A DNA stretch of 64,000 bases from Alphaproteobacteria bacterium (GTDB taxonomy: Bacteria; Pseudomonadota; Alphaproteobacteria; Sphingomonadales; Kordiimonadaceae). Where the stretch lies: NCBI GenBank assembly GCA_006226495.1, contig SBGU01000029.1, forward strand, positions 1-64,000. The letters are read 5' to 3'. A program made the translations under genes and the position numbers. The notes beneath the pieces are model-generated. The model did not search any database, had not been told where the DNA came from, and worked only from the letters and a program-made list of their open reading frames with translations. How positions within the stretch are numbered: the stretch's first letter is position 1; each line of letters opens with the position of its first letter. Shown here piece by piece: positions 1 through 64,000 of this stretch.

Positions 1-1071
1 GACAGCGGTTCCGTCTATTCCATTGCCCAGAATCTGCGCGCCGATGTGGCGGGCTATAATGCGGTCAAAGGCTCGCTCGACCGCGCGATTTCCGAGGTGG
101 ATATCGCGCTCGCGGGTGCCGAGGCCATTTCCGACCTTCTGAACGAGATGAAGGAAAAGGTCGTCGCCGCCAAGGACGAAGGCCTGGATGCAGCTAGCCG
201 CACCTCGCTGAACGACGATTTCACCGCACTCAAGGAACAGATTACCTCCATCGTCCAGAATGCCGAATTCAACGGCCGCAATATCCTGACCGGCGACAGC
301 GTTACCGCGATCACCGATGCCAACGGCAATTCTTCAACTACCATCAGTGTGCTGGTTACACAGTTGACCCTGAGCGCCCTCGGCCTGGAAGACGCCGACT
401 TGGTGACCATTGCCGGCACATCAGTCGCCGGTACCGTTCAGTCGCTTGCGGGCGTAACCATCAGTGCCGGCAGCGACGCTGATTTCCGCGCCGCGCTCGT
501 GAACCTGCAGAACGACAATGGCGGCAACTTCGGTGGCGAAACGATCGACCCTTCGACAGGCGTCACAACTGACGTCGTGACATCGGGCTTTGCCTCAAAC
601 GAATTCCAGCAAGGTGTGGCTGCCGCATTGGGCATCCCCGAGTCCGAGATTAATGGCACAACGGTCGACGGTTATGCCTTCGCACCGAACGTGGACCCCT
701 CAAGCCAGCTCCATCTCGTCCGGAACGGCGCCTCGTCCTACCTGACGGTCGGCGACCCGACGGCAGGTGTTGGCAACGCCTCGTCACCGGACGCGGCGGC
801 CGCCACCTATACCAACCTCGAAAGCGCCATCGACACCGTGAACACGGTGCTGTCGAACCTGGGTTCGGCGGCCAACCGGCTGGCGATCCAGCAAACTTTC
901 ACCAGCAAGCTGGCCGACAGCATCAATATCGGCATCGGCAACCTTGTGGACGCTGACCTCGCCAAGGAAAGCGCGCTGTTGCAGGCGACCCAGACCAAAC
1001 AGCAGCTTGGCCTGCAGGCCCTATCGATTGCCAACCAGGGGCCGCAGTCGGTCCTGTCGCTGTTCCGCTAA
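1..1071 (+). CDS. Flagellin, 5' end missing at window edge
   Basis: Structural subunit of the flagellar filament, secreted through the flagellar export channel. The reading frame is open from base 1, so the start codon and first residues lie outside the window; a GTG at 46 is internal and not the start. The visible N-terminal part has the conserved flagellin D0/D1 helix pattern with the FNGRNILTG motif, a roughly 190-residue variable centre rich in Thr, Ser, Gly and Ala, and a conserved C-terminal D0 helix ending in QALSIANQGPQSVLSLFR. No rho-independent terminator is obvious in the 123 bases before selD. Identification is firm; which flagellin paralog it is cannot be told. Confidence 0.93.
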   Translation, partial: DSGSVYSIAQNLRADVAGYNAVKGSLDRAISEVDIALAGAEAISDLLNEMKEKVVAAKDEGLDAASRTSLNDDFTALKEQITSIVQNAEFNGRNILTGDSVTAITDANGNSSTTISVLVTQLTLSALGLEDADLVTIAGTSVAGTVQSLAGVTISAGSDADFRAALVNLQNDNGGNFGGETIDPSTGVTTDVVTSGFASNEFQQGVAAALGIPESEINGTTVDGYAFAPNVDPSSQLHLVRNGASSYLTVGDPTAGVGNASSPDAAAATYTNLESAIDTVNTVLSNLGSAANRLAIQQTFTSKLADSINIGIGNLVDADLAKESALLQATQTKQQLGLQALSIANQGPQSVLSLFR

Positions 1072-1194
1072 GACACACAAGCAATCCCCATACGCCTTCG
1101 TCCGTGGCCCGCACGCCGCGGCTTTTGCGTTTCCAGCAACCGCGCCCGATGGTATGCATAGCCGCACCACAGGGGAACGGGAGGCACAGGCACC

Positions 1195-2235
1195 ATGGCA
1201 GCAGACAGTATCAGGCTTACGGAATACAGCCACGGCGCCGGTTGCGGCTGCAAGATCTCGCCCAAGGTGCTGGACACGATCCTGGCCACCACGCTCGACA
1301 TCAAACCAGACCCGCGGCTTCTGGTCGGCAATGCCAGCAAGGATGATGCCGCCGCCTACGATATCGGCGGCGGGCAGGCGATCCTGTCGACCACCGACTT
1401 TTTCATGCCCATCGCCGACGACCCGTTCGATTTTGGCCGCATTGCCGCCACCAACGCCATCAGCGACATCTATGCCATGGGCGGCAGGCCGCTGATGGCC
1501 ATTGCCATTCTGGGCTGGCCCGTGAACAAGCTGCCGGCGGAAGTGGCCGCGCGTGTGGTGGACGGCGGGCGCGCTGCCTGTGCCGATGCCGGCATCATGC
1601 TGGCGGGCGGGCACAGTATCGATGCACCCGAACCCATCTTTGGTCTGGCGGTCACCGGGCAGGTGGCCATCAGCCAGATGAAGCAGAATAATACCGCCAC
1701 GGCGGGCTGCGCCCTGTACCTCACAAAACCACTGGGGGTGGGTATCCTGACCACCGCCCAGAAACAGAAAAAGCTGAAAAGCGAACACGAAACCCTGGCG
1801 CGCGATACCATGTGCCGGCTGAACAGCATCGGCACCGAAATTGCCGCGCTGGCGTGCGTGACCGCGATGACCGATGTCACCGGCTTCGGCCTGATGGGCC
1901 ACCTGATTGAAATGTGCGAAGGCAGCGGCCTGCGCGCCGAGATCGACATGAACGCCATCCCGGTCCTGCCCCCGGTCATGGACTATCTGGCGCTGGGCTG
2001 CGTGCCGGGTGGCACGTTGCGCAATTTCGACAGTTATGGCCACAAGGCCGGCCCCTTGGGCGAGACACAGAAACATATCCTGTGCGATCCACAAACCAGC
2101 GGTGGGCTTCTGGTCGCCGCGGCCCCCGAAGGCCGGGCCGAGCTCGAAGCCGCCTTTGACCGCGCGGGGCTTGCGCTCGCGCCCATCGGCGTGCTGCTGC
2201 CCGCAGCCGACGGCCCCTTGGTGACCGTGCGCTGA
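1195..2235 (+). CDS. selD: Selenide, water dikinase (selenophosphate synthase)
   Basis: Makes selenophosphate from selenide and ATP, the selenium donor for selenouridine and selenocysteine. The 346-residue protein matches E. coli SelD over its full length from memory. It has the N-terminal GAGCGCK motif with catalytic Cys17 and Lys20, the DDAA nucleotide/metal motif, the FFMPI and [10 protein letters not shown] segments, and [10 protein letters not shown] near the C-terminus. The catalytic position is Cys, so no UGA recoding is needed. A GGGAGG lies about ten bases before the ATG. The stop overlaps the mnmH start by one base (TGATG), so the two are translationally coupled. No selA, selB or selC is seen here, so the local use of selenophosphate is tRNA modification. 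Confidence 0.97.
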
Positions 2236-3338
2236 TGCCAGCCCCGCGCCCCGATACCGACGACTACCGGCGCCTGTTCCTCGCGGATGTGCCGATGATG
2301 GACATGCGCGCACCCGTCGAATTTGCCCGCGGGGCCTTCCCGAACGCGACAAACCTGCCGCTGATGACCGACCATGAGCGCGAAACAGTCGGCATTACCT
2401 ACAAGCAGGAAGGCCAGGATGCCGCCATCCGCATGGGCCACAGCCTGGTGTGCGGCGCCGTCAAGGAAGCCCGTGTCGCGGCCTGGAAAGCCTTCGCCGA
2501 GGCGCACCCGGAAGGCTATCTCTATTGTTTCCGGGGCGGCCTCAGGTCCCAGATCAGCCAGCAGTGGCTTCGGGAAGCCGGGGTCGAGTATCCGCGCGTG
2601 CGTGGTGGCTATAAAGCCATGCGGCGGTTCCTGATCGACGAAACCGACCGGCTGGCCGCCACAGAGGACTTTGTCGTGATCGCCGGTCGTACCGGCACCG
2701 GCAAGACCGACCTGTTAAACATGATCCCGAAATCCCTGGACCTTGAGGGGCTGGCGAACCACCGTGGGTCGAGCTTCGGGCGCCGCCCGGGCGACCAGCC
2801 GGAGCCGATCGATTTCGAAAACGCGCTGGCGGTCCGCCTTCTGAAGATATGCGACGCCCACCGGGGACCTGTGTTTCTGGAAGACGAAAACATCCGCATC
2901 GGCCAACTGGCGCTGCCACTGCCCATCGCCACCCGCATCGGCGATTGGCCGATGGTGATTGTCGAGGAACCGCTCGAAGACCGGATCGAGGTAATCCACC
3001 GCGATTATGTGACCGGCCTTCTGGCCGAACATGAAACGGCGTTTGGTGCTGATGGTTTCGAAAGCTTCGCGGGTTTCCTGACCGACGCGCTGGCGCGCGT
3101 GCGCAAGCGGCTGGGCGGGGTCGGTTATGCCGAGATATCAGCCTTGTTGCAGGGGGCCCTTGCCCGGCACCGTGACACAGGCGACACGTCGGCGCACCGG
3201 GACTGGATACATGCGCTTCTGAGCCGCTATTACGACCCGATGTATGATTACCAGCTAGGCCGCAAGACCCAGCCGGTCCTGATGACGGGCAGCCGCGCCG
3301 ACGTGCTGGCCTGGGCTGCAGACCGGGCCGGGCACTAG
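2235..3338 (+). CDS. mnmH: tRNA 2-selenouridine synthase
   Basis: Converts 2-thiouridine at wobble position 34 of Lys, Glu and Gln tRNAs to 2-selenouridine through a geranylated intermediate, using selenophosphate from SelD (family knowledge). The 367-residue protein has an N-terminal rhodanese domain, residues about 10-125, with the active-site Cys98 in the YCFRGGLRSQ loop. It is followed by a P-loop domain with GRTGTGKT near residue 155 and the EDEN segment. It starts on the last base of the selD stop codon, a classic coupled pair. Older names are SelU and YbbB. Length and both domains are normal. Confidence 0.96.
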   Translation: MPAPRPDTDDYRRLFLADVPMMDMRAPVEFARGAFPNATNLPLMTDHERETVGITYKQEGQDAAIRMGHSLVCGAVKEARVAAWKAFAEAHPEGYLYCFRGGLRSQISQQWLREAGVEYPRVRGGYKAMRRFLIDETDRLAATEDFVVIAGRTGTGKTDLLNMIPKSLDLEGLANHRGSSFGRRPGDQPEPIDFENALAVRLLKICDAHRGPVFLEDENIRIGQLALPLPIATRIGDWPMVIVEEPLEDRIEVIHRDYVTGLLAEHETAFGADGFESFAGFLTDALARVRKRLGGVGYAEISALLQGALARHRDTGDTSAHRDWIHALLSRYYDPMYDYQLGRKTQPVLMTGSRADVLAWAADRAGH

Positions 3339-3382
3339 CCACCTTGCGGGGCGGGCACTTCGTCGCATAGCGCTCGGCAGCC

Positions 3383-3402
3383 ATGCCACGGGATGGCATT
3401 TT
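3383..3402 (+). terminator. Weak rho-independent terminator candidate after mnmH
   Basis: A perfect 6-bp inverted repeat, ATGCCA and TGGCAT with a 5-base loop, is followed at once by four T residues. It sits 45 bases past the mnmH stop and ahead of the next gene's ribosome-binding site. The stem is short, so termination would be partial at best. Confidence 0.35.
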
Positions 3403-3459
3403 GACCGGACAAACGCCGGCAAGGGCGGACCGATAACAAACGACATGCGAGGAACTGCG

Positions 3460-4218
3460 ATGAAAACCCTGTATCTCTGGATTGTCTGCCTGCTGGCTGC
3501 ACCCGCTGTGTTGGCCGGCGAACCGCCGCTCGCGCAAATCCTGGACGCCAATGCCGCCGCGATTGGCAGCAAGGATGTGCTTGCGGGTCGCACCAGCATG
3601 GAAGTCCGGCTCATGATCACCGAACCCACGTTCCAGGTGACAGGGCATTACCGCGCCACACGAGATGGCCGCATGCGCATCGACGTGTTCGCGGACGGCA
3701 AGCGTGTCTTCACCGGAGCCTTTGACGGCACGCAGGGCTGGCAACAGCATGGCGAAGGCGGCGATATCCTGGACATGACCCCGGAAGGCGAAGCCGCCGT
3801 CAGGCGCGGTGTCATCGCCAACCTGACTGTGCTGCGCGACAGGCAGGCACTTGGATATGTGCTCAGCACTGCGGGGACGACCGACATTGGCGGCACGCAC
3901 TATTACATGATCGACAGTGTCGCCCCCGACGGCTTTGCCGAACGTTTCTATATCAACAGCGACACGGGCCTTGTGGAACGCAGCCGCGAAGCCAGCGCCC
4001 TGCATCCGGACATCGATGGCACGGTAGAGCATGTTGAAGAAATCAGCAGCGACTTCCGGCGTGTGGACGGCATCATGATGCCGGTGGTCGGGCGCAAGCG
4101 GCAACTCGCGAGCGGCAACCAGATACAGGAAACCCGCGTCCAGGCCTGCCATTTCAATGTGGAAATCGACGATGGCGTGTTCAAGCGCCCGGCGGACGGT
4201 ACCGAACCGGCTCAGTAA
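3460..4218 (+). CDS. Exported LolA/LppX-like hypothetical protein
   Basis: A 252-residue protein with a clear Sec signal peptide, hydrophobic residues 6-17 ending in VLAGE, then a beta-rich body with repeated short strands typical of the LolA/LppX fold that binds lipid acyl chains. I do not recognise a named family, so the periplasmic lipid-binding role is an inference from overall pattern. The start at 3460 is chosen because GAGGA sits seven bases before it; an in-frame ATG at 3445 overlaps that site. It is the last gene in the plus direction here, and its stop overlaps the convergent slyX gene by seven bases. The N-terminal part, DANAAAIGSKDVL, resembles the start of many outer-membrane lipoprotein-sorting proteins. 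Confidence 0.72.
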   Translation: MKTLYLWIVCLLAAPAVLAGEPPLAQILDANAAAIGSKDVLAGRTSMEVRLMITEPTFQVTGHYRATRDGRMRIDVFADGKRVFTGAFDGTQGWQQHGEGGDILDMTPEGEAAVRRGVIANLTVLRDRQALGYVLSTAGTTDIGGTHYYMIDSVAPDGFAERFYINSDTGLVERSREASALHPDIDGTVEHVEEISSDFRRVDGIMMPVVGRKRQLASGNQIQETRVQACHFNVEIDDGVFKRPADGTEPAQ

Positions 4219-4430
4219 TGCGGCGGGCGCTGGTTGGGCACATCGTCCGGGCCGCCTTCTTCAAGCTCGGACACCCGTTCCTTCAGCACACCCAGGATGC
4301 GCTTCAGGTGCTCCAGCTCGGCCCATTGTTTGGTGACGACGGCATTGAGGCTGTCGATGGTTTCCTGCTGGAAGGCGATCCGGATTTCGACCTCGTCGAG
4401 CCGGGATGCCAGGGTATTGTCGTCGCTCAT
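4212..4430 (-). CDS. slyX: SlyX family protein
   Basis: A 72-residue coiled-coil protein of the SlyX family, whose function is not established. It shows the family pattern: an N-terminal heptad stretch with EIRIAFQQETIDSLN, a helix containing LEHLKRILGVLKERV and the signature C-terminal PPHY. The start at 4430 has AGGGAGA six bases upstream; an upstream in-frame ATG at 4466 would add residues with no family counterpart. The 3' end overlaps the convergent exported protein gene. Confidence 0.88.
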   Translation of the reverse strand: MSDDNTLASRLDEVEIRIAFQQETIDSLNAVVTKQWAELEHLKRILGVLKERVSELEEGGPDDVPNQRPPHY

Positions 4431-4498
4431 GGCTGTCTCCCTGCCGTGTGCTTGCATGCCCTGCATGTAGGCCTTTTGGCCCGTGCGCGCAATGGCCT

Positions 4499-6334
4499 CT
4501 AGAAACCCCAGAACAGCGGGATGATGACCACCGCGGCCACCAGCATCAGGATATTCATCGGCACACCGATCCTGAGGAAGTCCTTGAAACGATAGCCGCC
4601 GGCGGCATAGACGATGGTATTGGTCTGGTACCCGATCGGCGTGGCGAAACTTGCGCTCGCGCCAAACATCACGGCCATCAGGAACGGCCGCGCGTCGACG
4701 CCCATCTGGGTCGCGACCCCGATGGCAATGGGGGTCAGAAGCACGGCGGCGGCATTGTTGCTCATCACTTCCGTGAGGGCCGAGGTAATGGCATAGACGA
4801 CCGCGAGCACCGCCAGCGGCCCCAGGGCCTCGAACAGTGCTGCACCATAGCTGACGATGGCATAGGCCGCACCGGTCTTTTCCATCGCAAGCGACAGGCC
4901 AAGCGTGCCGTAAATCAGCATCATGATGCGCCAGTCGATGGCTTCATAGGCTTCCTGGGGGCTGACACAGCGGCTGAGAATGGCAACCGTGGCGCCAATG
5001 AGCGCAAGCCCGGCGATCGGCATGACATTGAACGCGGCCAGCATAATGACCGCAAGCAGGATACCGGCGGCCAGTGGCGCGCGCTTACGGTCATAATCGC
5101 GCGAGCGTACCTGCGTGAGGCTGAGGAGCTGTTCCTGTTCGAACAGGCGTTCCAGTTCGTCGCGCGGGCCTTCAAGCAACAGACCGTCGCCTTCCTGCAA
5201 CAGCACACTGTCGTAGGCTGCGGTGATATTTTCATTGCGCCGGTGGATCGCCAGCATATAGCAGCCATAACGCCGCCGCAGCCGCAAGGTGTCGGCACGC
5301 CGACCGATAAGGCGGGAGTTCTTGTCGATCACGCCCTCTGCCAGCACGGTTTTGCGCGCAACGACCGGCGCCTCCAGCCCTTGGGTTTCGGTATCGAAGG
5401 TCAGGCCGAACAGTTTGCGGATGGCACTGAGGTCGGCTTTCGAAGCCTTGAATACCAGCCGGTCGGCAGCCATCAGCGGCGTGTCGCGCATGGCGCTGGC
5501 GACACCGCGTTCGGTGGTCGCCATCACGCTTTTCCGCATGCCGGCATCGCCCCGGATCAGATCGATGATGCGGAAACGGGCGTGGGTATCGTACCCAAGC
5601 TCGTTCAATGTTTTGCCGATCACCGCCGACCCCGGCAGAATGAGCGCATCGGCAACAAAACGCTTGCGGTCACGCGCCTGTTCCTCGTCATCCGTGATGG
5701 TCATGCGTTCAGGCAAAAGGCGCCGGCCCATCAGCATCATGAAAAGGCCGCCAACCGCCGCCATGATGACGCCTGCCCCGGTCATTTCGAACATATGGAA
5801 CCCCGGCTGGCCATAACTGCGCGCGACACCGTCGACCAGAAGGTTGGTGGACGTACCGATCAGGGTGCAGGTGCCGCCCAGGATGGCGGCATAGGAGAGC
5901 GGGATCAGATATTTAGAAGGATAGTCCTTCAGCTTGCGCGCAAGGCTGATAACCACAGGGGCCATGACGATGACAACGGGCGTGTTGTTCAGGAACGCGG
6001 AGGCAAACATCACACTGGCAAACAGAGCCGCAAGTGCGAGCAGGCGGTAGCGTTCGGCAAGCCTGAGGATCATGAGGCCAAGGCTGTCGATCACCCCGGT
6101 GCGCGACAAGGCCGCGCTCATGACAAACATGCAGGCGATGGTGGCGGGTGCAGCGTTCGAAAACACGGACAGCGCATCATTCGTGCCGATGGTGCCGGTA
6201 GCCAGCAGGATCGCGAGTGCGGCGAGCGCGCTGATGTGCGCCGGCAGGCGTTCGCGCACAAACGCGACAAACAGGCCCGCCAGGACAAGGATGGTCACTA
6301 CACTATGGAAGGTCCAACTGAAGTCCCCGGCCAT
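4499..6334 (-). CDS. SLC13-type permease with two RCK_C domains
   Basis: A 611-residue inner-membrane transporter with hydrophobic helices in both halves separated by a soluble insert around residues 205-390 that carries two TrkA-C (RCK_C) regulatory domains, for example the EGDGLLLEGP segment. This is the layout of DASS/SLC13-like sulfate and dicarboxylate permeases. The C-terminal half has the family signature MSNNAAAVLLTPIA and ends in a TN-containing loop followed by a last helix. The substrate cannot be read from sequence; sulfate or another anion is the best guess. The start at 6334 is preferred because GGAGG lies just upstream inside an alternative ATG at 6346. A consensus promoter and an inverted repeat precede it, facing the divergent Rrf2 gene. 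Confidence 0.87.
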   Translation of the reverse strand: MAGDFSWTFHSVVTILVLAGLFVAFVRERLPAHISALAALAILLATGTIGTNDALSVFSNAAPATIACMFVMSAALSRTGVIDSLGLMILRLAERYRLLALAALFASVMFASAFLNNTPVVIVMAPVVISLARKLKDYPSKYLIPLSYAAILGGTCTLIGTSTNLLVDGVARSYGQPGFHMFEMTGAGVIMAAVGGLFMMLMGRRLLPERMTITDDEEQARDRKRFVADALILPGSAVIGKTLNELGYDTHARFRIIDLIRGDAGMRKSVMATTERGVASAMRDTPLMAADRLVFKASKADLSAIRKLFGLTFDTETQGLEAPVVARKTVLAEGVIDKNSRLIGRRADTLRLRRRYGCYMLAIHRRNENITAAYDSVLLQEGDGLLLEGPRDELERLFEQEQLLSLTQVRSRDYDRKRAPLAAGILLAVIMLAAFNVMPIAGLALIGATVAILSRCVSPQEAYEAIDWRIMMLIYGTLGLSLAMEKTGAAYAIVSYGAALFEALGPLAVLAVVYAITSALTEVMSNNAAAVLLTPIAIGVATQMGVDARPFLMAVMFGASASFATPIGYQTNTIVYAAGGYRFKDFLRIGVPMNILMLVAAVVIIPLFWGF

Positions 6335-6347
6335 GGCCGCCTCCATA

Positions 6348-6370
6348 ATTCCTACTTATCCTATAGGAAT
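6348..6370. promoter_or_regulatory. Candidate Rrf2-family operator
   Basis: Perfect inverted repeat ATTCCTA-N9-TAGGAAT, with an embedded 10-bp palindrome TCCTATAGGA at 6359-6368. It lies 14 bases upstream of the permease start and overlaps that gene's predicted -10 box. The size and symmetry fit an Rrf2 dimer site, and the divergent gene encodes an Rrf2 regulator. The ATAGGAAT half resembles, from memory, the Firmicute CymR box. Confidence 0.55.
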
Positions 6371-6394
6371 AAAACTGAACTGTTGAACTGTCAA
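6366..6394 (-). promoter_or_regulatory. Sigma-70 promoter for the SLC13 permease
   Basis: On the minus strand a perfect -35 box TTGACA (6394-6389) is followed after exactly 17 bases by TATTCC (6371-6366) as a moderate -10. The -10 half falls inside the inverted repeat, so a repressor bound there would block transcription. Confidence 0.55.
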
Positions 6395-6470
6395 GCCATG
6401 CTGGCTATTGCTTGGCTATGTTCATCAGGCCACAAGGCCCGATTATACAGTACCGCCGAGAGGGTTTCAC

Positions 6471-6926
6471 GTGCTGTCGATGAAAGCGAAATACGCCTTG
6501 AAGGCGCTTGGATATCTGGCCCGCAAGCCGGATACCCGCTTTGGCATCGAACGAATCGCGGAAGCCGAGAACATCCCCTACAAGTTCCTGGAAGCGATCC
6601 TGACCGAACTTCGGAAAAGCAATGTGATCGACAGCAAGCGCGGTGCCGCCGGTGGCGTGAAGCTGGCGCGGGCACCAAAGGACATCTCGATCGGAGACGT
6701 GATCCGGCTGATGGATGGCCCCATCGCCCTTCTGCCCTGTGCCAGCATCACCCGCTACCGCGCCTGCGACGATTGCCCGGATGAAGCCGCCTGCCGGCTG
6801 AGGCAGGTGATGATCGATGCCCGCCTGGCCATCGCCGACGTCCTGGACGAACGTACCCTGGCAGACCTTGCCAGCCGGTCCCCCCTGCCGTCCGAACGGC
6901 GGCTGACCGACGACGACCTTGGCTGA
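6471..6926 (+). CDS. Rrf2 family transcriptional regulator
   Basis: A 151-residue winged-helix regulator of the Rrf2 family (IscR, NsrR, CymR, RsrR relatives). The N-terminus MLSMKAKYALKAL and the recognition-helix region IPYKFLEAILTELRKSN followed by the wing SKRGAAGGVKLAR are diagnostic. The C-terminal effector region carries four cysteines, C-x8-C-x2-C-x5-C within residues 85-110, which could hold an Fe-S cluster or act in thiol sensing. The GTG start at 6471 is chosen because the family begins at this residue and GAGAGGG lies upstream. It is divergent from the SLC13 permease, and self-control plus control of the permease through the shared spacer is likely. Confidence 0.93.
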   Translation: MLSMKAKYALKALGYLARKPDTRFGIERIAEAENIPYKFLEAILTELRKSNVIDSKRGAAGGVKLARAPKDISIGDVIRLMDGPIALLPCASITRYRACDDCPDEAACRLRQVMIDARLAIADVLDERTLADLASRSPLPSERRLTDDDLG

Positions 6927-6996
6927 TTTCATTGGACAGCGTGGCGTGGTTCGGCAAATCTTTGCGCCTGTATGAACTTCATGAACGAGCCCGCCC

Positions 6997-7542
6997 GTGA
7001 GCACCGACCAATTCACCTCCCGCCTTGCCACCCGCGACGACCTTGAAGCCCTGCGCGCCGTCATGGATGCTGCAATCCGGCAATTGCAGGCGTCCTTCCT
7101 GTCGCCCGAACAGGTGGCGGCGTCGGCGGAACTCATGGGCCTGGATACCCAGCTTGTGGACGACGGCACCTATTTCCTGCTGGCCGCCGACAATGGCGAT
7201 ATCGCGGGCTGCGGCGGCTGGAGCCGGCGCGCGACCCTGTTTGGCGGCAACCATACCAAGGGCCGTGACGCGCGCCTGTTGGACCCGGCGAGCGAACCCG
7301 CCCGCATCCGCGCCATGTATACAAACCCGGCCTATGTGCGGCGCGGCATCGGGCGCCGGATTATCGAGCTTTGCGAGAATGCGGCGGCGGAAGAAGGCTT
7401 CCGGGCCTATGAGCTGATGGCGACGCTCGCAGGCCAGCCGCTTTACACTGTTTGTGGCTATGTGCCGGTCGAAACCGTCGACAACCCGACCTCGACCGGT
7501 GTGAGTGTTCCCCTGGTGCGCATGCGCAAGGAACGCACCTGA
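6997..7542 (+). CDS. GNAT family N-acetyltransferase
   Basis: A 181-residue single-domain acetyltransferase that would transfer an acetyl group from acetyl-CoA to an unknown amine. The acetyl-CoA pyrophosphate loop is visible as VRRGIGRRIIE after the beta-4 strand ARIRAMYTNP, followed by the helix CENAAAEEGF and the C-terminal strand LYTVCGYVPVE. The start is GTG with no strong ribosome-binding site; nearby ATGs are out of frame. The substrate is not predictable. It may be read with rrf2 (70-base gap) or alone. Confidence 0.88.
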   Translation: MSTDQFTSRLATRDDLEALRAVMDAAIRQLQASFLSPEQVAASAELMGLDTQLVDDGTYFLLAADNGDIAGCGGWSRRATLFGGNHTKGRDARLLDPASEPARIRAMYTNPAYVRRGIGRRIIELCENAAAEEGFRAYELMATLAGQPLYTVCGYVPVETVDNPTSTGVSVPLVRMRKERT

Positions 7543-8079
7543 TGTCCCCATGCGGACACAGACAAAGACACCGGCCAAAATGAATCTGCGACGCAGTTGT
7601 TTTTGACAAAAATGCGACCCTGACCCCATGCAGCAAACCCGCGCGGCGCTTGGGTTTTTTCCAATAATCGCCCAAAAACCGCCAAAAAAATTTGATCACA
7701 AAAAAAAGGTTGCAATCGAAATGAATTGGGCGCATTTGCGATTTCAGACGTAAGAGCGCACGTGCCACGACAAACCGTCATAGGTACCGGACCGTACGGG
7801 TAACGACGCAAATCGTCCTTTGTTGATTGGCTGGCCAGAAGTGGCCGGCAGGATTGATCGAGGGGTTTGCCGAAATGGTCCGCGAGAGCACGTTGCAGCC
7901 GCTGCTGCATCATATATTGCCATCCGATACTGCCCGCGCGCAGAAGCAATTCCTGCCGCCCGAGATGTATGACTATTTCTCGGCCGTGCTGGAGCTGAGC
8001 CATAGCCCCGCGCATCAATGATACGATGCGCACCCGCCGGGCGCCACTTGCCGGCACTTTCGCTGGGACCTGCCTTTTT
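7543..8079. other. Gene-poor spacer with A/T tracts
   Basis: About 540 bases between the acetyltransferase and the decarboxylase promoter. The part 7590-7740 is clearly richer in A and T than its surroundings, with runs of six to eight A or T and a 7-bp inverted repeat GGTTTTT (7653-7659) with AAAAACC (7674-7680). A short TGTCC/GGACA hairpin (7543-7558) directly follows the acetyltransferase stop. Apart from one possible small reading frame at 7875 I see no gene. Confidence 0.5.
7875..8021 (+). CDS. Possible small protein, 48 residues
   Basis: A short open frame starting at an ATG with AGGGG nine bases upstream. The product MVRESTLQPLLHHILP... is rich in Leu, His and aromatic residues and has no signal peptide. 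I do not recognise it. The frame stays open upstream to a TTG at 7827. It is the only plausible coding frame in the spacer, but chance is a real alternative at this length. Confidence 0.3.
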   Translation: MVRESTLQPLLHHILPSDTARAQKQFLPPEMYDYFSAVLELSHSPAHQ

Positions 8080-8108
8080 TTGACCCGACAGGCCCCATAC
8101 TTTATCCT
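8080..8108 (+). promoter_or_regulatory. Promoter of the ornithine decarboxylase gene
   Basis: TTGACC at 8080-8085 and TATCCT at 8103-8108 are separated by 17 bases. Transcription from here would start near 8115, past the upstream in-frame ATG at 8112, which supports the start at 8130. Confidence 0.5.
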
Positions 8109-8129
8109 CCAATGAAAAGGACCGAGACA

Positions 8130-9371
8130 ATGAAGGTTTTGGAGGCACTCCGCGAAGGCGAATTCACCCGCTCCTGGGCTTTGGACGGGCTGGAATTCTA
8201 TAACTGCACCGCAAGCGCCATTGAAGGCGAGGACTGCAATGATGCCGTCCATCTCTTGTATCCCGACAAGGTCGAGGAAGCGGCCCACGAATTCCTGGCC
8301 GGCTTCCGGGGCGCCAGCCTCTATGCCGTGAAGGCGAACCCGCACCCGGCAATCCTGAAATTGCTGTGGCGCGCCGGCGTGCGCCATTTCGACGTGGCAT
8401 CGCTGCGCGAGGTCGAGCTTGTCTCCGACCTCCTGCCCGGCGCCCAGCTTTATTTCATGCATCCGGTTAAAAGCCGGCAGGCCATCCGCTTTGCCTATGC
8501 GCGCGGCGTGCGGGCCTTCGCCTATGACAGCATGGACGAACTGAACAAGATTGCCGAAGAAACCGGCGGTGCGTCCGATATCAGCCTGTTCCTGCGCCTG
8601 CAGGTCGGCAGCAAGGATGCGGCCTATGCGCTGGGCGGCAAGTTTGGCGCCACGCTGATGGAAGCCCCGCTGCTCTTGGGCCGTGCCCGCCGCATGGCGC
8701 AGAAGATCGGTGTCTGTTTCCATGTCGGCTCGCAGTGCATGCGCCCGTCGGCCTACCGCGAAGCGCTGGGCAAGGTTTCGGCCATGTTGCAGGGCTGTGG
8801 TGTCAGCCTTGATATCATCGATGTTGGTGGTGGTTTCCCGATCCCCTATCCGGGCATGGAACCGCCGGCAATGCAGGCCTATTTCGATGAAATCCACGCA
8901 GCACTGGACGACGAAGGTTTCGCCGACCTCGAAACCCTGTGCGAGCCGGGCCGGGCACTTGTTGCCAAGGCCGGCGCGGTTGCCGTGCGTGTGGAAATGC
9001 GCCGTGGCAAGGACCTGTATCTGAACGATGGCACCTATGGGGCGCTGTTCGACGCCGGTGTACCAAGCTGGCAGTTCCCGATGGCGCTGCACACGGGTGA
9101 CGGTCGCAAACCGGCGCTCCGCCAGACCGGGTTCCGTTTCTTCGGCCCGACCTGCGACAGTTGCGACAAGATGGAAGGCCCGTTCTTCCTGCCGGACGAC
9201 GTCGAAGAAGGCGACTGGATCGTGGTCCAGCACCTGGGGGCCTATGGCTTTACCATGCAGACCCAGTTCAATGGTTTCTATTCCGAGACCATGGTGGTGA
9301 TCGAGCCCGAAGCCACGCAGGTCCACGGCCTGTTCAGCGTGCCGCGCATCGAGGCCGTGGCCGAAGACTGA
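8130..9371 (+). CDS. Ornithine/lysine decarboxylase, fold type III (alanine racemase-like)
   Basis: A PLP enzyme that decarboxylates ornithine to putrescine, or lysine to cadaverine, the first step of polyamine synthesis. The 413-residue protein has the PLP-lysine motif YAVKANPHP, HVGSQ, the glycine loop DVGGGFP, the phosphate-binding CEPGR and the catalytic-Cys motif GPTCDSCD of eukaryote-type ornithine decarboxylases. The C-terminal AYGFTMQTQFNGF is typical of the bacterial members. The ATG at 8130 is preferred over 8112 because AAAGGA precedes it and the predicted transcript begins between them. It stands alone between its own promoter and a strong hairpin. Ornithine versus lysine preference cannot be decided from sequence. 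Confidence 0.92.
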   Translation: MKVLEALREGEFTRSWALDGLEFYNCTASAIEGEDCNDAVHLLYPDKVEEAAHEFLAGFRGASLYAVKANPHPAILKLLWRAGVRHFDVASLREVELVSDLLPGAQLYFMHPVKSRQAIRFAYARGVRAFAYDSMDELNKIAEETGGASDISLFLRLQVGSKDAAYALGGKFGATLMEAPLLLGRARRMAQKIGVCFHVGSQCMRPSAYREALGKVSAMLQGCGVSLDIIDVGGGFPIPYPGMEPPAMQAYFDEIHAALDDEGFADLETLCEPGRALVAKAGAVAVRVEMRRGKDLYLNDGTYGALFDAGVPSWQFPMALHTGDGRKPALRQTGFRFFGPTCDSCDKMEGPFFLPDDVEEGDWIVVQHLGAYGFTMQTQFNGFYSETMVVIEPEATQVHGLFSVPRIEAVAED

Positions 9372-9394
9372 GCTGGAAAATCCCGATCGGCTTT

Positions 9395-9425
9395 TCGGGG
9401 GAAGTGGCCATGCCGCTTCCCCCGA
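9395..9425 (+). terminator. Strong hairpin after the decarboxylase
   Basis: A 14-bp stem, TCGGGGGAAG pairing with CTTCCCCCGA, then one T-G wobble and GGC/GCC, closed by a very small loop. It begins 24 bases after the stop. The following bases, TTGCATTAT, are only moderately T-rich, so termination or 3'-end protection are both possible. Confidence 0.65.
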
Positions 9426-9505
9426 TTGCATTATCAAGGTCTTCCACAACGCCTATTGATATATTACTCTATAGGTACGGGGTCAGATGAAAGGCAGGGG
9501 CAGGC

Positions 9506-10624
9506 GTGCAGATCGTTGCGGACCTTTGGCATCCATCATTGCTGATGTTCCTGGCAACAACCGCTTTGCCGATCTTCCTGTTCAAGCAGCGCCCTGTCCT
9601 TCGTGAAATCGAACAGGGATATAGCGCCATCCTGTATGGTGCCGTGATCATCGCAATTGCCGCCTTCGCCGATTATGCCGAAGAACTGCCCTATGTGCAG
9701 GACTTCGTCGTGTATCATCTGGGCGGCAAGGCAGAAGGCACCCTGCTGCCGTTCATCTATGTGCCGGGCATCCTGACCGTAGGCTACGGCGTTTCCCGCT
9801 GGCTGCCGGCAGTCTATACCGTGAGCCACGAGATCGAACGCCGCAAGGCAGCCGAAGCCGAACTTCTGGCCCTGTTACAGGAAGTGAACAACCTGGCGCG
9901 CCAGGCGGAAGAAGCCAACCGGTCCAAAAGCGAATTCCTGGCCACCATGAGCCACGAACTGAGGACACCCTTGAATGCGGTGATCGGCTTTACCGAAATG
10001 CTGCAGACAGACCTTTATAACAACCCGGAAAAACGGCAGGAATATCTGGCGATCATTGCCGACAGTGGCCACCATCTCCTGAATATCATCAATGATATTC
10101 TGGACCTGTCGCGCCTGGAGGCCGGCAAGATCCCGATCGAGGTCACAAGCTTCAATGTCGGCGATCTGATCGACGAATGCATCGCCTACACGGAACCGAG
10201 GGCGATCAGCAAGGACCTGAAGATCGTGCGCAGATACCCTGATCTGGATATCACCACCGACCGGCGGCTGATGAAACAGATCCTGTTGAACCTGCTGTCA
10301 AATGCGGTGAAATTCACACCGGAGCATGGCACGATAAGCCTGACCGCCGACCTGACAGGCGACCAGGTGCAGATTTCGGTGCAGGACACGGGCGTCGGCA
10401 TGTCGCCAGAAGAGGTTCAGCGCGCCATGGAACCCTTTGTCCAGATCGACAACAGGCTGGCCCGCGCACATGAAGGCACCGGCCTTGGCCTGCCGCTTGT
10501 GGACCGTTTCACTGCGCTCCTGAAGGGATCGATGGCGATCAATTCCGAAAAAGGCGTGGGGACGCGGGTCGACCTGAAACTGCCGGCCGACTCCGCCATC
10601 ACCGGCGAGCCCGAATTTATCTGA
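9506..10624 (+). CDS. Membrane histidine kinase
   Basis: A 372-residue sensor kinase. Three hydrophobic segments in residues 8-105 form a small membrane sensor with no large periplasmic loop. A short coiled coil (ERRKAAEAELLALLQEVNNL) leads into HisKA with the phospho-acceptor His150 in SHELRTPLN. The HATPase domain follows with N box LLNLLSNAVKF, G1 QDTGVGM and G2 EGTGLGLPL. The start is GTG at 9506 with AGGCAGGGG upstream. No response regulator is adjacent, so it is an orphan whose partner lies elsewhere. The signal is unknown. Confidence 0.93.
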   Translation: MQIVADLWHPSLLMFLATTALPIFLFKQRPVLREIEQGYSAILYGAVIIAIAAFADYAEELPYVQDFVVYHLGGKAEGTLLPFIYVPGILTVGYGVSRWLPAVYTVSHEIERRKAAEAELLALLQEVNNLARQAEEANRSKSEFLATMSHELRTPLNAVIGFTEMLQTDLYNNPEKRQEYLAIIADSGHHLLNIINDILDLSRLEAGKIPIEVTSFNVGDLIDECIAYTEPRAISKDLKIVRRYPDLDITTDRRLMKQILLNLLSNAVKFTPEHGTISLTADLTGDQVQISVQDTGVGMSPEEVQRAMEPFVQIDNRLARAHEGTGLGLPLVDRFTALLKGSMAINSEKGVGTRVDLKLPADSAITGEPEFI

Positions 10625-10627
10625 AAA

Positions 10628-11284
10628 TCAGAATGGCAGCGGGGCCGACAGGGCCAGCCGCGCGCCCGTGCGCGGATGCGCGAGCACCAGTTCGGTCGCA
10701 TGCAGTTGCAGCCGGGGCGCCATGGCCACCATGTCGGGCGGCGCATAAAGCGTATCGCCCAGGATCGGATGACCAAGGCTTTGCATATGCACCCGCAACT
10801 GGTGCGACCGGCCGGTCACCGGATACAGCGCCACACGGGTGCGGTCGGCCTCGCGCGTCAGCACCCGATAACGGGTGATCGCCTTTTTGCCCTGCACATG
10901 GTCGACCATATGTTTGGGCCGGTTCGGCCAGTCCACGATCAGCGGCAGGTCGATCTCGCCCTCGTCGTCTGCGACGATGCCACCCACAATGGCCGTATAG
11001 GTCTTGTCGGTCTGGCGGTCTTCGAACTGGCGGCTGATGTTGCGGTGCGCATCCATATTGAGCGCCATGATCATCAGGCCCGAGGTTTCGAGGTCCAGCC
11101 GGTGGACCACGGTGGCACTGCGGTGATCGCGCTGGGTGCGCCAGGCCAGGCTGTCGCGTTTTTCACGCCCGCGCCCCGGCACCGACAACAGGCCGCTTGG
11201 CTTGTTGAGCGCGATCAGGTCCTCGTCCTTGTAGAGAATCTCAAGGAACGGGTCCCGGGGCGGGTTATAGACGAACTCTTCCAT
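10628..11284 (-). CDS. RluA-family pseudouridine synthase
   Basis: Isomerises uridine to pseudouridine in rRNA and/or tRNA. The 218-residue protein has the catalytic motif HRLDLETSG with the active-site Asp, the LNKPSGLLSVPGR start segment and the C-terminal TGRSHQLRVHMQSLGHPILGD. It has no S4 domain and is short, as is RluA itself (23S U746 and tRNA position 32), so RluA-like is the best guess. The start at 11284 is chosen by homology, since upstream codons are low-complexity. Its 3' end lies three bases from the convergent histidine kinase stop. Confidence 0.9.
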   Translation of the reverse strand: MEEFVYNPPRDPFLEILYKDEDLIALNKPSGLLSVPGRGREKRDSLAWRTQRDHRSATVVHRLDLETSGLMIMALNMDAHRNISRQFEDRQTDKTYTAIVGGIVADDEGEIDLPLIVDWPNRPKHMVDHVQGKKAITRYRVLTREADRTRVALYPVTGRSHQLRVHMQSLGHPILGDTLYAPPDMVAMAPRLQLHATELVLAHPRTGARLALSAPLPF

Positions 11285-11448
11285 CAATACGGCCTTGGCT
11301 TGCGGGGCCCGGGGGCCCGGTCCCGCGCACATATCGGCGCTTGCGCGCCTGTTGTCAAATGCCTTGACCCCCATGGTGCCGATTGCGCGGCGCGTCTATT
11401 ATGCTAGGGTGCGCGCAAAAGCAGAACCCCAAGCATCGGAAACCGGAC

Positions 11449-12663
11449 ATGACCCAGCCATCCATTGCCATTGTCGGTGCCGGCCCCACGGGCCTGATGG
11501 CAGCAGAAAGACTGGCCGAAGCCGGCTTCCGGCCCGTGCTGTATGACGCCATGCCCACGCCCGCGCGCAAATTCCTGATGGCCGGCAAATCGGGGCTGAA
11601 TATCACCCACAGCGAACCCCTGGATCAATTCGTGGGCCGTTATGGTACGGCACACGACCATATCGGCGCCGCTGTGCGGGCCTTCCCGCCCGCGGCGGTG
11701 CGCGAATGGGCCGCCGGCCTTGGCACCGAAACCTTTGTTGGCAGCTCGGGCCGGGTATTCCCGACCGAATTCAAGGCGTCACCCCTGCTGCGGGCCTGGC
11801 TTGGCCGGCTGGGCGGCATGGGCGTAACGCTGAAGACCCGCCACCGCTGGACCGGCTGGACCACAGACGGCGCGCTGGCATTTGACACACCCGATGGCGC
11901 CGTCGCCGTTCAGGCCGACGCCACCCTCCTGGCCCTTGGCGGCCCAAGCTGGCCGCGCCTCGGGTCGGACGGCGCCTGGGTCCAGGCACTTCGGGACAAA
12001 GGCGTGGACGTGCAGCCCTTCCGACCGGCCAACTGTGGCTTTGACTGCGAATGGTCGGCTTATTTCAAGGATCGTTTCGCAGGCGAACCGGTCAAGGGCA
12101 CGGCCCTTTCTTTCGCGGACCAGCGCCTGAAGGGGGACTTTGTTATCAGTCACTATGGTGTTGAAGGCAGCGCCATCTATGGCCTTTCGGCGGCACTGCG
12201 CGACCATATCGAAGCCCATGGCAGCGCAACCCTCAGCCTCGACCTGATGCCGGACCGCAGCACAGAAGCCGTCCTGGCCATGCTGTCGAAGCCGCGTGGC
12301 AAAAAGTCCTTCGCGACCCACCTCAAGAAAAGTGTGCACCTGAGCGGCGTGAAGGCCGCCCTGTTGCGCGAATGCCTGAAGACCGACACCCTGGCGGACA
12401 CCATCCGGCTCGCCGCGGCCCTGAAGGCGCTGCCCATCAAGCTGACAGCGCCGCGCCCGGTTGCCGAAGCCATCAGCACGGCAGGCGGCATCAGCCTTGA
12501 AGCCCTGGATGACGCCCTGATGCTGAAAGCCGTACCCGGTGTGTTCGCGGCCGGTGAAATGCTGGACTGGGAGGCACCCACGGGCGGGTACCTATTGACC
12601 GGTTGCCTGGCCGAAGGACGGCGTGCCGCAGAAGGCATGATTCGGTATTTCGCTGGCCAATAA
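11449..12663 (+). CDS. BaiN/HI0933-type flavoprotein (TIGR03862-like)
   Basis: A 404-residue FAD-dependent protein of the HI0933/YhiN family. The N-terminus IAIVGAGPTGLMAAERLAEAG is a classic dinucleotide-binding fold, followed by KSGLNITHSE and GRVFPTEFKASPLLRAW, a hallmark of the family, and the C-terminal FAD segment GVFAAGEMLDWEAPTGGYLL. Family members are annotated as NAD(P)/FAD-dependent oxidoreductases, and the true substrate is unknown in most bacteria. The start at 11449 places the glycine-rich loop near residue 8 as usual; an upstream ATG at 11383 gives an implausible leader. Confidence 0.88.
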   Translation: MTQPSIAIVGAGPTGLMAAERLAEAGFRPVLYDAMPTPARKFLMAGKSGLNITHSEPLDQFVGRYGTAHDHIGAAVRAFPPAAVREWAAGLGTETFVGSSGRVFPTEFKASPLLRAWLGRLGGMGVTLKTRHRWTGWTTDGALAFDTPDGAVAVQADATLLALGGPSWPRLGSDGAWVQALRDKGVDVQPFRPANCGFDCEWSAYFKDRFAGEPVKGTALSFADQRLKGDFVISHYGVEGSAIYGLSAALRDHIEAHGSATLSLDLMPDRSTEAVLAMLSKPRGKKSFATHLKKSVHLSGVKAALLRECLKTDTLADTIRLAAALKALPIKLTAPRPVAEAISTAGGISLEALDDALMLKAVPGVFAAGEMLDWEAPTGGYLLTGCLAEGRRAAEGMIRYFAGQ

Positions 12664-12725
12664 GCCGAAATCGCGGCACAGTTGGAGCCGGGGTCACGGC
12701 AACTGGGTGAATTGGCACAAGAACG

Positions 12726-15533
12726 ATGCACCGGACCAGCGGCATGATACGACCAGGACTGGATAGCGTCAGCGGCTGGCTGACCTACCTGCTTCTGTCC
12801 GCACTCACCGCCGGCGCCTATGTGCTGACGGGTCGGGTCGGCCTCCTGCTTTCCACCGAAAATGGCTATTCTACCCTGATCTGGCCGCCGTCGGGCCTGG
12901 CGCTGGCCGCCATTATGCTGCTTGGCCTCAGGATATGGCCCGCCCTTGCGCTCGGCGCCTATATCACCAACCTGTCCCTTGGCCCCAGTTATGACAGCGT
13001 GTGGATGGCCATTGTCGATCAGCCCCAGAATATCGCAATCGCAATCGGCAACAGCACACAGGCGGTATTGGCCTGGTATCTGCTGAAGCGGTTCAAATGC
13101 CACGCCTTTGCGCTCACGCACCTGAGCACGATCCTGAAATTCTATGCCCTCGCAGGGCCCGTCAGTTGCCTGCTGGCCGCCAGCGTCGGCACCGCCAGCC
13201 TGTACGGGTTCGGTATCATCGGACCGGGTGATGTAGCCAACACCTGGCTCACCTGGTGGGTGGGCGACGCCAATGGTGTGATCCTGTTCACGCCGCTCAT
13301 TATCGCCTGGTCTTTGCCGCGGGACAGGACCTGGCTGCAGCGGCGGGCCATTGTTACCATCGGGGTGACTTTGGTGTTCACGCTGATGGCCCTGTTCGTC
13401 TATCACAGCCGCACCTGGCAGGAGGAAGATCTGGGGCGCCAGATACAGCACGATGCAAGCATTGTTGCCCGCGCACTGGAGTCCAGCATCGAAGGTGCCG
13501 CCAGCACCGTCTACGGCCTGGCAGACCTATTGAGTTTCGAGCCAAGCATGACCCGGCAGACGTTCGAGGCCTTCGCGGACGGCCACCTCAGGCGCATACA
13601 GACAATCTCTGCTCTCTCGTGGAACAAACAGGTCAGAAATGACGAACGGGCCAGAGCAGAGGCTATCCTGCGCGCAGACTATGGTCCGGAACGACAAATC
13701 TACGAAATCGACGCCAACGGCAGCCGCGTCCCAGCCGAAGAAGCAGATCAATATGTCTATGTGAAATATATCGTGCCGTTAAAGGCCCACGAAACAGCAA
13801 TCGGCCTGAATGTCTGGCATCAGCCGACGCGCAGGCTGGCGCTGGAAACAGCGCTTTATAACAATGATGCCGCCATAACCGCACCGGTAAGGCTGGTCCA
13901 GAATCAGGATGGGCTGGATACGCTGATTTTTGTCCCGGTCAAACGCGAGGGCCGCAACCGGGGCTTCGCAACCGGTATCATGATGACGGAGCGGCTGGTA
14001 GAAACCGCGCTGGCGGACGCCCACGCCAATGGCCTGTTATTGCAGGTCACCGATACGGCGGCCCCTGCGGGCCAGAATATCCTACAGCCCTACAGGGCGC
14101 CCGAAGGCGAAATCCTGCACCCGGATCGAGGCACCTCGCTTTTCATCAACGTGGTAGACCGCCGCTGGCAACTTGATGTCGTGCCGACCACTCGTTACCT
14201 GTTGGCGCACCGGTCGCGCACATCGCTTCTTGTGCTGGTCGTTGCATGGGTATCTGCTGCCACTCTTGGCATCCTGTTCCTGGTGATGGCCGGCCGGCAG
14301 TTCGAAACCGAGCGGCTGGTCTCAGAACGGACCGAAGAACTGGTCAGGGCCAACCGCGCCAAATCGGACTTCCTTGCGAACATGAGCCACGAGATCAGGA
14401 CACCCATGAACGGGGTCCTGGGCATGCTGACCCTGTTGCAGGACAGTGCGCTCGACGAAGAACAGCGCAAGCTTGTCGATATCGCCCATTCGTCTGCCCG
14501 CGCGCAACTGGCGCTGATCAACGACATTCTCGATTTCTCGAAACTCGAGAAGGGCCAACTGACCCTGATGCCCGAACCGCTGCACCTGCCAACCCTTATC
14601 TCGGATTCGGTAGCCATGCTGCGGCCCACTGCGGCGGCGAAGAACCTGGCCATCGAATTGGACCTCCCGGCTCGGTCGGTTGAATATCTGGTCAGCGATT
14701 CACTGCGCCTGCAGCAGGTGCTGTTCAACCTGATCGGAAATGCCATCAAGTTCACGAACGAAGGCCGTGTCACGGTCAGCCTGAAACAGAAACAGATCAG
14801 TGGCGGCGCCTGCCATGTCGAGATCGCGGTCAAGGACACCGGCATCGGCATTGCCGCCGAAGACCAGCCAATGTTGTTCGAGCGCTTCAAGCAGGTGGAC
14901 TCGTCCGCAAGCCGCAAGTACCAGGGCACCGGGCTTGGCCTCGCCATTTCGAAACAGATTGCCGAGCTTCTGGGCGGTAGCATCGCCCTTGAAAGCAGGC
15001 TGGGCATCGGCACGACCATCACGGTCAGCTTCGATGCCGTCACCACCACTGATGTACCGGCCCGCGAGGCCGAAATCAGCGCCGACGACCAAGCCGGCGA
15101 ACAGCGCACCCTGCATGTGCTGGTGGCCGAGGACAATATCGTCAACCAGCTTCTGGTGCAGAAGCTGCTGAAGAAACACGGACATGATGCAGTTATGGCC
15201 AACAACGGACAGGAAGTGCTTGACCGCCTGACCGAGCAGGCAGCAACCGGTGCAAAACCGTTCGACCTGGTGTTGATGGATATCCAGATGCCGCTGATGG
15301 ACGGGGTCGAAGCCACGACGACCATCAGACGCTCCGGCGCGGCCTATGCCGGTATCCCGATCATCGCGCTCAGCGCCAACGCCCTGCCGGAACAGCACCG
15401 GGAATACCTGGCCGCCGGTATGGATGCCTTTGTCGACAAGCCGATCCTGGTCGGGGAATTCTATGGCACCATCGCGCGCGTCCTGGGTGAACCACGCAGC
15501 CGAATTGCAGAACGGCGCAAATCCCCGCGCTGA
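12726..15533 (+). CDS. MASE1-CHASE hybrid sensor histidine kinase
   Basis: A 935-residue membrane kinase. Residues about 15-235 are a multi-helix MASE1 sensor (LIWPPSGLALAAIMLLG). Residues about 250-430 form an extracytoplasmic CHASE domain (ALSWNKQV, VKYIVPL). A further transmembrane helix near 500 leads to HisKA with His555 in SHEIRTPMNG, then HATPase (NLIGNAIKFT, KDTGIGI, GTGLGLAI) and a C-terminal receiver domain with phospho-acceptor Asp852 in LMDIQMPLMDG. CHASE domains often bind small molecules such as cytokinin-like ligands, but the ligand here is unknown. No Hpt domain is included, so phosphotransfer needs a separate partner. The start at 12726 has only a weak AAGAA upstream; 12744 is an alternative. 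Confidence 0.94.
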   Translation: MHRTSGMIRPGLDSVSGWLTYLLLSALTAGAYVLTGRVGLLLSTENGYSTLIWPPSGLALAAIMLLGLRIWPALALGAYITNLSLGPSYDSVWMAIVDQPQNIAIAIGNSTQAVLAWYLLKRFKCHAFALTHLSTILKFYALAGPVSCLLAASVGTASLYGFGIIGPGDVANTWLTWWVGDANGVILFTPLIIAWSLPRDRTWLQRRAIVTIGVTLVFTLMALFVYHSRTWQEEDLGRQIQHDASIVARALESSIEGAASTVYGLADLLSFEPSMTRQTFEAFADGHLRRIQTISALSWNKQVRNDERARAEAILRADYGPERQIYEIDANGSRVPAEEADQYVYVKYIVPLKAHETAIGLNVWHQPTRRLALETALYNNDAAITAPVRLVQNQDGLDTLIFVPVKREGRNRGFATGIMMTERLVETALADAHANGLLLQVTDTAAPAGQNILQPYRAPEGEILHPDRGTSLFINVVDRRWQLDVVPTTRYLLAHRSRTSLLVLVVAWVSAATLGILFLVMAGRQFETERLVSERTEELVRANRAKSDFLANMSHEIRTPMNGVLGMLTLLQDSALDEEQRKLVDIAHSSARAQLALINDILDFSKLEKGQLTLMPEPLHLPTLISDSVAMLRPTAAAKNLAIELDLPARSVEYLVSDSLRLQQVLFNLIGNAIKFTNEGRVTVSLKQKQISGGACHVEIAVKDTGIGIAAEDQPMLFERFKQVDSSASRKYQGTGLGLAISKQIAELLGGSIALESRLGIGTTITVSFDAVTTTDVPAREAEISADDQAGEQRTLHVLVAEDNIVNQLLVQKLLKKHGHDAVMANNGQEVLDRLTEQAATGAKPFDLVLMDIQMPLMDGVEATTTIRRSGAAYAGIPIIALSANALPEQHREYLAAGMDAFVDKPILVGEFYGTIARVLGEPRSRIAERRKSPR

Positions 15534-15607
15534 AGCCGCCTTCCCGGCTTGACCCCGTCCACCGGTCGCACCACAGTAAGCGGCAACAGTCGAGGGGGAG
15601 CAAGATC

Positions 15608-16489
15608 ATGAAAAAATACCGAGGGACCGCCCTGGCCCTGATGCTGGCCACCAGCACTGCCGCACAGGCGGCTGATGCTGTTACAGCGGATATCAAGAGC
15701 GTGGACCGCACAGCCCCGCCAGGCTTGGTGGAACTGGTGGTGCCGTCGCATGGTGCCGCCATGGTTGGCCATCTCTACACTGCCAACGGGCCCGGGCCAC
15801 ACCCGACTGTCGTGATGCTGCATGGTTTCCCGGGCAACGAAAAGAACCTCGATCTGGCGCAAAGCCTGCGCCGTGCCGGTTTCAACACGCTCTATTTCCA
15901 TTATCGCGGCGCCTGGGGCAGCGGCGGCAAATACAGCCTCGCCCATGTGCTGGAGGACGCAAAGGCCGCCGTCGCCTATGTCCGCGCGAAGGGCGAAGCC
16001 GGCGAAGACCGCATCGACCCCACCCGGGTCAGCCTTGTGGGCCACAGCCTGGGTGGTTATACCGCGCTGATGACCGGCGCCATGGATGCCGATATCCGCT
16101 GCACTGTCGCCATCGCGCCCGCCGACATGACGCCCTTTGTGGGCGCAGTCAAAAGCACCGACGTGGTCAGCACCGAAACCGATGAGCCCGTGCCCGGCCT
16201 TGATGGTTATTCCTTCGGCGACCTGATCCGGGAAACCCGGTCCGACCCCGAACATTTTGTGCTGGCGCCCAAAATGGCGGGCTTCAAGGACCGCAAGCTG
16301 ATGATCATTTCCGGCGACAAGGACACCGTGGTGCCGCTTGCGGTGCAGCAGCCCGCGGTCGATGCCGCCAATGCGGCCATGCCTGCAGCCTTCCTGCGCA
16401 TGGTCATGGATGCAGATCACAGCTTCTCCTGGAACCGCATCGCACTCGGCCATGCCGTGGTCGACTGGATGGGCACACACTGCCAATGA
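15608..16489 (+). CDS. Exported alpha/beta hydrolase
   Basis: A 293-residue hydrolase with a Sec signal peptide (ALALMLATSTAAQAADA, cleavage near residue 22). The fold is clear from VVMLHGFPGNEKN (oxyanion-hole strand), the nucleophile elbow GHSLGGY, the acid in SGDKDTVVP and the base in DADHSFSW. It belongs to the dienelactone hydrolase/peptidase S9-like group of serine hydrolases, and the substrate is unknown. Its stop is 12 bases before the phosphatase-mutase start, so the two exported proteins are probably co-transcribed. Confidence 0.88.
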   Translation: MKKYRGTALALMLATSTAAQAADAVTADIKSVDRTAPPGLVELVVPSHGAAMVGHLYTANGPGPHPTVVMLHGFPGNEKNLDLAQSLRRAGFNTLYFHYRGAWGSGGKYSLAHVLEDAKAAVAYVRAKGEAGEDRIDPTRVSLVGHSLGGYTALMTGAMDADIRCTVAIAPADMTPFVGAVKSTDVVSTETDEPVPGLDGYSFGDLIRETRSDPEHFVLAPKMAGFKDRKLMIISGDKDTVVPLAVQQPAVDAANAAMPAAFLRMVMDADHSFSWNRIALGHAVVDWMGTHCQ

Positions 16490-16500
16490 GAGGACCCGAC

Positions 16501-17484
16501 ATGATTTCCAGGATCACCCGGCTGATCGCGCCGCTGTTGCTGGCCATTACCGCCACTTGCGCCGTGGCCGCCGACGCAACAATCTATCTGGTACGCCACG
16601 CCGAAAAAGTGGCTGATGGCACCTCCGACCCGGCCCTGACAGCGGAAGGTGAAGCCCGCGCGGCCTGGATCGCCGATTATATGGCCGACAAGGGCCTGAA
16701 GGCTGTCTATTCCACCAATTACAAGCGCACGCGCGACACGGCAGCACCGTCTTCGGCGACCGCCGGGGTCGAGATACAGCTTTATGATCCGCGCAAACTG
16801 CAGGAATTTGCCGAAAGCCTGAAAAGCCTTGAAGGCCCTGTGCTGGTTGTCGGCCACAGCAATACCACGCCCATCCTGGCGGGCCTGCTGGTGGGTGAAA
16901 AATACGAGGAGCTGGACGAAAGCATCTATGACCATATCTATGTGGTGACCCTGCATGATGACGGTACGGCCACGGTGCGGATCGACCATAGCGAGCCGCG
17001 CACAGCGATAGACCCTGCCATGGGCGTGCGCAACGCCATGGCAGCGCGGCTGGCCCTTATGGCCGACGTTGCCGCCTATAAATGGCTGCATGACCTGCCG
17101 ATCGCCGACCCGGCACGCGAAGCCGAGCTGACGGAAAAAACCGTCGGGCGCGCAATGGCGGAAGGCCTTGATGCGGCCTATGCCCGCAAGCTGGTCGAAG
17201 GCCAGATGATGGCCGCCAAGACTGTGCAGAGCCGGCTGTTTGCAGCCTGGAAAGCCGGTACCGTGCCGGTACCCGTCGCCGCCCCCGACCTGGCCACAAG
17301 CCTGCGGCCCAAGATCAGCGCACTGACGGCGCAGCTTGTGGTGGCCGTCAAGGATGCAGACGCTGCATTTGCCAACTGTGCTGTACAGCAGTCGCTTCGG
17401 CAGGTTCCCCCGACCCTGACAGCCGACGCCTATGCCTGGTCGTTCGCCGCCGAAGGTGTGATCGCCGGCCAGGCCTGCAACTGA
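16501..17484 (+). CDS. Exported fusion: histidine phosphatase plus AroQ-gamma chorismate mutase
   Basis: A 327-residue exported protein with two enzyme domains. A signal peptide ends near ATCAVAADA. Residues 25-165 form a histidine phosphatase with the catalytic YLVRHAEK (His33) and the second histidine in VVGHSNT. Residues 174-327 match secreted chorismate mutase (Rv1885c, Salmonella AroQ). Arg183 and Lys194 are 11 apart, as Arg49 and Lys60 are in Rv1885c. Arg206 follows 12 later, Gln243 falls at the Glu109 position, and two C-terminal cysteines stand where the family disulfide lies. The mutase converts chorismate to prephenate in the periplasm. The start at 16501 has AGAGGA eight bases upstream. 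This pairing is unusual and is discussed as a finding. Confidence 0.88.
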   Translation: MISRITRLIAPLLLAITATCAVAADATIYLVRHAEKVADGTSDPALTAEGEARAAWIADYMADKGLKAVYSTNYKRTRDTAAPSSATAGVEIQLYDPRKLQEFAESLKSLEGPVLVVGHSNTTPILAGLLVGEKYEELDESIYDHIYVVTLHDDGTATVRIDHSEPRTAIDPAMGVRNAMAARLALMADVAAYKWLHDLPIADPAREAELTEKTVGRAMAEGLDAAYARKLVEGQMMAAKTVQSRLFAAWKAGTVPVPVAAPDLATSLRPKISALTAQLVVAVKDADAAFANCAVQQSLRQVPPTLTADAYAWSFAAEGVIAGQACN

Positions 17485-18699
17485 TCAGGCTTCATAGCCA
17501 AATGGATCATCGATGCTGTGGCTTGGTTTGGTGAACCATTTCGGGCCGGCGTCGGTCATGTAGAAATGATCCTCCAGCCTCACACCGAAATCGCCATACA
17601 GGCAGATCATCGGCTCGTTTGAAAAACACATGCCGGGCTGCAGCGGCGTGTCGTCGCTGCGCACAAGATAGGGCCATTCATGAATATCGAGGCCGATGCC
17701 GTGCCCGGTGCGGTGCGGCAGGCCCGGCACCGCATAGTCGGGGCCATACCCCTGCGTTTCCAGGTATTTGCGCGCCGCCACATCGACATCGCCGCAGCGC
17801 GTACCGATCTTTGCCGCCTCGAAGGCAAGCGCCTGCGCCGCTTTTTCATGGTTCCAGACCGCGCGCTGGTGCGCGCTGGGCATGCCATACACATAGGTGC
17901 GGGTGATGTCGGAATTATAGCCTTCAAGCTGGCAGCCGGTGTCGATCAGCACCATGTCGCCGTCCTTCAGGGTCTGCGGTTCCTTCACCCCGTGTGGATA
18001 GGCGGTGGCTTCGCCAAACAGCACAATACAGAAGCTGGAGCCGCGCGCACCCACGGCGCGGTGCGCCCGGTCGATGAAAGCGGTCACCGCGGTGGTGCTG
18101 ATGCCGGGCTTCAGGATACGAGCCGCAGCCTTGTGGACCTCGAGGGTCATGTCCTTTGCGCGCTGCATGAGCGCAAGTTCGGTCGGCGACTTGCACATGC
18201 GGCAGCCGGCGGTCACAGGGGCGGCATTCACGAAACGGGTGCCGGGGTTCGCGGCACGCAAGCCTTCGGTGAGGAAAAAGGGCGATGCTTCATCAAGCCC
18301 GATGGTCGCGCCCTTGAGGCCAAGGCCGTCCAGCATGGCGCCAAACAGCACATAGGGGCTTTCATGCTCCTGCCAGCCATGCACCTGGCCCTCAATGAAC
18401 ATATAGTCCCGAAGTGTGCTGACCTCGAATGCGGGCGCGATATAGGCCAGCGGCCCTTCGGTCGGGATCAGGGCACCCACCATGCGTTCGCTCGCGTACC
18501 AGCGTGTACCCGTGAAATAATAGAGGCTGGTGCCGGCATTCACATAGATGGCAGCAAGACACTGTTCGCGCATCAGGGCCTGGGCACGCACGACCCGGCT
18601 CTCATATTCCGCCTGCGTGATCGGGGCCGCGCCTGCTGTCATGTCCTGCAGCCGCGCCAGTTCCGCCGCTTCTGTTGATCCACCGATGCCGATTGCCAT
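17485..18699 (-). CDS. M24 family metallopeptidase (Xaa-Pro peptidase-like)
   Basis: A 404-residue pita-bread peptidase or creatinase-fold enzyme. The five metal ligands are present: Asp in LIDTGC, Asp in NSDITR, His in RTGHGIG, Glu in SNEP and Glu in RLED. The N-terminal creatinase-like domain occupies residues about 30-165. No signal peptide is seen, so it is cytoplasmic, unlike the paralog at 37892-39172, with which it shares the layout and many segments (CRMCKSPTELALMQ against CRMYKSKAELALMH). GAGAGGG precedes the start. It likely cleaves Xaa-Pro or other dipeptides. Confidence 0.9.
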   Translation of the reverse strand: MAIGIGGSTEAAELARLQDMTAGAAPITQAEYESRVVRAQALMREQCLAAIYVNAGTSLYYFTGTRWYASERMVGALIPTEGPLAYIAPAFEVSTLRDYMFIEGQVHGWQEHESPYVLFGAMLDGLGLKGATIGLDEASPFFLTEGLRAANPGTRFVNAAPVTAGCRMCKSPTELALMQRAKDMTLEVHKAAARILKPGISTTAVTAFIDRAHRAVGARGSSFCIVLFGEATAYPHGVKEPQTLKDGDMVLIDTGCQLEGYNSDITRTYVYGMPSAHQRAVWNHEKAAQALAFEAAKIGTRCGDVDVAARKYLETQGYGPDYAVPGLPHRTGHGIGLDIHEWPYLVRSDDTPLQPGMCFSNEPMICLYGDFGVRLEDHFYMTDAGPKWFTKPSHSIDDPFGYEA

Positions 18700-18746
18700 T
18701 CTGCTGTCCCTCTCTTATCCGGTTTCGCACACCCTAGTATGGCGCA

Positions 18747-19370
18747 GTGCCCCCGCAAACAGCTTTCCTTACGGTAAATATCAAACTGCTGTTATTCTGC
18801 ACGGCGGGAAGGAGAAGCAGGCTGCCGACATTCACGGACCTCGGACGCAAGCTGTTGCAGACGTGGCAGGACCTGCCGCGCCGGCCAGGCTGTGCCTTGC
18901 CCTATTGGGACGACGTGCGCGCGGGTCCGTTGGCCCCGATCATGAAACATATCTGGGTGATGGAATTCCGGCCACCGGCATCCATGATCATCAGGTTCCT
19001 GGGCAGCGAGGTGGTACGCCTGAGCGGGCGGGATACAACGGGCGAGGATTTCCTGAGCATCCGCACCAATCCGGCCCGGCGCAGCCTGACCATGGCTATC
19101 TACCGGACAGCCTACAACACACCCTGCGCAACCATGCTGCGGCGCACGCTGTCCCGTCCCGGCTTCAACCCGCGCGACATGCTGAGCACCTTCGCGCCGC
19201 TCGCGAGCGAGGGCGAAGGGCACTGGCTGCTGATTGGGGTCACAGAAACGATCGAGGCTGACAACCTGCCCGAAGACCCGGGCATTGCCGCTTATACGAC
19301 AGCGGAAATGTTTCCGCCGGAATTTGTCGATATCGGGTTTGGCGTACCGGAAGGCGAGATCGAAATCTAG
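18747..19370 (+). CDS. PAS domain protein of the PF07310 type (copy 1)
   Basis: A single-domain cytoplasmic PAS protein, about 180-207 residues. The PF07310 pattern is recognisable: a helix ending in LPYWDDVRAGPLAPIMKHIWVMEF, a FLGSEVVRLSGRDTTGEDFL core, and a C-terminal strand with HWLLIGVTET. No output domain is present, so it presumably works through a protein partner. The start is uncertain. The only conventional one is GTG at 18747 with no ribosome-binding site, while a perfect AAGGAG lies seven bases before a CTG at 18822. The 3' end overlaps the next, convergent gene by four bases. Confidence 0.8.
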   Translation: MPPQTAFLTVNIKLLLFCTAGRRSRLPTFTDLGRKLLQTWQDLPRRPGCALPYWDDVRAGPLAPIMKHIWVMEFRPPASMIIRFLGSEVVRLSGRDTTGEDFLSIRTNPARRSLTMAIYRTAYNTPCATMLRRTLSRPGFNPRDMLSTFAPLASEGEGHWLLIGVTETIEADNLPEDPGIAAYTTAEMFPPEFVDIGFGVPEGEIEI

Positions 19371-19654
19371 GCGCTACCGGTGGCGCTTTCGAGCGGGACC
19401 TCGATCGAGGTTTCACCCGCTTCCAGCATGTGAACTGCGGCCAGCATGGCAATCTTGCCCATGTCCTCTGTCACCTGCCCGACCGCGCGGGCGTGCATAT
19501 AGCCGGCCAACAGGGACGCGGCCTGGCCATGGTTCATGTGGACCTCTGCCAGCAAGGTTTTCACCACCCCATAGTCGGCGTCGGAGACGTCGAAATTGCC
19601 TTCGAGAAAATGTTCGCCATCCTTCAGGACCCTGACGGCAAGCTGGTGTGACAT
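19367..19654 (-). CDS. Small hypothetical protein
   Basis: A 95-residue acidic soluble protein beginning MSHQLAVRVLKDGEHFLEG, with a mixed alpha/beta look and several His and Met residues (VHMNHGQ, GYMHARAV, VHMLEAGE). I do not recognise a family. AAAGGAACAGGA precedes the ATG, and codon use matches its neighbours, so it is likely real. It is tail-to-tail with the PAS gene (four-base overlap) and lies upstream of the KefC-like gene on the opposite side with an 83-base gap. Confidence 0.6.
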   Translation of the reverse strand: MSHQLAVRVLKDGEHFLEGNFDVSDADYGVVKTLLAEVHMNHGQAASLLAGYMHARAVGQVTEDMGKIAMLAAVHMLEAGETSIEVPLESATGSA

Positions 19655-19737
19655 TCCTGTTCCTTTGACCTTCTGACCCTGCGGGGCTTTTCCGACAGCA
19701 CAACCGGCCTTGTCAAGCCCCGGCCCGAAAGGCCGGT

Positions 19738-21537
19738 TTATTGCCAGTCGTCGTTATTGTCGCGGTCGGTGGCCAGTTCCGCGCTCATCAGCCGTTCCAG
19801 TTCCTGGCGCGAGCGCTTGGCATAGTCGATGGCAGCCTTTTCATCCTTCCGGAGCGGCACGGCTGTTTTGAGCACATGTTCGTCATAGTCGCGGAACTTG
19901 CGCGCGGTCTTGTGCGCCTGATGGGCGGAAAAGCCGAGCTCGCGGAGCGCCAGTTCGCCGATCTCGAGCGCAGAGCCGAAGGTCTCGCGCCGGACAAGCG
20001 TGATACCATGTTCCAGAAGGTCCTGCGCGGCACCCCGGTTGCGCGCACGGGCCAGGATGGTCAGGGACGGATAATGCTGGCGCACCAGTTTGGCCGTGTG
20101 CAAAAGGGTTTCCTGGTTATCGATGGCCAGGACCAGAAGCCGCGCCTTCGCGGCGCCGGCAGCTTCCAGAAGGTCCAGTCGCCCGGCATCGCCATAATAG
20201 AGCTTGAAGCCAAACTTGCGCAGGAATTCGATATGGTTCGGATCGTGATCCAGGACCGTGATCGGGATCTTGAGCGACATCAACAGCCGCCCGACAATCT
20301 GGCCGAAGCGACCGTAGCCCGCGATAATGACGTGGTTTTCGTTGCTCTCGACATCGCTTTCACGCGCGGCACCCGCACGAAAGCGCGGCATCAGCACCCG
20401 GTCATACAGAAAGATCATCAGAGGGGTCGCCAGCATCGACAGGGTCGCGACCACCACAAGAAGGGCACCAAGCGTGCCGGTCAGGTACCCCGTGGCCTGC
20501 GCCGCCGAAATCAGGACGAAGGCAAATTCGCCGCCCTGCGACAGCACGATCGCGAACAGCGAGCTTTCGCACCAGGGCCAGCCGTTGCGCCAGCCCAGGA
20601 AAAACAGGACAGCCATTTTGACGGCCAGCAGGCCGAGCACCATGGCGGCGACAAGGAAGGGCGACGAGATCAGCAGCGAAAAATTCACCGACATGCCGAC
20701 CGCGATGAAAAACAGGCCAAGCAGCAGGCCCTTGAACGGCTCGATATTCAGCTCAAGTTCGTGCCGGTATTCGGATTCGGCCAGCAATACGCCGGCAAGA
20801 AAGGCGCCCAGCGCCATCGACAGGCCAACTTCCTGCATCAGAAGCGCGGTGCCGATAACCAGAAACAGCGAGAAGGCCGTGAACACCTCGCGCAGGTGCG
20901 TCAGCGCAATGACCCGGAAGATGGGCCTGAGGAGATAGCGCCCGCCCAGGATGAAGGCCGCAAACACCGCCACGATGCGGATGGCGGCAAAACCGTCGCC
21001 GGTGCCACCTTCGGAGCCCGGCGCCAGGAGCGGCACCAGCGCCAGCACCGGTACCACAGCGATATCCTGGAACAGCAGAATCGCGAAAGATGTCTGGCCA
21101 AGAGGACTGCCGAGCTGTTTTTTGTCCTCGATGGTCTGCAGCGCAATCGGGGTCGAGGACAAGGCCAGCGCAAGAGCCGCGAGAAGGGCATCTGTCCAGC
21201 CAAGGCCCACGATGGTACCGATTGCCGCCAGAATGATCGTGGTACCCGCGACCTGGATGGTGCCAAGGCCCAGCATGGGACGCCTGAGCTGCCAGAGTTT
21301 GGACGGGTTGAGCTCGAGCCCGATCAGGAACATCAGGAGCACGACACCAAACTCTGAAAAATTCAGGATGGTCGGCACGTCGGTGATAAGCGCAAGTCCC
21401 CAGGGGCCGATGGCCATGCCCGCGACCAGGTACCCCAGCACGGAACCAAGGCCAAGCCGCTGGAACAGCGGCACCGTAACCAGCGCCGCACACAGATAGA
21501 TCAGGGTACTGTGCAGAAAATCGGGGCTGTCGAGCAC
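19738..21537 (-). CDS. CPA2 monovalent cation:proton antiporter with TrkA-N domain (KefB/KefC-like)
   Basis: A 599-residue K+(Na+)/H+ antiporter. About 12 hydrophobic helices fill residues 1-380, with the family segments ALSSTPIALQTIEDK and GEFAFVLISAAQ. A cytosolic TrkA-N Rossmann domain starts at VIIAGYGRFGQIVGRLL around residue 400. A C-terminal helix region follows. The GTG start directly abuts the stop of the KefF-like gene upstream, matching the E. coli kefF-kefC arrangement in which the flavoprotein activates the antiporter. By analogy it would lower cytoplasmic pH during electrophile stress through glutathione adducts. Confidence 0.92.
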   Translation of the reverse strand: MLDSPDFLHSTLIYLCAALVTVPLFQRLGLGSVLGYLVAGMAIGPWGLALITDVPTILNFSEFGVVLLMFLIGLELNPSKLWQLRRPMLGLGTIQVAGTTIILAAIGTIVGLGWTDALLAALALALSSTPIALQTIEDKKQLGSPLGQTSFAILLFQDIAVVPVLALVPLLAPGSEGGTGDGFAAIRIVAVFAAFILGGRYLLRPIFRVIALTHLREVFTAFSLFLVIGTALLMQEVGLSMALGAFLAGVLLAESEYRHELELNIEPFKGLLLGLFFIAVGMSVNFSLLISSPFLVAAMVLGLLAVKMAVLFFLGWRNGWPWCESSLFAIVLSQGGEFAFVLISAAQATGYLTGTLGALLVVVATLSMLATPLMIFLYDRVLMPRFRAGAARESDVESNENHVIIAGYGRFGQIVGRLLMSLKIPITVLDHDPNHIEFLRKFGFKLYYGDAGRLDLLEAAGAAKARLLVLAIDNQETLLHTAKLVRQHYPSLTILARARNRGAAQDLLEHGITLVRRETFGSALEIGELALRELGFSAHQAHKTARKFRDYDEHVLKTAVPLRKDEKAAIDYAKRSRQELERLMSAELATDRDNNDDWQ

Positions 21538-22077
21538 TCAGTCTTCCTCCGCAAATTCCATCAGCCGGCGTGTGTAGCGGGCGGCAGCCGCGGCAAGTGC
21601 CGCATCATCCAGATCGCCCACACCCTGGGTCACAAATGTATCAGCCAGACGCATGCCGCAAAACAGGGCAGTTTGCTCAAAGGGTTTCAGGTATGTCTCC
21701 AGGGGCGCACCATGCGGGCCCGTGCGGTCGTAGGACCCCAATCCACCGCCAGTGCTGACCGCAAGCATACATTTTTTGCCCTCAAGGACCGTGCCGCCAC
21801 GGCCAAAGGCAAAACCTTTGGTGAGCACACAGTCCTGCCATTCCTTCAGGACCGCAGGTGCACTGAACCAGTAGATGGGAAACTGGAACACGATGGCGTC
21901 CGCCGCCCTGAGCGCCGCCTGTTCGGCGGTCACATTGATATGCATGTCCGGATACAGCTCATACAGGTCCCGGATCGCCACATGGTCCAGTCGGGCGGCC
22001 TCGCGCAGGAGGCGGCTGTTGTAGCGCGAACGACGGGGCGCCGGATGTGCAAATACAAGAAGGATGCGTTTTGTCAT
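21538..22077 (-). CDS. KefF/KefG-like NAD(P)H-dependent flavoprotein
   Basis: A 179-residue flavodoxin-fold quinone reductase, ancillary subunit of Kef antiporters. It opens with ILLVFAHPAPRRSRYN (FMN-binding), contains FQFPIYWFSAPAVLKEWQDCVL and the TGGGLGSYDRTGPHG loop. These are conserved in KefF, KefG and NQO1-type enzymes. The start at 22077 aligns with family starts; the open frame extends upstream to 22143 without similarity. The antiporter gene follows immediately with no spacing, so they are one operon. Confidence 0.9.
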   Translation of the reverse strand: MTKRILLVFAHPAPRRSRYNSRLLREAARLDHVAIRDLYELYPDMHINVTAEQAALRAADAIVFQFPIYWFSAPAVLKEWQDCVLTKGFAFGRGGTVLEGKKCMLAVSTGGGLGSYDRTGPHGAPLETYLKPFEQTALFCGMRLADTFVTQGVGDLDDAALAAAAARYTRRLMEFAEED

Positions 22078-22252
22078 ATGGCCCCAGACCAGCCCCAAGG
22101 ATATGGCCCACGGTAGCGGACCGCGCCGCCTGTGACCATTCATGCTTTCTTAATCGTTTAGCACAATATTTTCAAAGGTCGGTCCCCTGAGTGACGCCGC
22201 TGCGGGTACAATCCTGCAAGGGCCGACACCCCCGCTCCAAACAGACGGTGAC

Positions 22253-22615
22253 ATGATGAAAAAATATGTTCTTCCCTTGTTGCTTGTCCCGGTTGCCGTT
22301 GCCCTTTTTCTGCCCATAGGTGCGGATGCCGACGCGACGACCGACTGGACCAACGAGGTCAGCAAGATCGTCGCGGCCAAACAGGGTTACCCGCGTCTGG
22401 CCATCGCCCGTCAGATCGAAGGCAAGGCCAAAGTGCGCCTGACCGTCGCCGCCGACGGCACCATCACCAATTACGAGATTGTGGAACCCACGGGGGAAGA
22501 GGTCCTGGACCAGACCATTCCGAAGTTGATCGGCAAGATCAATCCGTTGCCGCCGCTGCCCGACGGGCAGAAGGAAGTGACCTTCATCCTGCCGCTGAGC
22601 TGGAGCATCAACTAG
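22253..22615 (+). CDS. Minimal TonB C-terminal-domain protein
   Basis: A 120-residue protein with an N-terminal hydrophobic segment (residues 5-22) that may be a cleaved signal or an anchor, then a TonB C-terminal domain, YPRLAIARQIEGKAKVRLTVAADGTITNYEIVEPTGEEVLDQ. The usual long Pro-rich periplasm-spanning linker is missing, so it cannot span the periplasm as E. coli TonB does. It is convergent with, and 19 bases from, the end of a TonB-dependent receptor gene. It may be a signalling or adaptor form; energy transduction is doubtful. Confidence 0.8.
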   Translation: MMKKYVLPLLLVPVAVALFLPIGADADATTDWTNEVSKIVAAKQGYPRLAIARQIEGKAKVRLTVAADGTITNYEIVEPTGEEVLDQTIPKLIGKINPLPPLPDGQKEVTFILPLSWSIN

Positions 22616-22634
22616 GCGCTTGCCCGTTGGCCGC

Positions 22635-25600
22635 TCAGAAATCGATCACCGCACCGAGGAAGAACCGGCGCCCCAGCACATCATAATATTCCGGCAGGGT
22701 ATCCCCGACCGAGCCATAGGCCACACGCGGTGCCTTGCGATCAAAAATATTGCGCACGCCGGCATAGAGGATGCGCCCCTCTTCCCATTCCCAGCGCATC
22801 GATGCGTCATGGTACCAGACCGCCGGAATGCGGGCATCGGGCACCTCGCGGATTTCGTTGCTGCTGTAGGCCGTGCCCCGATAGCGCATATCCCAGTCCA
22901 GGGTGACGTCGCCGCGGCTGAAGCTCGCGCTGACCTGGAACCTGTGTTTGGGATATTTGGCTTCGCCCAGCGCCTGATAGACCTCGCCGTCCGTGATCGG
23001 CTGGATCTCGGCATTGGTATTGCGGGAATAACGACCGGTCAGCGAGAAATAATCAAAGGGCAGGGATGCACTGAGCGCGCGCGCATCCAGCACATATTGC
23101 AGATCGATATCATAGCCTTCGAACCACAGGTTGCCGGCGTTGATGATGCTGCCGGAAACGATAGTCAGTTCACCTGTGCCGGGGTTGCGCTGGACATATG
23201 GATCACCAGTTGCGGGATTGATGCCGCAATAGCCGCTGGACAGGTTCGCACTGTCGTAACATGCGCCCAAAAGCTGGTCGGCATCGACACCGACCACATA
23301 GTCATGCACCTTGATACGGTACGCATCGAACGAGAGCCGCATGTTGCCAGGGATAGAGGGCCAGATCCGGGCGCTTTCGATGGTGAAGCCGGCAGTCAGG
23401 TTGGAGGCCTTTTCGGCATCAAGGTCCGGGTTGCCGTAGCTTTGCACTTCCACGAGATAGGCGGACTGCACATAACCCGAGGGCACGCCAAGGGGGCCGT
23501 CACTTGCGCAGTTGGCAGCGACGGTGCTGGACGCAGGGTCGCTGCAGGGGTCATAGACCGATTCGTAAACCGAGGGGCCCCCAGCATAAAGTTCGGCAAT
23601 ATTGGGCGCCCGCCGACCGTCCTGGTAGGAAACCCGGAAGGTAAATCCGGTCACCGGTTCCCAATAGCCGCCCACATGCCAGATGCCAACCGCACCCACG
23701 GTCGAGAAGTCCGACGCCCGCACCCCGGCCGTAAGGGTAAATTCTTTCACAAGCGGCAGATCGCGCAACAACGGCAATGTTGCATCGGTAAATACTTCAG
23801 CGACATCAAAGGCGCCGCTGGCCCCGGGGTAGGTAAGCGAACCGGCAACCGGACGGTTTGCCAGTGTCGGGTCCGGCTGGTCGCTCAGGCTTTCGCGCCG
23901 GTATTCTGCCCCCACTGACAGGGTTGCTTCCAGGCGGCGGCCCAGGTCGATGGGCCCACTGGCAACCGCTGACAGGATATGCTGGGTGGCGTGGATTTTC
24001 CGGACCGCGTTGGGCGCCCGGTAGAAGGCAGCCTGTTCGGCACTGATATGGCCGACGCCAAACGGGTTGATGACGCTGCAGCCTTCCATTTCGGCACACA
24101 GGGCGGGGTCCAGCGCGGCGCGATAGTTGATCAGGTCCATCAGACCATCACGTTCTTCGCGCACGCTGTTGCGGCCATACTGGTAATAGGCGTCGTAGGT
24201 CCAGTCGTGCGACAGTTTGCCCTGCAACCCCAGCATGGTGCGCAGGTTGGTACGCCGGATATCGGTCTTGCGCGGGCCCAGTTCCACCGCACGCCGGTCC
24301 ACAAGCAGCGCCCTGGCGTCAGCCGGCAGTTTGTCGCGCAGTACATCCGGCACATAAGGGTTGGAAAGCGGGACGGCAATCAGGCCGGCGCCGGTCGTGA
24401 CAGTGCCAGTGCTGCCGGTAAAGGGCAGCGGCGCAAGCTGTGATTCCACCCGATTGTCCGAGAAGGAGCTTTCCCACACGAGCCGGTGCCCGGGCGCAAG
24501 CTCATATCTGGCGCCAAGGGTGCCGAACACCCTGTTGATGGGGGTCATCAGGGTGTGGTCAGGTGCATAGGCATAGCGCTGGTTCTTGTGGCCCGTGAAG
24601 GGATGCAGCGCCGTGCCATCCTCCGAGAACTGATAATAGTCGTTCAGATAGGCAATCTTGCCGTCGTCGCGCACATAGGTGCCAATTGCACCCATGGGGG
24701 TCAGACCACTGCGGCCATACCCGCGGGTGAAGGTTCCGCTCGTATAGTCGGCCGGATGGCCATCGAGGGCAAAACCGCTGGGGTCCGAGGTTACATGCCG
24801 GTCAGTCATGTAAAGCCCGGCCTGCCGGTCGACCGACAGGCTGGCGATAATATTGCCGCGTCCGGCCGCAAAGTCGGCGCCATAGGTCACCGACGCCAGG
24901 AATTCCTCATGGTCGCCCTTGCCGGTGATGCCGCCCTGCACGGCGGTCGAGAAACCTTCCACCTTGTCGCGCATGACAAAATTCACCACGCCGGAGACAG
25001 CATCACCGCCATAGGTCGCTGCCGCACCGCCGGTCAGCACTTCAACCCGGTCGATCAAGGACGCCGAGATGGAATTGAGGTCGACCCCATAAAGCGACAG
25101 GTTACCGCCGAAGGTAGGCGTAAAACGCCGACCGTTCACCAGCACCAGGGTGCGCTGGGAGCCAAGGCCCCGCAGGTCGGCAAGGTTCAGCCCGGCCGGC
25201 GTGCCGAAGATGGTGGTATTGGCCGACGTGATGTCCGACAGCATGGCCGGCATCTGGAACAGTTCGTCAGCGACATTCACGGAACCGCCGAACTGGATGG
25301 TCTGGCCTTCAAGTGTGGCCGCAGGAATGAACTTGAAATAAGGCGGATTGGCTGTGCGCGTGCCGATGATCAAGAGCTCGTCGATCGGCGCCTCGACACT
25401 GGCGGCCTGCGGGGCGGCCACATCGTCGACATCCACACCGGCGTCGGCAACGTCGGGCGCCGGCACAACACGCACCGGCACGATGGTCAGGATATCGGCA
25501 CTGATGCGTTCGGCACGCAGGCCGGTGCCTTCAAGCAGGTGCTTCAGGGCCGTGCGGGCGACATAGTCACCGCTGAGCGCAGGCGCCTTCAGGTTTTCAA

Positions 25601-25793
25601 CAAGGCGGCTGTCGAACACAAGGCCGATGCCCGTCAGTTCCGAATATTTGAGAAGCGCATCCGCCAGCGGGCTTTCCTGCAATTCGAAATGAAACAGCGC
25701 ACGCGTGCGGGCAAACTCGGTCGCCTGCGCCGCGCTTGCGGCCAGCATACCGATCATCCCTGCCGCTATCGTCTGTCGGACGCCGCGCCTCAT
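22635..25793 (-). CDS. TonB-dependent outer-membrane receptor with STN signalling domain (FecA-like)
   Basis: A 1052-residue outer-membrane transporter. A signal peptide (IGMLAASAAQATEF) is followed by an STN domain, residues about 30-85 (FHFELQESPLADALLKYSELTGIGLVFD), which in FecA/FpvA talks to a FecR anti-sigma protein. A plug domain lies near residues 145-260 and a large 22-strand barrel ends in the terminal Phe (GAVIDF). Several Cys pairs in external loops (DPCSDPASS, ALCAEMEGCS) suggest disulfides. The cargo is not evident; siderophore, heme or an oligomer are possible. It is the third gene of the sigma-FecR-receptor set, 36 bases after FecR. Confidence 0.92.
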   Translation of the reverse strand: MRRGVRQTIAAGMIGMLAASAAQATEFARTRALFHFELQESPLADALLKYSELTGIGLVFDSRLVENLKAPALSGDYVARTALKHLLEGTGLRAERISADILTIVPVRVVPAPDVADAGVDVDDVAAPQAASVEAPIDELLIIGTRTANPPYFKFIPAATLEGQTIQFGGSVNVADELFQMPAMLSDITSANTTIFGTPAGLNLADLRGLGSQRTLVLVNGRRFTPTFGGNLSLYGVDLNSISASLIDRVEVLTGGAAATYGGDAVSGVVNFVMRDKVEGFSTAVQGGITGKGDHEEFLASVTYGADFAAGRGNIIASLSVDRQAGLYMTDRHVTSDPSGFALDGHPADYTSGTFTRGYGRSGLTPMGAIGTYVRDDGKIAYLNDYYQFSEDGTALHPFTGHKNQRYAYAPDHTLMTPINRVFGTLGARYELAPGHRLVWESSFSDNRVESQLAPLPFTGSTGTVTTGAGLIAVPLSNPYVPDVLRDKLPADARALLVDRRAVELGPRKTDIRRTNLRTMLGLQGKLSHDWTYDAYYQYGRNSVREERDGLMDLINYRAALDPALCAEMEGCSVINPFGVGHISAEQAAFYRAPNAVRKIHATQHILSAVASGPIDLGRRLEATLSVGAEYRRESLSDQPDPTLANRPVAGSLTYPGASGAFDVAEVFTDATLPLLRDLPLVKEFTLTAGVRASDFSTVGAVGIWHVGGYWEPVTGFTFRVSYQDGRRAPNIAELYAGGPSVYESVYDPCSDPASSTVAANCASDGPLGVPSGYVQSAYLVEVQSYGNPDLDAEKASNLTAGFTIESARIWPSIPGNMRLSFDAYRIKVHDYVVGVDADQLLGACYDSANLSSGYCGINPATGDPYVQRNPGTGELTIVSGSIINAGNLWFEGYDIDLQYVLDARALSASLPFDYFSLTGRYSRNTNAEIQPITDGEVYQALGEAKYPKHRFQVSASFSRGDVTLDWDMRYRGTAYSSNEIREVPDARIPAVWYHDASMRWEWEEGRILYAGVRNIFDRKAPRVAYGSVGDTLPEYYDVLGRRFFLGAVIDF

Positions 25794-25829
25794 ATCAGCC
25801 TTTCGTTCCCCCCTGCTATTTAGCGGTTC

Positions 25830-26828
25830 CTACTGGTCCTGTCTTGCGTAAAGCAGGATAACACCATCCGCGCGGCGCACAGCCATCAGGGAAAAAGCCG
25901 ATTCGAGTGCATCGACCACCGTGTCCTGGTCATTGAGGGTGAAGGTGCCGGTCACCGGCAGCACGGCCAGTTCGTCGTCGGCAATTTCAAGCGGCGACCG
26001 GAAATAGCGGTTCAGGTCCGCCACCACATCGGCGAGCGGCGTTTCGTTATAACGCGCCTTGCCGGTGCGCCAGGCAAAGGCCCGGCCGGTATCGAAGGTT
26101 TCAACGGTCGCGGACCGCGCAGACAGGTTATGGACCACCCGTTCGCCCGCATGCAGCAGCGCCATTTCCTGCACGGCCCCCGCCGTATCGCCGCGCTGCC
26201 CCACGGCCACAAGGCCGGACAGCACACACACAAGGTTCGAGGACGCCCCCATGCGCACACCGAAGCGCGTGCCCAGCACCTGTACCTGGGTATCGCCCGC
26301 AAACACGCGGAACGGCCGGCTTTCATCGCGCTTCACATCGAAGAAGGCTTCGCCGCGTTCGATGGTCACTTCGCGCACATCGCCGCCCACCAGCGCCGAC
26401 ACCCTGCTGTCGGTGTTCAACTGCACAACGCTGCCATCGGACAGGTAAACCGTGCTGCGCTGGCCTTTCCGGGTTTCATAATATTCGCGGGTCGGGGCCG
26501 GCGAATAGAAGATCATGCCGGTAACAGCAGCGGCAGCGATACCGGCAGCCATGCCCGACATACCCAGGAACCGGCGACGGCTCAGGCTGGCGGAAGACTG
26601 TTCCTCAAGCTCGGCGATAAAATTGGCCTCAAGCATGGCCTCGCCTGCCGCATCAAGCGCATCGACCATGTCGACCAGTTGCTCGAGCGAACGGGTATTG
26701 CCGTCATCTTCCTTGCGCCAGCGCTCAAGCGCCATGCTTTCGTCGGCTGTCATCTCGCCAGAGAGCATGCGTGCAGCCCACTGCGCCGCCTGCGTGTCCA
26801 CGTCCAGATGTCTGTTTGTCGCCATCAT
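25830..26828 (-). CDS. FecR-family anti-sigma/sigma regulator
   Basis: A 332-residue single-pass inner-membrane protein that relays receptor occupancy to an ECF sigma factor. The N-terminal DUF4880-like cytoplasmic region (QAAQWAARMLSGEMTADESMALERW) occupies residues 10-55 and should bind the sigma factor. A transmembrane helix lies at 90-107, preceded by SRRRFLG. The periplasmic FecR domain (STVYLSDGSVVQLNTDSRVSA) covers 120-215, and a C-terminal STN-like segment (YNETPLADVVADLNRYF) would contact the receptor. It lies between the sigma and receptor genes in one orientation, and the start follows the sigma gene by about 20 bases. Confidence 0.93.
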   Translation of the reverse strand: MMATNRHLDVDTQAAQWAARMLSGEMTADESMALERWRKEDDGNTRSLEQLVDMVDALDAAGEAMLEANFIAELEEQSSASLSRRRFLGMSGMAAGIAAAAVTGMIFYSPAPTREYYETRKGQRSTVYLSDGSVVQLNTDSRVSALVGGDVREVTIERGEAFFDVKRDESRPFRVFAGDTQVQVLGTRFGVRMGASSNLVCVLSGLVAVGQRGDTAGAVQEMALLHAGERVVHNLSARSATVETFDTGRAFAWRTGKARYNETPLADVVADLNRYFRSPLEIADDELAVLPVTGTFTLNDQDTVVDALESAFSLMAVRRADGVILLYARQDQ

Positions 26829-26848
26829 CGTTCCAAGCCCTGCTTCAG

Positions 26849-27493
26849 TCAGCTTCTGCCCCGGCGGCCACGCCGCGGCATCGGCAAAACGGTACCTTCA
26901 GATGGCCGCACCAAACGCCCCCGCAGTCGTTTCAATGCGTCCATCATGTATTTCTCGACGGTGCTTTCAGAAACACCCATCTCCACCGCAATGTCCCCGT
27001 AGGTCTTTCCTTCAAAGCGGTTCTTTACAAACGCCATGCGCGGTTTTTCCGGCAACTGCCGGATCGCATCCACCAGCGCGTGGATATTCTGTTTCCGGTC
27101 CATCGCCTCTTCCGGCGTCGGATCGTCGGTTGCTACCTCAGCCACCACATCGGCGACCGTGTCGTCGGTGGTGGTGACCTGGCGCTGCAACACACGTTGC
27201 CTGCGCTTCAGTTCATTGATCGCCAGGTTGGCAGCGGTCTTGAACAACAGCGCCTGCGGGTTTTCGACCATGCCTGTACGTGCAAACCGGTAGATGCGCA
27301 TATAGACATCCTGCGCCACATCGGCTGCATCCGCCGCATTGCCCAGCTTCTTGGCCAGCCAGTTCAGAAGCATGCCATGGTGCTTGCGGATTGCCTGTTC
27401 GACCCGGCGGATATTGACCTTGTAGTCGGCGTCGGCCAGAAGCGGGCCCTCAGCAGCCAGGTCCTCGTCGGACCGGTCGGCGCTGTCGGCCAT
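26849..27493 (-). CDS. ECF RNA polymerase sigma factor (FecI-like)
   Basis: A 214-residue extracytoplasmic-function sigma factor. Region 2 is visible as AADAADVAQDVYMRIYRFA and LFKTAANLAINELKRRQR. Region 4 is the DNA-binding helix-turn-helix GDIAVEMGVSESTVEKYMMDALKRLR. A 40-residue linker and a basic C-terminal tail (PMPRRGRRGRS) complete it. It should transcribe the downstream receptor on a periplasmic signal via FecR. The start is unsure: 27493 has no clear ribosome-binding site, and the frame is open to 27577, also without one. Confidence 0.88.
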   Translation of the reverse strand: MADSADRSDEDLAAEGPLLADADYKVNIRRVEQAIRKHHGMLLNWLAKKLGNAADAADVAQDVYMRIYRFARTGMVENPQALLFKTAANLAINELKRRQRVLQRQVTTTDDTVADVVAEVATDDPTPEEAMDRKQNIHALVDAIRQLPEKPRMAFVKNRFEGKTYGDIAVEMGVSESTVEKYMMDALKRLRGRLVRPSEGTVLPMPRRGRRGRS

Positions 27494-28119
27494 CTGGCGC
27501 GCAGATGTTACAAGGCGAATATGTGGCGCGTGCCGAAACAAACCTTCTTCCAAAACACTGCTTGGCAACCCACCCATTGTCTCTGATCGTCATAGGGGGA
27601 AGCCGCATCTAAACGTGCAGGCAATCTGCGTTCCCCGGTGATATGACCCACGGAATAAGCCGGCAACAAAAAAATCATGAGGGAAAGCCCGGCGCCGGCT
27701 GTCTTAAGCTCAGGAAGGCACTCTGCGCATTTCCTAGTTTCAGACTCTTCAAGCGGAGCAGATATATTCTGCCTCCGCTCTTTGTCCTGACCAGACGAAA
27801 TCTGAAAAAAGAAATAGTGTGCAAACATAGCACCTATATTGAAACAAAATTTCAATCTATTCGGGGCTTTGCAGAACAGTGTCTTTATTGTCACACAATT
27901 GCAGTTTTTGAATTTTCGGGTGCCCGATACTGTCAGCCGCAGCCCTGAAAACCATCCGTCTTTGCCAAAAGTTATAAACCTTGGATTATGTCAAGGGAAT
28001 CGAATCGGCCCGCCGCCATATGAACCTGGCGCCTATAACCAGTGCCCACCATTGCCAAAACCCGATTACATCATAAGATGAGCGGCAATGCACCGTCAGG
28101 GGCAGAGGAGGATTTTGCC
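27494..28119. other. AT-richer intergenic region with a long hairpin
   Basis: About 620 bases between the divergent sigma factor and mobA. The stretch 27660-28000 has lower GC than its flanks. It holds a hairpin at 27752-27779, a 10-bp palindrome CCGGCGCCGG at 27689-27698 and several short open frames with poor codon use. I see no convincing gene. Promoters for the sigma operon and mobA must lie here. Confidence 0.55.
27752..27779. repeat. Intergenic hairpin, 11-12 bp
   Basis: AGCGGA and GCAGA pair with TCTGC and TCCGCT across a TATAT loop, with a single unpaired C. On the plus strand it is followed by CTTTGTCC, not a strong T-run. It could be an RNA structure or an isolated terminator; no gene ends next to it. 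Confidence 0.45.
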
Positions 28120-28632
28120 ATGGACCCAATGCCGACAACAGGCCTGATCATGGCCGGCGGCCGTTCCCGCCGCATGGGCAGGGACAAGGCCCTGATCGAA
28201 TATGAAGGCCGGACACTGCTGGCGCGGGCGGAAGGCCTGCTGGCCAGCCTTGGCATTGCCGATATCAGGCTTCTTGGCCGCCCGGACCATCCACGCGGCG
28301 AGGCCGACAGCACCCCCGACCAGGGGCCGGCCGCCGCGCTGCAGATGTGGCTTGCCGCCAACAACTGCCCGCGCCGCATCATTGTGCTGCCCGTGGATAT
28401 GCCGCATCTCGACGCCAGCACCCTGTCGATGTTGCTCGGGGCCCCGAACGGCGGTTATTTCGATGACCAGTACCTGCCCTTTGTCGCGAATGTGCAGGCG
28501 CCGCCCACTGGAGAGATCGTGCGCATGCGGCAGCTTTTGGCGGCGCTTGCAGTTCCTGTCGTGCCCGTCAGCCCGGACCTGCTGCCCCGGCTTCGGAACT
28601 GGAACCGGCCGGAAGATATCGCCGCGACCTGA
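28120..28632 (+). CDS. mobA: Molybdenum cofactor guanylyltransferase
   Basis: Attaches GMP to molybdopterin to give the bis-MGD cofactor of DMSO-reductase-family enzymes. The 170-residue protein opens with the nucleotidyltransferase signature LIMAGGRSRRMGRDKAL and carries the metal-binding LPVDMPHLD and a late NWNRPEDI. AGGAGG lies eight bases before the ATG at 28120, which decides the start over upstream ATGs at 28042 and 28078. It is slightly short, about 20 residues below E. coli MobA. It is convergent with the next gene, and no other moa/mob gene is nearby. Confidence 0.9.
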   Translation: MDPMPTTGLIMAGGRSRRMGRDKALIEYEGRTLLARAEGLLASLGIADIRLLGRPDHPRGEADSTPDQGPAAALQMWLAANNCPRRIIVLPVDMPHLDASTLSMLLGAPNGGYFDDQYLPFVANVQAPPTGEIVRMRQLLAALAVPVVPVSPDLLPRLRNWNRPEDIAAT

Positions 28633-28652
28633 GGTCCGGTGCGGGGGTGCCG

Positions 28653-29477
28653 TCAATCCGGCCCGACACGTTCCAGCCCCTTCTGCTCGTCATCCTCTGC
28701 ACGGCTTACCCCTTCCGGCAACAGGTAGGTTTCGACAAGCCGGTCATAGAGGCCATTCTGCCTGATTGTCCCGAGCGCCTGCTGCCATGCCGCGACCTCT
28801 TCGTCCGGCACATTCGGCGACAGGGCGATAAAACCATCCGTTATGGCAAGCACCACCGGCGTGCGCACAATCAGCGTCGACAGCACGGGGTCGTTGACAA
28901 ACCAGGGATAGCGGCTTTCCGTCATCAGGGAGACCCGCTCATAGCCAAGGAGCTGGGCACAGGCCTCGTTACTGTTGGCAAGAAGGATATTGTTGAAGCC
29001 AAGCCCGCGCATGTGCCGTTCGACATTGTTACCCCGAAGCACACAGATGGACGCGACCTTGCGGGCGTCACTGATCGAGCGCACCCCTGTCGGCGCATTC
29101 ACATGTTCATAGAAATAGGTCGAGAAACTGCTGATCGGCCCAACCCATTTGAAGCGAGCATCCCGGTCTTCGTTGCGGATCAGGTTAAAAAGGGCAAAGT
29201 CGGATTCGCGCTCCAGAAGGAACAGGCCCCGGCTCAGTGGCACTTCCTCGATCCGGCTTTCCAGGCCTCGTTCCTGCATCATGGCAACCACGACTTCGAC
29301 ATAGAACGACCGGCGCCCGCCATGCAGCTTGCCGCGAATCTGGCCGGTTTCATCCACTTGTGTGGACCCGCCCAGAGAATGGGTGAGAAACTTGATTTCC
29401 GCCTGCACAGGAAGCGTTGCCGCCAGAGCGAGCGACAGGCAGGCTAGGATGGCAGGCCAACGGGGCCATATTTGCAT
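28653..29477 (-). CDS. Periplasmic solute-binding protein (SBP_bac_3-like)
   Basis: A 274-residue periplasmic protein with a signal peptide (AILACLSLALAATLPVQAE). The body has the type II binding-protein layout, with VEVVVAMMQERGLESRIEEVPLSRGLFLLERESDFALFN in lobe 1 and a late IRQNGLYDRLVETY helix typical of amino-acid-binding and related two-lobe proteins. No ABC permease or ATPase is adjacent, so it may be an orphan sensor-type binder; such orphans are common in this group. GGAGTGACTT precedes the start. Confidence 0.83.
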   Translation of the reverse strand: MQIWPRWPAILACLSLALAATLPVQAEIKFLTHSLGGSTQVDETGQIRGKLHGGRRSFYVEVVVAMMQERGLESRIEEVPLSRGLFLLERESDFALFNLIRNEDRDARFKWVGPISSFSTYFYEHVNAPTGVRSISDARKVASICVLRGNNVERHMRGLGFNNILLANSNEACAQLLGYERVSLMTESRYPWFVNDPVLSTLIVRTPVVLAITDGFIALSPNVPDEEVAAWQQALGTIRQNGLYDRLVETYLLPEGVSRAEDDEQKGLERVGPD

Positions 29478-29755
29478 AAGTCACTCCAGGCAGGCTACCG
29501 GCACGATCACTCCAAACCTGAATGGTTTACATATATTTCACCAACCTGTGCGGCGGTGCAACAGTTGTTGGAAATCGCATCGAAGCCCCTGTTTGCGCTG
29601 GACTCCTTCCACGGCTGATTTATTGTTTGTTTCGCAAGGGTGCGGGCACGTGACGGGTCGTACCTGACTTGCGGACTGCGACTGCTCTGACTTGGTTTCG
29701 AACTGTTAATAACTGCCGTGGCCATTCATGACTTCGCTAGAAAGGAGCCTCTACA
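29478..29755 (+). other. Leader region of the cold-shock gene
   Basis: 278 bases between the divergent binding-protein and cold-shock genes. I see no reading frame with support. By analogy with other cspA-type genes, a long structured 5' leader controlling cold-induced translation could lie here; AAAGGAG is at its end. I could not place a promoter with confidence. Confidence 0.4.
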
Positions 29756-29962
29756 ATGGCAAACGGTACCGTTAAATGGTTCAACACCACCAAAGGCTAT
29801 GGCTTTATCAAGCCGGAAAACGGCGGTGATGATATTTTCGTACATATCTCGGCCCTGCAGCGCGCTGGCCTCGAAACCTTGGCTGACAACCAGCCGGTAG
29901 CTTACGATCTGGTGGAAGACCGCCGCGGCCGTATGTCGGCTGGCAACCTTCGCCTCGTCTAA
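29756..29962 (+). CDS. Cold-shock domain protein (CspA family)
   Basis: A 68-residue single OB-fold RNA chaperone. The RNA-binding motifs RNP1 (KGYGFIKP) and RNP2 (DIFVHIS) are intact, and the start NGTVKWFNTTKGYGFI is typical. It binds single-stranded RNA and DNA and melts structure at low temperature or other stress. The AAAGGAG eight bases upstream of ATG is strong, and a near-perfect terminator follows, so it is monocistronic and probably highly expressed. Confidence 0.96.
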   Translation: MANGTVKWFNTTKGYGFIKPENGGDDIFVHISALQRAGLETLADNQPVAYDLVEDRRGRMSAGNLRLV

Positions 29963-29987
29963 GGCCTCGCCATACAGTCAGACGCAG

Positions 29988-30018
29988 TAGGGGCGGTTTT
30001 CCGCCCCTATGTTTTTTT
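29988..30018 (+). terminator. Rho-independent terminator of the cold-shock gene
   Basis: A 9-bp perfect stem, TAGGGGCGG with CCGCCCCTA, a TTTT loop and a run of seven T after two further bases. It starts 26 bases after the stop codon. Confidence 0.93.
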
Positions 30019-30138
30019 GGGGCCGATCACAATGCCCGGATGCAGGGGACAGTGGCCTTGCATTCGCCCTGCTGACGGTTCTACAACTATGCCCCATGAA
30101 AAACGCCCGGGAAGGGCGGCATAACAATGGGGAACATC

Positions 30139-31854
30139 ATGTCCAAATCCACGCTCGGCCTGGCCGCCGTCGCCGTTCTGGCGGTTGCTGGCTATTTCTA
30201 TTTCAGCGCCGACAAGGCCGCTGACGCGCCGGAACCGTCTGACGCCTCGGAAATGCACGACCAGGCGGCCGCCGCAGACCATTATGATATTCTGGCCCAG
30301 CGCGCCAAGATCGCCCGAATCGACATGCCGGTCGACACCGGCTTCCTGACGGATGAAGAGAAAGCCGTCATCAACAAGCTGATCGAAGCCGCGGGCTATA
30401 TGTCGAAAATCTACCTGCGGCAGGTGAGCGAGGATAACCCCGACGTCCGCGCCGAAATTGCAGCCAGCAGCAGGCCGGACAAGACCCTGCTGCTGGACAT
30501 GTTCGACCTGCACTTCGGCCCGTGGGACAGCATCGACGAAGGACACCCCTTCTATGGCGACAAGGCCCAGCCAATCGGCGGCGGTTTCTACCCCGAGGAC
30601 ATGACGAAGGAAGAGTTCGAGGCCTGGATCGCGAACCATCCCGAAGACAAGGAGGCCTTCACCAGCCTCTATACCGTGATCCGACGCGACGGCGACAAGC
30701 TGGTGGCCATCCCCTACCATGAATATTATGCCGAATGGCTGGAGCCTGCGGCAAAGCTGCTGCGCGAAGCGTCCGAGATCACCACGAACGCAAGCCTGAA
30801 GGATTTCCTGTCCAAGCGCGCCGACAGCTTCCTGTCTGACGAATATTTCGAATCGGAACTGGCCTGGATGGACCTGGCCGACACCCCCATCGAGGTCGCG
30901 ATCGGGCCCTATGAGGTCTATACCGACGGTCTGTTCGGCTACAAGGCCGCCTACGAGGCCTTCGTGACCATCCGCAACCCGGAAGAAAGCGCAGCGGTCG
31001 CGCGCTACAAAAAATACCTGCGCGACATGGAAGCCAACCTGCCGGTCGACGAATCCTACAAGAATTTCAAGCGCGGTTTCGAAAGCCCCATCGCTGTGAC
31101 CTACCAGATCCATGGTGGTGGCGACAATGTGCCGGGCGTTCAGACCGTCGCCTTCAACCTGCCGAACGACGAGCGTGTGCGCGAAGCCAAGGGCGCCAAG
31201 AAGGTGTTGTTGAACAACGTGCTGGACGCCAAGTTCAAGCTGATCCTGTCGCCCATGGCCGAACATGTGCTCGACCCCGCCCAGGCCCCGCTTCTGGAAG
31301 CCAAATATATGGGCCTGGAAACCCTGTTCCATGAACTGAGCCACAGCCTCGGGCCGGGCACGATCGAAAAAGACGGCAAGACCACCACGGTCAATGCCGA
31401 GCTGAAGGAGCTGTATTCCGCGATCGAGGAAGGCAAGGCCGACGTGATGGGCGCCTACAATATCCTGTTCCTGATGCAGAAAGGCGAGCTGCCGATTGCC
31501 GAACGCAACAATCTGCTGGCCACCTATTTCACCGGCATCTTCCGGGCCATCCGCTTTGGCACCGATGAAGCCCACGGCCGGGGTGCTGCGTTCCAGTACA
31601 GCTATTTCCGCGACCATGGCGCCTTCACGGTGAACCCGGACACTGGCCTTTACACCATCGATTTCGATGCGCTCGAGAAAGCCATCACGGACCTGGTGCA
31701 TGATGTGGTCGTTGTGCAGGGCAATGGTGACTATGACGCCGCTGCCGCCTTCCTGGACCAGTATGCCAGGCTGGACGATGCCGCCCGCGCCGCCACGGCC
31801 CGCATGAGCGACATTCCGGTCGATATCCAGCCGGTGTATCCCGAACATCTTTAG
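30139..31854 (+). CDS. M49-like metallopeptidase (dipeptidyl peptidase III family) with HELSH motif
   Basis: A 571-residue zinc peptidase of dipeptidyl peptidase III type. The zinc site is HELSH (residues 398-402), not the usual hexapeptide HEXXGH, and the second motif EEGKAD (430-435) corresponds to the EEC(K/R)A(E/D) motif of M49. It is about the length of the Caldithrix enzyme, which I recall also has a pentapeptide. A signal/anchor segment (LAAVAVLAVAGYFYF) precedes an acidic linker, so it is exported or membrane-tethered. It would remove dipeptides from the N-terminus of oligopeptides. The start at 30139 is preferred, with GGGGA six bases upstream; 30127 is the alternative. Confidence 0.85.
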   Translation: MSKSTLGLAAVAVLAVAGYFYFSADKAADAPEPSDASEMHDQAAAADHYDILAQRAKIARIDMPVDTGFLTDEEKAVINKLIEAAGYMSKIYLRQVSEDNPDVRAEIAASSRPDKTLLLDMFDLHFGPWDSIDEGHPFYGDKAQPIGGGFYPEDMTKEEFEAWIANHPEDKEAFTSLYTVIRRDGDKLVAIPYHEYYAEWLEPAAKLLREASEITTNASLKDFLSKRADSFLSDEYFESELAWMDLADTPIEVAIGPYEVYTDGLFGYKAAYEAFVTIRNPEESAAVARYKKYLRDMEANLPVDESYKNFKRGFESPIAVTYQIHGGGDNVPGVQTVAFNLPNDERVREAKGAKKVLLNNVLDAKFKLILSPMAEHVLDPAQAPLLEAKYMGLETLFHELSHSLGPGTIEKDGKTTTVNAELKELYSAIEEGKADVMGAYNILFLMQKGELPIAERNNLLATYFTGIFRAIRFGTDEAHGRGAAFQYSYFRDHGAFTVNPDTGLYTIDFDALEKAITDLVHDVVVVQGNGDYDAAAAFLDQYARLDDAARAATARMSDIPVDIQPVYPEHL

Positions 31855-31878
31855 GACCGGTATGGTTCCCAAAAACAG

Positions 31879-31906
31879 AAAAGGCGCCTGACCAGGCGCC
31901 TTTTTT
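31879..31906. terminator. Bidirectional terminator between M49 peptidase and histidine kinase
   Basis: An 11-bp stem, AAAAGGCGCCT pairing with AGGCGCCTTTT, around a 4-base loop. A six-T run follows on the plus strand and T-rich sequence on the minus strand, so it can serve both convergent genes. It touches the stop codon of the minus-strand kinase gene. Confidence 0.92.
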
Positions 31907-33642
31907 CATGCCGGCAGGCTGATGCGAAACCGCGCGCCGCCGCCCGGCGCATCGTCCACCTCGATACTGCCTTTCATTTTCTGATAGACCGTATTGTAGA
32001 CGATATTGAGCCCCAGGCCCGAACCACCCTTGTCGCGTGCAGTGGTGAAAAACGGCTCGAATATGCGGCTGCGAATGCCCTCCGGGATGCCCCGGCCATT
32101 GTCGGAGACTTCAAGCAGTATCTGATCGCCCGCGCGTACCGCGGACACGACCACCTTCTTGTCGGGCTTGTCCGGCGCGTCCCTGAAGGCATGCAGGGCG
32201 GCATTCATGATCAGGTTGGTCAGCACATGGCTCAGGTCACCCGCAACCGTGCGCATCATCAGGCGGTCTGCAGGCAGGCAGTCGACCACCACCCCCTGTT
32301 TCCTGAGCGTGGGTTTCAGGCTGTCGACAATTTCTCCCAGATATTCCGTGACATCCAGTTCACGCGCATCATCCATCGCCTGGTCGACCGCGACCATCTT
32401 GAAGCTGCGCACAAGATGTGCCGCTCGTTCGAGGTTGCGGCGGATCACCGTTGTCGCCTCGACCGAGGTTTCCAGGAAGTCGCTGAGGTCCGAACGCCTG
32501 ATCCTGCCGCTTTCAACCAGGGTTTCGAACTGCCGCACGGCATCGCCCATATGGGTGATGCTGGTGAGCGCAACCCCGAGCGGCGTGTTGATTTCGTGTG
32601 CGACACCGGCCACCAGGCCACCAAGCGACGCCATCTTTTCCGACCGGACCAGTTCTTCCTGCGCCAACTTCAGGCTGTCCATGGCCTGTTCCAGTTCTGT
32701 GGTGCGGCTTTTGACCCTGGTTTCCAGCATCTCGTTGAAATTGCGCAGGCCCTCTTCCGCCACCTGCCGGTCATGCGCATCCAGCATGCGCAGGATCAGG
32801 TCGGCAAGGTAGGATACGAATGACATTTCGCTTTGGCCCCAGATGCGGCCTGTGCCCGCGACAGCAACAACAACGGCACCAATCGCCCGCGGACCGCGGC
32901 AGATTGGCGTCACCAGCATGGATGTCAGCGCCGTGCCCGCAGACTGTGCGGCCAGGCCGGCAAGCGCCGGCATCGCGGCCAGGTGCGCTGCCGAAATTGC
33001 CGTACCGCCATCTACCAGTTCGAAAAGATCCGGTTCGTCCGCCCGGTCCAGGCGCTCCAGTTCCTGCCAGCCGCCCGCGGGCGCCCAGTAGCTTTCCTGT
33101 GGATAGAGCGCAGTGCGGTCCACATTCATGAGCCAGACATCGGTCCGGGCCGCGCCAAGCGCCTTGCAGGCGATTTCGGTCAGGATGCGATAGGCTTCGG
33201 TCTTGTTGGCACCGCTATAGATGGCCTCTTCCTTGGCGAGGCGCGACAAGGCGGCCTCAAGCCGTGTCACCAGGTCATGATCATGTTTCTTTTCGGTCAT
33301 ATCCCGGATCAGGGTCAGGGTGCCACCATCCGGCAGCGGCAGGTCATCGAGCGCAAAAAAATTGCCGCCCCCGAGTTCGAAAATCCCGAGGCTGGACGAC
33401 AGGCGCCCGGCCTTGCTGACGGCATCGAGCTTGTCCACCTCGCCGCCCCTTGCACCAAGGTTTTCGCGCAGCAGGCGGCGGATATCGCTGCGGTGAAGCC
33501 CGATCAGGTCCAGGTCCCTGAAGGGCGGGAAAAAGTCGAAAACCCGGTCGCTGCACATCAGCAGCCGGCCTTCATGGCTGTAAACCATATAGGCCACGGG
33601 CAGGCCCATGACCGGCCCTGCAGCCTCGTCCTCACGTAACAT
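31906..33642 (-). CDS. PAS-GAF histidine kinase, NtrB-like class
   Basis: A 578-residue soluble kinase. A PAS-like domain covers residues 10-120, a GAF-like domain about 135-290 (YRILTEIACKALGAARTDVWL), and a coiled coil about 300-335. Then comes HisKA with His349 in GVAHEINTPLG, a form common in NtrB-type kinases, and HATPase with NLIMNAALHAF, DNGRGIPE and GSGLGLNIV. No transmembrane segment is seen, so the signal is cytoplasmic. The gene overlaps the end of the HD-GYP regulator gene by 11 bases and is downstream of it, so the kinase and regulator form a pair. Confidence 0.92.
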   Translation of the reverse strand: MLREDEAAGPVMGLPVAYMVYSHEGRLLMCSDRVFDFFPPFRDLDLIGLHRSDIRRLLRENLGARGGEVDKLDAVSKAGRLSSSLGIFELGGGNFFALDDLPLPDGGTLTLIRDMTEKKHDHDLVTRLEAALSRLAKEEAIYSGANKTEAYRILTEIACKALGAARTDVWLMNVDRTALYPQESYWAPAGGWQELERLDRADEPDLFELVDGGTAISAAHLAAMPALAGLAAQSAGTALTSMLVTPICRGPRAIGAVVVAVAGTGRIWGQSEMSFVSYLADLILRMLDAHDRQVAEEGLRNFNEMLETRVKSRTTELEQAMDSLKLAQEELVRSEKMASLGGLVAGVAHEINTPLGVALTSITHMGDAVRQFETLVESGRIRRSDLSDFLETSVEATTVIRRNLERAAHLVRSFKMVAVDQAMDDARELDVTEYLGEIVDSLKPTLRKQGVVVDCLPADRLMMRTVAGDLSHVLTNLIMNAALHAFRDAPDKPDKKVVVSAVRAGDQILLEVSDNGRGIPEGIRSRIFEPFFTTARDKGGSGLGLNIVYNTVYQKMKGSIEVDDAPGGGARFRISLPA

Positions 33643-35209
33643 CGTTCACTTCCGCAACCACACCGTCGGCATACTGCTGGCAGATGGACCGGATCGCCGG
33701 CAGGTGATTGATCAGGGTTTCCACGATTGCGGGGTCGAAGTGGCTGCCGCTTTGCGACTGCAGGTAGGCAAGCACGTCGGCTTCCTGCCAGGGGTTTTTA
33801 TAACAGCGCGGCGACGACAGGGCATCGAACACATCGGCCACAGCCGTGATGCGCGCCTCAAGCGAGATTTCAGCACCCTTCAGACCCTGGGGATAGCCCT
33901 TGCCGTCCCACATTTCATGATGGTGATGGGCAATATCGGCGGCAACCCGCAACACCTCGCGTTCACTGTCGCGCAGGATTTCATGCCCCAGTTCGGCATG
34001 GGTGCGCATGATGGTCATCTCGCTCTCGGTCAGCTTGCCGGGTTTGTTCAGGATCGCATCCGGGATGCCGACCTTGCCGATATCATGCAGCGGCGACGCC
34101 AGGCGCAGCACCTCGGCCCGATGGTCGTCCATGCCCAGCTTCCGGCCCAACAGGCGGGAGATTTCGGCGACCCGTTTCACATGGTTGCCGGTTTCCTGGC
34201 TGCGGGTTTCCACCGCTTCCGACAGGCGGTAAACCACTTCGCGCTGGGTGTCGACCAGGGCGTTTCTGAGATACAGGTTCTCGACCGCAATCAGCACATT
34301 GCGCACGAAGATATTGATGAGCTGGGTATCCAGCTCGGCCGGTTTGCCGGCGCCCGCGAGATAGAGGATGCTGGCGCGTCCGCTGTTGCCGACAACCATG
34401 CCGACATAACAGCCTTCGACCCAGAAGCCATATTCGCCGCGCCCGCGTTCGCGGTGTTCCTCGATCGCCGACGCCACCTTGGGCGGGAACAGGTCCCAGG
34501 CGGAGGCACCGATATGGTCGGCGAAGCGGCCGGTACCGGCCACCAGGGTCATTTCCTTGCGGTTGTGGCTGACCGCGGCGGCTTCCTGCAGGGTGAAGGC
34601 AACCTCGCGTCCGCCCATCACCAGCGACGACACCTGTTCAAGCACCCCGCGGGCAAAATTGTCGAGGAACTGTTCCCTGAACATCAGGGCCGACGATTCG
34701 ATCACGCGCTCCAGCCCGCGGCGGCTGGCTTCAATGATGCGGATATCGCGGTAGCTTCTGAGCGTGGAATAGAGAAGCGTGAACAGCTTGGTCGCCGACA
34801 GGTCGGTCTTTTCCTTATAGTCGTTGATATCATAGCGCACGATGACATCGCGTTCAGGCGCCTGCCCCGGCTGGCCGGTCCGCAATACGATGCGGACTTC
34901 ATGGTTGCCCAGTTCGGTGCGGATATGATCGACCAGGTCGAGCCCGGCATGGTCGCTTTCCATCACCACATCCAGAAGGATTACGGCGATATCCTGTTCC
35001 CTGGCCAGAATTCGGCGTGCTTCGGCGCCAGAATGGGCGGACTGAAACAGAAGGGGGCGCCCGTCGAATTCGAAGCCTTTCAGGGCCAGTCTGGTGGCGA
35101 TATGCACATCGGGCTCGTCGTCGACCACCAGCACCTTCCAGGGGATGCCGGCCGGTGTTTCACAGTCCTCTGTATCGTCGTCTTCAATGAACAGATAGTC
35201 GTCAGTCAC
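33632..35209 (-). CDS. Response regulator with DUF3369 and HD-GYP domains
   Basis: A 525-residue regulator. The receiver domain (about residues 23-145) has phospho-acceptor Asp80 in ILLDVVME. DUF3369 (about 160-320) sits between receiver and output. The HD-GYP domain (about 335-510) contains His375-Asp376 in LHDIGKVGIPDAIL and the GYP motif in DGKGYPQGLKG. HD-GYP domains hydrolyse c-di-GMP, so the pair should link a cytoplasmic signal to c-di-GMP level and so to motility or biofilm. The GTG start has GGGAGA upstream. The kinase gene follows with an 11-base overlap. Confidence 0.93.
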   Translation of the reverse strand: MTDDYLFIEDDDTEDCETPAGIPWKVLVVDDEPDVHIATRLALKGFEFDGRPLLFQSAHSGAEARRILAREQDIAVILLDVVMESDHAGLDLVDHIRTELGNHEVRIVLRTGQPGQAPERDVIVRYDINDYKEKTDLSATKLFTLLYSTLRSYRDIRIIEASRRGLERVIESSALMFREQFLDNFARGVLEQVSSLVMGGREVAFTLQEAAAVSHNRKEMTLVAGTGRFADHIGASAWDLFPPKVASAIEEHRERGRGEYGFWVEGCYVGMVVGNSGRASILYLAGAGKPAELDTQLINIFVRNVLIAVENLYLRNALVDTQREVVYRLSEAVETRSQETGNHVKRVAEISRLLGRKLGMDDHRAEVLRLASPLHDIGKVGIPDAILNKPGKLTESEMTIMRTHAELGHEILRDSEREVLRVAADIAHHHHEMWDGKGYPQGLKGAEISLEARITAVADVFDALSSPRCYKNPWQEADVLAYLQSQSGSHFDPAIVETLINHLPAIRSICQQYADGVVAEVNDVT

Positions 35210-35353
35210 GGTGGCAATCTCCCGCTACTGCCTGACCGCACCGGCCGCCTGAGTGCCGGCCCTCAAGCCGATTCCGCCCCACACGGTATCGAGCCTGACA
35301 CAAAGATTTTTACGTATTGTTAACAGGTGAATTCATGCACGCGATCCGTGCCG

Positions 35354-35893
35354 CTATACACCCCGGCGCCGCACCCGGACCAGCAGGAACAACCGGTCGA
35401 TCGTCTTGCCGTCGTCCGACAAGGGGATATAGATCACGCCGACACTGAGATAATTCTTTTCTTCGGAAAGGGTGTGCGACACCGATACGATGGGGTGTCG
35501 CCGTTCGATGCAGGTGCTGCAGGACATCAGGATACGCGACGAGATTTCGGGCGACGCATGGGCCAGCGCACTGCTGCCTGTGACTTCGCCATAAAAGCTG
35601 GCGACCTCGGTGCCCATCAGTTGCACCTTGATATCCTTGAGCACCCCTTCTTCGCCGTAAACCGGCAACAGGATACAGATTTCCGGCAAAAGCGGCTTCA
35701 GGTCGGCGGGGTTGAAATCGGCACGGCACGGCAGCCGCCTGCCCCGGGTGCGGCTTTCGAAATAGGACAATAACTGTTCAAGCACCGGGTCGTCGGCACG
35801 GCAATCTTCGGCGTCGTGGATGACAAAGGTCGGCAGGTCCACATCGTTGCGATGCGGCATATCGTCTGGCGAACTGAAATAAGACATGCTCAT
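35354..35893 (-). CDS. PAS domain protein of the PF07310 type (copy 2)
   Basis: A 179-residue single PAS-domain protein. The core shows FESRTRGRRLPCRADFNPADLKPLLPEICILLPVY, KVQLMGTEVASFYGEVTGSS and LFLLVRVRR, in the order seen in the other PF07310 copies of this window. It contains four Cys residues, two as CSTC near the middle. It lies upstream of, and in the same orientation as, the HD-GYP/kinase pair with a 144-base gap, so joint function in that circuit is possible. The start (ATG at 35893, or the second ATG six bases on) is not fixed by a clear ribosome-binding site. Confidence 0.83.
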   Translation of the reverse strand: MSMSYFSSPDDMPHRNDVDLPTFVIHDAEDCRADDPVLEQLLSYFESRTRGRRLPCRADFNPADLKPLLPEICILLPVYGEEGVLKDIKVQLMGTEVASFYGEVTGSSALAHASPEISSRILMSCSTCIERRHPIVSVSHTLSEEKNYLSVGVIYIPLSDDGKTIDRLFLLVRVRRRGV

Positions 35894-36112
35894 GCCGTTG
35901 ATCTGATCCCTTCCTGTCCCATGCTACAGGATACCGCAAAAGCGGTAAGCCAAACCTTAACACACAGGCCCACGCGGGGGTTCAGTGTTCGTCCCGCCGC
36001 GTGCTGCCGTCGTTTCGGCGGTTTTGCGTTGACCCTGCAGCCGGCAGCCGCACAAATGATAGCACACAAAAAGGCGGCCCACCGCCCACCAATAAAAACA
36101 CAAGGGGTATCT

Positions 36113-37690
36113 ATGTCAGGGGACAACCCGTCCGGGGAAAACAGGGACCTCAGGTCCAACAGCATTACCGACGTCAAACAACTGGGCACCTTTTCGGCGC
36201 TTGCCAGCCTGTCTTATGTTTTCTGGGTTTGCGGCGGCATGGAGATGGTCGAACGGCTGGCCTTCTACGGCATCTATATGGTGCGCGGCCTTTATGCCCG
36301 CGCGCCCGTGTCCGAAGGCGGCCTTGGCCTGGATGGCGGCGATATCGGCATCATCTTCAGCGTCTGGGCGCTGGTGCAATCGTGGGTGCCGGTGGGCACC
36401 GGCGGCATTTCCGACCGGCTGGGTTACAAGGAAAGCATCTTCGCCTCGACCGTGTTCAAGATCATGGGGTACCTGATCATGGCCTGGTTCGCGAGCTTCT
36501 GGGGCTTCCTTGTGGGTGCCATAGTCCTGGCCTTCGGCACCGGTATCTTCAAACCCGGCATCCAGGGCACCATTGCCATGGTCACCAACCGGCAGAACAG
36601 CTCGGTCGCCTGGGGGGTCTTTTACCAGACCATCAATATCGGCGGATTCCTGGGCCCCATCGTGGCCGGCATGATGCGCCAGATGGCCTGGGACCATGTG
36701 TTCTATGCCTGCGCAGCCATCATCTCGCTCAATTTCATCCTGCTGCTCACTTACAAGGAAGTCGGCAAGGAAGAACGGCTGGCCCGGCGCGAGAAGATCA
36801 GACGCGGCGAGATCAAGGACACGCCGCTGATTATCGACGCCATCAATGAACTGACCAACCCGGTGCTGATGCGTTACATCCTCCTGTTCACCGGTTTCTG
36901 GTTCATGCTTTATGTCTATTGGGACCTGGTGCCGCTATATTTCGAGGACTGGGTCGACACCACCCCCATCGTGCAGGCCCTGTGGGGCGACGGCCAGCCG
37001 TCCGCTTTCGCAATCCGCGTGTTTGTGATGGATGATGCCGGCACCCATATCCTGCCCGAAGGCCTGAACAACCTGAACGCCTTCCTGATCATGACCGTGT
37101 GTTTCCTGGTCACCGGTTTCAGTGCTCGGCTTCGGGCCGCCAATTCCATGGCCATCGGCACCTTCCTGGCGGCACTGGCGATCATCATCTTCGGCGGCAG
37201 CAATATTGCCTGGATCATGGTCGCGGCCATCGCCATCTTTTCGCTTGGTGAAATGCTGTCGAGCCCCAAATTCCTGGAATATATGGGCAATATCGCGCCG
37301 GACGGCAAAAAGGCCATGTATCTGGGGTTTTCACAACTGCCGCTTGGCATCGGCTGGACCCTTGAAGGGTATATCGGCCAGTATTTCTATGGCACCTATG
37401 CATCCAAGGAAGCGATCTCAAGGCTTGAACTGGCCGCCCGCGGCTGGGACAGCGCCACCTTGGATGCGGTGCCGAACGGCGAAGCCTTCGACATGCTGCT
37501 CAGGGTTTCAGGCGGTACGGCAAAGGACCTGACAGCCCAGCTTTATGCCAGCCACCAAATCGGCACCATCTTCTTCGCCATGGCCAGTGTCGGCATCCTT
37601 GCCGCCATCGGGCTGTATCTGTTCGGGCGATGGACCTATCGGCGCGCGGAAACCGAAAAGGCCATGGCCGTCGGGCACCTGCCCGAATAA
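36113..37690 (+). CDS. POT/PTR family proton-dependent peptide transporter
   Basis: A 525-residue member of the MFS-type POT family, importing di- and tripeptides with protons. The N-terminal motif MEMVERLAFYGIYMV is the characteristic ERFxYY-like signature. A multi-helix body with GTGIFKPGIQGTIA is typical, and a long insert lies between the halves. The ATG at 36113 has AGGGG seven bases upstream, so the open frame before it is ignored. A hairpin follows the stop. It belongs functionally with the M24 peptidase, amidohydrolase and OPT transporter further right, although it faces them in the opposite direction. Confidence 0.9.
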   Translation: MSGDNPSGENRDLRSNSITDVKQLGTFSALASLSYVFWVCGGMEMVERLAFYGIYMVRGLYARAPVSEGGLGLDGGDIGIIFSVWALVQSWVPVGTGGISDRLGYKESIFASTVFKIMGYLIMAWFASFWGFLVGAIVLAFGTGIFKPGIQGTIAMVTNRQNSSVAWGVFYQTINIGGFLGPIVAGMMRQMAWDHVFYACAAIISLNFILLLTYKEVGKEERLARREKIRRGEIKDTPLIIDAINELTNPVLMRYILLFTGFWFMLYVYWDLVPLYFEDWVDTTPIVQALWGDGQPSAFAIRVFVMDDAGTHILPEGLNNLNAFLIMTVCFLVTGFSARLRAANSMAIGTFLAALAIIIFGGSNIAWIMVAAIAIFSLGEMLSSPKFLEYMGNIAPDGKKAMYLGFSQLPLGIGWTLEGYIGQYFYGTYASKEAISRLELAARGWDSATLDAVPNGEAFDMLLRVSGGTAKDLTAQLYASHQIGTIFFAMASVGILAAIGLYLFGRWTYRRAETEKAMAVGHLPE

Positions 37691-37699
37691 CGGGCGGTC

Positions 37700-37726
37700 G
37701 GGGCATCCACCGCACATGGGTGCCCC
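37700..37726 (+). terminator. Hairpin after the POT transporter
   Basis: A 10-bp stem, GGGGCATCCA with TGGGTGCCCC (one T-G wobble), 7-base loop, starting ten bases past the stop. Only TTC follows, so the T-run is weak and termination is moderate. Confidence 0.5.
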
Positions 37727-37891
37727 TTCAGTCCTGCCATGGCCTGAAAAGAAAAGAGACGTGTCTCCCCCATCGAAGACACGCCCCAGGAATGTTGCCG
37801 ATCACCAGTCGACGGGTCGAACTCTGACTCCGATCCCGCCCTGTGCCTACCTAGAAAAAATTTAGGTAAGCCCGTGCGCGGCAAGTCAAAG

Positions 37892-39172
37892 TCAGATGGC
37901 GGGGCCCATGCGGCCCACCGGATCGTCCAGGCTGTCGGGCGGCACCGAGAACCAGACCGGGCCGGTTTCGGTCATATGGATACAGTCTTCCAGCCGCACG
38001 CCAAACTCGCCGAAGATATAAAGCCCCGGCTCGTTCGAGAAACACATGCCGGGTGCGAGCGGCGTGGTTTCACCATGGACAAAATTCACACTTTCGTGCC
38101 CGTCCATGCCGATGCCGTGCCCGGTGCGGTGGCTGAGGCCCGGGGTCTTGTAACCGGGGCCATAACCAAGGCTTTCATAATAGCGGCGCACGGCATCGTC
38201 CACCTGGCCCGCCGGTGTGCCCAACTGCGCGGTTTCAAACGCGATCTGCTGGCCCTTGCGCACCGTGTCCCACACTTCGCGCTGGCGTTTTGTCGGGTCA
38301 CCGAACACGAAGGTGCGCGAAATGTCGGACTGGTAGCCATGCACCTGGCAACCGCAGTCCATCAGCACGATATCGCCGTCCTTCAGCACCTGCGGCTGGC
38401 CGCTGCCGTGCGGGTAGGCGCTGGCTTCGCCGATCAGGATCAGGGTCCAGACATTATCGCCGCCCAGTGCTGTTTGTGCCTTGGCCATCAGGGCACCGAT
38501 ATCACCCGATGTCATGCCGGCTTCAAGGCTGCCCCAGACATGGGCATAGGCCTGCATGGTCACTTCGCTGGCCTTGTGCATCAGGGCCAGTTCGGCCTTC
38601 GATTTATACATGCGGCAACCAAGGGTGATGGGGTCGGCCGAAACGATCTCGAACCCGGGTGCCGCTTTTTTCAGGCCTTCGACCACAAAATAGCGCACCG
38701 TGCTTTCCAGCCCGATCTTGCCGCCAGCAAGACCCCGGTCCTTCAGGATGCCGGCCACGCGCTCGAACGGGCTTTCATGTTCGTTCCATGTGCGCACGTC
38801 CGACCCGAAGGTCATGCTTTCGCGCACGCTGGGTTCCTCGAAGAAGGGGGTCACGACCCCGATCTCGCCCTCGCGCGGGATCACGACCGTGGTCAGCCGT
38901 TCGCTGCGCCACCAGCGGATGCCGGTGAAATACAGCATGGCGGACCCGGGCTCGACCAGAATGGCGTCTATGCCCTTTTCAGCCATCAGCTTCTGGGCCC
39001 TGGCAATGCGGGCCAGCCGCTCGTCCCGGCTGATGGGGGCCACACCGGCTGTGATGTCGCTGAGCGGATTTTCAGCCACGGCGCGCGCTGGCAGGCTGCC
39101 GGCGGCAGCAAAGGCGGCGCCTGCAGCACCCGCCCCTGCCAGTTTCAGGAAATCGCGTTTTGAGAAAGCCAT
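37892..39172 (-). CDS. Tat-exported M24 family peptidase (Xaa-Pro dipeptidase-like)
   Basis: A 426-residue metallopeptidase. The N-terminus SKRDFLKLAGAGAAGAAFAA is a twin-arginine-type signal in which the first Arg is Lys, followed by a cleavage site near PARAVA. The creatinase N-domain and the pita-bread domain follow, with ligands DCGC, SDISR, TGHGIG, SNEP and RLED. It is a paralog of the peptidase at 17485-18699 but exported. It starts ten bases after the amidohydrolase gene, so they form an operon. The work is likely periplasmic cleavage of Xaa-Pro or similar dipeptides. Confidence 0.9.
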   Translation of the reverse strand: MAFSKRDFLKLAGAGAAGAAFAAAGSLPARAVAENPLSDITAGVAPISRDERLARIARAQKLMAEKGIDAILVEPGSAMLYFTGIRWWRSERLTTVVIPREGEIGVVTPFFEEPSVRESMTFGSDVRTWNEHESPFERVAGILKDRGLAGGKIGLESTVRYFVVEGLKKAAPGFEIVSADPITLGCRMYKSKAELALMHKASEVTMQAYAHVWGSLEAGMTSGDIGALMAKAQTALGGDNVWTLILIGEASAYPHGSGQPQVLKDGDIVLMDCGCQVHGYQSDISRTFVFGDPTKRQREVWDTVRKGQQIAFETAQLGTPAGQVDDAVRRYYESLGYGPGYKTPGLSHRTGHGIGMDGHESVNFVHGETTPLAPGMCFSNEPGLYIFGEFGVRLEDCIHMTETGPVWFSVPPDSLDDPVGRMGPAI

Positions 39173-39182
39173 ATCAACCGCC

Positions 39183-40469
39183 CTATTTGCCTGCGCCTTT
39201 GTAGATGGTGCCGTCCTTCATGACGAAGGCCACATCCTGGGTTACCGTGATGTCCTTCAGGGGGTCACCCTTCACGGCCACCATGTCGGCCAGGAAACCT
39301 TCCTTGATGGCACCAAGGTTGCCTTCATGCTTGATCAGGTGCGCGGCATTGATGGTTGCGGCCTGGATGGCCTGCATCGGGGTCATGCCATACTCAACCA
39401 TCACCGCAAACTGTTTGGCGTTCATGCCGTGCGGATAGACACCGGCGTCCGAGCCGAACACCATCTTCACGCCGCCCTTGACCGCACGGCGGAAATTGTC
39501 GCGCTGGTCCTGCGCGATTTCACGGTCCTTGGCCAGGTTCTCTTCCGGGATGCCGCGTTCGACGCCGGTTTCCTGGGTATAGTCGGTGTTATAGATATCC
39601 ATCGAAAAATAGGTGCCATGCTTTTTGGCAAGGCTTACTGCCTCGTCGTCCGCCAGGCTGGCGTGTTCGATGGAATCGATACCGGCCACGATGGCTGCCT
39701 TGATGCCGTCAGCCCCGTGCGCATGCGCGGCGACCGTGAAACCACGGCGGTGCGCTTCGTCGGCGATGGCTTGCATTTCCTCCAGCGTATATTGCTGTTC
39801 GCCAACCGCGTCGCCCTTGGAGAACACACCACCCGTGGCGCAGATCTTGATCAGGTCGGTGCCGTATTTGAAGTTTTCACGCACCTTCTTGCGGGCTTCC
39901 CACGGGCCGTCGGCCACGCCTTCGGATTTGTAATGCATCTCGGGCGGGAAGAAGTTGTTGTCGCAGTGGCCGCCGGTGATGCCAAGCGCCGGGCCGGACG
40001 CAAACACGCGCGGGCCGATGATCTCGCCGGCCTCGATACCGTCGCGAATGGCCACTGCGGCATAGGCGCCGTCGCCCACGTCGCGCACGGTGGTGAAACC
40101 GGCCATCAGTTCACGGCGCGCGCTTTCGACACCCACGATGGTCTGGCGCGGCACGGAAAAGGAAACCTCATCAAAGAACGATCCTTCGGCGCTCGATGTC
40201 AGGTGCACATGCATGTCCATGAAACCGGGCATGAGGGTCATGCCGGAAAGGTCGACAATTTCGGCCCCTTCAGGCGCCTGCAGCTTGCCTTGTGTACCCA
40301 CGGCAGCGATATGGTTGTCGCGCACCAGAATGGCGGGACGCTCGATTTTCTTGCCGGCATCGACATCGATCATGGCGTCTGCGGTGATGAAGATATCGCC
40401 CGCGTTTGCGGTCAGGCTGATGGCGGCAGATGCCATAAGGGCAGCAATGGTTTTCTGGAAATAGCGCAT
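39183..40469 (-). CDS. Exported amidohydrolase, dipeptidase/prolidase-like
   Basis: A 428-residue metal-dependent hydrolase with a signal peptide (IAALMASAAISLTANAG). The amidohydrolase fold is clear: the metal-binding GFMDMHVHLT, the lysine ligand in DLIKICATGG, HAHG and IEHASL, and the late Asp in FGSDAG. It most resembles the Sgx9260/Cc2672 group, which hydrolyses dipeptides such as Xaa-Pro or Xaa-Arg/Lys (family knowledge), so a dipeptide substrate is my inference. GGGGGAAAC precedes the start. It sits between a RidA-like and an M24 peptidase gene, all in one direction. Confidence 0.88.
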   Translation of the reverse strand: MRYFQKTIAALMASAAISLTANAGDIFITADAMIDVDAGKKIERPAILVRDNHIAAVGTQGKLQAPEGAEIVDLSGMTLMPGFMDMHVHLTSSAEGSFFDEVSFSVPRQTIVGVESARRELMAGFTTVRDVGDGAYAAVAIRDGIEAGEIIGPRVFASGPALGITGGHCDNNFFPPEMHYKSEGVADGPWEARKKVRENFKYGTDLIKICATGGVFSKGDAVGEQQYTLEEMQAIADEAHRRGFTVAAHAHGADGIKAAIVAGIDSIEHASLADDEAVSLAKKHGTYFSMDIYNTDYTQETGVERGIPEENLAKDREIAQDQRDNFRRAVKGGVKMVFGSDAGVYPHGMNAKQFAVMVEYGMTPMQAIQAATINAAHLIKHEGNLGAIKEGFLADMVAVKGDPLKDITVTQDVAFVMKDGTIYKGAGK

Positions 40470-40533
40470 GTTTCCCCCGCTGAATTATGTAAAACCCGGC
40501 GGGGAGCCTAGGCCCATTTTCTGGCGCTGTCCA

Positions 40534-41016
40534 TTATTCCGCTAGGGGCTGCAAACCGCCTGCGTGGGCCGTCACCTTGATCTCGACCACCGCGCCTTCC
40601 ATGGCCAATTCCCTGACGCCGACTGCGGTCCAGGCCGGATAGGGCTTGTGAATGAACTCGTCCTTCACCGACCCGAACAGCGGCAATTGCGCCTTCAAAT
40701 TTGTGTGATAGCTGACAATCTCGACCACATCATCGAGGCTGGCGCCGGAGGCCCGCAGTATTTCGCCAATGCGTTGCCAGGCGGTCCTGTAGGCGGCTTC
40801 ATAATCGCCATTAATGGGCCGTACCGCGACACCGGACACATAGATGCGGCCATCAATCTTGACTGCCGGGGCATAGTGCCAGCTTTCGTAGGCATCTTTC
40901 CAGGGGCCGGGCACGATTGTTTCCGCCCTGTCGCGGGCACCGTCCGCAAGCGCCGACCCCGTGATCAGGGCTGCTGTCAGGGCGCCGATTGCGGAGCTTC
41001 TGAGGATGTTGTTCAT
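40534..41016 (-). CDS. Exported RidA/YjgF-family protein
   Basis: A 160-residue protein with a signal peptide (AIGALTAALITGSALADG) and a RidA-like domain: IYVSGVAV, AWQRIGEILRASGASLDDVVEIVSYHTNL and AWTAVGVRELAMEGAVVEIKVTA. The cytoplasmic RidA family hydrolyses reactive imines from PLP enzymes; this member is exported and has an altered front region, and I do not see the usual IPVS-type arginine motif clearly, so activity is uncertain. GAGGGAGAAGCAG lies before the ATG. It is first in a run with amidohydrolase and M24 peptidase. Confidence 0.85.
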   Translation of the reverse strand: MNNILRSSAIGALTAALITGSALADGARDRAETIVPGPWKDAYESWHYAPAVKIDGRIYVSGVAVRPINGDYEAAYRTAWQRIGEILRASGASLDDVVEIVSYHTNLKAQLPLFGSVKDEFIHKPYPAWTAVGVRELAMEGAVVEIKVTAHAGGLQPLAE

Positions 41017-41104
41017 CTGCTTCTCCCTCGGTTGGTGAATTGAGGGTGCGGCAGGCCCGTGGCGGCCTCAACCTGCTTGCGGCAGATGGTGCGTGGCCCG
41101 CGAC

Positions 41105-41131
41105 AAAAAAGGCGGCCCCGAAGGACCGCCT
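41105..41131 (-). terminator. Rho-independent terminator of the OPT operon
   Basis: On the minus strand AGGCGGTCC pairs with GGGCCGCCT across a TTCG tetraloop, with a U-G wobble, and six T follow. It begins 25 bases after the membrane-protein stop. A TTCG loop makes this hairpin very stable. Confidence 0.92.
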
Positions 41132-41155
41132 GTCGTTTGTTAGCCTAGATGCGCC

Positions 41156-41689
41156 TCAGGCGCGAGCCGCCTTGTCATATTCTTCCTTGGCATGCCGGAA
41201 CTGGTTGAGCGATTTTTCGACATAGACCAGCACCTCGTCGACATAACCGTCGGTCGAGGCAGACCATACCCGGTTGATATAGCGTTCACCCGCCGCAAAG
41301 CTGGACATGATGTCGGCATAGGCCTTCAGCCCGAACAGATGTTTCATGCTGTCGCGGGCATCGGCGAAGCGGCTGAGGTCGTCGCGCAAGAGCCGGTCGA
41401 TCTCGAACCGCATGTCATAGGTCGGTACCTTGTCCTTGCGGCCATCAAGCGCCTCAAGGTTGGCAAGGATATTGTTCAGGCTTTCCTCCAGGTCACGCCG
41501 GTTGCCGGCCAGCTTGTCGCTCGACCGGGCCTCGGCATTCTCGAAATGTTTGACCAGCCATACCCCCAGCACGCCGGCGGCAACCACTGGCAGGAACATG
41601 TACCAGTCGACCAGCAGGGGATCGAGCGAGGTCAGGAAAGCGCCCCCCAGGAAGGCGGCGGCGACCAGAAGTTTTGCAAGTGCGTTCAT
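41156..41689 (-). CDS. Membrane protein of unknown function, OPT-linked
   Basis: A 177-residue protein with two hydrophobic segments (residues 4-22 and 29-45) and a long helical, charged cytoplasmic or periplasmic region (FENAEARSSDKLAGNRRDLEESLNNI). I do not recognise a named family. AGGGAGG lies before the start, and the gene follows the OPT transporter stop by 12 bases and precedes the strong terminator, so it is co-transcribed with the transporter. It could be a small partner of that transporter. Confidence 0.65.
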   Translation of the reverse strand: MNALAKLLVAAAFLGGAFLTSLDPLLVDWYMFLPVVAAGVLGVWLVKHFENAEARSSDKLAGNRRDLEESLNNILANLEALDGRKDKVPTYDMRFEIDRLLRDDLSRFADARDSMKHLFGLKAYADIMSSFAAGERYINRVWSASTDGYVDEVLVYVEKSLNQFRHAKEEYDKAARA

Positions 41690-41701
41690 GGCATCCCTCC
41701 C

Positions 41702-43498
41702 TTACATCGACACATAGATGGCGTGTACGGCAAAACCGACACCCACCAGGGCTTCACCGACAATCAGGCCTGCGGCCATGGGGATACCCTTGTTGTCGGA
41801 CCAGTTCTTGCCCTTCTTGCGGTCGGTGATTTCGCGGGCAAGCGTGCCCAGCGAATAGGTCAGCACCACATTGAACGGCAGATAGAAACCAAGGCCGACC
41901 GTGATGCCAAGCCCGCCCTGCAATGCCGACAACAGCGCACCCAACAGCGCCCCGGCGACATATTTTTCCGTCGGCACGTCACCGCCCATGATGCCATTGA
42001 CCATGGAGGCAAGCGCCTGCCCCTGCGGTGCCGGCAGCTTGTCCGAGCCAAGACCCCAGGCACCGTGCAGGATGAAGATCAGCACGATGATGACAATCGG
42101 CCCCAGCCAGGCGCCGGCGAACTGGCCAAGCTGCTGCATGCGCGGGGTCGCGCCCACCAGATAGCCGGTTTTCAGGTCCAGCATCAGGTCGGTGGCCTGG
42201 CTCATGGCGACACAGGTTGCCGCCCCCACGGTAATGGCGGCCACGATGGCCGGCATGCGGTCCATGCCGCCGAAGCTTTGGGTGATGATGATGAGCAAGG
42301 TCACAGCCACCAGGGTCATACCCGACAGCGGCGACCAGTTGGTACGGCCGATGGCTTCCGACAGGATGATCCCCGCCATCCAGATCCAGAGCGTGCCCAG
42401 CACCGCCATCATGACACCGCGCACGATGCCCACTTCTTCCGCCGACGTGATGGCCATGACCCCCAACAGGATCGCGGCGCCCACGATGGCGATATACAGA
42501 AGCTTGATGGGCATTTCGTCGCGGCTCATCGCACTTTCCACCTTGGCGGAAGACTGCATGGACCCGATGGCCGAGCGAATGAGCGGGAAGGCGAACAGCA
42601 CGCCCACCACGGCGCCGCCGATCAGCATGCCGATGCCGACGGGGCGGAACAGCAGGGTGCGCAACGCACCCGGGTCGCTGATCAGGCTACCGTCCACCAC
42701 CGGGAACAGATCGGTCGCCGACAGCATGGGGGCCAGGAACCAGTAACAGACATAGCCGCCGATGATGAAGGCGATGCCGCCGCGGCCGGCGATATAACCG
42801 ACACCGATGGTCATCAGGGACAGGTACCAGGTGCCGTTCAGGTAGGCCGGCAGGCCGAGGCTGTCGAACAGCTCCCAATATTCGAACCCGAAATAGAGGC
42901 TGGCGAAATGCAGGCCGCCCGAAATGACCATGGCGATCAAAAGAAGTTTGGCCTTCTGGATGCCCGCACCCGGCGACTTCAGAATTGTTGCAACTGCAAC
43001 ACCTCCCGGGTAGGTCAGCCGTTCAAAATCGATCATCTGCTTCCGAAGCGGAATGATGAAGGCAATGCCCAAAAATGCGCCCGCAATGGCACCGAAGGTC
43101 AGCACCACCGGATTGAAATGGTCGCCATAGCCAAGGATGAAAATCGCCGGCACCGAAAACATCATGCCCGACGAGGCGCCGTTCACGGCACTGGCCACCG
43201 TCTGCACCACGTTGTTTTCGACAATGGAGCGGCGTTTCAGGATACCCCTCAGGACGGCAAAACCCATGATGGCCGCGAGTTCCGAGCCTTCGATGGAAAA
43301 ACCGAGTTTCAGGGACGCAAAACCGATCGAGATGGCGATCAGCACACCCAGCACATAACCGACGATAACGGCGTGCGGGGTAAGTTCGGGATAGGCCCCA
43401 CGGGCCAGCGGACCCGCAGTGCTTGCAGTTTCTTCAGACACTTTTTTCTCCCCCAGAGAGATATCTTTGTTCTTTTTTTGTTTTCGCGACTTCCCCAT
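41702..43498 (-). CDS. OPT family oligopeptide transporter
   Basis: A 598-residue inner-membrane transporter of the OPT family, which imports oligopeptides or metal-chelate conjugates. About 15 hydrophobic helices are visible, with hallmark segments NGASSGMMFSVPAIF, ERLTYPGGVAVATILKSPG and PRMQQLGQFAGAW. The start at 43498 (MGKSRKQKKNKD) is a guess; the frame is open to a GTG at 43543 and neither has a strong ribosome-binding site. Compared with yeast OPTs it is short but normal for bacteria. It heads an operon with the membrane protein above and matches the peptide theme of this region. Confidence 0.9.
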   Translation of the reverse strand: MGKSRKQKKNKDISLGEKKVSEETASTAGPLARGAYPELTPHAVIVGYVLGVLIAISIGFASLKLGFSIEGSELAAIMGFAVLRGILKRRSIVENNVVQTVASAVNGASSGMMFSVPAIFILGYGDHFNPVVLTFGAIAGAFLGIAFIIPLRKQMIDFERLTYPGGVAVATILKSPGAGIQKAKLLLIAMVISGGLHFASLYFGFEYWELFDSLGLPAYLNGTWYLSLMTIGVGYIAGRGGIAFIIGGYVCYWFLAPMLSATDLFPVVDGSLISDPGALRTLLFRPVGIGMLIGGAVVGVLFAFPLIRSAIGSMQSSAKVESAMSRDEMPIKLLYIAIVGAAILLGVMAITSAEEVGIVRGVMMAVLGTLWIWMAGIILSEAIGRTNWSPLSGMTLVAVTLLIIITQSFGGMDRMPAIVAAITVGAATCVAMSQATDLMLDLKTGYLVGATPRMQQLGQFAGAWLGPIVIIVLIFILHGAWGLGSDKLPAPQGQALASMVNGIMGGDVPTEKYVAGALLGALLSALQGGLGITVGLGFYLPFNVVLTYSLGTLAREITDRKKGKNWSDNKGIPMAAGLIVGEALVGVGFAVHAIYVSM

Positions 43499-43587
43499 AA
43501 GCAATTGCTTGCCAGCGCCGCGAAACAGGCCTAGCAGTAACACAACATCGCCGGCAGTGCGATATTATTGGCAAGGCAGCAACCCCG

Positions 43588-44958
43588 ATGACGGACACCA
43601 ACCCACATCTCAGCCGTACATGGCTGAAGGAAAGGCTGAAGCGTCACTTCAGCGAACTGGCACGCCTGGCGTTGCCGGCCGTGATGATGCGCATTGGTAT
43701 CCTGGGCCTTGGCATGGTCGATACCGCCCTTGTCGGCCATTATGCGACCGAGCATCTGGCCTGGCTGAACCTGGCCAACCAGTCGGTGATCATGTTTGCG
43801 CTGGTGGTGGGTCTTGGCCTTCTGTCCGGCATCACGGTTTATGTGGCCGGCGCCATTGGGGCGGACAACCCCATCGAAGCCGGGCGCGTCTGGCGCCGCA
43901 ACCTGCCCTTCACGATGGCGGTCGGTGTCCTCTTGGTTGCCATGGCCTGGCCGGCCGAATACTGGCTGACCCTTCTGGGCCAGACACCGGAGAAAGCCGA
44001 ACAGGGCGGACGGCTGATCCGTATCCTGGCCCTTGGCCTGCCCGGGCATATGCTGTTCGTCAATTGCACCATGTTCCTCGAGGGCATCAAACGCGCAGAG
44101 GTCGGCTTCTACCTGATGCTGGCCGCGAACCTGGTGAATGTGGCGCTGGACTATGCGCTGATCTTTGGCGTCTGGGGCCTGCCTGAGATGGGGGCCGCAG
44201 GTTCGGCCTGGGCGTCGACCGGTGTGCGCTGGTTCATGGCGGGTGCGGCCTTCGCTTATGTCTGGTGGGCGCCAAGCATCCGGCCCTATGGCGTGCGCAA
44301 CCCTCATGGCCAGCACTGGCGCGACTGGGCCGACCAGCGCCAGATGGGCTATGCCTCCGCCGTGTCGCTTGCCGCCGAAGTGCTGGCTTTCTCGGCCCTG
44401 GCCATCTTCGCCGGCTGGCTGGGCACCGTGCCCTTGGCCGCACACGGCGTGGTTTACCAGGTACTGGGCGTGCCGCTGATGATCTCGATCGGGATCGGCG
44501 TCGCCGCCAGCGTGCGGGTCGGCATCGCCTTTTCGCGCCGCGACCGGGCCGATACCGTGCTGGCCGGCATTTCCGGCATGGTGCTGAATTTTGTCATCAC
44601 CGGCCTGTTCGCGCTAGTGATCTATCTGTTCACGGCACCGCTTCTGGAGATATTCACCAAGGACGGCCGCATCGTATTGCTGCTGCTGCCGTTCGCGATT
44701 GTCTATACCGCCGGCATGGTGTTCGACGCCTCGCAGATGGTGGCATCCATGATCCTGCGCGGCTTCAAGGAAACCTGGTGGCCGACCGTGCTGCAGGCCT
44801 TTTCTTTCGCCTTTGTCATGCTGCCGGCCTGTTATGTGCTGGCATTCCCCGTGGGCCATGGCCTGCAGGGGCTGATGGAAGGCATGCTGATCGGGGTGAC
44901 TGTGTCCTGGCTGCTGCAGGTCGCGCGTTTTGTGCAATTGTCCCGCCGCGTCAGTTGA
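43588..44958 (+). CDS. MATE family efflux transporter
   Basis: A 456-residue multidrug and toxic-compound efflux protein, Na+ or H+ driven. It has 12 hydrophobic helices in two MatE repeats. The first begins LARLALPAVMMRIGILGLGMVDTALVGHYATEHLAWLNLANQ and the second starts near YASAVSLAAEVLAFSALAIFAGWLG. It is divergent from the OPT gene with an 89-base gap. Substrates are not predictable. Confidence 0.92.
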   Translation: MTDTNPHLSRTWLKERLKRHFSELARLALPAVMMRIGILGLGMVDTALVGHYATEHLAWLNLANQSVIMFALVVGLGLLSGITVYVAGAIGADNPIEAGRVWRRNLPFTMAVGVLLVAMAWPAEYWLTLLGQTPEKAEQGGRLIRILALGLPGHMLFVNCTMFLEGIKRAEVGFYLMLAANLVNVALDYALIFGVWGLPEMGAAGSAWASTGVRWFMAGAAFAYVWWAPSIRPYGVRNPHGQHWRDWADQRQMGYASAVSLAAEVLAFSALAIFAGWLGTVPLAAHGVVYQVLGVPLMISIGIGVAASVRVGIAFSRRDRADTVLAGISGMVLNFVITGLFALVIYLFTAPLLEIFTKDGRIVLLLLPFAIVYTAGMVFDASQMVASMILRGFKETWWPTVLQAFSFAFVMLPACYVLAFPVGHGLQGLMEGMLIGVTVSWLLQVARFVQLSRRVS

Positions 44959-45097
44959 TTGGTACCCTGCAGAAATGTGGCAGGCATGATATTTTTATGC
45001 CTTACTTTCACCTTTTATCCTGTGTCTTTTTAAGAAAGTGACTGTTACGCCGCCGTGGCCGGCGGCCTGAAACCACCGATCCAATGGGGGACTGAAC

Positions 45098-45967
45098 GTG
45101 GCCAGGAACAGCGGCTATTATCAAATTTCAAAAGTGGCGCTGCCCATATTGGCGGCGACCTTTCTGGGCGGCACAGCCCATGCCCAGAATCTTGCAGACC
45201 GGTTTTTTGATGCCATCGAGGCCGTGCAGGAAGGGGTGGACATCGTCTGGCCCGACGACTGGCAGGACAAGGGCGTGAAAGCCCGTCTTGGTGCCGGTTT
45301 CGGCTGGGTGCCGGATTATGTCGGCTCGGACAATTACCGCTTCAAGATACTGCCTATCGTCGATGTGCGGTATCAGGATGTCTGGCGCCTGAACGGCACC
45401 ACCTTCACTTATAATGCCTATTCCGAAAAAGGCTTCGAGACCGGTCCGCTGATGAACCTGCGGTTCGGACGGGATGACGAAAGCAACAAGGCGCTGAACG
45501 GCCTTGGCGACATCAAGACCACCGTCGAGGTGGGCGCCTTCGCGCGTTACAGCACCAAGATGATGTTGCTGTCGGCAGACGTGCGGCAGGCGCTGGGCGC
45601 CGGCCAGGGGCTGTCCATCCGGGCAACGGCCGGGCACGCTATCTTCCGTGCCGGCGACTTTGTCATGGGGGCCGGCATTCGTGCCAAATGGTATTCGAAG
45701 AAGGCAATGCAGACCAATTATGGCATCAGCGCCGAGCAGGCCGCCAATTCAGCCAAGGGCTTCGAGGCGTTCGAGGTCGGTGCCGGCATGTCGGAAGTAT
45801 CGCTGAACCTGTTGGGTGCCTACCGGGTGAACGAACATGCGCGGCTGATGAGCCTGGTCTCATTTGGCAAACTGCTGGGTGACGCCGCCAACAGCCCGAT
45901 CACGGGCGGTGGCTTCGGGTCCGAAAACCAGTTCATCGCCGGCACCGCCGTTACCTTCCAGTTCTAG
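45098..45967 (+). CDS. MipA/OmpV-family outer-membrane protein
   Basis: A 289-residue outer-membrane beta-barrel. The signal peptide ends LGGTAHAQN. The N-terminal strand region (ARLGAGFGWVPDYVGSDNYRFKILPIVDVRYQDVWRLNG) and the C-terminal terminal Phe (AGTAVTFQF) are typical of MipA/OmpV, a family linked to peptidoglycan-enzyme scaffolding and to stress or osmotic response. The GTG start has GGGGGA upstream. A GCCGCC/GGCGGC hairpin (45049-45066) sits in the leader. The 3' end overlaps the convergent nitroreductase-family gene by four bases. Confidence 0.88.
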   Translation: MARNSGYYQISKVALPILAATFLGGTAHAQNLADRFFDAIEAVQEGVDIVWPDDWQDKGVKARLGAGFGWVPDYVGSDNYRFKILPIVDVRYQDVWRLNGTTFTYNAYSEKGFETGPLMNLRFGRDDESNKALNGLGDIKTTVEVGAFARYSTKMMLLSADVRQALGAGQGLSIRATAGHAIFRAGDFVMGAGIRAKWYSKKAMQTNYGISAEQAANSAKGFEAFEVGAGMSEVSLNLLGAYRVNEHARLMSLVSFGKLLGDAANSPITGGGFGSENQFIAGTAVTFQF

Positions 45968-46638
45968 ATCCAGCTACTGATCGCCGACAGGGGTTTCTTG
46001 TCGATGTCCGGCACCTCGACATGGTCTGCCGGGTAACCGGCGACCACCAGCATGATCGGGCGTTCGTTTTTGGGCCGGCCGCACACCTCGTTCAGGAACC
46101 CCATGGGCGACGGCGTGTGCGTCAGGGTCGCAAGGCCCGCGTTATGCAAGGCCGCGATCAGGAAACCCGCCGCGATGCCCGCACTTTCATGCACATAATA
46201 ATTGTTGGTGTGTTCGCCGGTTGCGGCATCGATGCCATAGGATTCCCGGAATACGGCAATCAGGTAGGGTGCTGTCTCCAGGAACGGTTTGTTGGCATCG
46301 GTCCCGAAGGGTTCCAGGTCCTTCAGCCACTGTTCTGACGCGCGGCCCGCGTAAAATTCCCGCTCCTCGGCCTCCGCCGCTTCACGCAGGCGCGCCTTCA
46401 CCTCCGGGTCGGTGATCACGGCAAAATGCCAGGGCTGCTTGTTGGCACCCGAAGGCGCGCTGCCGGCGGTCAGGATGGCATTTTCGATAACGTCGCGCGG
46501 CACGGGGCGGCCCGAGAATTCGCGGATCGTGCGGCGTTTTTTCATCAGCGCCAGAAACTCTGCGGCGCGCGCCGACATCTCGCCGGCGTCCCGGTGTTCG
46601 AAGCCTTCAAGCGGTTTGAATTTTGCGGCTGCTGCCAT
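45964..46638 (-). CDS. Iodotyrosine-deiodinase-like nitroreductase-family flavoprotein
   Basis: A 224-residue FMN enzyme. The segments RRTIREFSGRPV, PSGANKQPWHF, HESAGIAAGFLIAALHNAGL and MLVVAGYPA match human iodotyrosine deiodinase in order. The substrate-binding trio of that enzyme (Glu157, Tyr161, Lys182) is conserved in spacing here: Glu92, Tyr96 and Lys117 (Glu four before, Lys 21 after the Tyr). It therefore may reductively dehalogenate halotyrosines; plain nitroreductase activity is the alternative. GGGGGAGG seven bases upstream fixes the start at 46638. Family members act as homodimers. Confidence 0.83.
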   Translation of the reverse strand: MAAAAKFKPLEGFEHRDAGEMSARAAEFLALMKKRRTIREFSGRPVPRDVIENAILTAGSAPSGANKQPWHFAVITDPEVKARLREAAEAEEREFYAGRASEQWLKDLEPFGTDANKPFLETAPYLIAVFRESYGIDAATGEHTNNYYVHESAGIAAGFLIAALHNAGLATLTHTPSPMGFLNEVCGRPKNERPIMLVVAGYPADHVEVPDIDKKPLSAISSWI

Positions 46639-46735
46639 GCCGGCCTCCCCCTTGTCTGCCCGACATGCCGCTGGCAATCGGGACCCAAAACATGTTTATT
46701 AGACACAAGCTTAACCCCACGCCCCCAAGGCCGCC

Positions 46736-48451
46736 ATGTGTCTCCGCCTCGCTCTCGCGCTTTTGATCCTGTTCCTGCCTGCCCAGCCGGGCCGGGCCGA
46801 AGTCGACACCGAAGCGCTGGCCCGCAGCCTACAACAGCATAATGTTTCGCATGAAACGGTTTTTGTCACCACGGACGCCGACGGACTGACGGCAGAGGCC
46901 CGCGACCAACGCTACATGCTCGGGGACGCCGGCCAATATGTGCTGGCGCTGGCGACCCTCCGGCTGGTGGACCGGGGGCTGGTCGGACTGGATAATCCGG
47001 TGTCCGGCTACCTGCCCGACATTGTGGAGAAAAACCCGTTCCGGGTGGCGGTGACGGTGCGCCATATCCTTGCGGGCACGGCCGGTTATGCGGTGCCGCC
47101 CGCGCGTTACATGGACCCGGGGGCACCGGGCGCACCCTTGCGGGCCTATGCCATTGAAATGCGTACAGCGGGCCAGGCCGCCAGCGAAGACCCGGTTGCC
47201 TGGGCCATTCTGGTGCAGCTTCTGGAACATGTTGCCGGCAAACCGATTGCCGACATCGTCGCCGACGAAGTGGACCGGCCGCTGGGTCTTGTGCCCGGCG
47301 CCCACACGGTACCTGCCGCGGGCAATAATGGCGGGGCGCTGTTTGCCCCGGTTTATGGCCAGACGGCGACGGGCGACGCGCTGGCCACCCTCGTAAAGGT
47401 GCTGCTTTCAAACCGGGGTGCGGCAGGCGCGCCCTACCTGTCCGAAGCCCTCAATGCCGCGCTTGTGACCCGGTCCTCGTTCCGGCTGCATCCGCTTGCG
47501 CCCGCGCACATGCTGGGGGTGACCCGCCATTTTGGCGGCGGGCTGTCCTGGCTTGCGGTTGGCGACCGCTGTGATGGCGGCGCCGCTGCCATGGTGTTCA
47601 CCAACGCCCAGGTGGCCTTTGTGCGGTTGCCGGATGGGGCGGTCGCCTGTGGCGGCACGGCCTGGGCGCCGGTATACAAAACCGCCCGCGACCTGTTCCC
47701 GACCGAGGACCAGACGGCACGCACCGACGCTGCGGCCAATCTGGCGCCACCCAGCGAACTGGGTGGGCGGTATGTCGCCACAGGCCACCAGTCGGACTGG
47801 CTGCAGGCGCGCCTGTTGTCGCTTGAACTGGATTATGCGGACCTGACCCCACGCGGGGACGACCTTGTGCTTTCGGGCCCCGGCCCCGCGGCATCGGGGC
47901 GCGTTTTCAGCCCAGGAAGCCCCTATTTTTATGAAAGCAGAGACGGCACGCCCCTGGTCCTGAGCCCCTACCGGCTGGGTGGCTACATGCTGGTCGACGG
48001 CCAGCTTTTCCGCTTTGTCGGTGCGATCGGCGACCCGCGCTATGTGATCAAACCCTTCCCCTGGGTGGTGCTGGTGCTTCTTTCCAGCATTGCCTATATC
48101 CGCAGTCGCACGGACCGGGCCTGGCGTTTCATGGCCGGCTTTGGCTTCGCCGGCACCCTGATGATACTGGCCGGCCTGTGGTGTGAATGGAACCTGTGGC
48201 CGGAGGTGGTTTATGGCGAAGGCCGGGTCTGGCTGGTCACCCTGTGGCGGCTGGTGCTGAACGCCGGCCTGATGCTGGTGCTGACCCTGCCCTTGTTCTG
48301 CATCAGCTTCCAGAAGCGCGGGCTGATGCCGCAAAAGGGGGTCGCTTTTCTGATTGCCGTGCCGCACCTGCTGGCGCTGATGTTCGCGGCGCTTGCCATG
48401 CTGGCGATCCTGTCAACCTGGGGGCTGGCCGGCACCTTTACGGGACCGTGA
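46736..48451 (+). CDS. Membrane protein with catalytically degenerate beta-lactamase-like domain
   Basis: A 571-residue protein. After a signal peptide (residues 1-20) a serine-beta-lactamase/DD-peptidase-like domain spans about 25-330, with the conserved LRLVDRGLVGLDNPVSGYLPD and VTVRHILAGTAGYAVP. The catalytic SxxK is replaced: the aligned GDAGQ gives Asp64 and Gln67 in place of Ser and Lys, and the YxN motif aligns with SE in QAASEDPVAWAIL. The C-terminal third has about four hydrophobic helices. The domain is therefore probably non-catalytic and ligand-binding. AAGG lies six bases before the ATG. It is divergent from the deiodinase-like gene (97 bases), perhaps sharing control. Confidence 0.78.
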   Translation: MCLRLALALLILFLPAQPGRAEVDTEALARSLQQHNVSHETVFVTTDADGLTAEARDQRYMLGDAGQYVLALATLRLVDRGLVGLDNPVSGYLPDIVEKNPFRVAVTVRHILAGTAGYAVPPARYMDPGAPGAPLRAYAIEMRTAGQAASEDPVAWAILVQLLEHVAGKPIADIVADEVDRPLGLVPGAHTVPAAGNNGGALFAPVYGQTATGDALATLVKVLLSNRGAAGAPYLSEALNAALVTRSSFRLHPLAPAHMLGVTRHFGGGLSWLAVGDRCDGGAAAMVFTNAQVAFVRLPDGAVACGGTAWAPVYKTARDLFPTEDQTARTDAAANLAPPSELGGRYVATGHQSDWLQARLLSLELDYADLTPRGDDLVLSGPGPAASGRVFSPGSPYFYESRDGTPLVLSPYRLGGYMLVDGQLFRFVGAIGDPRYVIKPFPWVVLVLLSSIAYIRSRTDRAWRFMAGFGFAGTLMILAGLWCEWNLWPEVVYGEGRVWLVTLWRLVLNAGLMLVLTLPLFCISFQKRGLMPQKGVAFLIAVPHLLALMFAALAMLAILSTWGLAGTFTGP

Positions 48452-48532
48452 CCAGAAGCCCCCTTGCTTTCTTATTTTCACCCCATTAGGGTCGCGGCCA
48501 TGACATGTTTTGGTGCGCATAAGCGAATGTGT

Positions 48533-48569
48533 GGTCGAATGATCGACCCGGCTTTCACGGAAAGCCGGG
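48533..48569 (+). promoter_or_regulatory. Overlapping leader hairpins before the ACT-like/AlkA operon
   Basis: A 6-bp hairpin, GGTCGA and TCGACC (48533-48548), abuts and shares two bases with a 10-bp perfect hairpin, CCCGGCTTTC-ACG-GAAAGCCGGG (48547-48569). They sit 49-85 bases before the next start codon and 82-118 bases after the previous stop. A terminator for the upstream gene or a leader control element are both possible; only a loose T-rich stretch follows. Confidence 0.5.
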
Positions 48570-48617
48570 ATATTTCGTTCATTCCCATGACAATTTCGCT
48601 TACAGGAGCTGCGCACC

Positions 48618-48878
48618 ATGGCACAGCCGTTTGACGTTTCGAACCGTTTCGACATTCTGACCACCCGCGAAGAAGGCGCCCTTGACCAGGTGCTGGCGTC
48701 CTTCGCCGAACATTCCATCGAACCCAGCGAACTGCACACCCTCAGCCACACCGATGGCACCATGGCCGTGACCGTGGTGGTGAAACAGTTGGCGGAGCCC
48801 ATTGCCCGTGCTATCCACTCGGGCCTCAAGCACAAGGCCTTTGTGCGCGATGCGCGGCTTGAACATTTTGTGGTGTGA
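48618..48878 (+). CDS. Small ACT-like hypothetical protein
   Basis: An 86-residue protein, MAQPFDVSNRFDILTTREEGALDQVLASFAEHSIEPSELHTLSHTDG..., whose beta-alpha-beta-beta-alpha-beta order and length recall small ACT regulatory domains such as IlvM/IlvN. That fold is an inference, and I do not recognise the family. AGGAG lies eight bases before the ATG. Its TGA is directly followed by the ATG of the glycosylase gene, a tight coupling. Confidence 0.7.
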   Translation: MAQPFDVSNRFDILTTREEGALDQVLASFAEHSIEPSELHTLSHTDGTMAVTVVVKQLAEPIARAIHSGLKHKAFVRDARLEHFVV

Positions 48879-49508
48879 ATGACCGATTTTGCCCTGACGA
48901 CCGACCGTATACAGCAGCAGCTTGAGCATCTGGCCAACGCCGATGCCCATGTGCGCGCGGCCGTGACCCTGGTCGGCTTCCCGGAGGAGCGTCGGCGCGG
49001 ACGCGACTTCGCCACCATGCTCAGGGTCATTGTCGGCCAACAGCTTTCCACCAAGGCGGCAGCCACCATCGCCGCGCGCGTGGAAACACTGGTGGGCCTG
49101 CCAGTCACACCCGAACGTGTGGCGCTGGTCGCGGACGCTGACCTGCGCACAGCCGGCCTAAGCTGGCAGAAAATCACATATGTGCGCTCGCTGTGTGCCA
49201 CAGTGGCGGACGGCACGCTCGATTTCGATGCCCTGCCCCATATGCCGGACGCGGAGATTGTCAGCGCCATCACCGCCGTAAAGGGCCTGGGGGTCTGGAG
49301 CGCGCACATGTTCATGATGTTCTCCCTTGGCCGGACCGATGTCTGGCCGGTGGGTGACCTGGCGGTGCGCGTTGGTGTGGGCCGCATTGTCGGCCTTCAG
49401 GACCGGCCGGGCGAAAAGGCGGTCGAAGCCATCGGCGAGCGCTGGCGACCGCATCGCAGCGCCATGGCGCTACTGGCTTGGCATTATTACGCAAATGCGC
49501 CACTCTAG
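48879..49508 (+). CDS. DNA-3-methyladenine glycosylase II (AlkA-type)
   Basis: Excises alkylated purines from DNA to start base-excision repair. The 209-residue protein is a helix-hairpin-helix glycosylase: FATMLRVIVGQQLSTKAAATI, then the HhH loop ITAVKGLGVWSAHMFMMFSLGRTDVWP and the catalytic Asp in VGDLAVR. It lacks the N-terminal beta domain of E. coli AlkA, as do many short bacterial forms. The start directly follows the small ACT-like gene stop, so they are co-translated. Confidence 0.9.
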   Translation: MTDFALTTDRIQQQLEHLANADAHVRAAVTLVGFPEERRRGRDFATMLRVIVGQQLSTKAAATIAARVETLVGLPVTPERVALVADADLRTAGLSWQKITYVRSLCATVADGTLDFDALPHMPDAEIVSAITAVKGLGVWSAHMFMMFSLGRTDVWPVGDLAVRVGVGRIVGLQDRPGEKAVEAIGERWRPHRSAMALLAWHYYANAPL

Positions 49509-49539
49509 GCAGACACACGAACCGGGGCAGGAGACCGAC

Positions 49540-49983
49540 ATGACAGATTTCAGGAAAGTAACCGACCAGGTTTCGGTGGCGCCGCAGATCGGCAAGACCG
49601 ACATTGATGCTGCGGCGGACGCCGGTGTTGAACTGATCATCAACAACCGCCCGGACGGCGAGGAAATGGGCCAACCCGAAGGCGACGAACTGGCTACCTA
49701 TGCCGCCACGCGCGGCATCAAATGGGCCTCGATCCCGGTTGTGGGCGGGCAACTGACCTTCGAAGCCATCGAATCCATGGCCTATGCGCTCAAAAGCACC
49801 GAAGGCCCGATTTTGGCCTACTGCCGGTCCGGCACCCGTTCCTGCACCCTGTGGGGGCTGGCAACCGCCATGGACAAGGGCATGGAAACCACCGACATCG
49901 TCGCCGCCGCCGCCGAGGCTGGCTACGATCTGTCGGGCATGGCGCCGACCATGGATCACCTGCGCGCGATGGAACGCCAGTAA
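49540..49983 (+). CDS. DUF442/Blh-type phosphatase-like protein (TIGR01244 family)
   Basis: A 147-residue cysteine-phosphatase-fold protein. It has MTDFRKVTDQVSVAPQIGKTDI at the start, LIINNRPDGEE, and the P-loop motif CRSGTRS with the nucleophile Cys. This is the beta-lactamase-hydrolase-like (Blh) N-terminal/DUF442 family, annotated as sulfur transferase or phosphatase; persulfide and H2S metabolism has been proposed for relatives, but the function here is uncertain. AGGAG sits seven bases before the ATG. It follows the glycosylase by 31 bases. Confidence 0.85.
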   Translation: MTDFRKVTDQVSVAPQIGKTDIDAAADAGVELIINNRPDGEEMGQPEGDELATYAATRGIKWASIPVVGGQLTFEAIESMAYALKSTEGPILAYCRSGTRSCTLWGLATAMDKGMETTDIVAAAAEAGYDLSGMAPTMDHLRAMERQ

Positions 49984-50040
49984 GGAAAATGGGTGGCCAC
50001 CCGAAGGCGCCGCCCATTATCAACCGATCGTTCGGTTAAA

Positions 50041-52149
50041 TTACGCCAGATCGAAACACATCAGCACGAAGGCGAATTCCTCGGCCACTTCGCGGAAGCG
50101 TTCATAGCGGCCGGATTTGCCGCCATGGCCCGCACCCATGTTGATTTTCATCAACAGCATATTGTCGTCGGTTTTGGTGGCGCGCAGTTTTGCGGTCCAT
50201 TTGGCCGGTTCCCAATAGGTGACACGCGGGTCGTTCAGCCCGCCGGTTACCAGCATCGGCGGATAGTCCCTGGCGGCGATATTGCTGTAGGGACAATAGC
50301 TGCGGATATTGGCGAAGGCCTCCGCGCTTTCGATCGGGTTACCCCATTCCGGCCATTCGATGGGTGTGAGCGGCAGGTCGGCGTCCAGCATGGTGTTCAG
50401 GACATCGACAAACGGCACATGCAATACCGCACCTCTGAACAGCTCGGGTGCCTGGTTCAGCACCGCCCCCATCAGCTCGCCCCCCGCGCTGCCGCCAGAA
50501 ATGCTGATGCCACCCTTGGCCGCATAACCTTCGGCTTCCAGATGGCGGGCGACATCGACAAAATCGTTGAAGGTGTTGGTGCGGCGCTCCAGCTTGCCGG
50601 CTTCGTACCAGCCATACCCCAGTTCGTCGCCGCCCCGGATATGGGCGATAGCATAGGCAAAACCCCGATCCATGAGGCTGAGGCGCGACACCGAAAAACC
50701 GGGCGACATGCCAAGGCCGTAGGCGCCGTAGCCGTACAGATGCAACGGCGCGCCCGCACCCTTTTTCCAATCCTTGTGATAGACGAGGCTGACCGGCACC
50801 TGCACACCATCCCGCGCCGTAACCATCAGGCGTTCGGACGCATACTGGCTTTTGTCATACCCCGACGGGATTTCCTGTTCCTTGCGCACAATCAGTTTTT
50901 TGGACTTGAGGTCATAGTCATAGACCGTCGGCGGGGTGACGAGGCTGGAATAACCCAGCCGGATATGGCCTTGCGCAAATTCGGCATTGGTGCCGAGGCC
51001 GACCTCGTACACAGGTTCCGGAAACTCGATATAGCGGTCGGGGCCGTCAAGCCGCAGCAAGCGGATCTGGTCCAGACCGTCGACCCGTTCTTCAACGGCG
51101 ACAAGCCCATCGAACGCCTGCATGCCGTGGATATAATGCCGGTCGTCGCCGTGCAGGATCGAGGCCCATTCGCTTTCGTCCTCGCTTTCGAACGGCACCA
51201 TATAGACGCTGAAATTCTTGCGCGCGCGGTTGGAGCGCACATAGAAGCTGAATTCGCCTTCATCGACATAATAGTCGTGGCCCACACGGCGCGCGGCCAG
51301 AAGGTAGGGTTCCTCAAGCGGTGCATCCAGTTCAAGGATGCGGTTTTCGGCGGTCACATGATCGGCAGAGCGGATGACCAGATGGCGCTTGCGGCTGGTT
51401 TCCTGGATATGCACAAAGAAGCTGGTGTCCGCTTCTTCATAAACATCATGCTCTTCCTTGGCGCCGAGGGCGTGATAACGCACGAGGTAAGGCCGCCATT
51501 CCTTGGACACATGCACATAGAAAAACCCGTCGCTGTCGGCGGTCCAGACAATCTCGCCCGAGGTTTCGGCCACTTCGTCCTTCAGGGTCTTGCCGCTTTC
51601 AAGGTCACGTACCTTGACCGTGAAACGCTCAGACCCGTTGGTATCGGCACTATAGGCCATCAACCGGCCGCAGGGGCTGACCGACAGGCCTCCCAGCTTG
51701 AAGAATTCCTTGCCTTCGGCTTCCTTGTTTTCGTCCAGCATTTCGGCCCAACCGCCACCCGAAAACGGATTGTAGGTGCGTTTCCGGCGGTACCAGGTGC
51801 GGTACTGCGCACCTTTCTTGAAGGCCCAGCGATATTCATGGGCGCCGTCCTGCCAGGCGACACTTTCCTCGTCTTCCTTCACCCGGCCCTTGATCTCCTC
51901 GAAGATAGTGTCGATCACCGGTTTTTTCGCCTCCATCACCGCTTCGAAATAGGCGTTTTCGGCCTTCAGGTAGCCAAGCACATCTTCGTCTGTCACCTCA
52001 GGGTAGCCGGGGTCCTTGAGCCAGAAATACGGGTCCGAAACGGTTTCGCCATGGTGGCTGACCTGATGGTCGCGGCGGGCGGCGATGGGGGCGGCGGGAG
52101 AGGCGGGGGCCTTGAGCATTCGGGGTGGTCCTTCGATACTGGAAGTCAT
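50041..52149 (-). CDS. ptrB: Oligopeptidase B (S9A prolyl oligopeptidase family)
   Basis: A 702-residue serine peptidase that trims short peptides after Arg/Lys. An N-terminal seven-bladed propeller fills about residues 70-410, and the alpha/beta hydrolase part has the nucleophile in GGSAGGELMGAVL, the Asp in TGGLNDPRVTYWEP and the His in GAGHGGKSGR. DPYFWLKD at the N-terminus is typical. No signal peptide is seen, so it is cytoplasmic. The start is either 52149 or the second Met ten codons on. It is divergent from the M24 gene with a 121-base gap. Confidence 0.93.
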   Translation of the reverse strand: MTSSIEGPPRMLKAPASPAAPIAARRDHQVSHHGETVSDPYFWLKDPGYPEVTDEDVLGYLKAENAYFEAVMEAKKPVIDTIFEEIKGRVKEDEESVAWQDGAHEYRWAFKKGAQYRTWYRRKRTYNPFSGGGWAEMLDENKEAEGKEFFKLGGLSVSPCGRLMAYSADTNGSERFTVKVRDLESGKTLKDEVAETSGEIVWTADSDGFFYVHVSKEWRPYLVRYHALGAKEEHDVYEEADTSFFVHIQETSRKRHLVIRSADHVTAENRILELDAPLEEPYLLAARRVGHDYYVDEGEFSFYVRSNRARKNFSVYMVPFESEDESEWASILHGDDRHYIHGMQAFDGLVAVEERVDGLDQIRLLRLDGPDRYIEFPEPVYEVGLGTNAEFAQGHIRLGYSSLVTPPTVYDYDLKSKKLIVRKEQEIPSGYDKSQYASERLMVTARDGVQVPVSLVYHKDWKKGAGAPLHLYGYGAYGLGMSPGFSVSRLSLMDRGFAYAIAHIRGGDELGYGWYEAGKLERRTNTFNDFVDVARHLEAEGYAAKGGISISGGSAGGELMGAVLNQAPELFRGAVLHVPFVDVLNTMLDADLPLTPIEWPEWGNPIESAEAFANIRSYCPYSNIAARDYPPMLVTGGLNDPRVTYWEPAKWTAKLRATKTDDNMLLMKINMGAGHGGKSGRYERFREVAEEFAFVLMCFDLA

Positions 52150-52270
52150 GGCCTAGAGGTAGGCGCGCGCGGTCGCCAAGTAAAGCCCGCAAATGCGGCA
52201 CCCCCTTGCCAAAGCCCGCCGCGCCTGCCATGTAAACGGCACATATTCCCGAGAAGAAGGAGAACCTGCC

Positions 52271-54058
52271 GTGGCTTCCCATGCCGACCGTCTTGCCGCC
52301 CTGCGCACCGAACTTGAAACCCGTGGCCTTGCGGGCTTCATCGTCCCCCTGACAGATGAACATATGAGCGAATATGTCGGGGAATACGCCCAGCGCCTGG
52401 CCTGGCTGACCGGCTTCACGGGTTCCGCCGGCAACGGTGTCGCGCTTCTCGACAAGGCCGCCGTGTTCGTGGACGGCCGCTACACCATCCAGGTCGCAGC
52501 CGAAGTGGACGCCAGCCTGTTCGAACGCCATCATTTCGAGGCCAATCCGCTGTTGAAATGGATCTGCGACCATGCGCCAGCGGGCAGCAAGATCGGCTAC
52601 GACCCCGAACTGGCGACCATCGCCTGGGAAGAAACGGCGCGCGCCAAACTGGCCGACGCCGGCATCGACCTTGTGGCCGTGGACGGCAACCCCGTCGATG
52701 CCGTCTGGGCCGACCAGCCCGCCGAGCCGTTGGCACCCGCAATGGTGCATACCACCGACCGCGCCGGCAAAAGCCCGCAGGAAAAGCGCGCCGATATCGC
52801 CAAAGCCCTGAAGGAAAAGAAAGCCGACGCCGCCGTGGTGACCATGCTGGACAGCGTGGCCTGGGCCTTCAATATCCGCGGCACCGACGTGCGCAACACA
52901 CCGGTGACCCACGCTTTCGCGCTGTTTGAAGCCGATGAAAGCGCGACCCTGTTCATCAACGGCGCCAAGGTGACCGACGCGCTGAGGCAGCATCTGGGCA
53001 ACACCGTGCGCATCGAACCGCGCGAAGCCTTCTATGACACCTTGGCCGGCCTCGGCCAGGCCGGCAAGGCCGTGCTCGTGGACCGTGGCAGCAACAACGC
53101 CAAAGTGTTCAAGACCCTGGGCGACGCCGGTGCCAAACTGGTGGATGGCCGCGACCCCTGCATCCTGATGAAAGCCCGCAAGAATGCCGCCGAAGTGGCC
53201 GGCAGCAAGGACGCGCATGTACGCGACGGTGCCGCCATCAGCGAATTCCTGTGCTGGCTGGAAGGCGAAGCGCCCAAGGGCACGGTCGATGAGCTTATCG
53301 CCGTCGACACCCTGTGGAAATTCCGCCAGAAGCGCGAACTGCTGAAGGACCGCAGCTTCGACACCATTTCGGGCGCGGGGCCAAACGGCGCCATCGTGCA
53401 TTACCGGGTGAATGAAAAAACCAACCGCCCGCTGAAGATGGATGAGATTTTCCTGGTCGACAGTGGCGCCCAGTATCTGGACGGCACCACCGATATCACC
53501 CGCACGGTGATTGTGGGCACCCCGACCGCCGAGATGAAGGACCGCTTCACCCGCGTCCTGAAGGGCCATATCGGCCTGTCGACCACCCGTTTCCCGAAAG
53601 GCACGCCCGGCATGGCGCTGGACGCCATCGCACGCCGCCCGCTTTGGGAAGCCGGCCTTGATTACGACCATGGCACCGGCCACGGTGTCGGTTCGTACCT
53701 TGCCGTGCATGAAGGCCCGCAGCGCATTGCCAAATTCGGCACCGATATTCCGCTTGAAGAAGGCATGATCCTGTCGAACGAGCCGGGTTATTACAAGGAA
53801 GGCGCCTACGGCATCCGCATCGAGAATCTGGTACTGGTGAAGAAGGTTGCGGGCGAACATGAGCGCGAGATTTTCGAATTCGAAAACCTGACATGGGCGC
53901 CCATCGACCGCAACCTGGTGGACGTGGACCTGCTGACCGATGCCGAACTGGATTGGCTCAATGCCTATCATGCCGAAGTACTGGCCAAGGTGGGCCCCTT
54001 GGTAGATGCGACCACCAAACCGTGGCTTGAGGCCGCGACGGCGCCGATCAGCCGTTAA
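52271..54058 (+). CDS. Xaa-Pro aminopeptidase, three-domain M24B type (XPNPEP1-like)
   Basis: A 595-residue cytoplasmic aminopeptidase that removes the N-terminal residue before proline. It has two creatinase-like N-terminal domains (about 1-130 and 150-300) and the catalytic pita-bread domain (about 315-560) with ligands LVDSGAQ, TTDITR, GTGHGVG, SNEPGYY and RIENL. The length is that of eukaryote-like three-domain proteins rather than short bacterial PepP. The GTG start at 52271 has AAGGAG ten bases upstream; an earlier frame is ignored. It lies back to back with oligopeptidase B. Confidence 0.92.
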   Translation: MASHADRLAALRTELETRGLAGFIVPLTDEHMSEYVGEYAQRLAWLTGFTGSAGNGVALLDKAAVFVDGRYTIQVAAEVDASLFERHHFEANPLLKWICDHAPAGSKIGYDPELATIAWEETARAKLADAGIDLVAVDGNPVDAVWADQPAEPLAPAMVHTTDRAGKSPQEKRADIAKALKEKKADAAVVTMLDSVAWAFNIRGTDVRNTPVTHAFALFEADESATLFINGAKVTDALRQHLGNTVRIEPREAFYDTLAGLGQAGKAVLVDRGSNNAKVFKTLGDAGAKLVDGRDPCILMKARKNAAEVAGSKDAHVRDGAAISEFLCWLEGEAPKGTVDELIAVDTLWKFRQKRELLKDRSFDTISGAGPNGAIVHYRVNEKTNRPLKMDEIFLVDSGAQYLDGTTDITRTVIVGTPTAEMKDRFTRVLKGHIGLSTTRFPKGTPGMALDAIARRPLWEAGLDYDHGTGHGVGSYLAVHEGPQRIAKFGTDIPLEEGMILSNEPGYYKEGAYGIRIENLVLVKKVAGEHEREIFEFENLTWAPIDRNLVDVDLLTDAELDWLNAYHAEVLAKVGPLVDATTKPWLEAATAPISR

Positions 54059-54078
54059 ATCAAGACCTTAAGCGGCGC

Positions 54079-55380
54079 TCAGGCTTTACTGTAGCGCCGC
54101 TCGCCCGCAATCCAGGTCTCCTTGATCACCCTGTCGTCGCCCAGCATGGCGAGCACGAACAGGATATCCTCGATCGATTTGCAATGTTTGAGGCGCCGCG
54201 CCAGAAGCGGTGTTGCCGCGAGGTCAAGCACAAGGAAATCGGCTTCCTTGCCGGCTTCGAAACTGCCGATCTGATGCCCCATATTGAGGGCGCGCGCGCC
54301 ACCCAGGGTAGCCAGATAAAAGGCCTTGAAGGCATCCAGCTTGTGGCCCTTCAGGTGGCAGACCTTGTAGGCCTCGTCCATCGTCGCCAGCATCGAGAAG
54401 CTGGTGCCGGCACCGACATCGGTGCCCAGGCCAACCTTCACACCGTATTTTTCCGCCGTTTTCAGGTCGAACAGGCCGCTGCCCAGGAACAGGTTCGAGG
54501 TCGGGCAGAAGGATACCGCCGAATCGGCCTCGGCCATGCGCTGGTATTCTTCGCCCGACAGATGGATACAATGCGCGAACACGGACCGGTTGGTCACAAG
54601 ACCAAAGCGGTCATAGACATCCAGATAGTCTTTCGCGTCCGGATACAGATCGCCCACCCAGGCGATTTCCGCGGTGTTTTCCGACAGGTGCGTATGCATC
54701 AGCACATCCGGGAAATCCTTCAGGATCTGGCCGGCGCGGGTGAGCTGGTCATCGGAACAGGCGGGTGCGAAACGCGGGGTGACGGCATAAACAAGCCGGC
54801 CCTTGCCATGCCAGTCGGCAATCAGGGCGCGGCTGTCCGCGTCACTGGACTGTGCGGTATCGCGCACCGTTTCGGGAACGTTACGATCCATAAGCGCCTT
54901 ACCGGCAGCAATACGCATGCCGCGCGCGTAAGCTGCCGCAAACAGGGCATCCGCCGATTGTTTATGCACGGTGCCATACACCAGCGCGCTGGTGGTGCCG
55001 TTCCTCAAGAGTTCTTCCAGGAAAAAATCCGCGCATTCCGCCGCATGGGCGGGGTCGGCGAATTTCGCTTCTTCCGGAAAGGTGTAGCGGTTCAGCCAGT
55101 CCAGCAATTGTTCACCATAGGAGGCGATCATGTCGAGCTGCGGGAAATGGATGTGGGTATCGACAAAACCGGGGATGATCAGGCTATCGGATGCATCGAT
55201 CACCTCGACCGCCGCCGGCAGTTTGGCCTCGACCGCGACGCGGTCGCCCGCCATCAGCACGTGGCCGCCCTCGACCACCAGCATGCCGTCGGGGTACCAG
55301 CCAGTGGCGGCACCCGGGCCAACCAAGGCGGGATCGTCCGTCAGGTGAAAAATTGCGCCCTTGAATGCCCTCAGCGACAC
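54079..55380 (-). CDS. guaD: Guanine deaminase
   Basis: Deaminates guanine to xanthine, a purine catabolic step. The 433-residue amidohydrolase has GFVDTHIHFPQLD (metal), the HTHLSE and FAHCIHL motifs, TSNLFLGSGLFDL with the active-site segment, and LGTDVGAGTSFSM. The start is set at GTG 55380 with AAGGAA six bases upstream; the frame is open to 55455. It is convergent with aminopeptidase P (20-base gap). No other purine catabolic gene is adjacent. Confidence 0.9.
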   Translation of the reverse strand: MSLRAFKGAIFHLTDDPALVGPGAATGWYPDGMLVVEGGHVLMAGDRVAVEAKLPAAVEVIDASDSLIIPGFVDTHIHFPQLDMIASYGEQLLDWLNRYTFPEEAKFADPAHAAECADFFLEELLRNGTTSALVYGTVHKQSADALFAAAYARGMRIAAGKALMDRNVPETVRDTAQSSDADSRALIADWHGKGRLVYAVTPRFAPACSDDQLTRAGQILKDFPDVLMHTHLSENTAEIAWVGDLYPDAKDYLDVYDRFGLVTNRSVFAHCIHLSGEEYQRMAEADSAVSFCPTSNLFLGSGLFDLKTAEKYGVKVGLGTDVGAGTSFSMLATMDEAYKVCHLKGHKLDAFKAFYLATLGGARALNMGHQIGSFEAGKEADFLVLDLAATPLLARRLKHCKSIEDILFVLAMLGDDRVIKETWIAGERRYSKA

Positions 55381-55564
55381 TGTGCTTCCTTCATCTAACC
55401 CCGGAGGCTTCGGCCTCTCGCTGAAATCCGCAACGCCCGCACCGGTACCGGTCACGCAATTGCATGGCAGGCTACCAGAATTTCGGGGCGAGCGGCCAGG
55501 AAAATTGAATCCTGACTATTTGGTCAGTTAACCATGTCGGAACGCCGACCGCAACTGTTTTGGG

Positions 55565-56191
55565 CTATCTGGCGGATTCGATCCAGCGGATATCGAGCGC
55601 GGCCATCACCTTCGTGATCTGGCGTGTCTTGTCATAAAGCGGCAGATAAAGGGCCAGCGCTTCCTTCAGGGGCCGGCGCGGGCAGAATGCGGGCGTCTGG
55701 GTAAGCAGGGGCTCACCCGTATTCAATAGCCGCTCCACTGTGCTATAGACGCGTTTTGCCGCGCGCTCATTGTGCATGGCATTGATATCGCGCCCGGAAA
55801 TCTCGCCATAATAGGTGGTAACATAGGTTGCGATCAGCCGCACAACGAGGCTAAAGCCACCGGCGCCGCGGACAATGTCCAGGAGCACAAGCCGGTCGGC
55901 ATATTGGGCGATGTCGCCAAGGCGGATATCGGCACGGGTCTGCAGGTGGCCGTCCGCCCCCAGGGCCAGCCAATAGTCATAGAAAAAATCCGTGACGTCG
56001 CTTTTGCCGCGTACATTGTCGCCGCAAAAAACACTATGGTCCTGAGGGTTTACCATGGCCCCGGGTATGGGCATACCAAATTGGTTCGCACGCTGCTGCA
56101 ACACCGAAAATCCTGTTGCCGCCCCCAAGCGTGCATACTGAAGCCAGTCCAGTCTCTGTGTTACCATGGAACCGGTTACCAAATCGTGCAT
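55565..56191 (-). CDS. PAS domain protein of the PF07310 type (copy 3), next to lptG
   Basis: A 208-residue single-domain PAS protein with FFYDYWLALGADGHLQTRADIRLGDIAQYADRLVLLDIV, LIATYVTTYYGEISGRDINAMH and KVMAALDIRWIES as core. The first 45 residues are low in similarity to other copies, so the true start may be the ATG at 56167 or a later Met. It lies nine bases after the lptG stop in the same direction, so it is probably co-transcribed with the LPS export genes. Confidence 0.8.
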   Translation of the reverse strand: MHDLVTGSMVTQRLDWLQYARLGAATGFSVLQQRANQFGMPIPGAMVNPQDHSVFCGDNVRGKSDVTDFFYDYWLALGADGHLQTRADIRLGDIAQYADRLVLLDIVRGAGGFSLVVRLIATYVTTYYGEISGRDINAMHNERAAKRVYSTVERLLNTGEPLLTQTPAFCPRRPLKEALALYLPLYDKTRQITKVMAALDIRWIESAR

Positions 56192-56200
56192 GCGGGCAGG

Positions 56201-57322
56201 CTATTCGAAGCGCAGGATGGTGCTGAGGCCGGCCAGAAGGTACAGAAGCGGTGTCGACAGGGTGGCCAACAGGGGCGGCACCACACCCATGGTGCCCATG
56301 GCCACCATATAGTTTTCAACCACAAAATAGCTGAAGCCCACGGCCATGCCGAGCACGACCCGGGCGATTCCCGAACCCATGCGCGGCGGCCCGAAGGCCA
56401 CAAACGCGCCCAGAAGCGGCATGATCATGCTGGCGAGCGCCCGGGTGAACCGGTGCAACACGGCGGTATCGAGCGCAAATGTTTCAGCGCCCACGGCTGA
56501 AAGCGCCGAGATGGCACGCACCAGGGGACCGATGCGTTCCTGGTCCGGCTTGTCGATATGGGCATAGATGCGTTCAAGCGGCACATTCAGGTGCTGGATG
56601 AGCTGAGGCGCGGTATCGGTGGTGCCTCGCACCAGGTCGAACCGGCGCACGCCATAGAGGGTCCAGTCCGTCCCCCCGTCGTCATTGACCGCAAAATCGG
56701 CAGAGATGCTTTTTGCCAACAGGCCACGGTCGTCGCGCGCATAGAGGCTGACACTGTCCAGAAGCGCATGGCCCGCGGCCCGGGTGGCGGAGCCGGCTTC
56801 CAGCACGAGGCCATTATCCTCGAGCCAGATATTCTGCCGCCCGTCCGGCGGGTTCATGGCCGCGACGCTGAAATCGTTGGCGCGCCAATAGGCCAGCTTG
56901 GCCGAACCGTCGATCACCACATAGTCGTGGAACAGCACATGGGCACCCGCGATGAAAAAGGCCACCACATACATGGGCGCCATGATCTGGCCGGGTGCCA
57001 TGCCGGCCGCGCGCATGACGATCACCTCGCTATGCTGGCTGAGGCCGGCGAGCGTGAACAGGGTGGCCAGGAGGGCGGCGAACGGCATGAACTGGCTGAT
57101 GAGCTCCGGCCCGCGCCAGCGCACATAATGCAACAGGGATGCCGTGGAGGCACCATCCGGCGCCAACAGTTCGTCGGACCGGTTCATCAGGTCGATGGCC
57201 TGAAGAAGCACCACAAGCAGGATCAGCATGGCAAAATAGCGCGACAGGAACAGCCGCATGACATAAGCCGCGAGCGACCGCGACGGCAGCATGACCCGGC
57301 GCAGGCGGCGCAGGCGCTTCAT
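56201..57322 (-). CDS. lptG: LPS export permease LptG
   Basis: One of two inner-membrane subunits of the LptB2FG ABC transporter that extracts LPS and feeds it to the LptC/LptA bridge. The 373-residue protein has six hydrophobic helices, three at each end, around a periplasmic beta-jellyroll (about 115-260). FAALLATLFTLAGLSQHSEVIVMRAAGMAPGQIMAP is the conserved coupling-helix region. It overlaps the end of lptF by four bases. Confidence 0.93.
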   Translation of the reverse strand: MKRLRRLRRVMLPSRSLAAYVMRLFLSRYFAMLILLVVLLQAIDLMNRSDELLAPDGASTASLLHYVRWRGPELISQFMPFAALLATLFTLAGLSQHSEVIVMRAAGMAPGQIMAPMYVVAFFIAGAHVLFHDYVVIDGSAKLAYWRANDFSVAAMNPPDGRQNIWLEDNGLVLEAGSATRAAGHALLDSVSLYARDDRGLLAKSISADFAVNDDGGTDWTLYGVRRFDLVRGTTDTAPQLIQHLNVPLERIYAHIDKPDQERIGPLVRAISALSAVGAETFALDTAVLHRFTRALASMIMPLLGAFVAFGPPRMGSGIARVVLGMAVGFSYFVVENYMVAMGTMGVVPPLLATLSTPLLYLLAGLSTILRFE

Positions 57323-58515
57323 GATGCACCTACCGTGCGCCGGATCAGGCGCTTGATCGGGCCGAACACCGCGGTCCAGGCCCGGTCGACATAGGTGACA
57401 GCATAAAAACCGGGTTTTTCAGCAGAACCGAAGAACAGCCCCAGCGACAGGGCGCAGAAGACAGCGAACAGCGGCCACATGCTGGTCCAGGGTGTCAAGG
57501 CACCCGAAGACACTTCGCCCACGGCCCAGATTTCCAAAAGCTTGTGATAAAGCACGATCAGCGCAATACCGATGGCGGGCCCTGCGCCCGACGGCCTGCG
57601 CCGGTTGGTGGTGCCAAGGGCCGCCGCCAGGAACGGCAGCGCCAGGAAGGTGAGCGTGTGGATGATCCGGAAATGGAAATTGGCCCGGAAGGCGCGGAAG
57701 GATTTGGCGTCCGTCGGCTGTCTGCCGTCCAGGATATCGATCAATTCGCCAATGGTGGCTTCGCGCTTTTCGCCGCCACGTGCCCGGAAGGCATCCACCT
57801 TCGGCAGGTTGATGACAATATCCTGCAGGTCGAAATTCAACACACCCGGCCGGTCCTGGCCTTCACGTTCCACCATCTGGCGACCGTTTTCAAGCCGGAG
57901 CACCATGGTGTCCGGGTCGGGCCCGCGCAGGAACTGGCCCCGTTCGGCGGTGAAGGTAGAGCGATTGCCTTCCTTGTCGCGGTAGGCGACAAACAGGTCG
58001 CCAAGCTGGGCGCCGCCATTTGCCGTGGTGCCGATCCTGAGCCGGACATCCTTTGACACGGCCACAAACTTGCCTGCCGGCACGCGCGCGCCCAGAAGCC
58101 CGGCCTGCAGTTCGTACCGAAGTTCCTGATAGCCATATTGGGCATAGGGCTGCACATAAGCGAGCAGGACAAAGTTGGCTGCCATCATCACCAGCGCCAG
58201 CGCATAGACGGGCCTGAGGAGCCGCCAGTGCGACATGCCGGTGGCCTGCATGCTGTCCAGTTCGCTGGACAGCGAAATCTTGCGGTAGGCCAGCACCACG
58301 CCCAGAAACAGGCTGAGCGGCAGCGCCAGGCCCAGATAGTGGGGCAGCAGAAGCGCGAGCATGCGCCAGACCACATCCACCGGGCCGTTTTCATTGATGA
58401 CAAAATCCAGAAGCCGCAGCATCTGTTCCAGCAGCAACAGGAGGGCGGCCACCAGAAGGCTGAGCGCCATCGGTGTGAAGGCCGTTTTCAGGATATAACG
58501 GTCCAGGCTTCCCAT
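57319..58515 (-). CDS. lptF: LPS export permease LptF
   Basis: Partner of LptG in LPS extraction. The 398-residue protein starts DRYILKTAFTPMALSLLVAALLLLLEQMLRLLDFV and has YRKISLSSELDSMQATGMSHWRLLRPV as its coupling-helix segment. A periplasmic domain lies in about residues 120-270, and the last helices follow. GAGGGGG precedes the start. Gene order lptF-lptG with a four-base overlap is standard. Confidence 0.94.
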   Translation of the reverse strand: MGSLDRYILKTAFTPMALSLLVAALLLLLEQMLRLLDFVINENGPVDVVWRMLALLLPHYLGLALPLSLFLGVVLAYRKISLSSELDSMQATGMSHWRLLRPVYALALVMMAANFVLLAYVQPYAQYGYQELRYELQAGLLGARVPAGKFVAVSKDVRLRIGTTANGGAQLGDLFVAYRDKEGNRSTFTAERGQFLRGPDPDTMVLRLENGRQMVEREGQDRPGVLNFDLQDIVINLPKVDAFRARGGEKREATIGELIDILDGRQPTDAKSFRAFRANFHFRIIHTLTFLALPFLAAALGTTNRRRPSGAGPAIGIALIVLYHKLLEIWAVGEVSSGALTPWTSMWPLFAVFCALSLGLFFGSAEKPGFYAVTYVDRAWTAVFGPIKRLIRRTVGAS

Positions 58516-58554
58516 CAGGCCCCCTCAGCCACCCTTCCCACGTGTGCCGGCCTT

Positions 58555-59520
58555 TCAGGCAGATTCGGTTGCCATCCGGTCTTCCGGTGTCGGCTTGAAG
58601 TCATGAACCGAGGTTACCAGAAAAGCGATGGCATTGAGTAGCTGGGAAAGGGCACCGGAGGCGAGGAACATGCCGGCGACCATGGCTTCGGGCGCATCGA
58701 CATAGCCCATGAGCGTGAGGCCGAGGCCGGCATACAGAAGATCGGTGTTGGGCAGGAACGGCACCCGGGTCAGCACCAGTTGTGCGGTCAGGAACAGAAG
58801 CCAGGTGTCGAACGGCACGGCGGGCAGCACCACGGCCCATTGCAGTGCCTGCAATACCAGCATGAACACCAGCCGGGCCAGATGGATCAGGAACACCCGG
58901 CGCGCCACCGGGCCATCCAGCGAAATGATATGGCGCCGGAACCGAAGCACGACCGGCACCAGGATAACACCCACAAGGACGGCCAGCCCGAGGTACATCT
59001 TGTAATCCGGGTCGGCGTCGGTGATTACGCCCAGTTGCCCGGTCAGGAAAAACGCACCCAAGAGCAGCACGGTGAAACTGTTGGACGCCAGCGCCGACAG
59101 GATATTGCTGTCCTTCACGGTGGCAAAGATGCGGCGGCTGCGGATCGGCAGGCGCTTGCGCGCCCACAGGGCCAGGTAGGCTTCGCCCGAATAGCTGAGC
59201 ACGGCATAATTATAGACACGCTTGCGCACAAAAATGCCGAAATGCCGCCACAGGGACCCGCCCCACATGGCCTGGTAGACAAAGATTTCCGACACCGGGA
59301 ACGCGAGGAACATCACGATCAGGATGATATAGAACCAGGGCGTTTCGGGCAGTGCAGACCAGACATCCTGCCAGCCGACAGCGCTGAGCTTGACCGCCAG
59401 GTACCAGACCACCGCCAGCACAAAGCCGGCCTGCAACAGCTTGACGGCCAGCATGAAACCCTTCTTTTCCTGAAGGGCCTTCAGGCCGTCGGCCGTGAAA
59501 ATGGATTTAAGATCTTGCAC
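58555..59520 (-). CDS. Polytopic membrane protein of the LPG-synthase-TM/UPF0104 type
   Basis: A 321-residue inner-membrane protein with about eight hydrophobic helices. It has a repeat of basic residues after a loop (VYNYAVLSYSGEAYLALWARKRLPIRSRRIF) that recalls the flippase part of lysyl-phosphatidylglycerol synthases and UPF0104 proteins. The family assignment is tentative. A GTG start has AAGG upstream. It lies 39 bases upstream of lptF in the same direction, so an envelope-related operon is likely. Confidence 0.7.
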   Translation of the reverse strand: MQDLKSIFTADGLKALQEKKGFMLAVKLLQAGFVLAVVWYLAVKLSAVGWQDVWSALPETPWFYIILIVMFLAFPVSEIFVYQAMWGGSLWRHFGIFVRKRVYNYAVLSYSGEAYLALWARKRLPIRSRRIFATVKDSNILSALASNSFTVLLLGAFFLTGQLGVITDADPDYKMYLGLAVLVGVILVPVVLRFRRHIISLDGPVARRVFLIHLARLVFMLVLQALQWAVVLPAVPFDTWLLFLTAQLVLTRVPFLPNTDLLYAGLGLTLMGYVDAPEAMVAGMFLASGALSQLLNAIAFLVTSVHDFKPTPEDRMATESA

Positions 59521-59537
59521 GTATCTGCCTTATTTCG

Positions 59538-59552
59538 GGTCCCCAAGGGACC
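59538..59552 (-). repeat. Short hairpin and 13-base tandem repeats between GT4 and membrane gene
   Basis: GGTCCC and GGGACC form a 6-bp hairpin (59538-59552). Right after it, at 59562-59600, three imperfect 13-base units beginning GTG(T/C)A lie head to tail: GTGTACATGTCCG, GTGCATATGTCCA and GTGCATCTGCGGC. No function is evident. Confidence 0.55.
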
Positions 59553-59640
59553 ACCGCGCCAGTGTACATGTCCGGTGCATATGTCCAGTGCATCTGCGGC
59601 GCCTTGTGGGCGATGGGGCCCGTTTTGTCAAATCCTGCGC

Positions 59641-60855
59641 TCATTCTGCGGCGGAATATTCGGGGTCGACAACCGCACCCGTTCCGCCATGGCGCAACCG
59701 ATAGCCGGCGATGGCTTCCTGATATTGTTCCAGAAGCGCGGTCAGCACCGCATTCCAGGTATAGGGTGCCGTGGCCTGGAAGCTGGCGTCGGCCATGCGG
59801 CGATAGAGCACCGGGTCTTCAATCAGGGCCCTGAGCGCGCCGCGGAAAGCGTCAATGTCCCCCGGTTTGATCAGGTAACCCGTGTGGCCGTCGCGCACCA
59901 GGGTGCGGCTGCCCGTCGCGTCCGCGCACACACACGGCAGGCCGGATGCCATGGCCTCCAGGGTTACATTGCCGAAGGTTTCGGTGACACTGGCATTGAA
60001 GAAAATATCGGCAGAGGCATAGGCTCGGGCCAGCGCGTCGCCCTGCAGATAGCCGGTAAACACCGCATCCGGCAGGCGCTTCGAAAACCGTTCGCGTTCC
60101 GGCCCTTCGCCGACCACAAGCGCCTTGAAGGGCACACCCGCAGCCTTCAGGGCATCAAGCGTGTCGGCAAAGACACCCAGGCCCTTCTCGAGCACCAGGC
60201 GGCCGACAAAGGCAATAACCTTGTCGTCGTCAGCAAACCCGAGCGACCGGCGCCAAGCCAGGTCGCGCTGGCTTTTGTTGAACAGGCCACTGTCGACACC
60301 GCGGGTCCAGATCCGGAGATCGCGCGCCATATCCTGTTCGCGCAGAATTTCGGCCATACTGTCGGACGGCACATAGACATGTTCGCAGCGGTGGTAGAAA
60401 TTGCGCATGACGCCGGTGATATGTTTTTCAAGCCAGGCCATGTGGTAATAGCGCGGGTAGGTGTCGAAGCGCGTGTGGAACGACGAGACAACCGGCACAA
60501 AATGGCGCCGCGCCCACCTAAGCGCGCCCCAGCCCAGAAGGTCGGGCGCCGCGATATGGATCAGGTCCGGCCGGAAAGCGGTCAGCCGCTTGCGCGCACT
60601 GAGCGGCAGCCCCAGCGCGACCCGGTATTCGCTGCGGCCCGGAATGGCCACCGATGGTACCGAAATCAGGGTGCCTGAATGCTTGAAGGCGGCTTCCTTG
60701 GCGGTCGGCGCGAACACCAGCACCTCGATGCCCTGGCGTTCCAGGAAGGCCACAAGCTTGTTCAGCGCCCTGACGGGCCCATCCATGACATAATTATAGT
60801 TGCCAGAAAAAAGCGCGATCCGGCGCGGCCGCGACGTCCGACTGTCGAAGGGCAT
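59641..60855 (-). CDS. GT4 glycosyltransferase (SqdX/monoglucosyl-diacylglycerol-synthase-like)
   Basis: A 404-residue GT-B enzyme. The N-domain starts RRIALFSGNYNYVMDGPVRALNKLVAFLERQG, and the C-domain has the NDP-sugar-binding ExxxxxxxE pattern within SVTETFGNVTLEAMASGLPC. VVSSFHTRFDTYPRYYHM is like sugar-lipid transferases such as SqdX. The acceptor could be diacylglycerol or an LPS core sugar. The start at 60855 has GGGGA five bases upstream; ATGs at 60861 and 60867 are alternatives. It has no neighbour gene in an obvious operon, but the LPS and membrane genes are next. Confidence 0.87.
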   Translation of the reverse strand: MPFDSRTSRPRRIALFSGNYNYVMDGPVRALNKLVAFLERQGIEVLVFAPTAKEAAFKHSGTLISVPSVAIPGRSEYRVALGLPLSARKRLTAFRPDLIHIAAPDLLGWGALRWARRHFVPVVSSFHTRFDTYPRYYHMAWLEKHITGVMRNFYHRCEHVYVPSDSMAEILREQDMARDLRIWTRGVDSGLFNKSQRDLAWRRSLGFADDDKVIAFVGRLVLEKGLGVFADTLDALKAAGVPFKALVVGEGPERERFSKRLPDAVFTGYLQGDALARAYASADIFFNASVTETFGNVTLEAMASGLPCVCADATGSRTLVRDGHTGYLIKPGDIDAFRGALRALIEDPVLYRRMADASFQATAPYTWNAVLTALLEQYQEAIAGYRLRHGGTGAVVDPEYSAAE

Positions 60856-60861
60856 CGTCAT

Positions 60862-61116
60862 CCCCATATGTTCCATGGCGCATGGCGCCCGTTGACCCCT
60901 GGCCTTGCGGCCCGGACCGTGTGCAGGCACAGCCCAACCCCACATCCGGTTCTAGAGGTGTTTTTTGAAACTTTGATGGACATGTCTTTATGCCCTCGCC
61001 TTCGTTATCGTCACAAATATTACAATAATTATAGTGCCGGCAAAACCGGTCTGTTTGTCGCGCCTTTACCGGACGCGCACCATGGCGCAACTTGTTGGCG
61101 GAAATACGGCGGGTCG
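60862..61116. other. Intergenic spacer with AT-rich core
   Basis: 255 bases upstream of the glycosyltransferase. The stretch 61005-61040 is rich in A and T, and a perfect TATAAT (61033-61028, minus) may be the -10 of the glycosyltransferase gene, though no good -35 is in the right place. The rest shows nothing recognisable. Confidence 0.4.
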
Positions 61117-61725
61117 TCAGGCTGACTTTGGCTGAGGGGGCAGGCCGAAACCAAGGTCAATATAGCCAAATACATCAAACTGCCGGTGCACAATCTGGGC
61201 GCCGGCGGCATCCTCAACCTGATAGCTGTTACGGCCGAAGTGATAGGCGCCGATATAATACCGGGCCATGCCATCCGAATCTGCCATCGGCAGGATCATG
61301 GCTTCAAGGCGGCTCGATTTATTGTCGCGCAGCAGCAGGCTTTCGCGGATGTAAAAACCGGCAGGGGTTTCGGCAATATAGGCATAGACACGCGCAATCG
61401 CGTCGCGCTGCCCCGAAGGCGAAAGGTCAAGTGTGTTGGCGCCGGTAACACCCCCGCCGAGGAGTTCCTCGACCTGGCTGCCGGCCAGCCGGATATGGAT
61501 ATTGGTTGGCGACACCCGTTCGGAAATTACCAGAAACGGCAGGATGGTCTTGACGGTCTGCATCCGCATGTCGGTTTTTTTCGGCACACGACCGCCTGCC
61601 GCCAGGAACTGGCCATGCCAGGCCTGCCAAAGCTCGTTCAAGGTGCGAACGCCCAGGATTGGCTGCAGGCCATTGCTCTGCAGATCCTGCCGCGGATTGC
61701 GCCTGTTGATACTGGTCGAGCTCAT
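61117..61725 (-). CDS. PAS domain protein of the PF07310 type (copy 4)
   Basis: A 202-residue single PAS-domain protein: LNELWQAWHGQFLAAGGRVPKKTDMRMQTVKTILPFLVISERV, then IRLAGSQVEELLGGGVTGANTLDLS and ARYYIGAYHFGRNSY, in the order seen in the other PF07310 proteins. The C-terminus is extended (VFGYIDLGFGLPPQPKSA), comparable to copy 1 (PEFVDIGFGVPEGEIEI), so copies 1 and 4 are the closest pair. The start is uncertain (61725 with GGAAGG upstream, or 61794). It is divergent from bfd. Confidence 0.82.
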   Translation of the reverse strand: MSSTSINRRNPRQDLQSNGLQPILGVRTLNELWQAWHGQFLAAGGRVPKKTDMRMQTVKTILPFLVISERVSPTNIHIRLAGSQVEELLGGGVTGANTLDLSPSGQRDAIARVYAYIAETPAGFYIRESLLLRDNKSSRLEAMILPMADSDGMARYYIGAYHFGRNSYQVEDAAGAQIVHRQFDVFGYIDLGFGLPPQPKSA

Positions 61726-61858
61726 CCTGCCATTGGCCTTCCCGTCGGCTTCCGAACAGACCCGATCCCCTTCTGCGAAGCCGTTGAGCATCATACAGCG
61801 TCAGTCGTTAACAAAACACCCGCAATTTCAAAGGCTTTGAGCCTTGATTCCGTGACAC

Positions 61859-61898
61859 TTGACCACCCCGGAAATTTGCGATAATGATATTGCGAATT
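61859..61898 (+). promoter_or_regulatory. bfd promoter with Fur-like box
   Basis: TTGACC (61859-61864) and TAATGA (61882-61887) are 17 bases apart. The -10 is embedded in GCGATAATGATATTGCGAA, which looks like the Fur box (GATAATGAT core) and carries TTGCGA twice. Iron repression of bfd by a Fur-type regulator is my inference. Confidence 0.5.
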
Positions 61899-61927
61899 GT
61901 TCTTAAGTGTCGAGGCTTCGCTGCAAA

Positions 61928-62119
61928 ATGTATGTCTGTCTCTGCAATGGCTATACCGACCGCGACATCCGCAACGCCGTGCGCGAAGGCGGGGTTCGCA
62001 CCGCTGAAGAGGCCTATCTGTCGCTTGGCAATGGTTTCTGCTGTGGCGCCTGCCAGGACTGCGCCTGCCAGTTGGTCGAAGAAGAACTGCCGAACCAGCG
62101 CCTGTTGGCGGCGGAATAG
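61928..62119 (+). CDS. bfd: Bacterioferritin-associated ferredoxin
   Basis: A 63-residue [2Fe-2S] protein that reduces bacterioferritin and releases its iron. It begins MYVCLCNGYTDRDIRNAV, with Cys4 and Cys6, and continues with the second cysteine pair in CCGACQDCAC. This is the Bfd pattern. The ATG at 61928 is preferred over the GTG at 61907. It is convergent with bfr and separated by a hairpin terminator. Confidence 0.93.
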   Translation: MYVCLCNGYTDRDIRNAVREGGVRTAEEAYLSLGNGFCCGACQDCACQLVEEELPNQRLLAAE

Positions 62120-62148
62120 CGCCCAGCACGTCACATAATCCGGACATG

Positions 62149-62170
62149 AAAAAGGGGCCCTGCGGCCCCT
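62149..62170. terminator. Terminator between bfd and bfr
   Basis: AGGGGCC and GGCCCCT (7 bp) with a 4-base loop. On the minus strand a run of five T follows directly, so it mainly serves bfr. On the plus strand GAATTGTTTT follows and could terminate bfd. Confidence 0.87.
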
Positions 62171-62200
62171 GAATTGTTTTGAGTGGCTGCGCGCCCTGGC

Positions 62201-62680
62201 TCAGTCTTCCGCCGGCGGCGTTTGCAGTTGCACATAATTCTGCATGCCCATCTTCTCGATCAGGCCAAGCTGGGTTTCCAGCCAGTCGATATGTTCTTCT
62301 TCCGATTCGAGGATATGTTTCAGGAGATCGCGGCTGACATAGTCGCGCACTTCCTCGCAATACTGGATCGCGTCCTTGAGGTCCTTGTGGGCGGTATGCT
62401 CCATCTTCAGGTCGCATTCGAGGATTTCCTTCACATCCTCGCCGATCATCAGCTTGCCCAGGTCCTGCAGGTTCGGCAGGCCCTCAAGGAACAGGATACG
62501 CTCGATCAGGCTGTCGGCGTGTTTCATCTCGTCGATGGATTCTTCATATTCCTTGTCGGCCACCTTCTTCATGCCCCAGTCTTTCAGCATGCGCGAATGC
62601 AGGAAATACTGGTTGATCGCCGTGAGCTCGTTCTTGAGAATCACGTTCAGGTGCTGGATGACTTTTTTGTCACCTTTCAT
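62201..62680 (-). CDS. bfr: Bacterioferritin
   Basis: A 159-residue subunit of the 24-mer haem-containing iron store. Ferroxidase ligands are seen as Glu in [10 protein letters not shown], Glu and His in IDEMKHAD (the Met between them is the haem ligand), Glu in YCEEVRDY and Glu/His in [18 protein letters not shown] precedes the start. It has a good promoter and its own terminator, and is convergent with bfd, which supplies electrons. Confidence 0.96.
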
Positions 62681-62710
62681 GGTGGCCTCCTCTCAGACTG
62701 TATGGGCGTC

Positions 62711-62739
62711 ACTATAACAACCGGCGGGGGGCACGCCAA
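62711..62739 (-). promoter_or_regulatory. bfr promoter
   Basis: On the minus strand TTGGCG (62739-62734) and TATAGT (62716-62711) are separated by exactly 17 bases; the transcript would begin about 24 bases before the bfr ATG. Confidence 0.6.
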
Positions 62740-62956
62740 CTAGTTTCGGTATTTGCTAATCCCTATTAATTTCAGGACTTTTTCGACTTTCGCCTTGTTC
62801 GGAATGCAACTGAAAATCGCTCTCGAATTGGGCCGTGGACCGACGGGCGACACCATGCCGCGCCCGGTGCCGCCATACCCGGTTTTACTTGGGCGCTGTT
62901 TGCCGGTATAAGCCGCGCACAAACCCGCTTTTTCAAGTGAACGACCGGAACAACCC

Positions 62957-63913
62957 ATGGCCCAGTATCTGATTGCCGCTCTTTACAAATTTGTCCGCAT
63001 CGAGGACCCGGCTGCCCTTCGGGAGCAGGTTCTGGCACTGTGCACGGACGCCGGCGTGAAGGGTACCCTGCTGATCGCGGGCGAAGGCATCAATGGTACC
63101 ATCGCGGGGTCCGAGGCCGGCATGCGCCATGTGCTTGCCACGCTGTCCGCCATGCCGGCGTTGGGTGCCATTACCCACAAGGAAAGTCGGGCCGACCATG
63201 AACCCTTCCACCGCATGAAGGTGCGGCTGAAGAAGGAGATCGTCACCATGGGGGTCGAAGGTATCGACCCCAACAAGATTGTCGGCACCTATGTGAAGCC
63301 GCGCGACTGGAACGCCCTGATTTCCGACCCCGAGGTGGTGGTGATCGATACCCGGAACGATTATGAGGTCGCGATCGGCACCTTCAGGAACGCGGTCGAC
63401 CCCAGAACCAAAAGCTTCCGCGAGTTTCCGGCATGGGTCGAAGCGCAGGCGAACCTGCATAACAAACCCAGGGTCGCCATGTTCTGCACCGGCGGCATCC
63501 GCTGCGAAAAATCGACCGCTTTCATGAAGGAGCAGGGCTTCGAGGAGGTTTACCACCTGGAAGGCGGCATCCTGAAGTATCTGGAGGAAATGCCGGCGGC
63601 CGAAAGCCTGTGGCAAGGCGAATGTTTTGTGTTCGACGAACGGGTTGCGGTCGGCCATGGCCTGGAGCAAGGCCATTACGACCTGTGCCGGGCCTGCCGC
63701 CGCCCGATCGACGAGGCCGACAAGGCCACACCCACCTTCGAACTGGGCGTCAGTTGCCCGCACTGTTTCGATGAAACCACCGAAGCCCAGAAAGCCAGTT
63801 GCCGTGAACGCCAGCGCCAGGTCGACCTGGCAGAAGCACGCGGCGCCGCCCATATCGGTGTGCGGCAGGAACTGGACCTGGGCGAAGACGACGCCATCGA
63901 AGGTCAGCAATAG
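62957..63913 (+). CDS. trhO: tRNA uridine(34) hydroxylase TrhO
   Basis: Oxygen-dependent hydroxylase that makes 5-hydroxyuridine at wobble position 34, the precursor of (m)cmo5U. The 318-residue protein begins [16 protein letters not shown] with [18 protein letters not shown], and has a rhodanese domain with the active Cys in [11 protein letters not shown]. The C-terminus has two Cys pairs (CRACRRP, CPHC). It is preceded by a weak CGGAA site. It shares the wobble-uridine theme with mnmH at the left end, though it acts on different tRNAs. Confidence 0.94.
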
Positions 63914-64000
63914 GCCAGGTTTGCCGCGCCGCCACACAAGGAGGGGCGACGACCCTCCCTATTGAGGGGGCGCGCCTCGTCTCCAGAGCGGCAGGATGGT

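What the first reader, a model, noticed from the sequence alone, without database searches (positions are those of the whole stretch)
16501..17484. Exported fusion of a histidine phosphatase and a secreted chorismate mutase
One reading frame carries a signal peptide, a RHAE-type phosphatase (His33) and a full AroQ-gamma mutase. Arg183, Lys194 and Arg206 keep the spacing of Rv1885c (Arg49, Lys60, Arg72), and both C-terminal disulfide cysteines are present. Secreted chorismate mutases are known alone or fused to cyclohexadienyl dehydratase; I recall no phosphatase fusion. The pairing suggests that exported aromatic metabolism and phosphate release are joined, and the alpha/beta hydrolase gene 12 bases upstream may act on the same substrate.
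Basis: partly seen in the sequence, partly recalled or inferred. Interest (0 to 1): 0.72.

Follow-up and report, generated by a model that had tools for sequence, protein, structure and literature searches.

The report
Exported phosphatase fused to chorismate mutase
A bacterium related to Kordiimonas makes one exported protein in which a small phosphatase is joined to the enzyme chorismate mutase; relatives carry the two as separate genes, so this is a gene fusion that probably happened twice, and what the pair does outside the cell is still unknown.

Summary
Confirmed. ORF 16501-17484 (327 aa) has a signal-peptide-like start, a SixA-sized histidine phosphatase (PF00300, 1.1e-13) and a complete AroQ-gamma chorismate mutase (TIGR01806, 84.5 bits, cut-off 74.15); the model shows both folds. 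It is not an assembly artefact: G004, same genus, has the fusion at the same locus, 47% identical. Kordiimonas gwangyangensis has the two as separate genes 5 bp apart, each with its own signal-like start; G011 has the mutase alone. UvrA pairs G000 with G011 and rejects G000+G004 (p-AU 4e-11), so two fusions are the simplest account; the domain trees do not settle it. Against a tight metabolic link: in 7 of 10 genus genomes with both genes they lie apart. New lead: a stand-alone exported cyclohexadienyl dehydratase, the next enzyme after chorismate mutase, occurs in 3 of 40 genomes (window's own included), all three with this locus. Of 36 genomes with an over-cut-off AroQ-gamma mutase, 2 have the phosphatase fusion. 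A rare new variant of exported chorismate-mutase fusions; physiological coupling unproven.

The parts
16501..17484 (+). CDS of the exported histidine phosphatase - AroQ-gamma chorismate mutase fusion, 327 aa (stop included)
   Evidence: syntenic fused homologue in G004
16501..16569 (+). signal-peptide-like N-terminus, residues 1-23 (basic start, hydrophobic core, A-V-A before ADA)
   Evidence: read by eye; helix 6-18 in the model; no predictor available
16576..17004 (+). small (SixA-sized) histidine phosphatase domain, residues 26-168; Arg32-His33, Arg76, His119
17005..17019 (+). junction, residues 169-173: the phosphatase C-terminus (SEPRT..) runs into what is the mature N-terminus of the mutase elsewhere; no mutase signal peptide and no phosphatase stop
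   Evidence: alignment A1 with unfused K. gwangyangensis, G006 and G011 proteins
17020..17481 (+). AroQ-gamma chorismate mutase domain, residues 174-327, with Cys293/Cys326
15608..16489 (+). alpha/beta hydrolase with a signal-like start, 11 bases upstream, same strand
   Evidence: Abhydrolase_6 5e-11; neighbour in G006, G010, G011, no match in G004
12726..15533 (+). MASE1-CHASE-HisKA-HATPase-receiver hybrid kinase between the flavoprotein and the hydrolase; of the five genomes with this locus only the window has it there
   Evidence: not between these genes in G004, G006, G010, G011
11383..12663 (+). HI0933-like flavoprotein that marks the left edge of the conserved locus
   Evidence: PF03486 1.3e-63; conserved in G004, G006, G010, G011
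17485..18699 (-). M24 peptidase that marks the right edge of the conserved locus
   Evidence: PF00557 7.8e-58; conserved in G004, G010, G011; G006's contig ends before it

Best explanation
One exported polypeptide carries two complete enzymes: an N-terminal SixA-like histidine phosphatase and a C-terminal AroQ-gamma chorismate mutase (shown by sequence and predicted fold; activity inferred). It arose when two neighbouring genes for separately exported proteins merged by loss of the phosphatase stop and the mutase signal peptide (the unfused arrangement is seen in K. gwangyangensis). This most simply happened twice in Kordiimonas-like bacteria (inferred from a tree plus parsimony). The two halves most likely work independently in the periplasm, made and exported in equal amounts, without channelling; the mutase turns stray chorismate into prephenate, which in this genome a separate exported cyclohexadienyl dehydratase could turn into phenylpyruvate (inferred), as in the 'hidden overflow pathway' proposed for Pseudomonas.
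Against: The gene trees do not prove two fusions: holding the two fused CM rows together is not rejected (p-AU 0.232), nor the two phosphatase rows (p 0.429), so one fusion that was transferred, or one with later splits, stays possible. G006's contig ends 182 bases past the phosphatase, so a mutase there cannot be excluded. G004 has the fusion but no strong CDT match (best 1e-5, none at 1e-15), and 8 of the 11 genus genomes with the mutase have no CDT match at 1e-15, so the CDT link may be shared descent. MtCM Asp69 is Ala in G004 and G010. No activity was measured.
Confidence: 0.6

Rival explanations
1. Functional coupling: phosphatase, mutase and the upstream hydrolase act on one exported or incoming aromatic compound (a phosphorylated or esterified conjugate), and fusion was selected twice because it joins steps of one route.
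For: Probable two independent fusions at one locus; hydrolase, phosphatase and mutase genes lie 2-26 bases apart where they are side by side in G000, G006, G010 and G011; a CDT co-occurs in 3 of the 4 genomes with the mutase at this locus.
Against: Chorismate and prephenate carry no phosphate (established chemistry). In 7 of 10 genomes with both genes they lie apart; the hydrolase has no match in G004. Neighbouring genes 5 bp apart fuse easily, so recurrence need not mean selection.
Confidence: 0.2
2. One ancestral fusion, later split in G010 and G011, or passed between lineages by recombination.
For: Grouping the two fused rows is not rejected in either domain tree; same domain order and nearly the same joint.
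Against: Splitting needs a new stop, start and signal peptide each time; the window's CM is closest to the unfused G011 CM (95/92) and the genomes' UvrA gives the same pairing.
Confidence: 0.25
3. Assembly or sequencing error joining two genes.
For: The genome is a 60-contig draft.
Against: A second genome has the same fusion; the mutase signal peptide is missing from the DNA and the junction has no room for it, which a single base error cannot produce; the joint lies 16-17 kb inside a 185 kb contig.
Confidence: 0.02

Closest known systems
Exported CM-CDT / CDT-CM fusion enzymes (AfCMCDT, JbCDTCM, DsCDTCM; PMC10520331)
   Same: exported, AroQ-gamma CM half, rare proteobacterial two-enzyme fusion, same residues at the MtCM Thr105/Glu106/Glu109 positions as most CMCDTs
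   Different: partner here is a histidine phosphatase, not CDT; CM is C-terminal and keeps a cysteine pair that those fusions lack; the CDT is a separate gene
Monofunctional AroQ-gamma CM (MtCM/Rv1885c; Burkholderia thailandensis 6cnz)
   Different: here without a signal peptide of its own, fused behind a phosphatase
Small histidine phosphatases of branch 1 (SixA, RosC, HP domain of MutT1/Rv2985)
   Different: here exported and fused; substrate unknown; 14-23% identity
Unfused phosphatase and CM genes of Kordiimonas gwangyangensis (L031 5992-6510 and 6516-7034)
   Same: same locus, same two domains
   Different: two genes, two signal-like starts

Membership tests
AroQ-gamma chorismate mutase (TIGR01806) | score above curated cut-off | tested here: met
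   84.5 bits vs 74.15
AroQ-gamma chorismate mutase (TIGR01806) | active-site residues | tested here: met
   R183, K194, I201, D203, R206, R269 identical to MtCM; the other four differ, three of them as reported for the CMCDT enzymes
AroQ-gamma chorismate mutase (TIGR01806) | C-terminal subdomain with cysteine pair | tested here: met
   model 169..327 on MtCM 35..198; Cys293/Cys326; disulfide itself not shown
AroQ-gamma chorismate mutase (TIGR01806) | export signal | tested here: inconclusive
   read by eye; no predictor available; the signal now precedes the phosphatase
AroQ-gamma chorismate mutase (TIGR01806) | chorismate mutase activity | not testable with these tools
   needs an assay
Histidine phosphatase superfamily branch 1 (PF00300) | score above gathering cut-off | tested here: met
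   51.7 bits vs 21.7, profile positions 1-74 of 194 only
Histidine phosphatase superfamily branch 1 (PF00300) | Arg-His pocket and second catalytic His | tested here: met
   R32, H33, R76, H119 in 28 of 28 rows; their catalytic roles are recalled from the family; the general acid was not assigned
Histidine phosphatase superfamily branch 1 (PF00300) | fold | tested here: met
Histidine phosphatase superfamily branch 1 (PF00300) | phosphatase activity | not testable with these tools
   needs an assay
Exported CM-CDT fusion enzymes | CDT (SBP_bac_3-fold) domain in the same chain | tested here: not met
   no SBP_bac_3 hit in P0001 at E<=1; CM-CDT proteins L079 and L081 do hit

The most novel reading that the evidence does not exclude
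A hydrolase, a phosphatase, a chorismate mutase and a separate dehydratase form an exported aromatic route in one Kordiimonas subclade, in which the phosphatase frees or unmasks the molecule that the mutase handles, and coupling was favoured strongly enough for the same fusion to arise twice.
Probability: 0.12. Interest if true: 0.7.

Novelty: new variant of a known kind. Interest (0 to 1): 0.42.

Why it matters
Why bacteria export chorismate mutase is an open question (PMC10520331, discussion). Here is a second, different kind of partner for it, with the unfused genes preserved in close relatives, so fused and unfused forms can be compared directly. The co-occurring stand-alone dehydratase gives a testable two-step periplasmic route. 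For a specialist it is a rare new architecture rather than a new kind of system.

Tried and rejected
Assembly error: rejected because G004 has the same fusion and the junction lacks a signal peptide.

Other phosphatase-CM fusions elsewhere: TIGR01806 was run over 385 genomes of the class (11 over cut-off), 396 of the order (11), 398 of the phylum (17) and 293 of another class (1). The sets overlap; by my count 36 different genomes are over the cut-off. Their CM frames were opened: only those of G000 and G004 also match the phosphatase (BLASTP at 1e-5; a profile of the 28 phosphatase rows). Six are CM-CDT (L079, L081-L085: L079 and L081 by Pfam, all six by motif). The long frames of L108, L110 and L113 are CM only. 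Of hits under the cut-off I opened 29: L098, L099, L115-L127, L187-L196 and L198-L201 (L187 is a further CM-CDT by reading); none matched the phosphatase profile at E<=1, while the window protein scored 215 bits. 23 of the 40 sub-cut-off rows and most of the short ones were not opened.

Phosphatase relatives in other groups (L033-L041): no CM, hydrolase or flavoprotein relative beside them by BLASTP at 1e-5. The 11 loci came from a pattern-limited scan.

Trees: one search had badly cropped rows and was replaced, which also leaves out G032. One search used an antisense frame for G000 in the UvrA tree and is void; it was replaced, which keeps 20 of the 29 genomes (left out: G001, G008, G029, G032, G033, G036-G039). 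The rpoB search was of no use because G000 and G004 had no hit. One search stopped on my own script error and on a wrong file name. The CM profile and the CM tree include the fused rows.

A lipoprotein reading of Cys20 was rejected by eye (Thr before the Cys). A substrate for the phosphatase could not be picked from fold matches, which spread over SixA, MutT1, RosC, phosphoserine phosphatase and others.

Full report

Catalytic residues. On the alignment with MtCM and the residue list in PMC10520331 (passages), six of ten active-site residues are identical (R183, K194, I201, D203, R206, R269). Gln76, Thr105, Glu106 and Glu109 correspond to L210, A239, K240 and Q243. The paper gives, for the exported CM-CDT (CMCDT) enzymes, Val, Ala, Lys (Ser in one) and Gln at these places, so three of the four agree and the fourth is also hydrophobic. 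The phosphatase's R32, H33, R76 and H119 are invariant in 28 of 28 rows. Cysteines 293 and 326 lie in the C-terminal subdomain; all 11 Kordiimonas CM rows have a pair there, 26-35 residues apart.

Where it comes from. The genome's relatives include Kordiimonas gwangyangensis (L031) and K. sediminis (L032). L031 lies on a contig of the same length as G010:C4 (541,691 bases) and encodes the same two 172-residue proteins, so I treat them as one genome. The locus is bounded by an HI0933-like flavoprotein and an M24 peptidase. Between them: window, kinase - hydrolase - fusion; G004, fusion - a gene without a Pfam hit at 0.01; G010, hydrolase - phosphatase - mutase, the last two 5 bp apart and each with its own signal-like start; G011, hydrolase - mutase; G006, hydrolase - phosphatase, then the contig ends. 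In alignment A1 the window's phosphatase ends as its unfused kin do (SEPRT) and runs straight into the part that begins the mature mutase elsewhere.

How often. In the genus the phosphatase is found in 16 of 19 genomes and the mutase over cut-off in 11 of 19. Ten have both: 2 fused, 1 adjacent, 7 apart. The hydrolase is in 12 of the 18 genus genomes searched, beside the others in 4. UvrA (20 rows) pairs G000 with G011 (100/99) and G004 with G006 (98/96) and rejects G000+G004 (p-AU 4e-11). Since G011 and G010 are unfused and G006's phosphatase has its own stop, two fusions are the simplest account. The domain trees neither support nor reject one origin (p 0.232 for CM, 35 rows; 0.429 for phosphatase, 28 rows); the CM tree does pair the window with G011 (95/92).

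How it may work. Most likely the two halves are independent enzymes exported as one. The nearest studied case, the CM-CDT fusions, showed no catalytic gain from fusion and no channelling (PMC10520331, discussion read). Chorismate and prephenate carry no phosphate, so a direct sequence of steps is not evident. A better candidate for the next step after the mutase is a stand-alone exported CDT. With the CDT half of L079 as query, strong matches occur in G000, G010 and G011 only: 3 of 40 genomes at 1e-15, and 3 of the 4 genomes that have the mutase at this locus; G004 has only weak matches (1e-5 to 8e-4). The G000 protein matches cyclohexadienyl dehydratases best (6wup 8.5e-56; 3kbr and 5hpq about 6e-44). 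All three keep the nine residues listed for PaCDT: these columns are invariant in A2 with the same spacing (residue list). NCBIfam gave only solute-binding-protein models below their cut-offs, so the name rests on the structure-bearing relatives and the residues. In G010 and G011 the gene lies between a LysR-type regulator and an MFS transporter; in G000 one more gene stands between regulator and CDT (regulator and transporter searched for G000 only, both below curated cut-offs). A 'hidden overflow pathway' from chorismate to phenylalanine outside the cytoplasm has been proposed for P. aeruginosa (cited in PMC10520331, passage; the 1983 paper itself not read). The three genomes fall in one subclade with G004, G006 and G007 (support 87/85, not starred), so shared descent may explain the co-occurrence.

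Rarity and print. By my count 36 different genomes have an AroQ-gamma mutase over the cut-off; 2 carry the phosphatase fusion and 6 a CM-CDT fusion. Of the hits under the cut-off 29 were opened and none had the phosphatase; many were not opened. Paper searches for chorismate mutase with histidine phosphatase and fusion (two papers; one opened at the matching passages, where the two terms stand in unrelated fusions; the other, on a rice-blight-type fungal effector by its title, not opened), for exported and secreted mutases, for phosphoglycerate mutase fusions and for Kordiimonas with chorismate mutase (none) showed no report of this architecture in their listings. PMC10520331 was read in part (abstract, sections 4, 15, 16, 19 and passages); the word 'phosphatase' does not occur in it. 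Subscription papers and domain-architecture databases were not searched.

Verdict. It is a new variant of a known kind.

Noticed in passing
L079 200-1543, L081 1423-2691, L082 565-1923, L083 592-1992, L084 613-1959, L085 643-1932: Exported CM-CDT fusions (CM N-terminal) in Alphaproteobacteria-class relatives, 6 of the 11 genomes over cut-off in the class sample; PMC10520331 reported them only in gamma- and betaproteobacteria.
   Followed up: partly
L181 4061-4795 (G000), L182 3819-4511 (G010), L183 3867-4577 (G011): Stand-alone exported CDT-like protein with the nine PaCDT residues near a LysR-type regulator and an MFS transporter; of 40 genomes only these three, all with the HI0933 - hydrolase - (phosphatase) - mutase - M24 locus.
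   Followed up: partly
L062, L063, L065, L066 (and L064 with a gap): In five other Kordiimonas genomes the exported CM lies in another conserved neighbourhood, 21-34 bases upstream of a UbiD-family gene in four of them, with VOC, M20 peptidase and alpha/beta hydrolase genes (clusters; Pfam run on the L066 genes only).
   Followed up: partly
window 12726-15533: A MASE1-CHASE hybrid histidine kinase lies between the flavoprotein and the hydrolase; among the five genomes with this locus only the window's has it there. A possible sensor for a periplasmic compound.
   Followed up: no
L042 6100-7101 and L043 5779-6297: The position of MtCM Asp69 is Ala in the G004 fusion and the G010 mutase, but Asp in the other nine Kordiimonas CM rows.
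   Followed up: no
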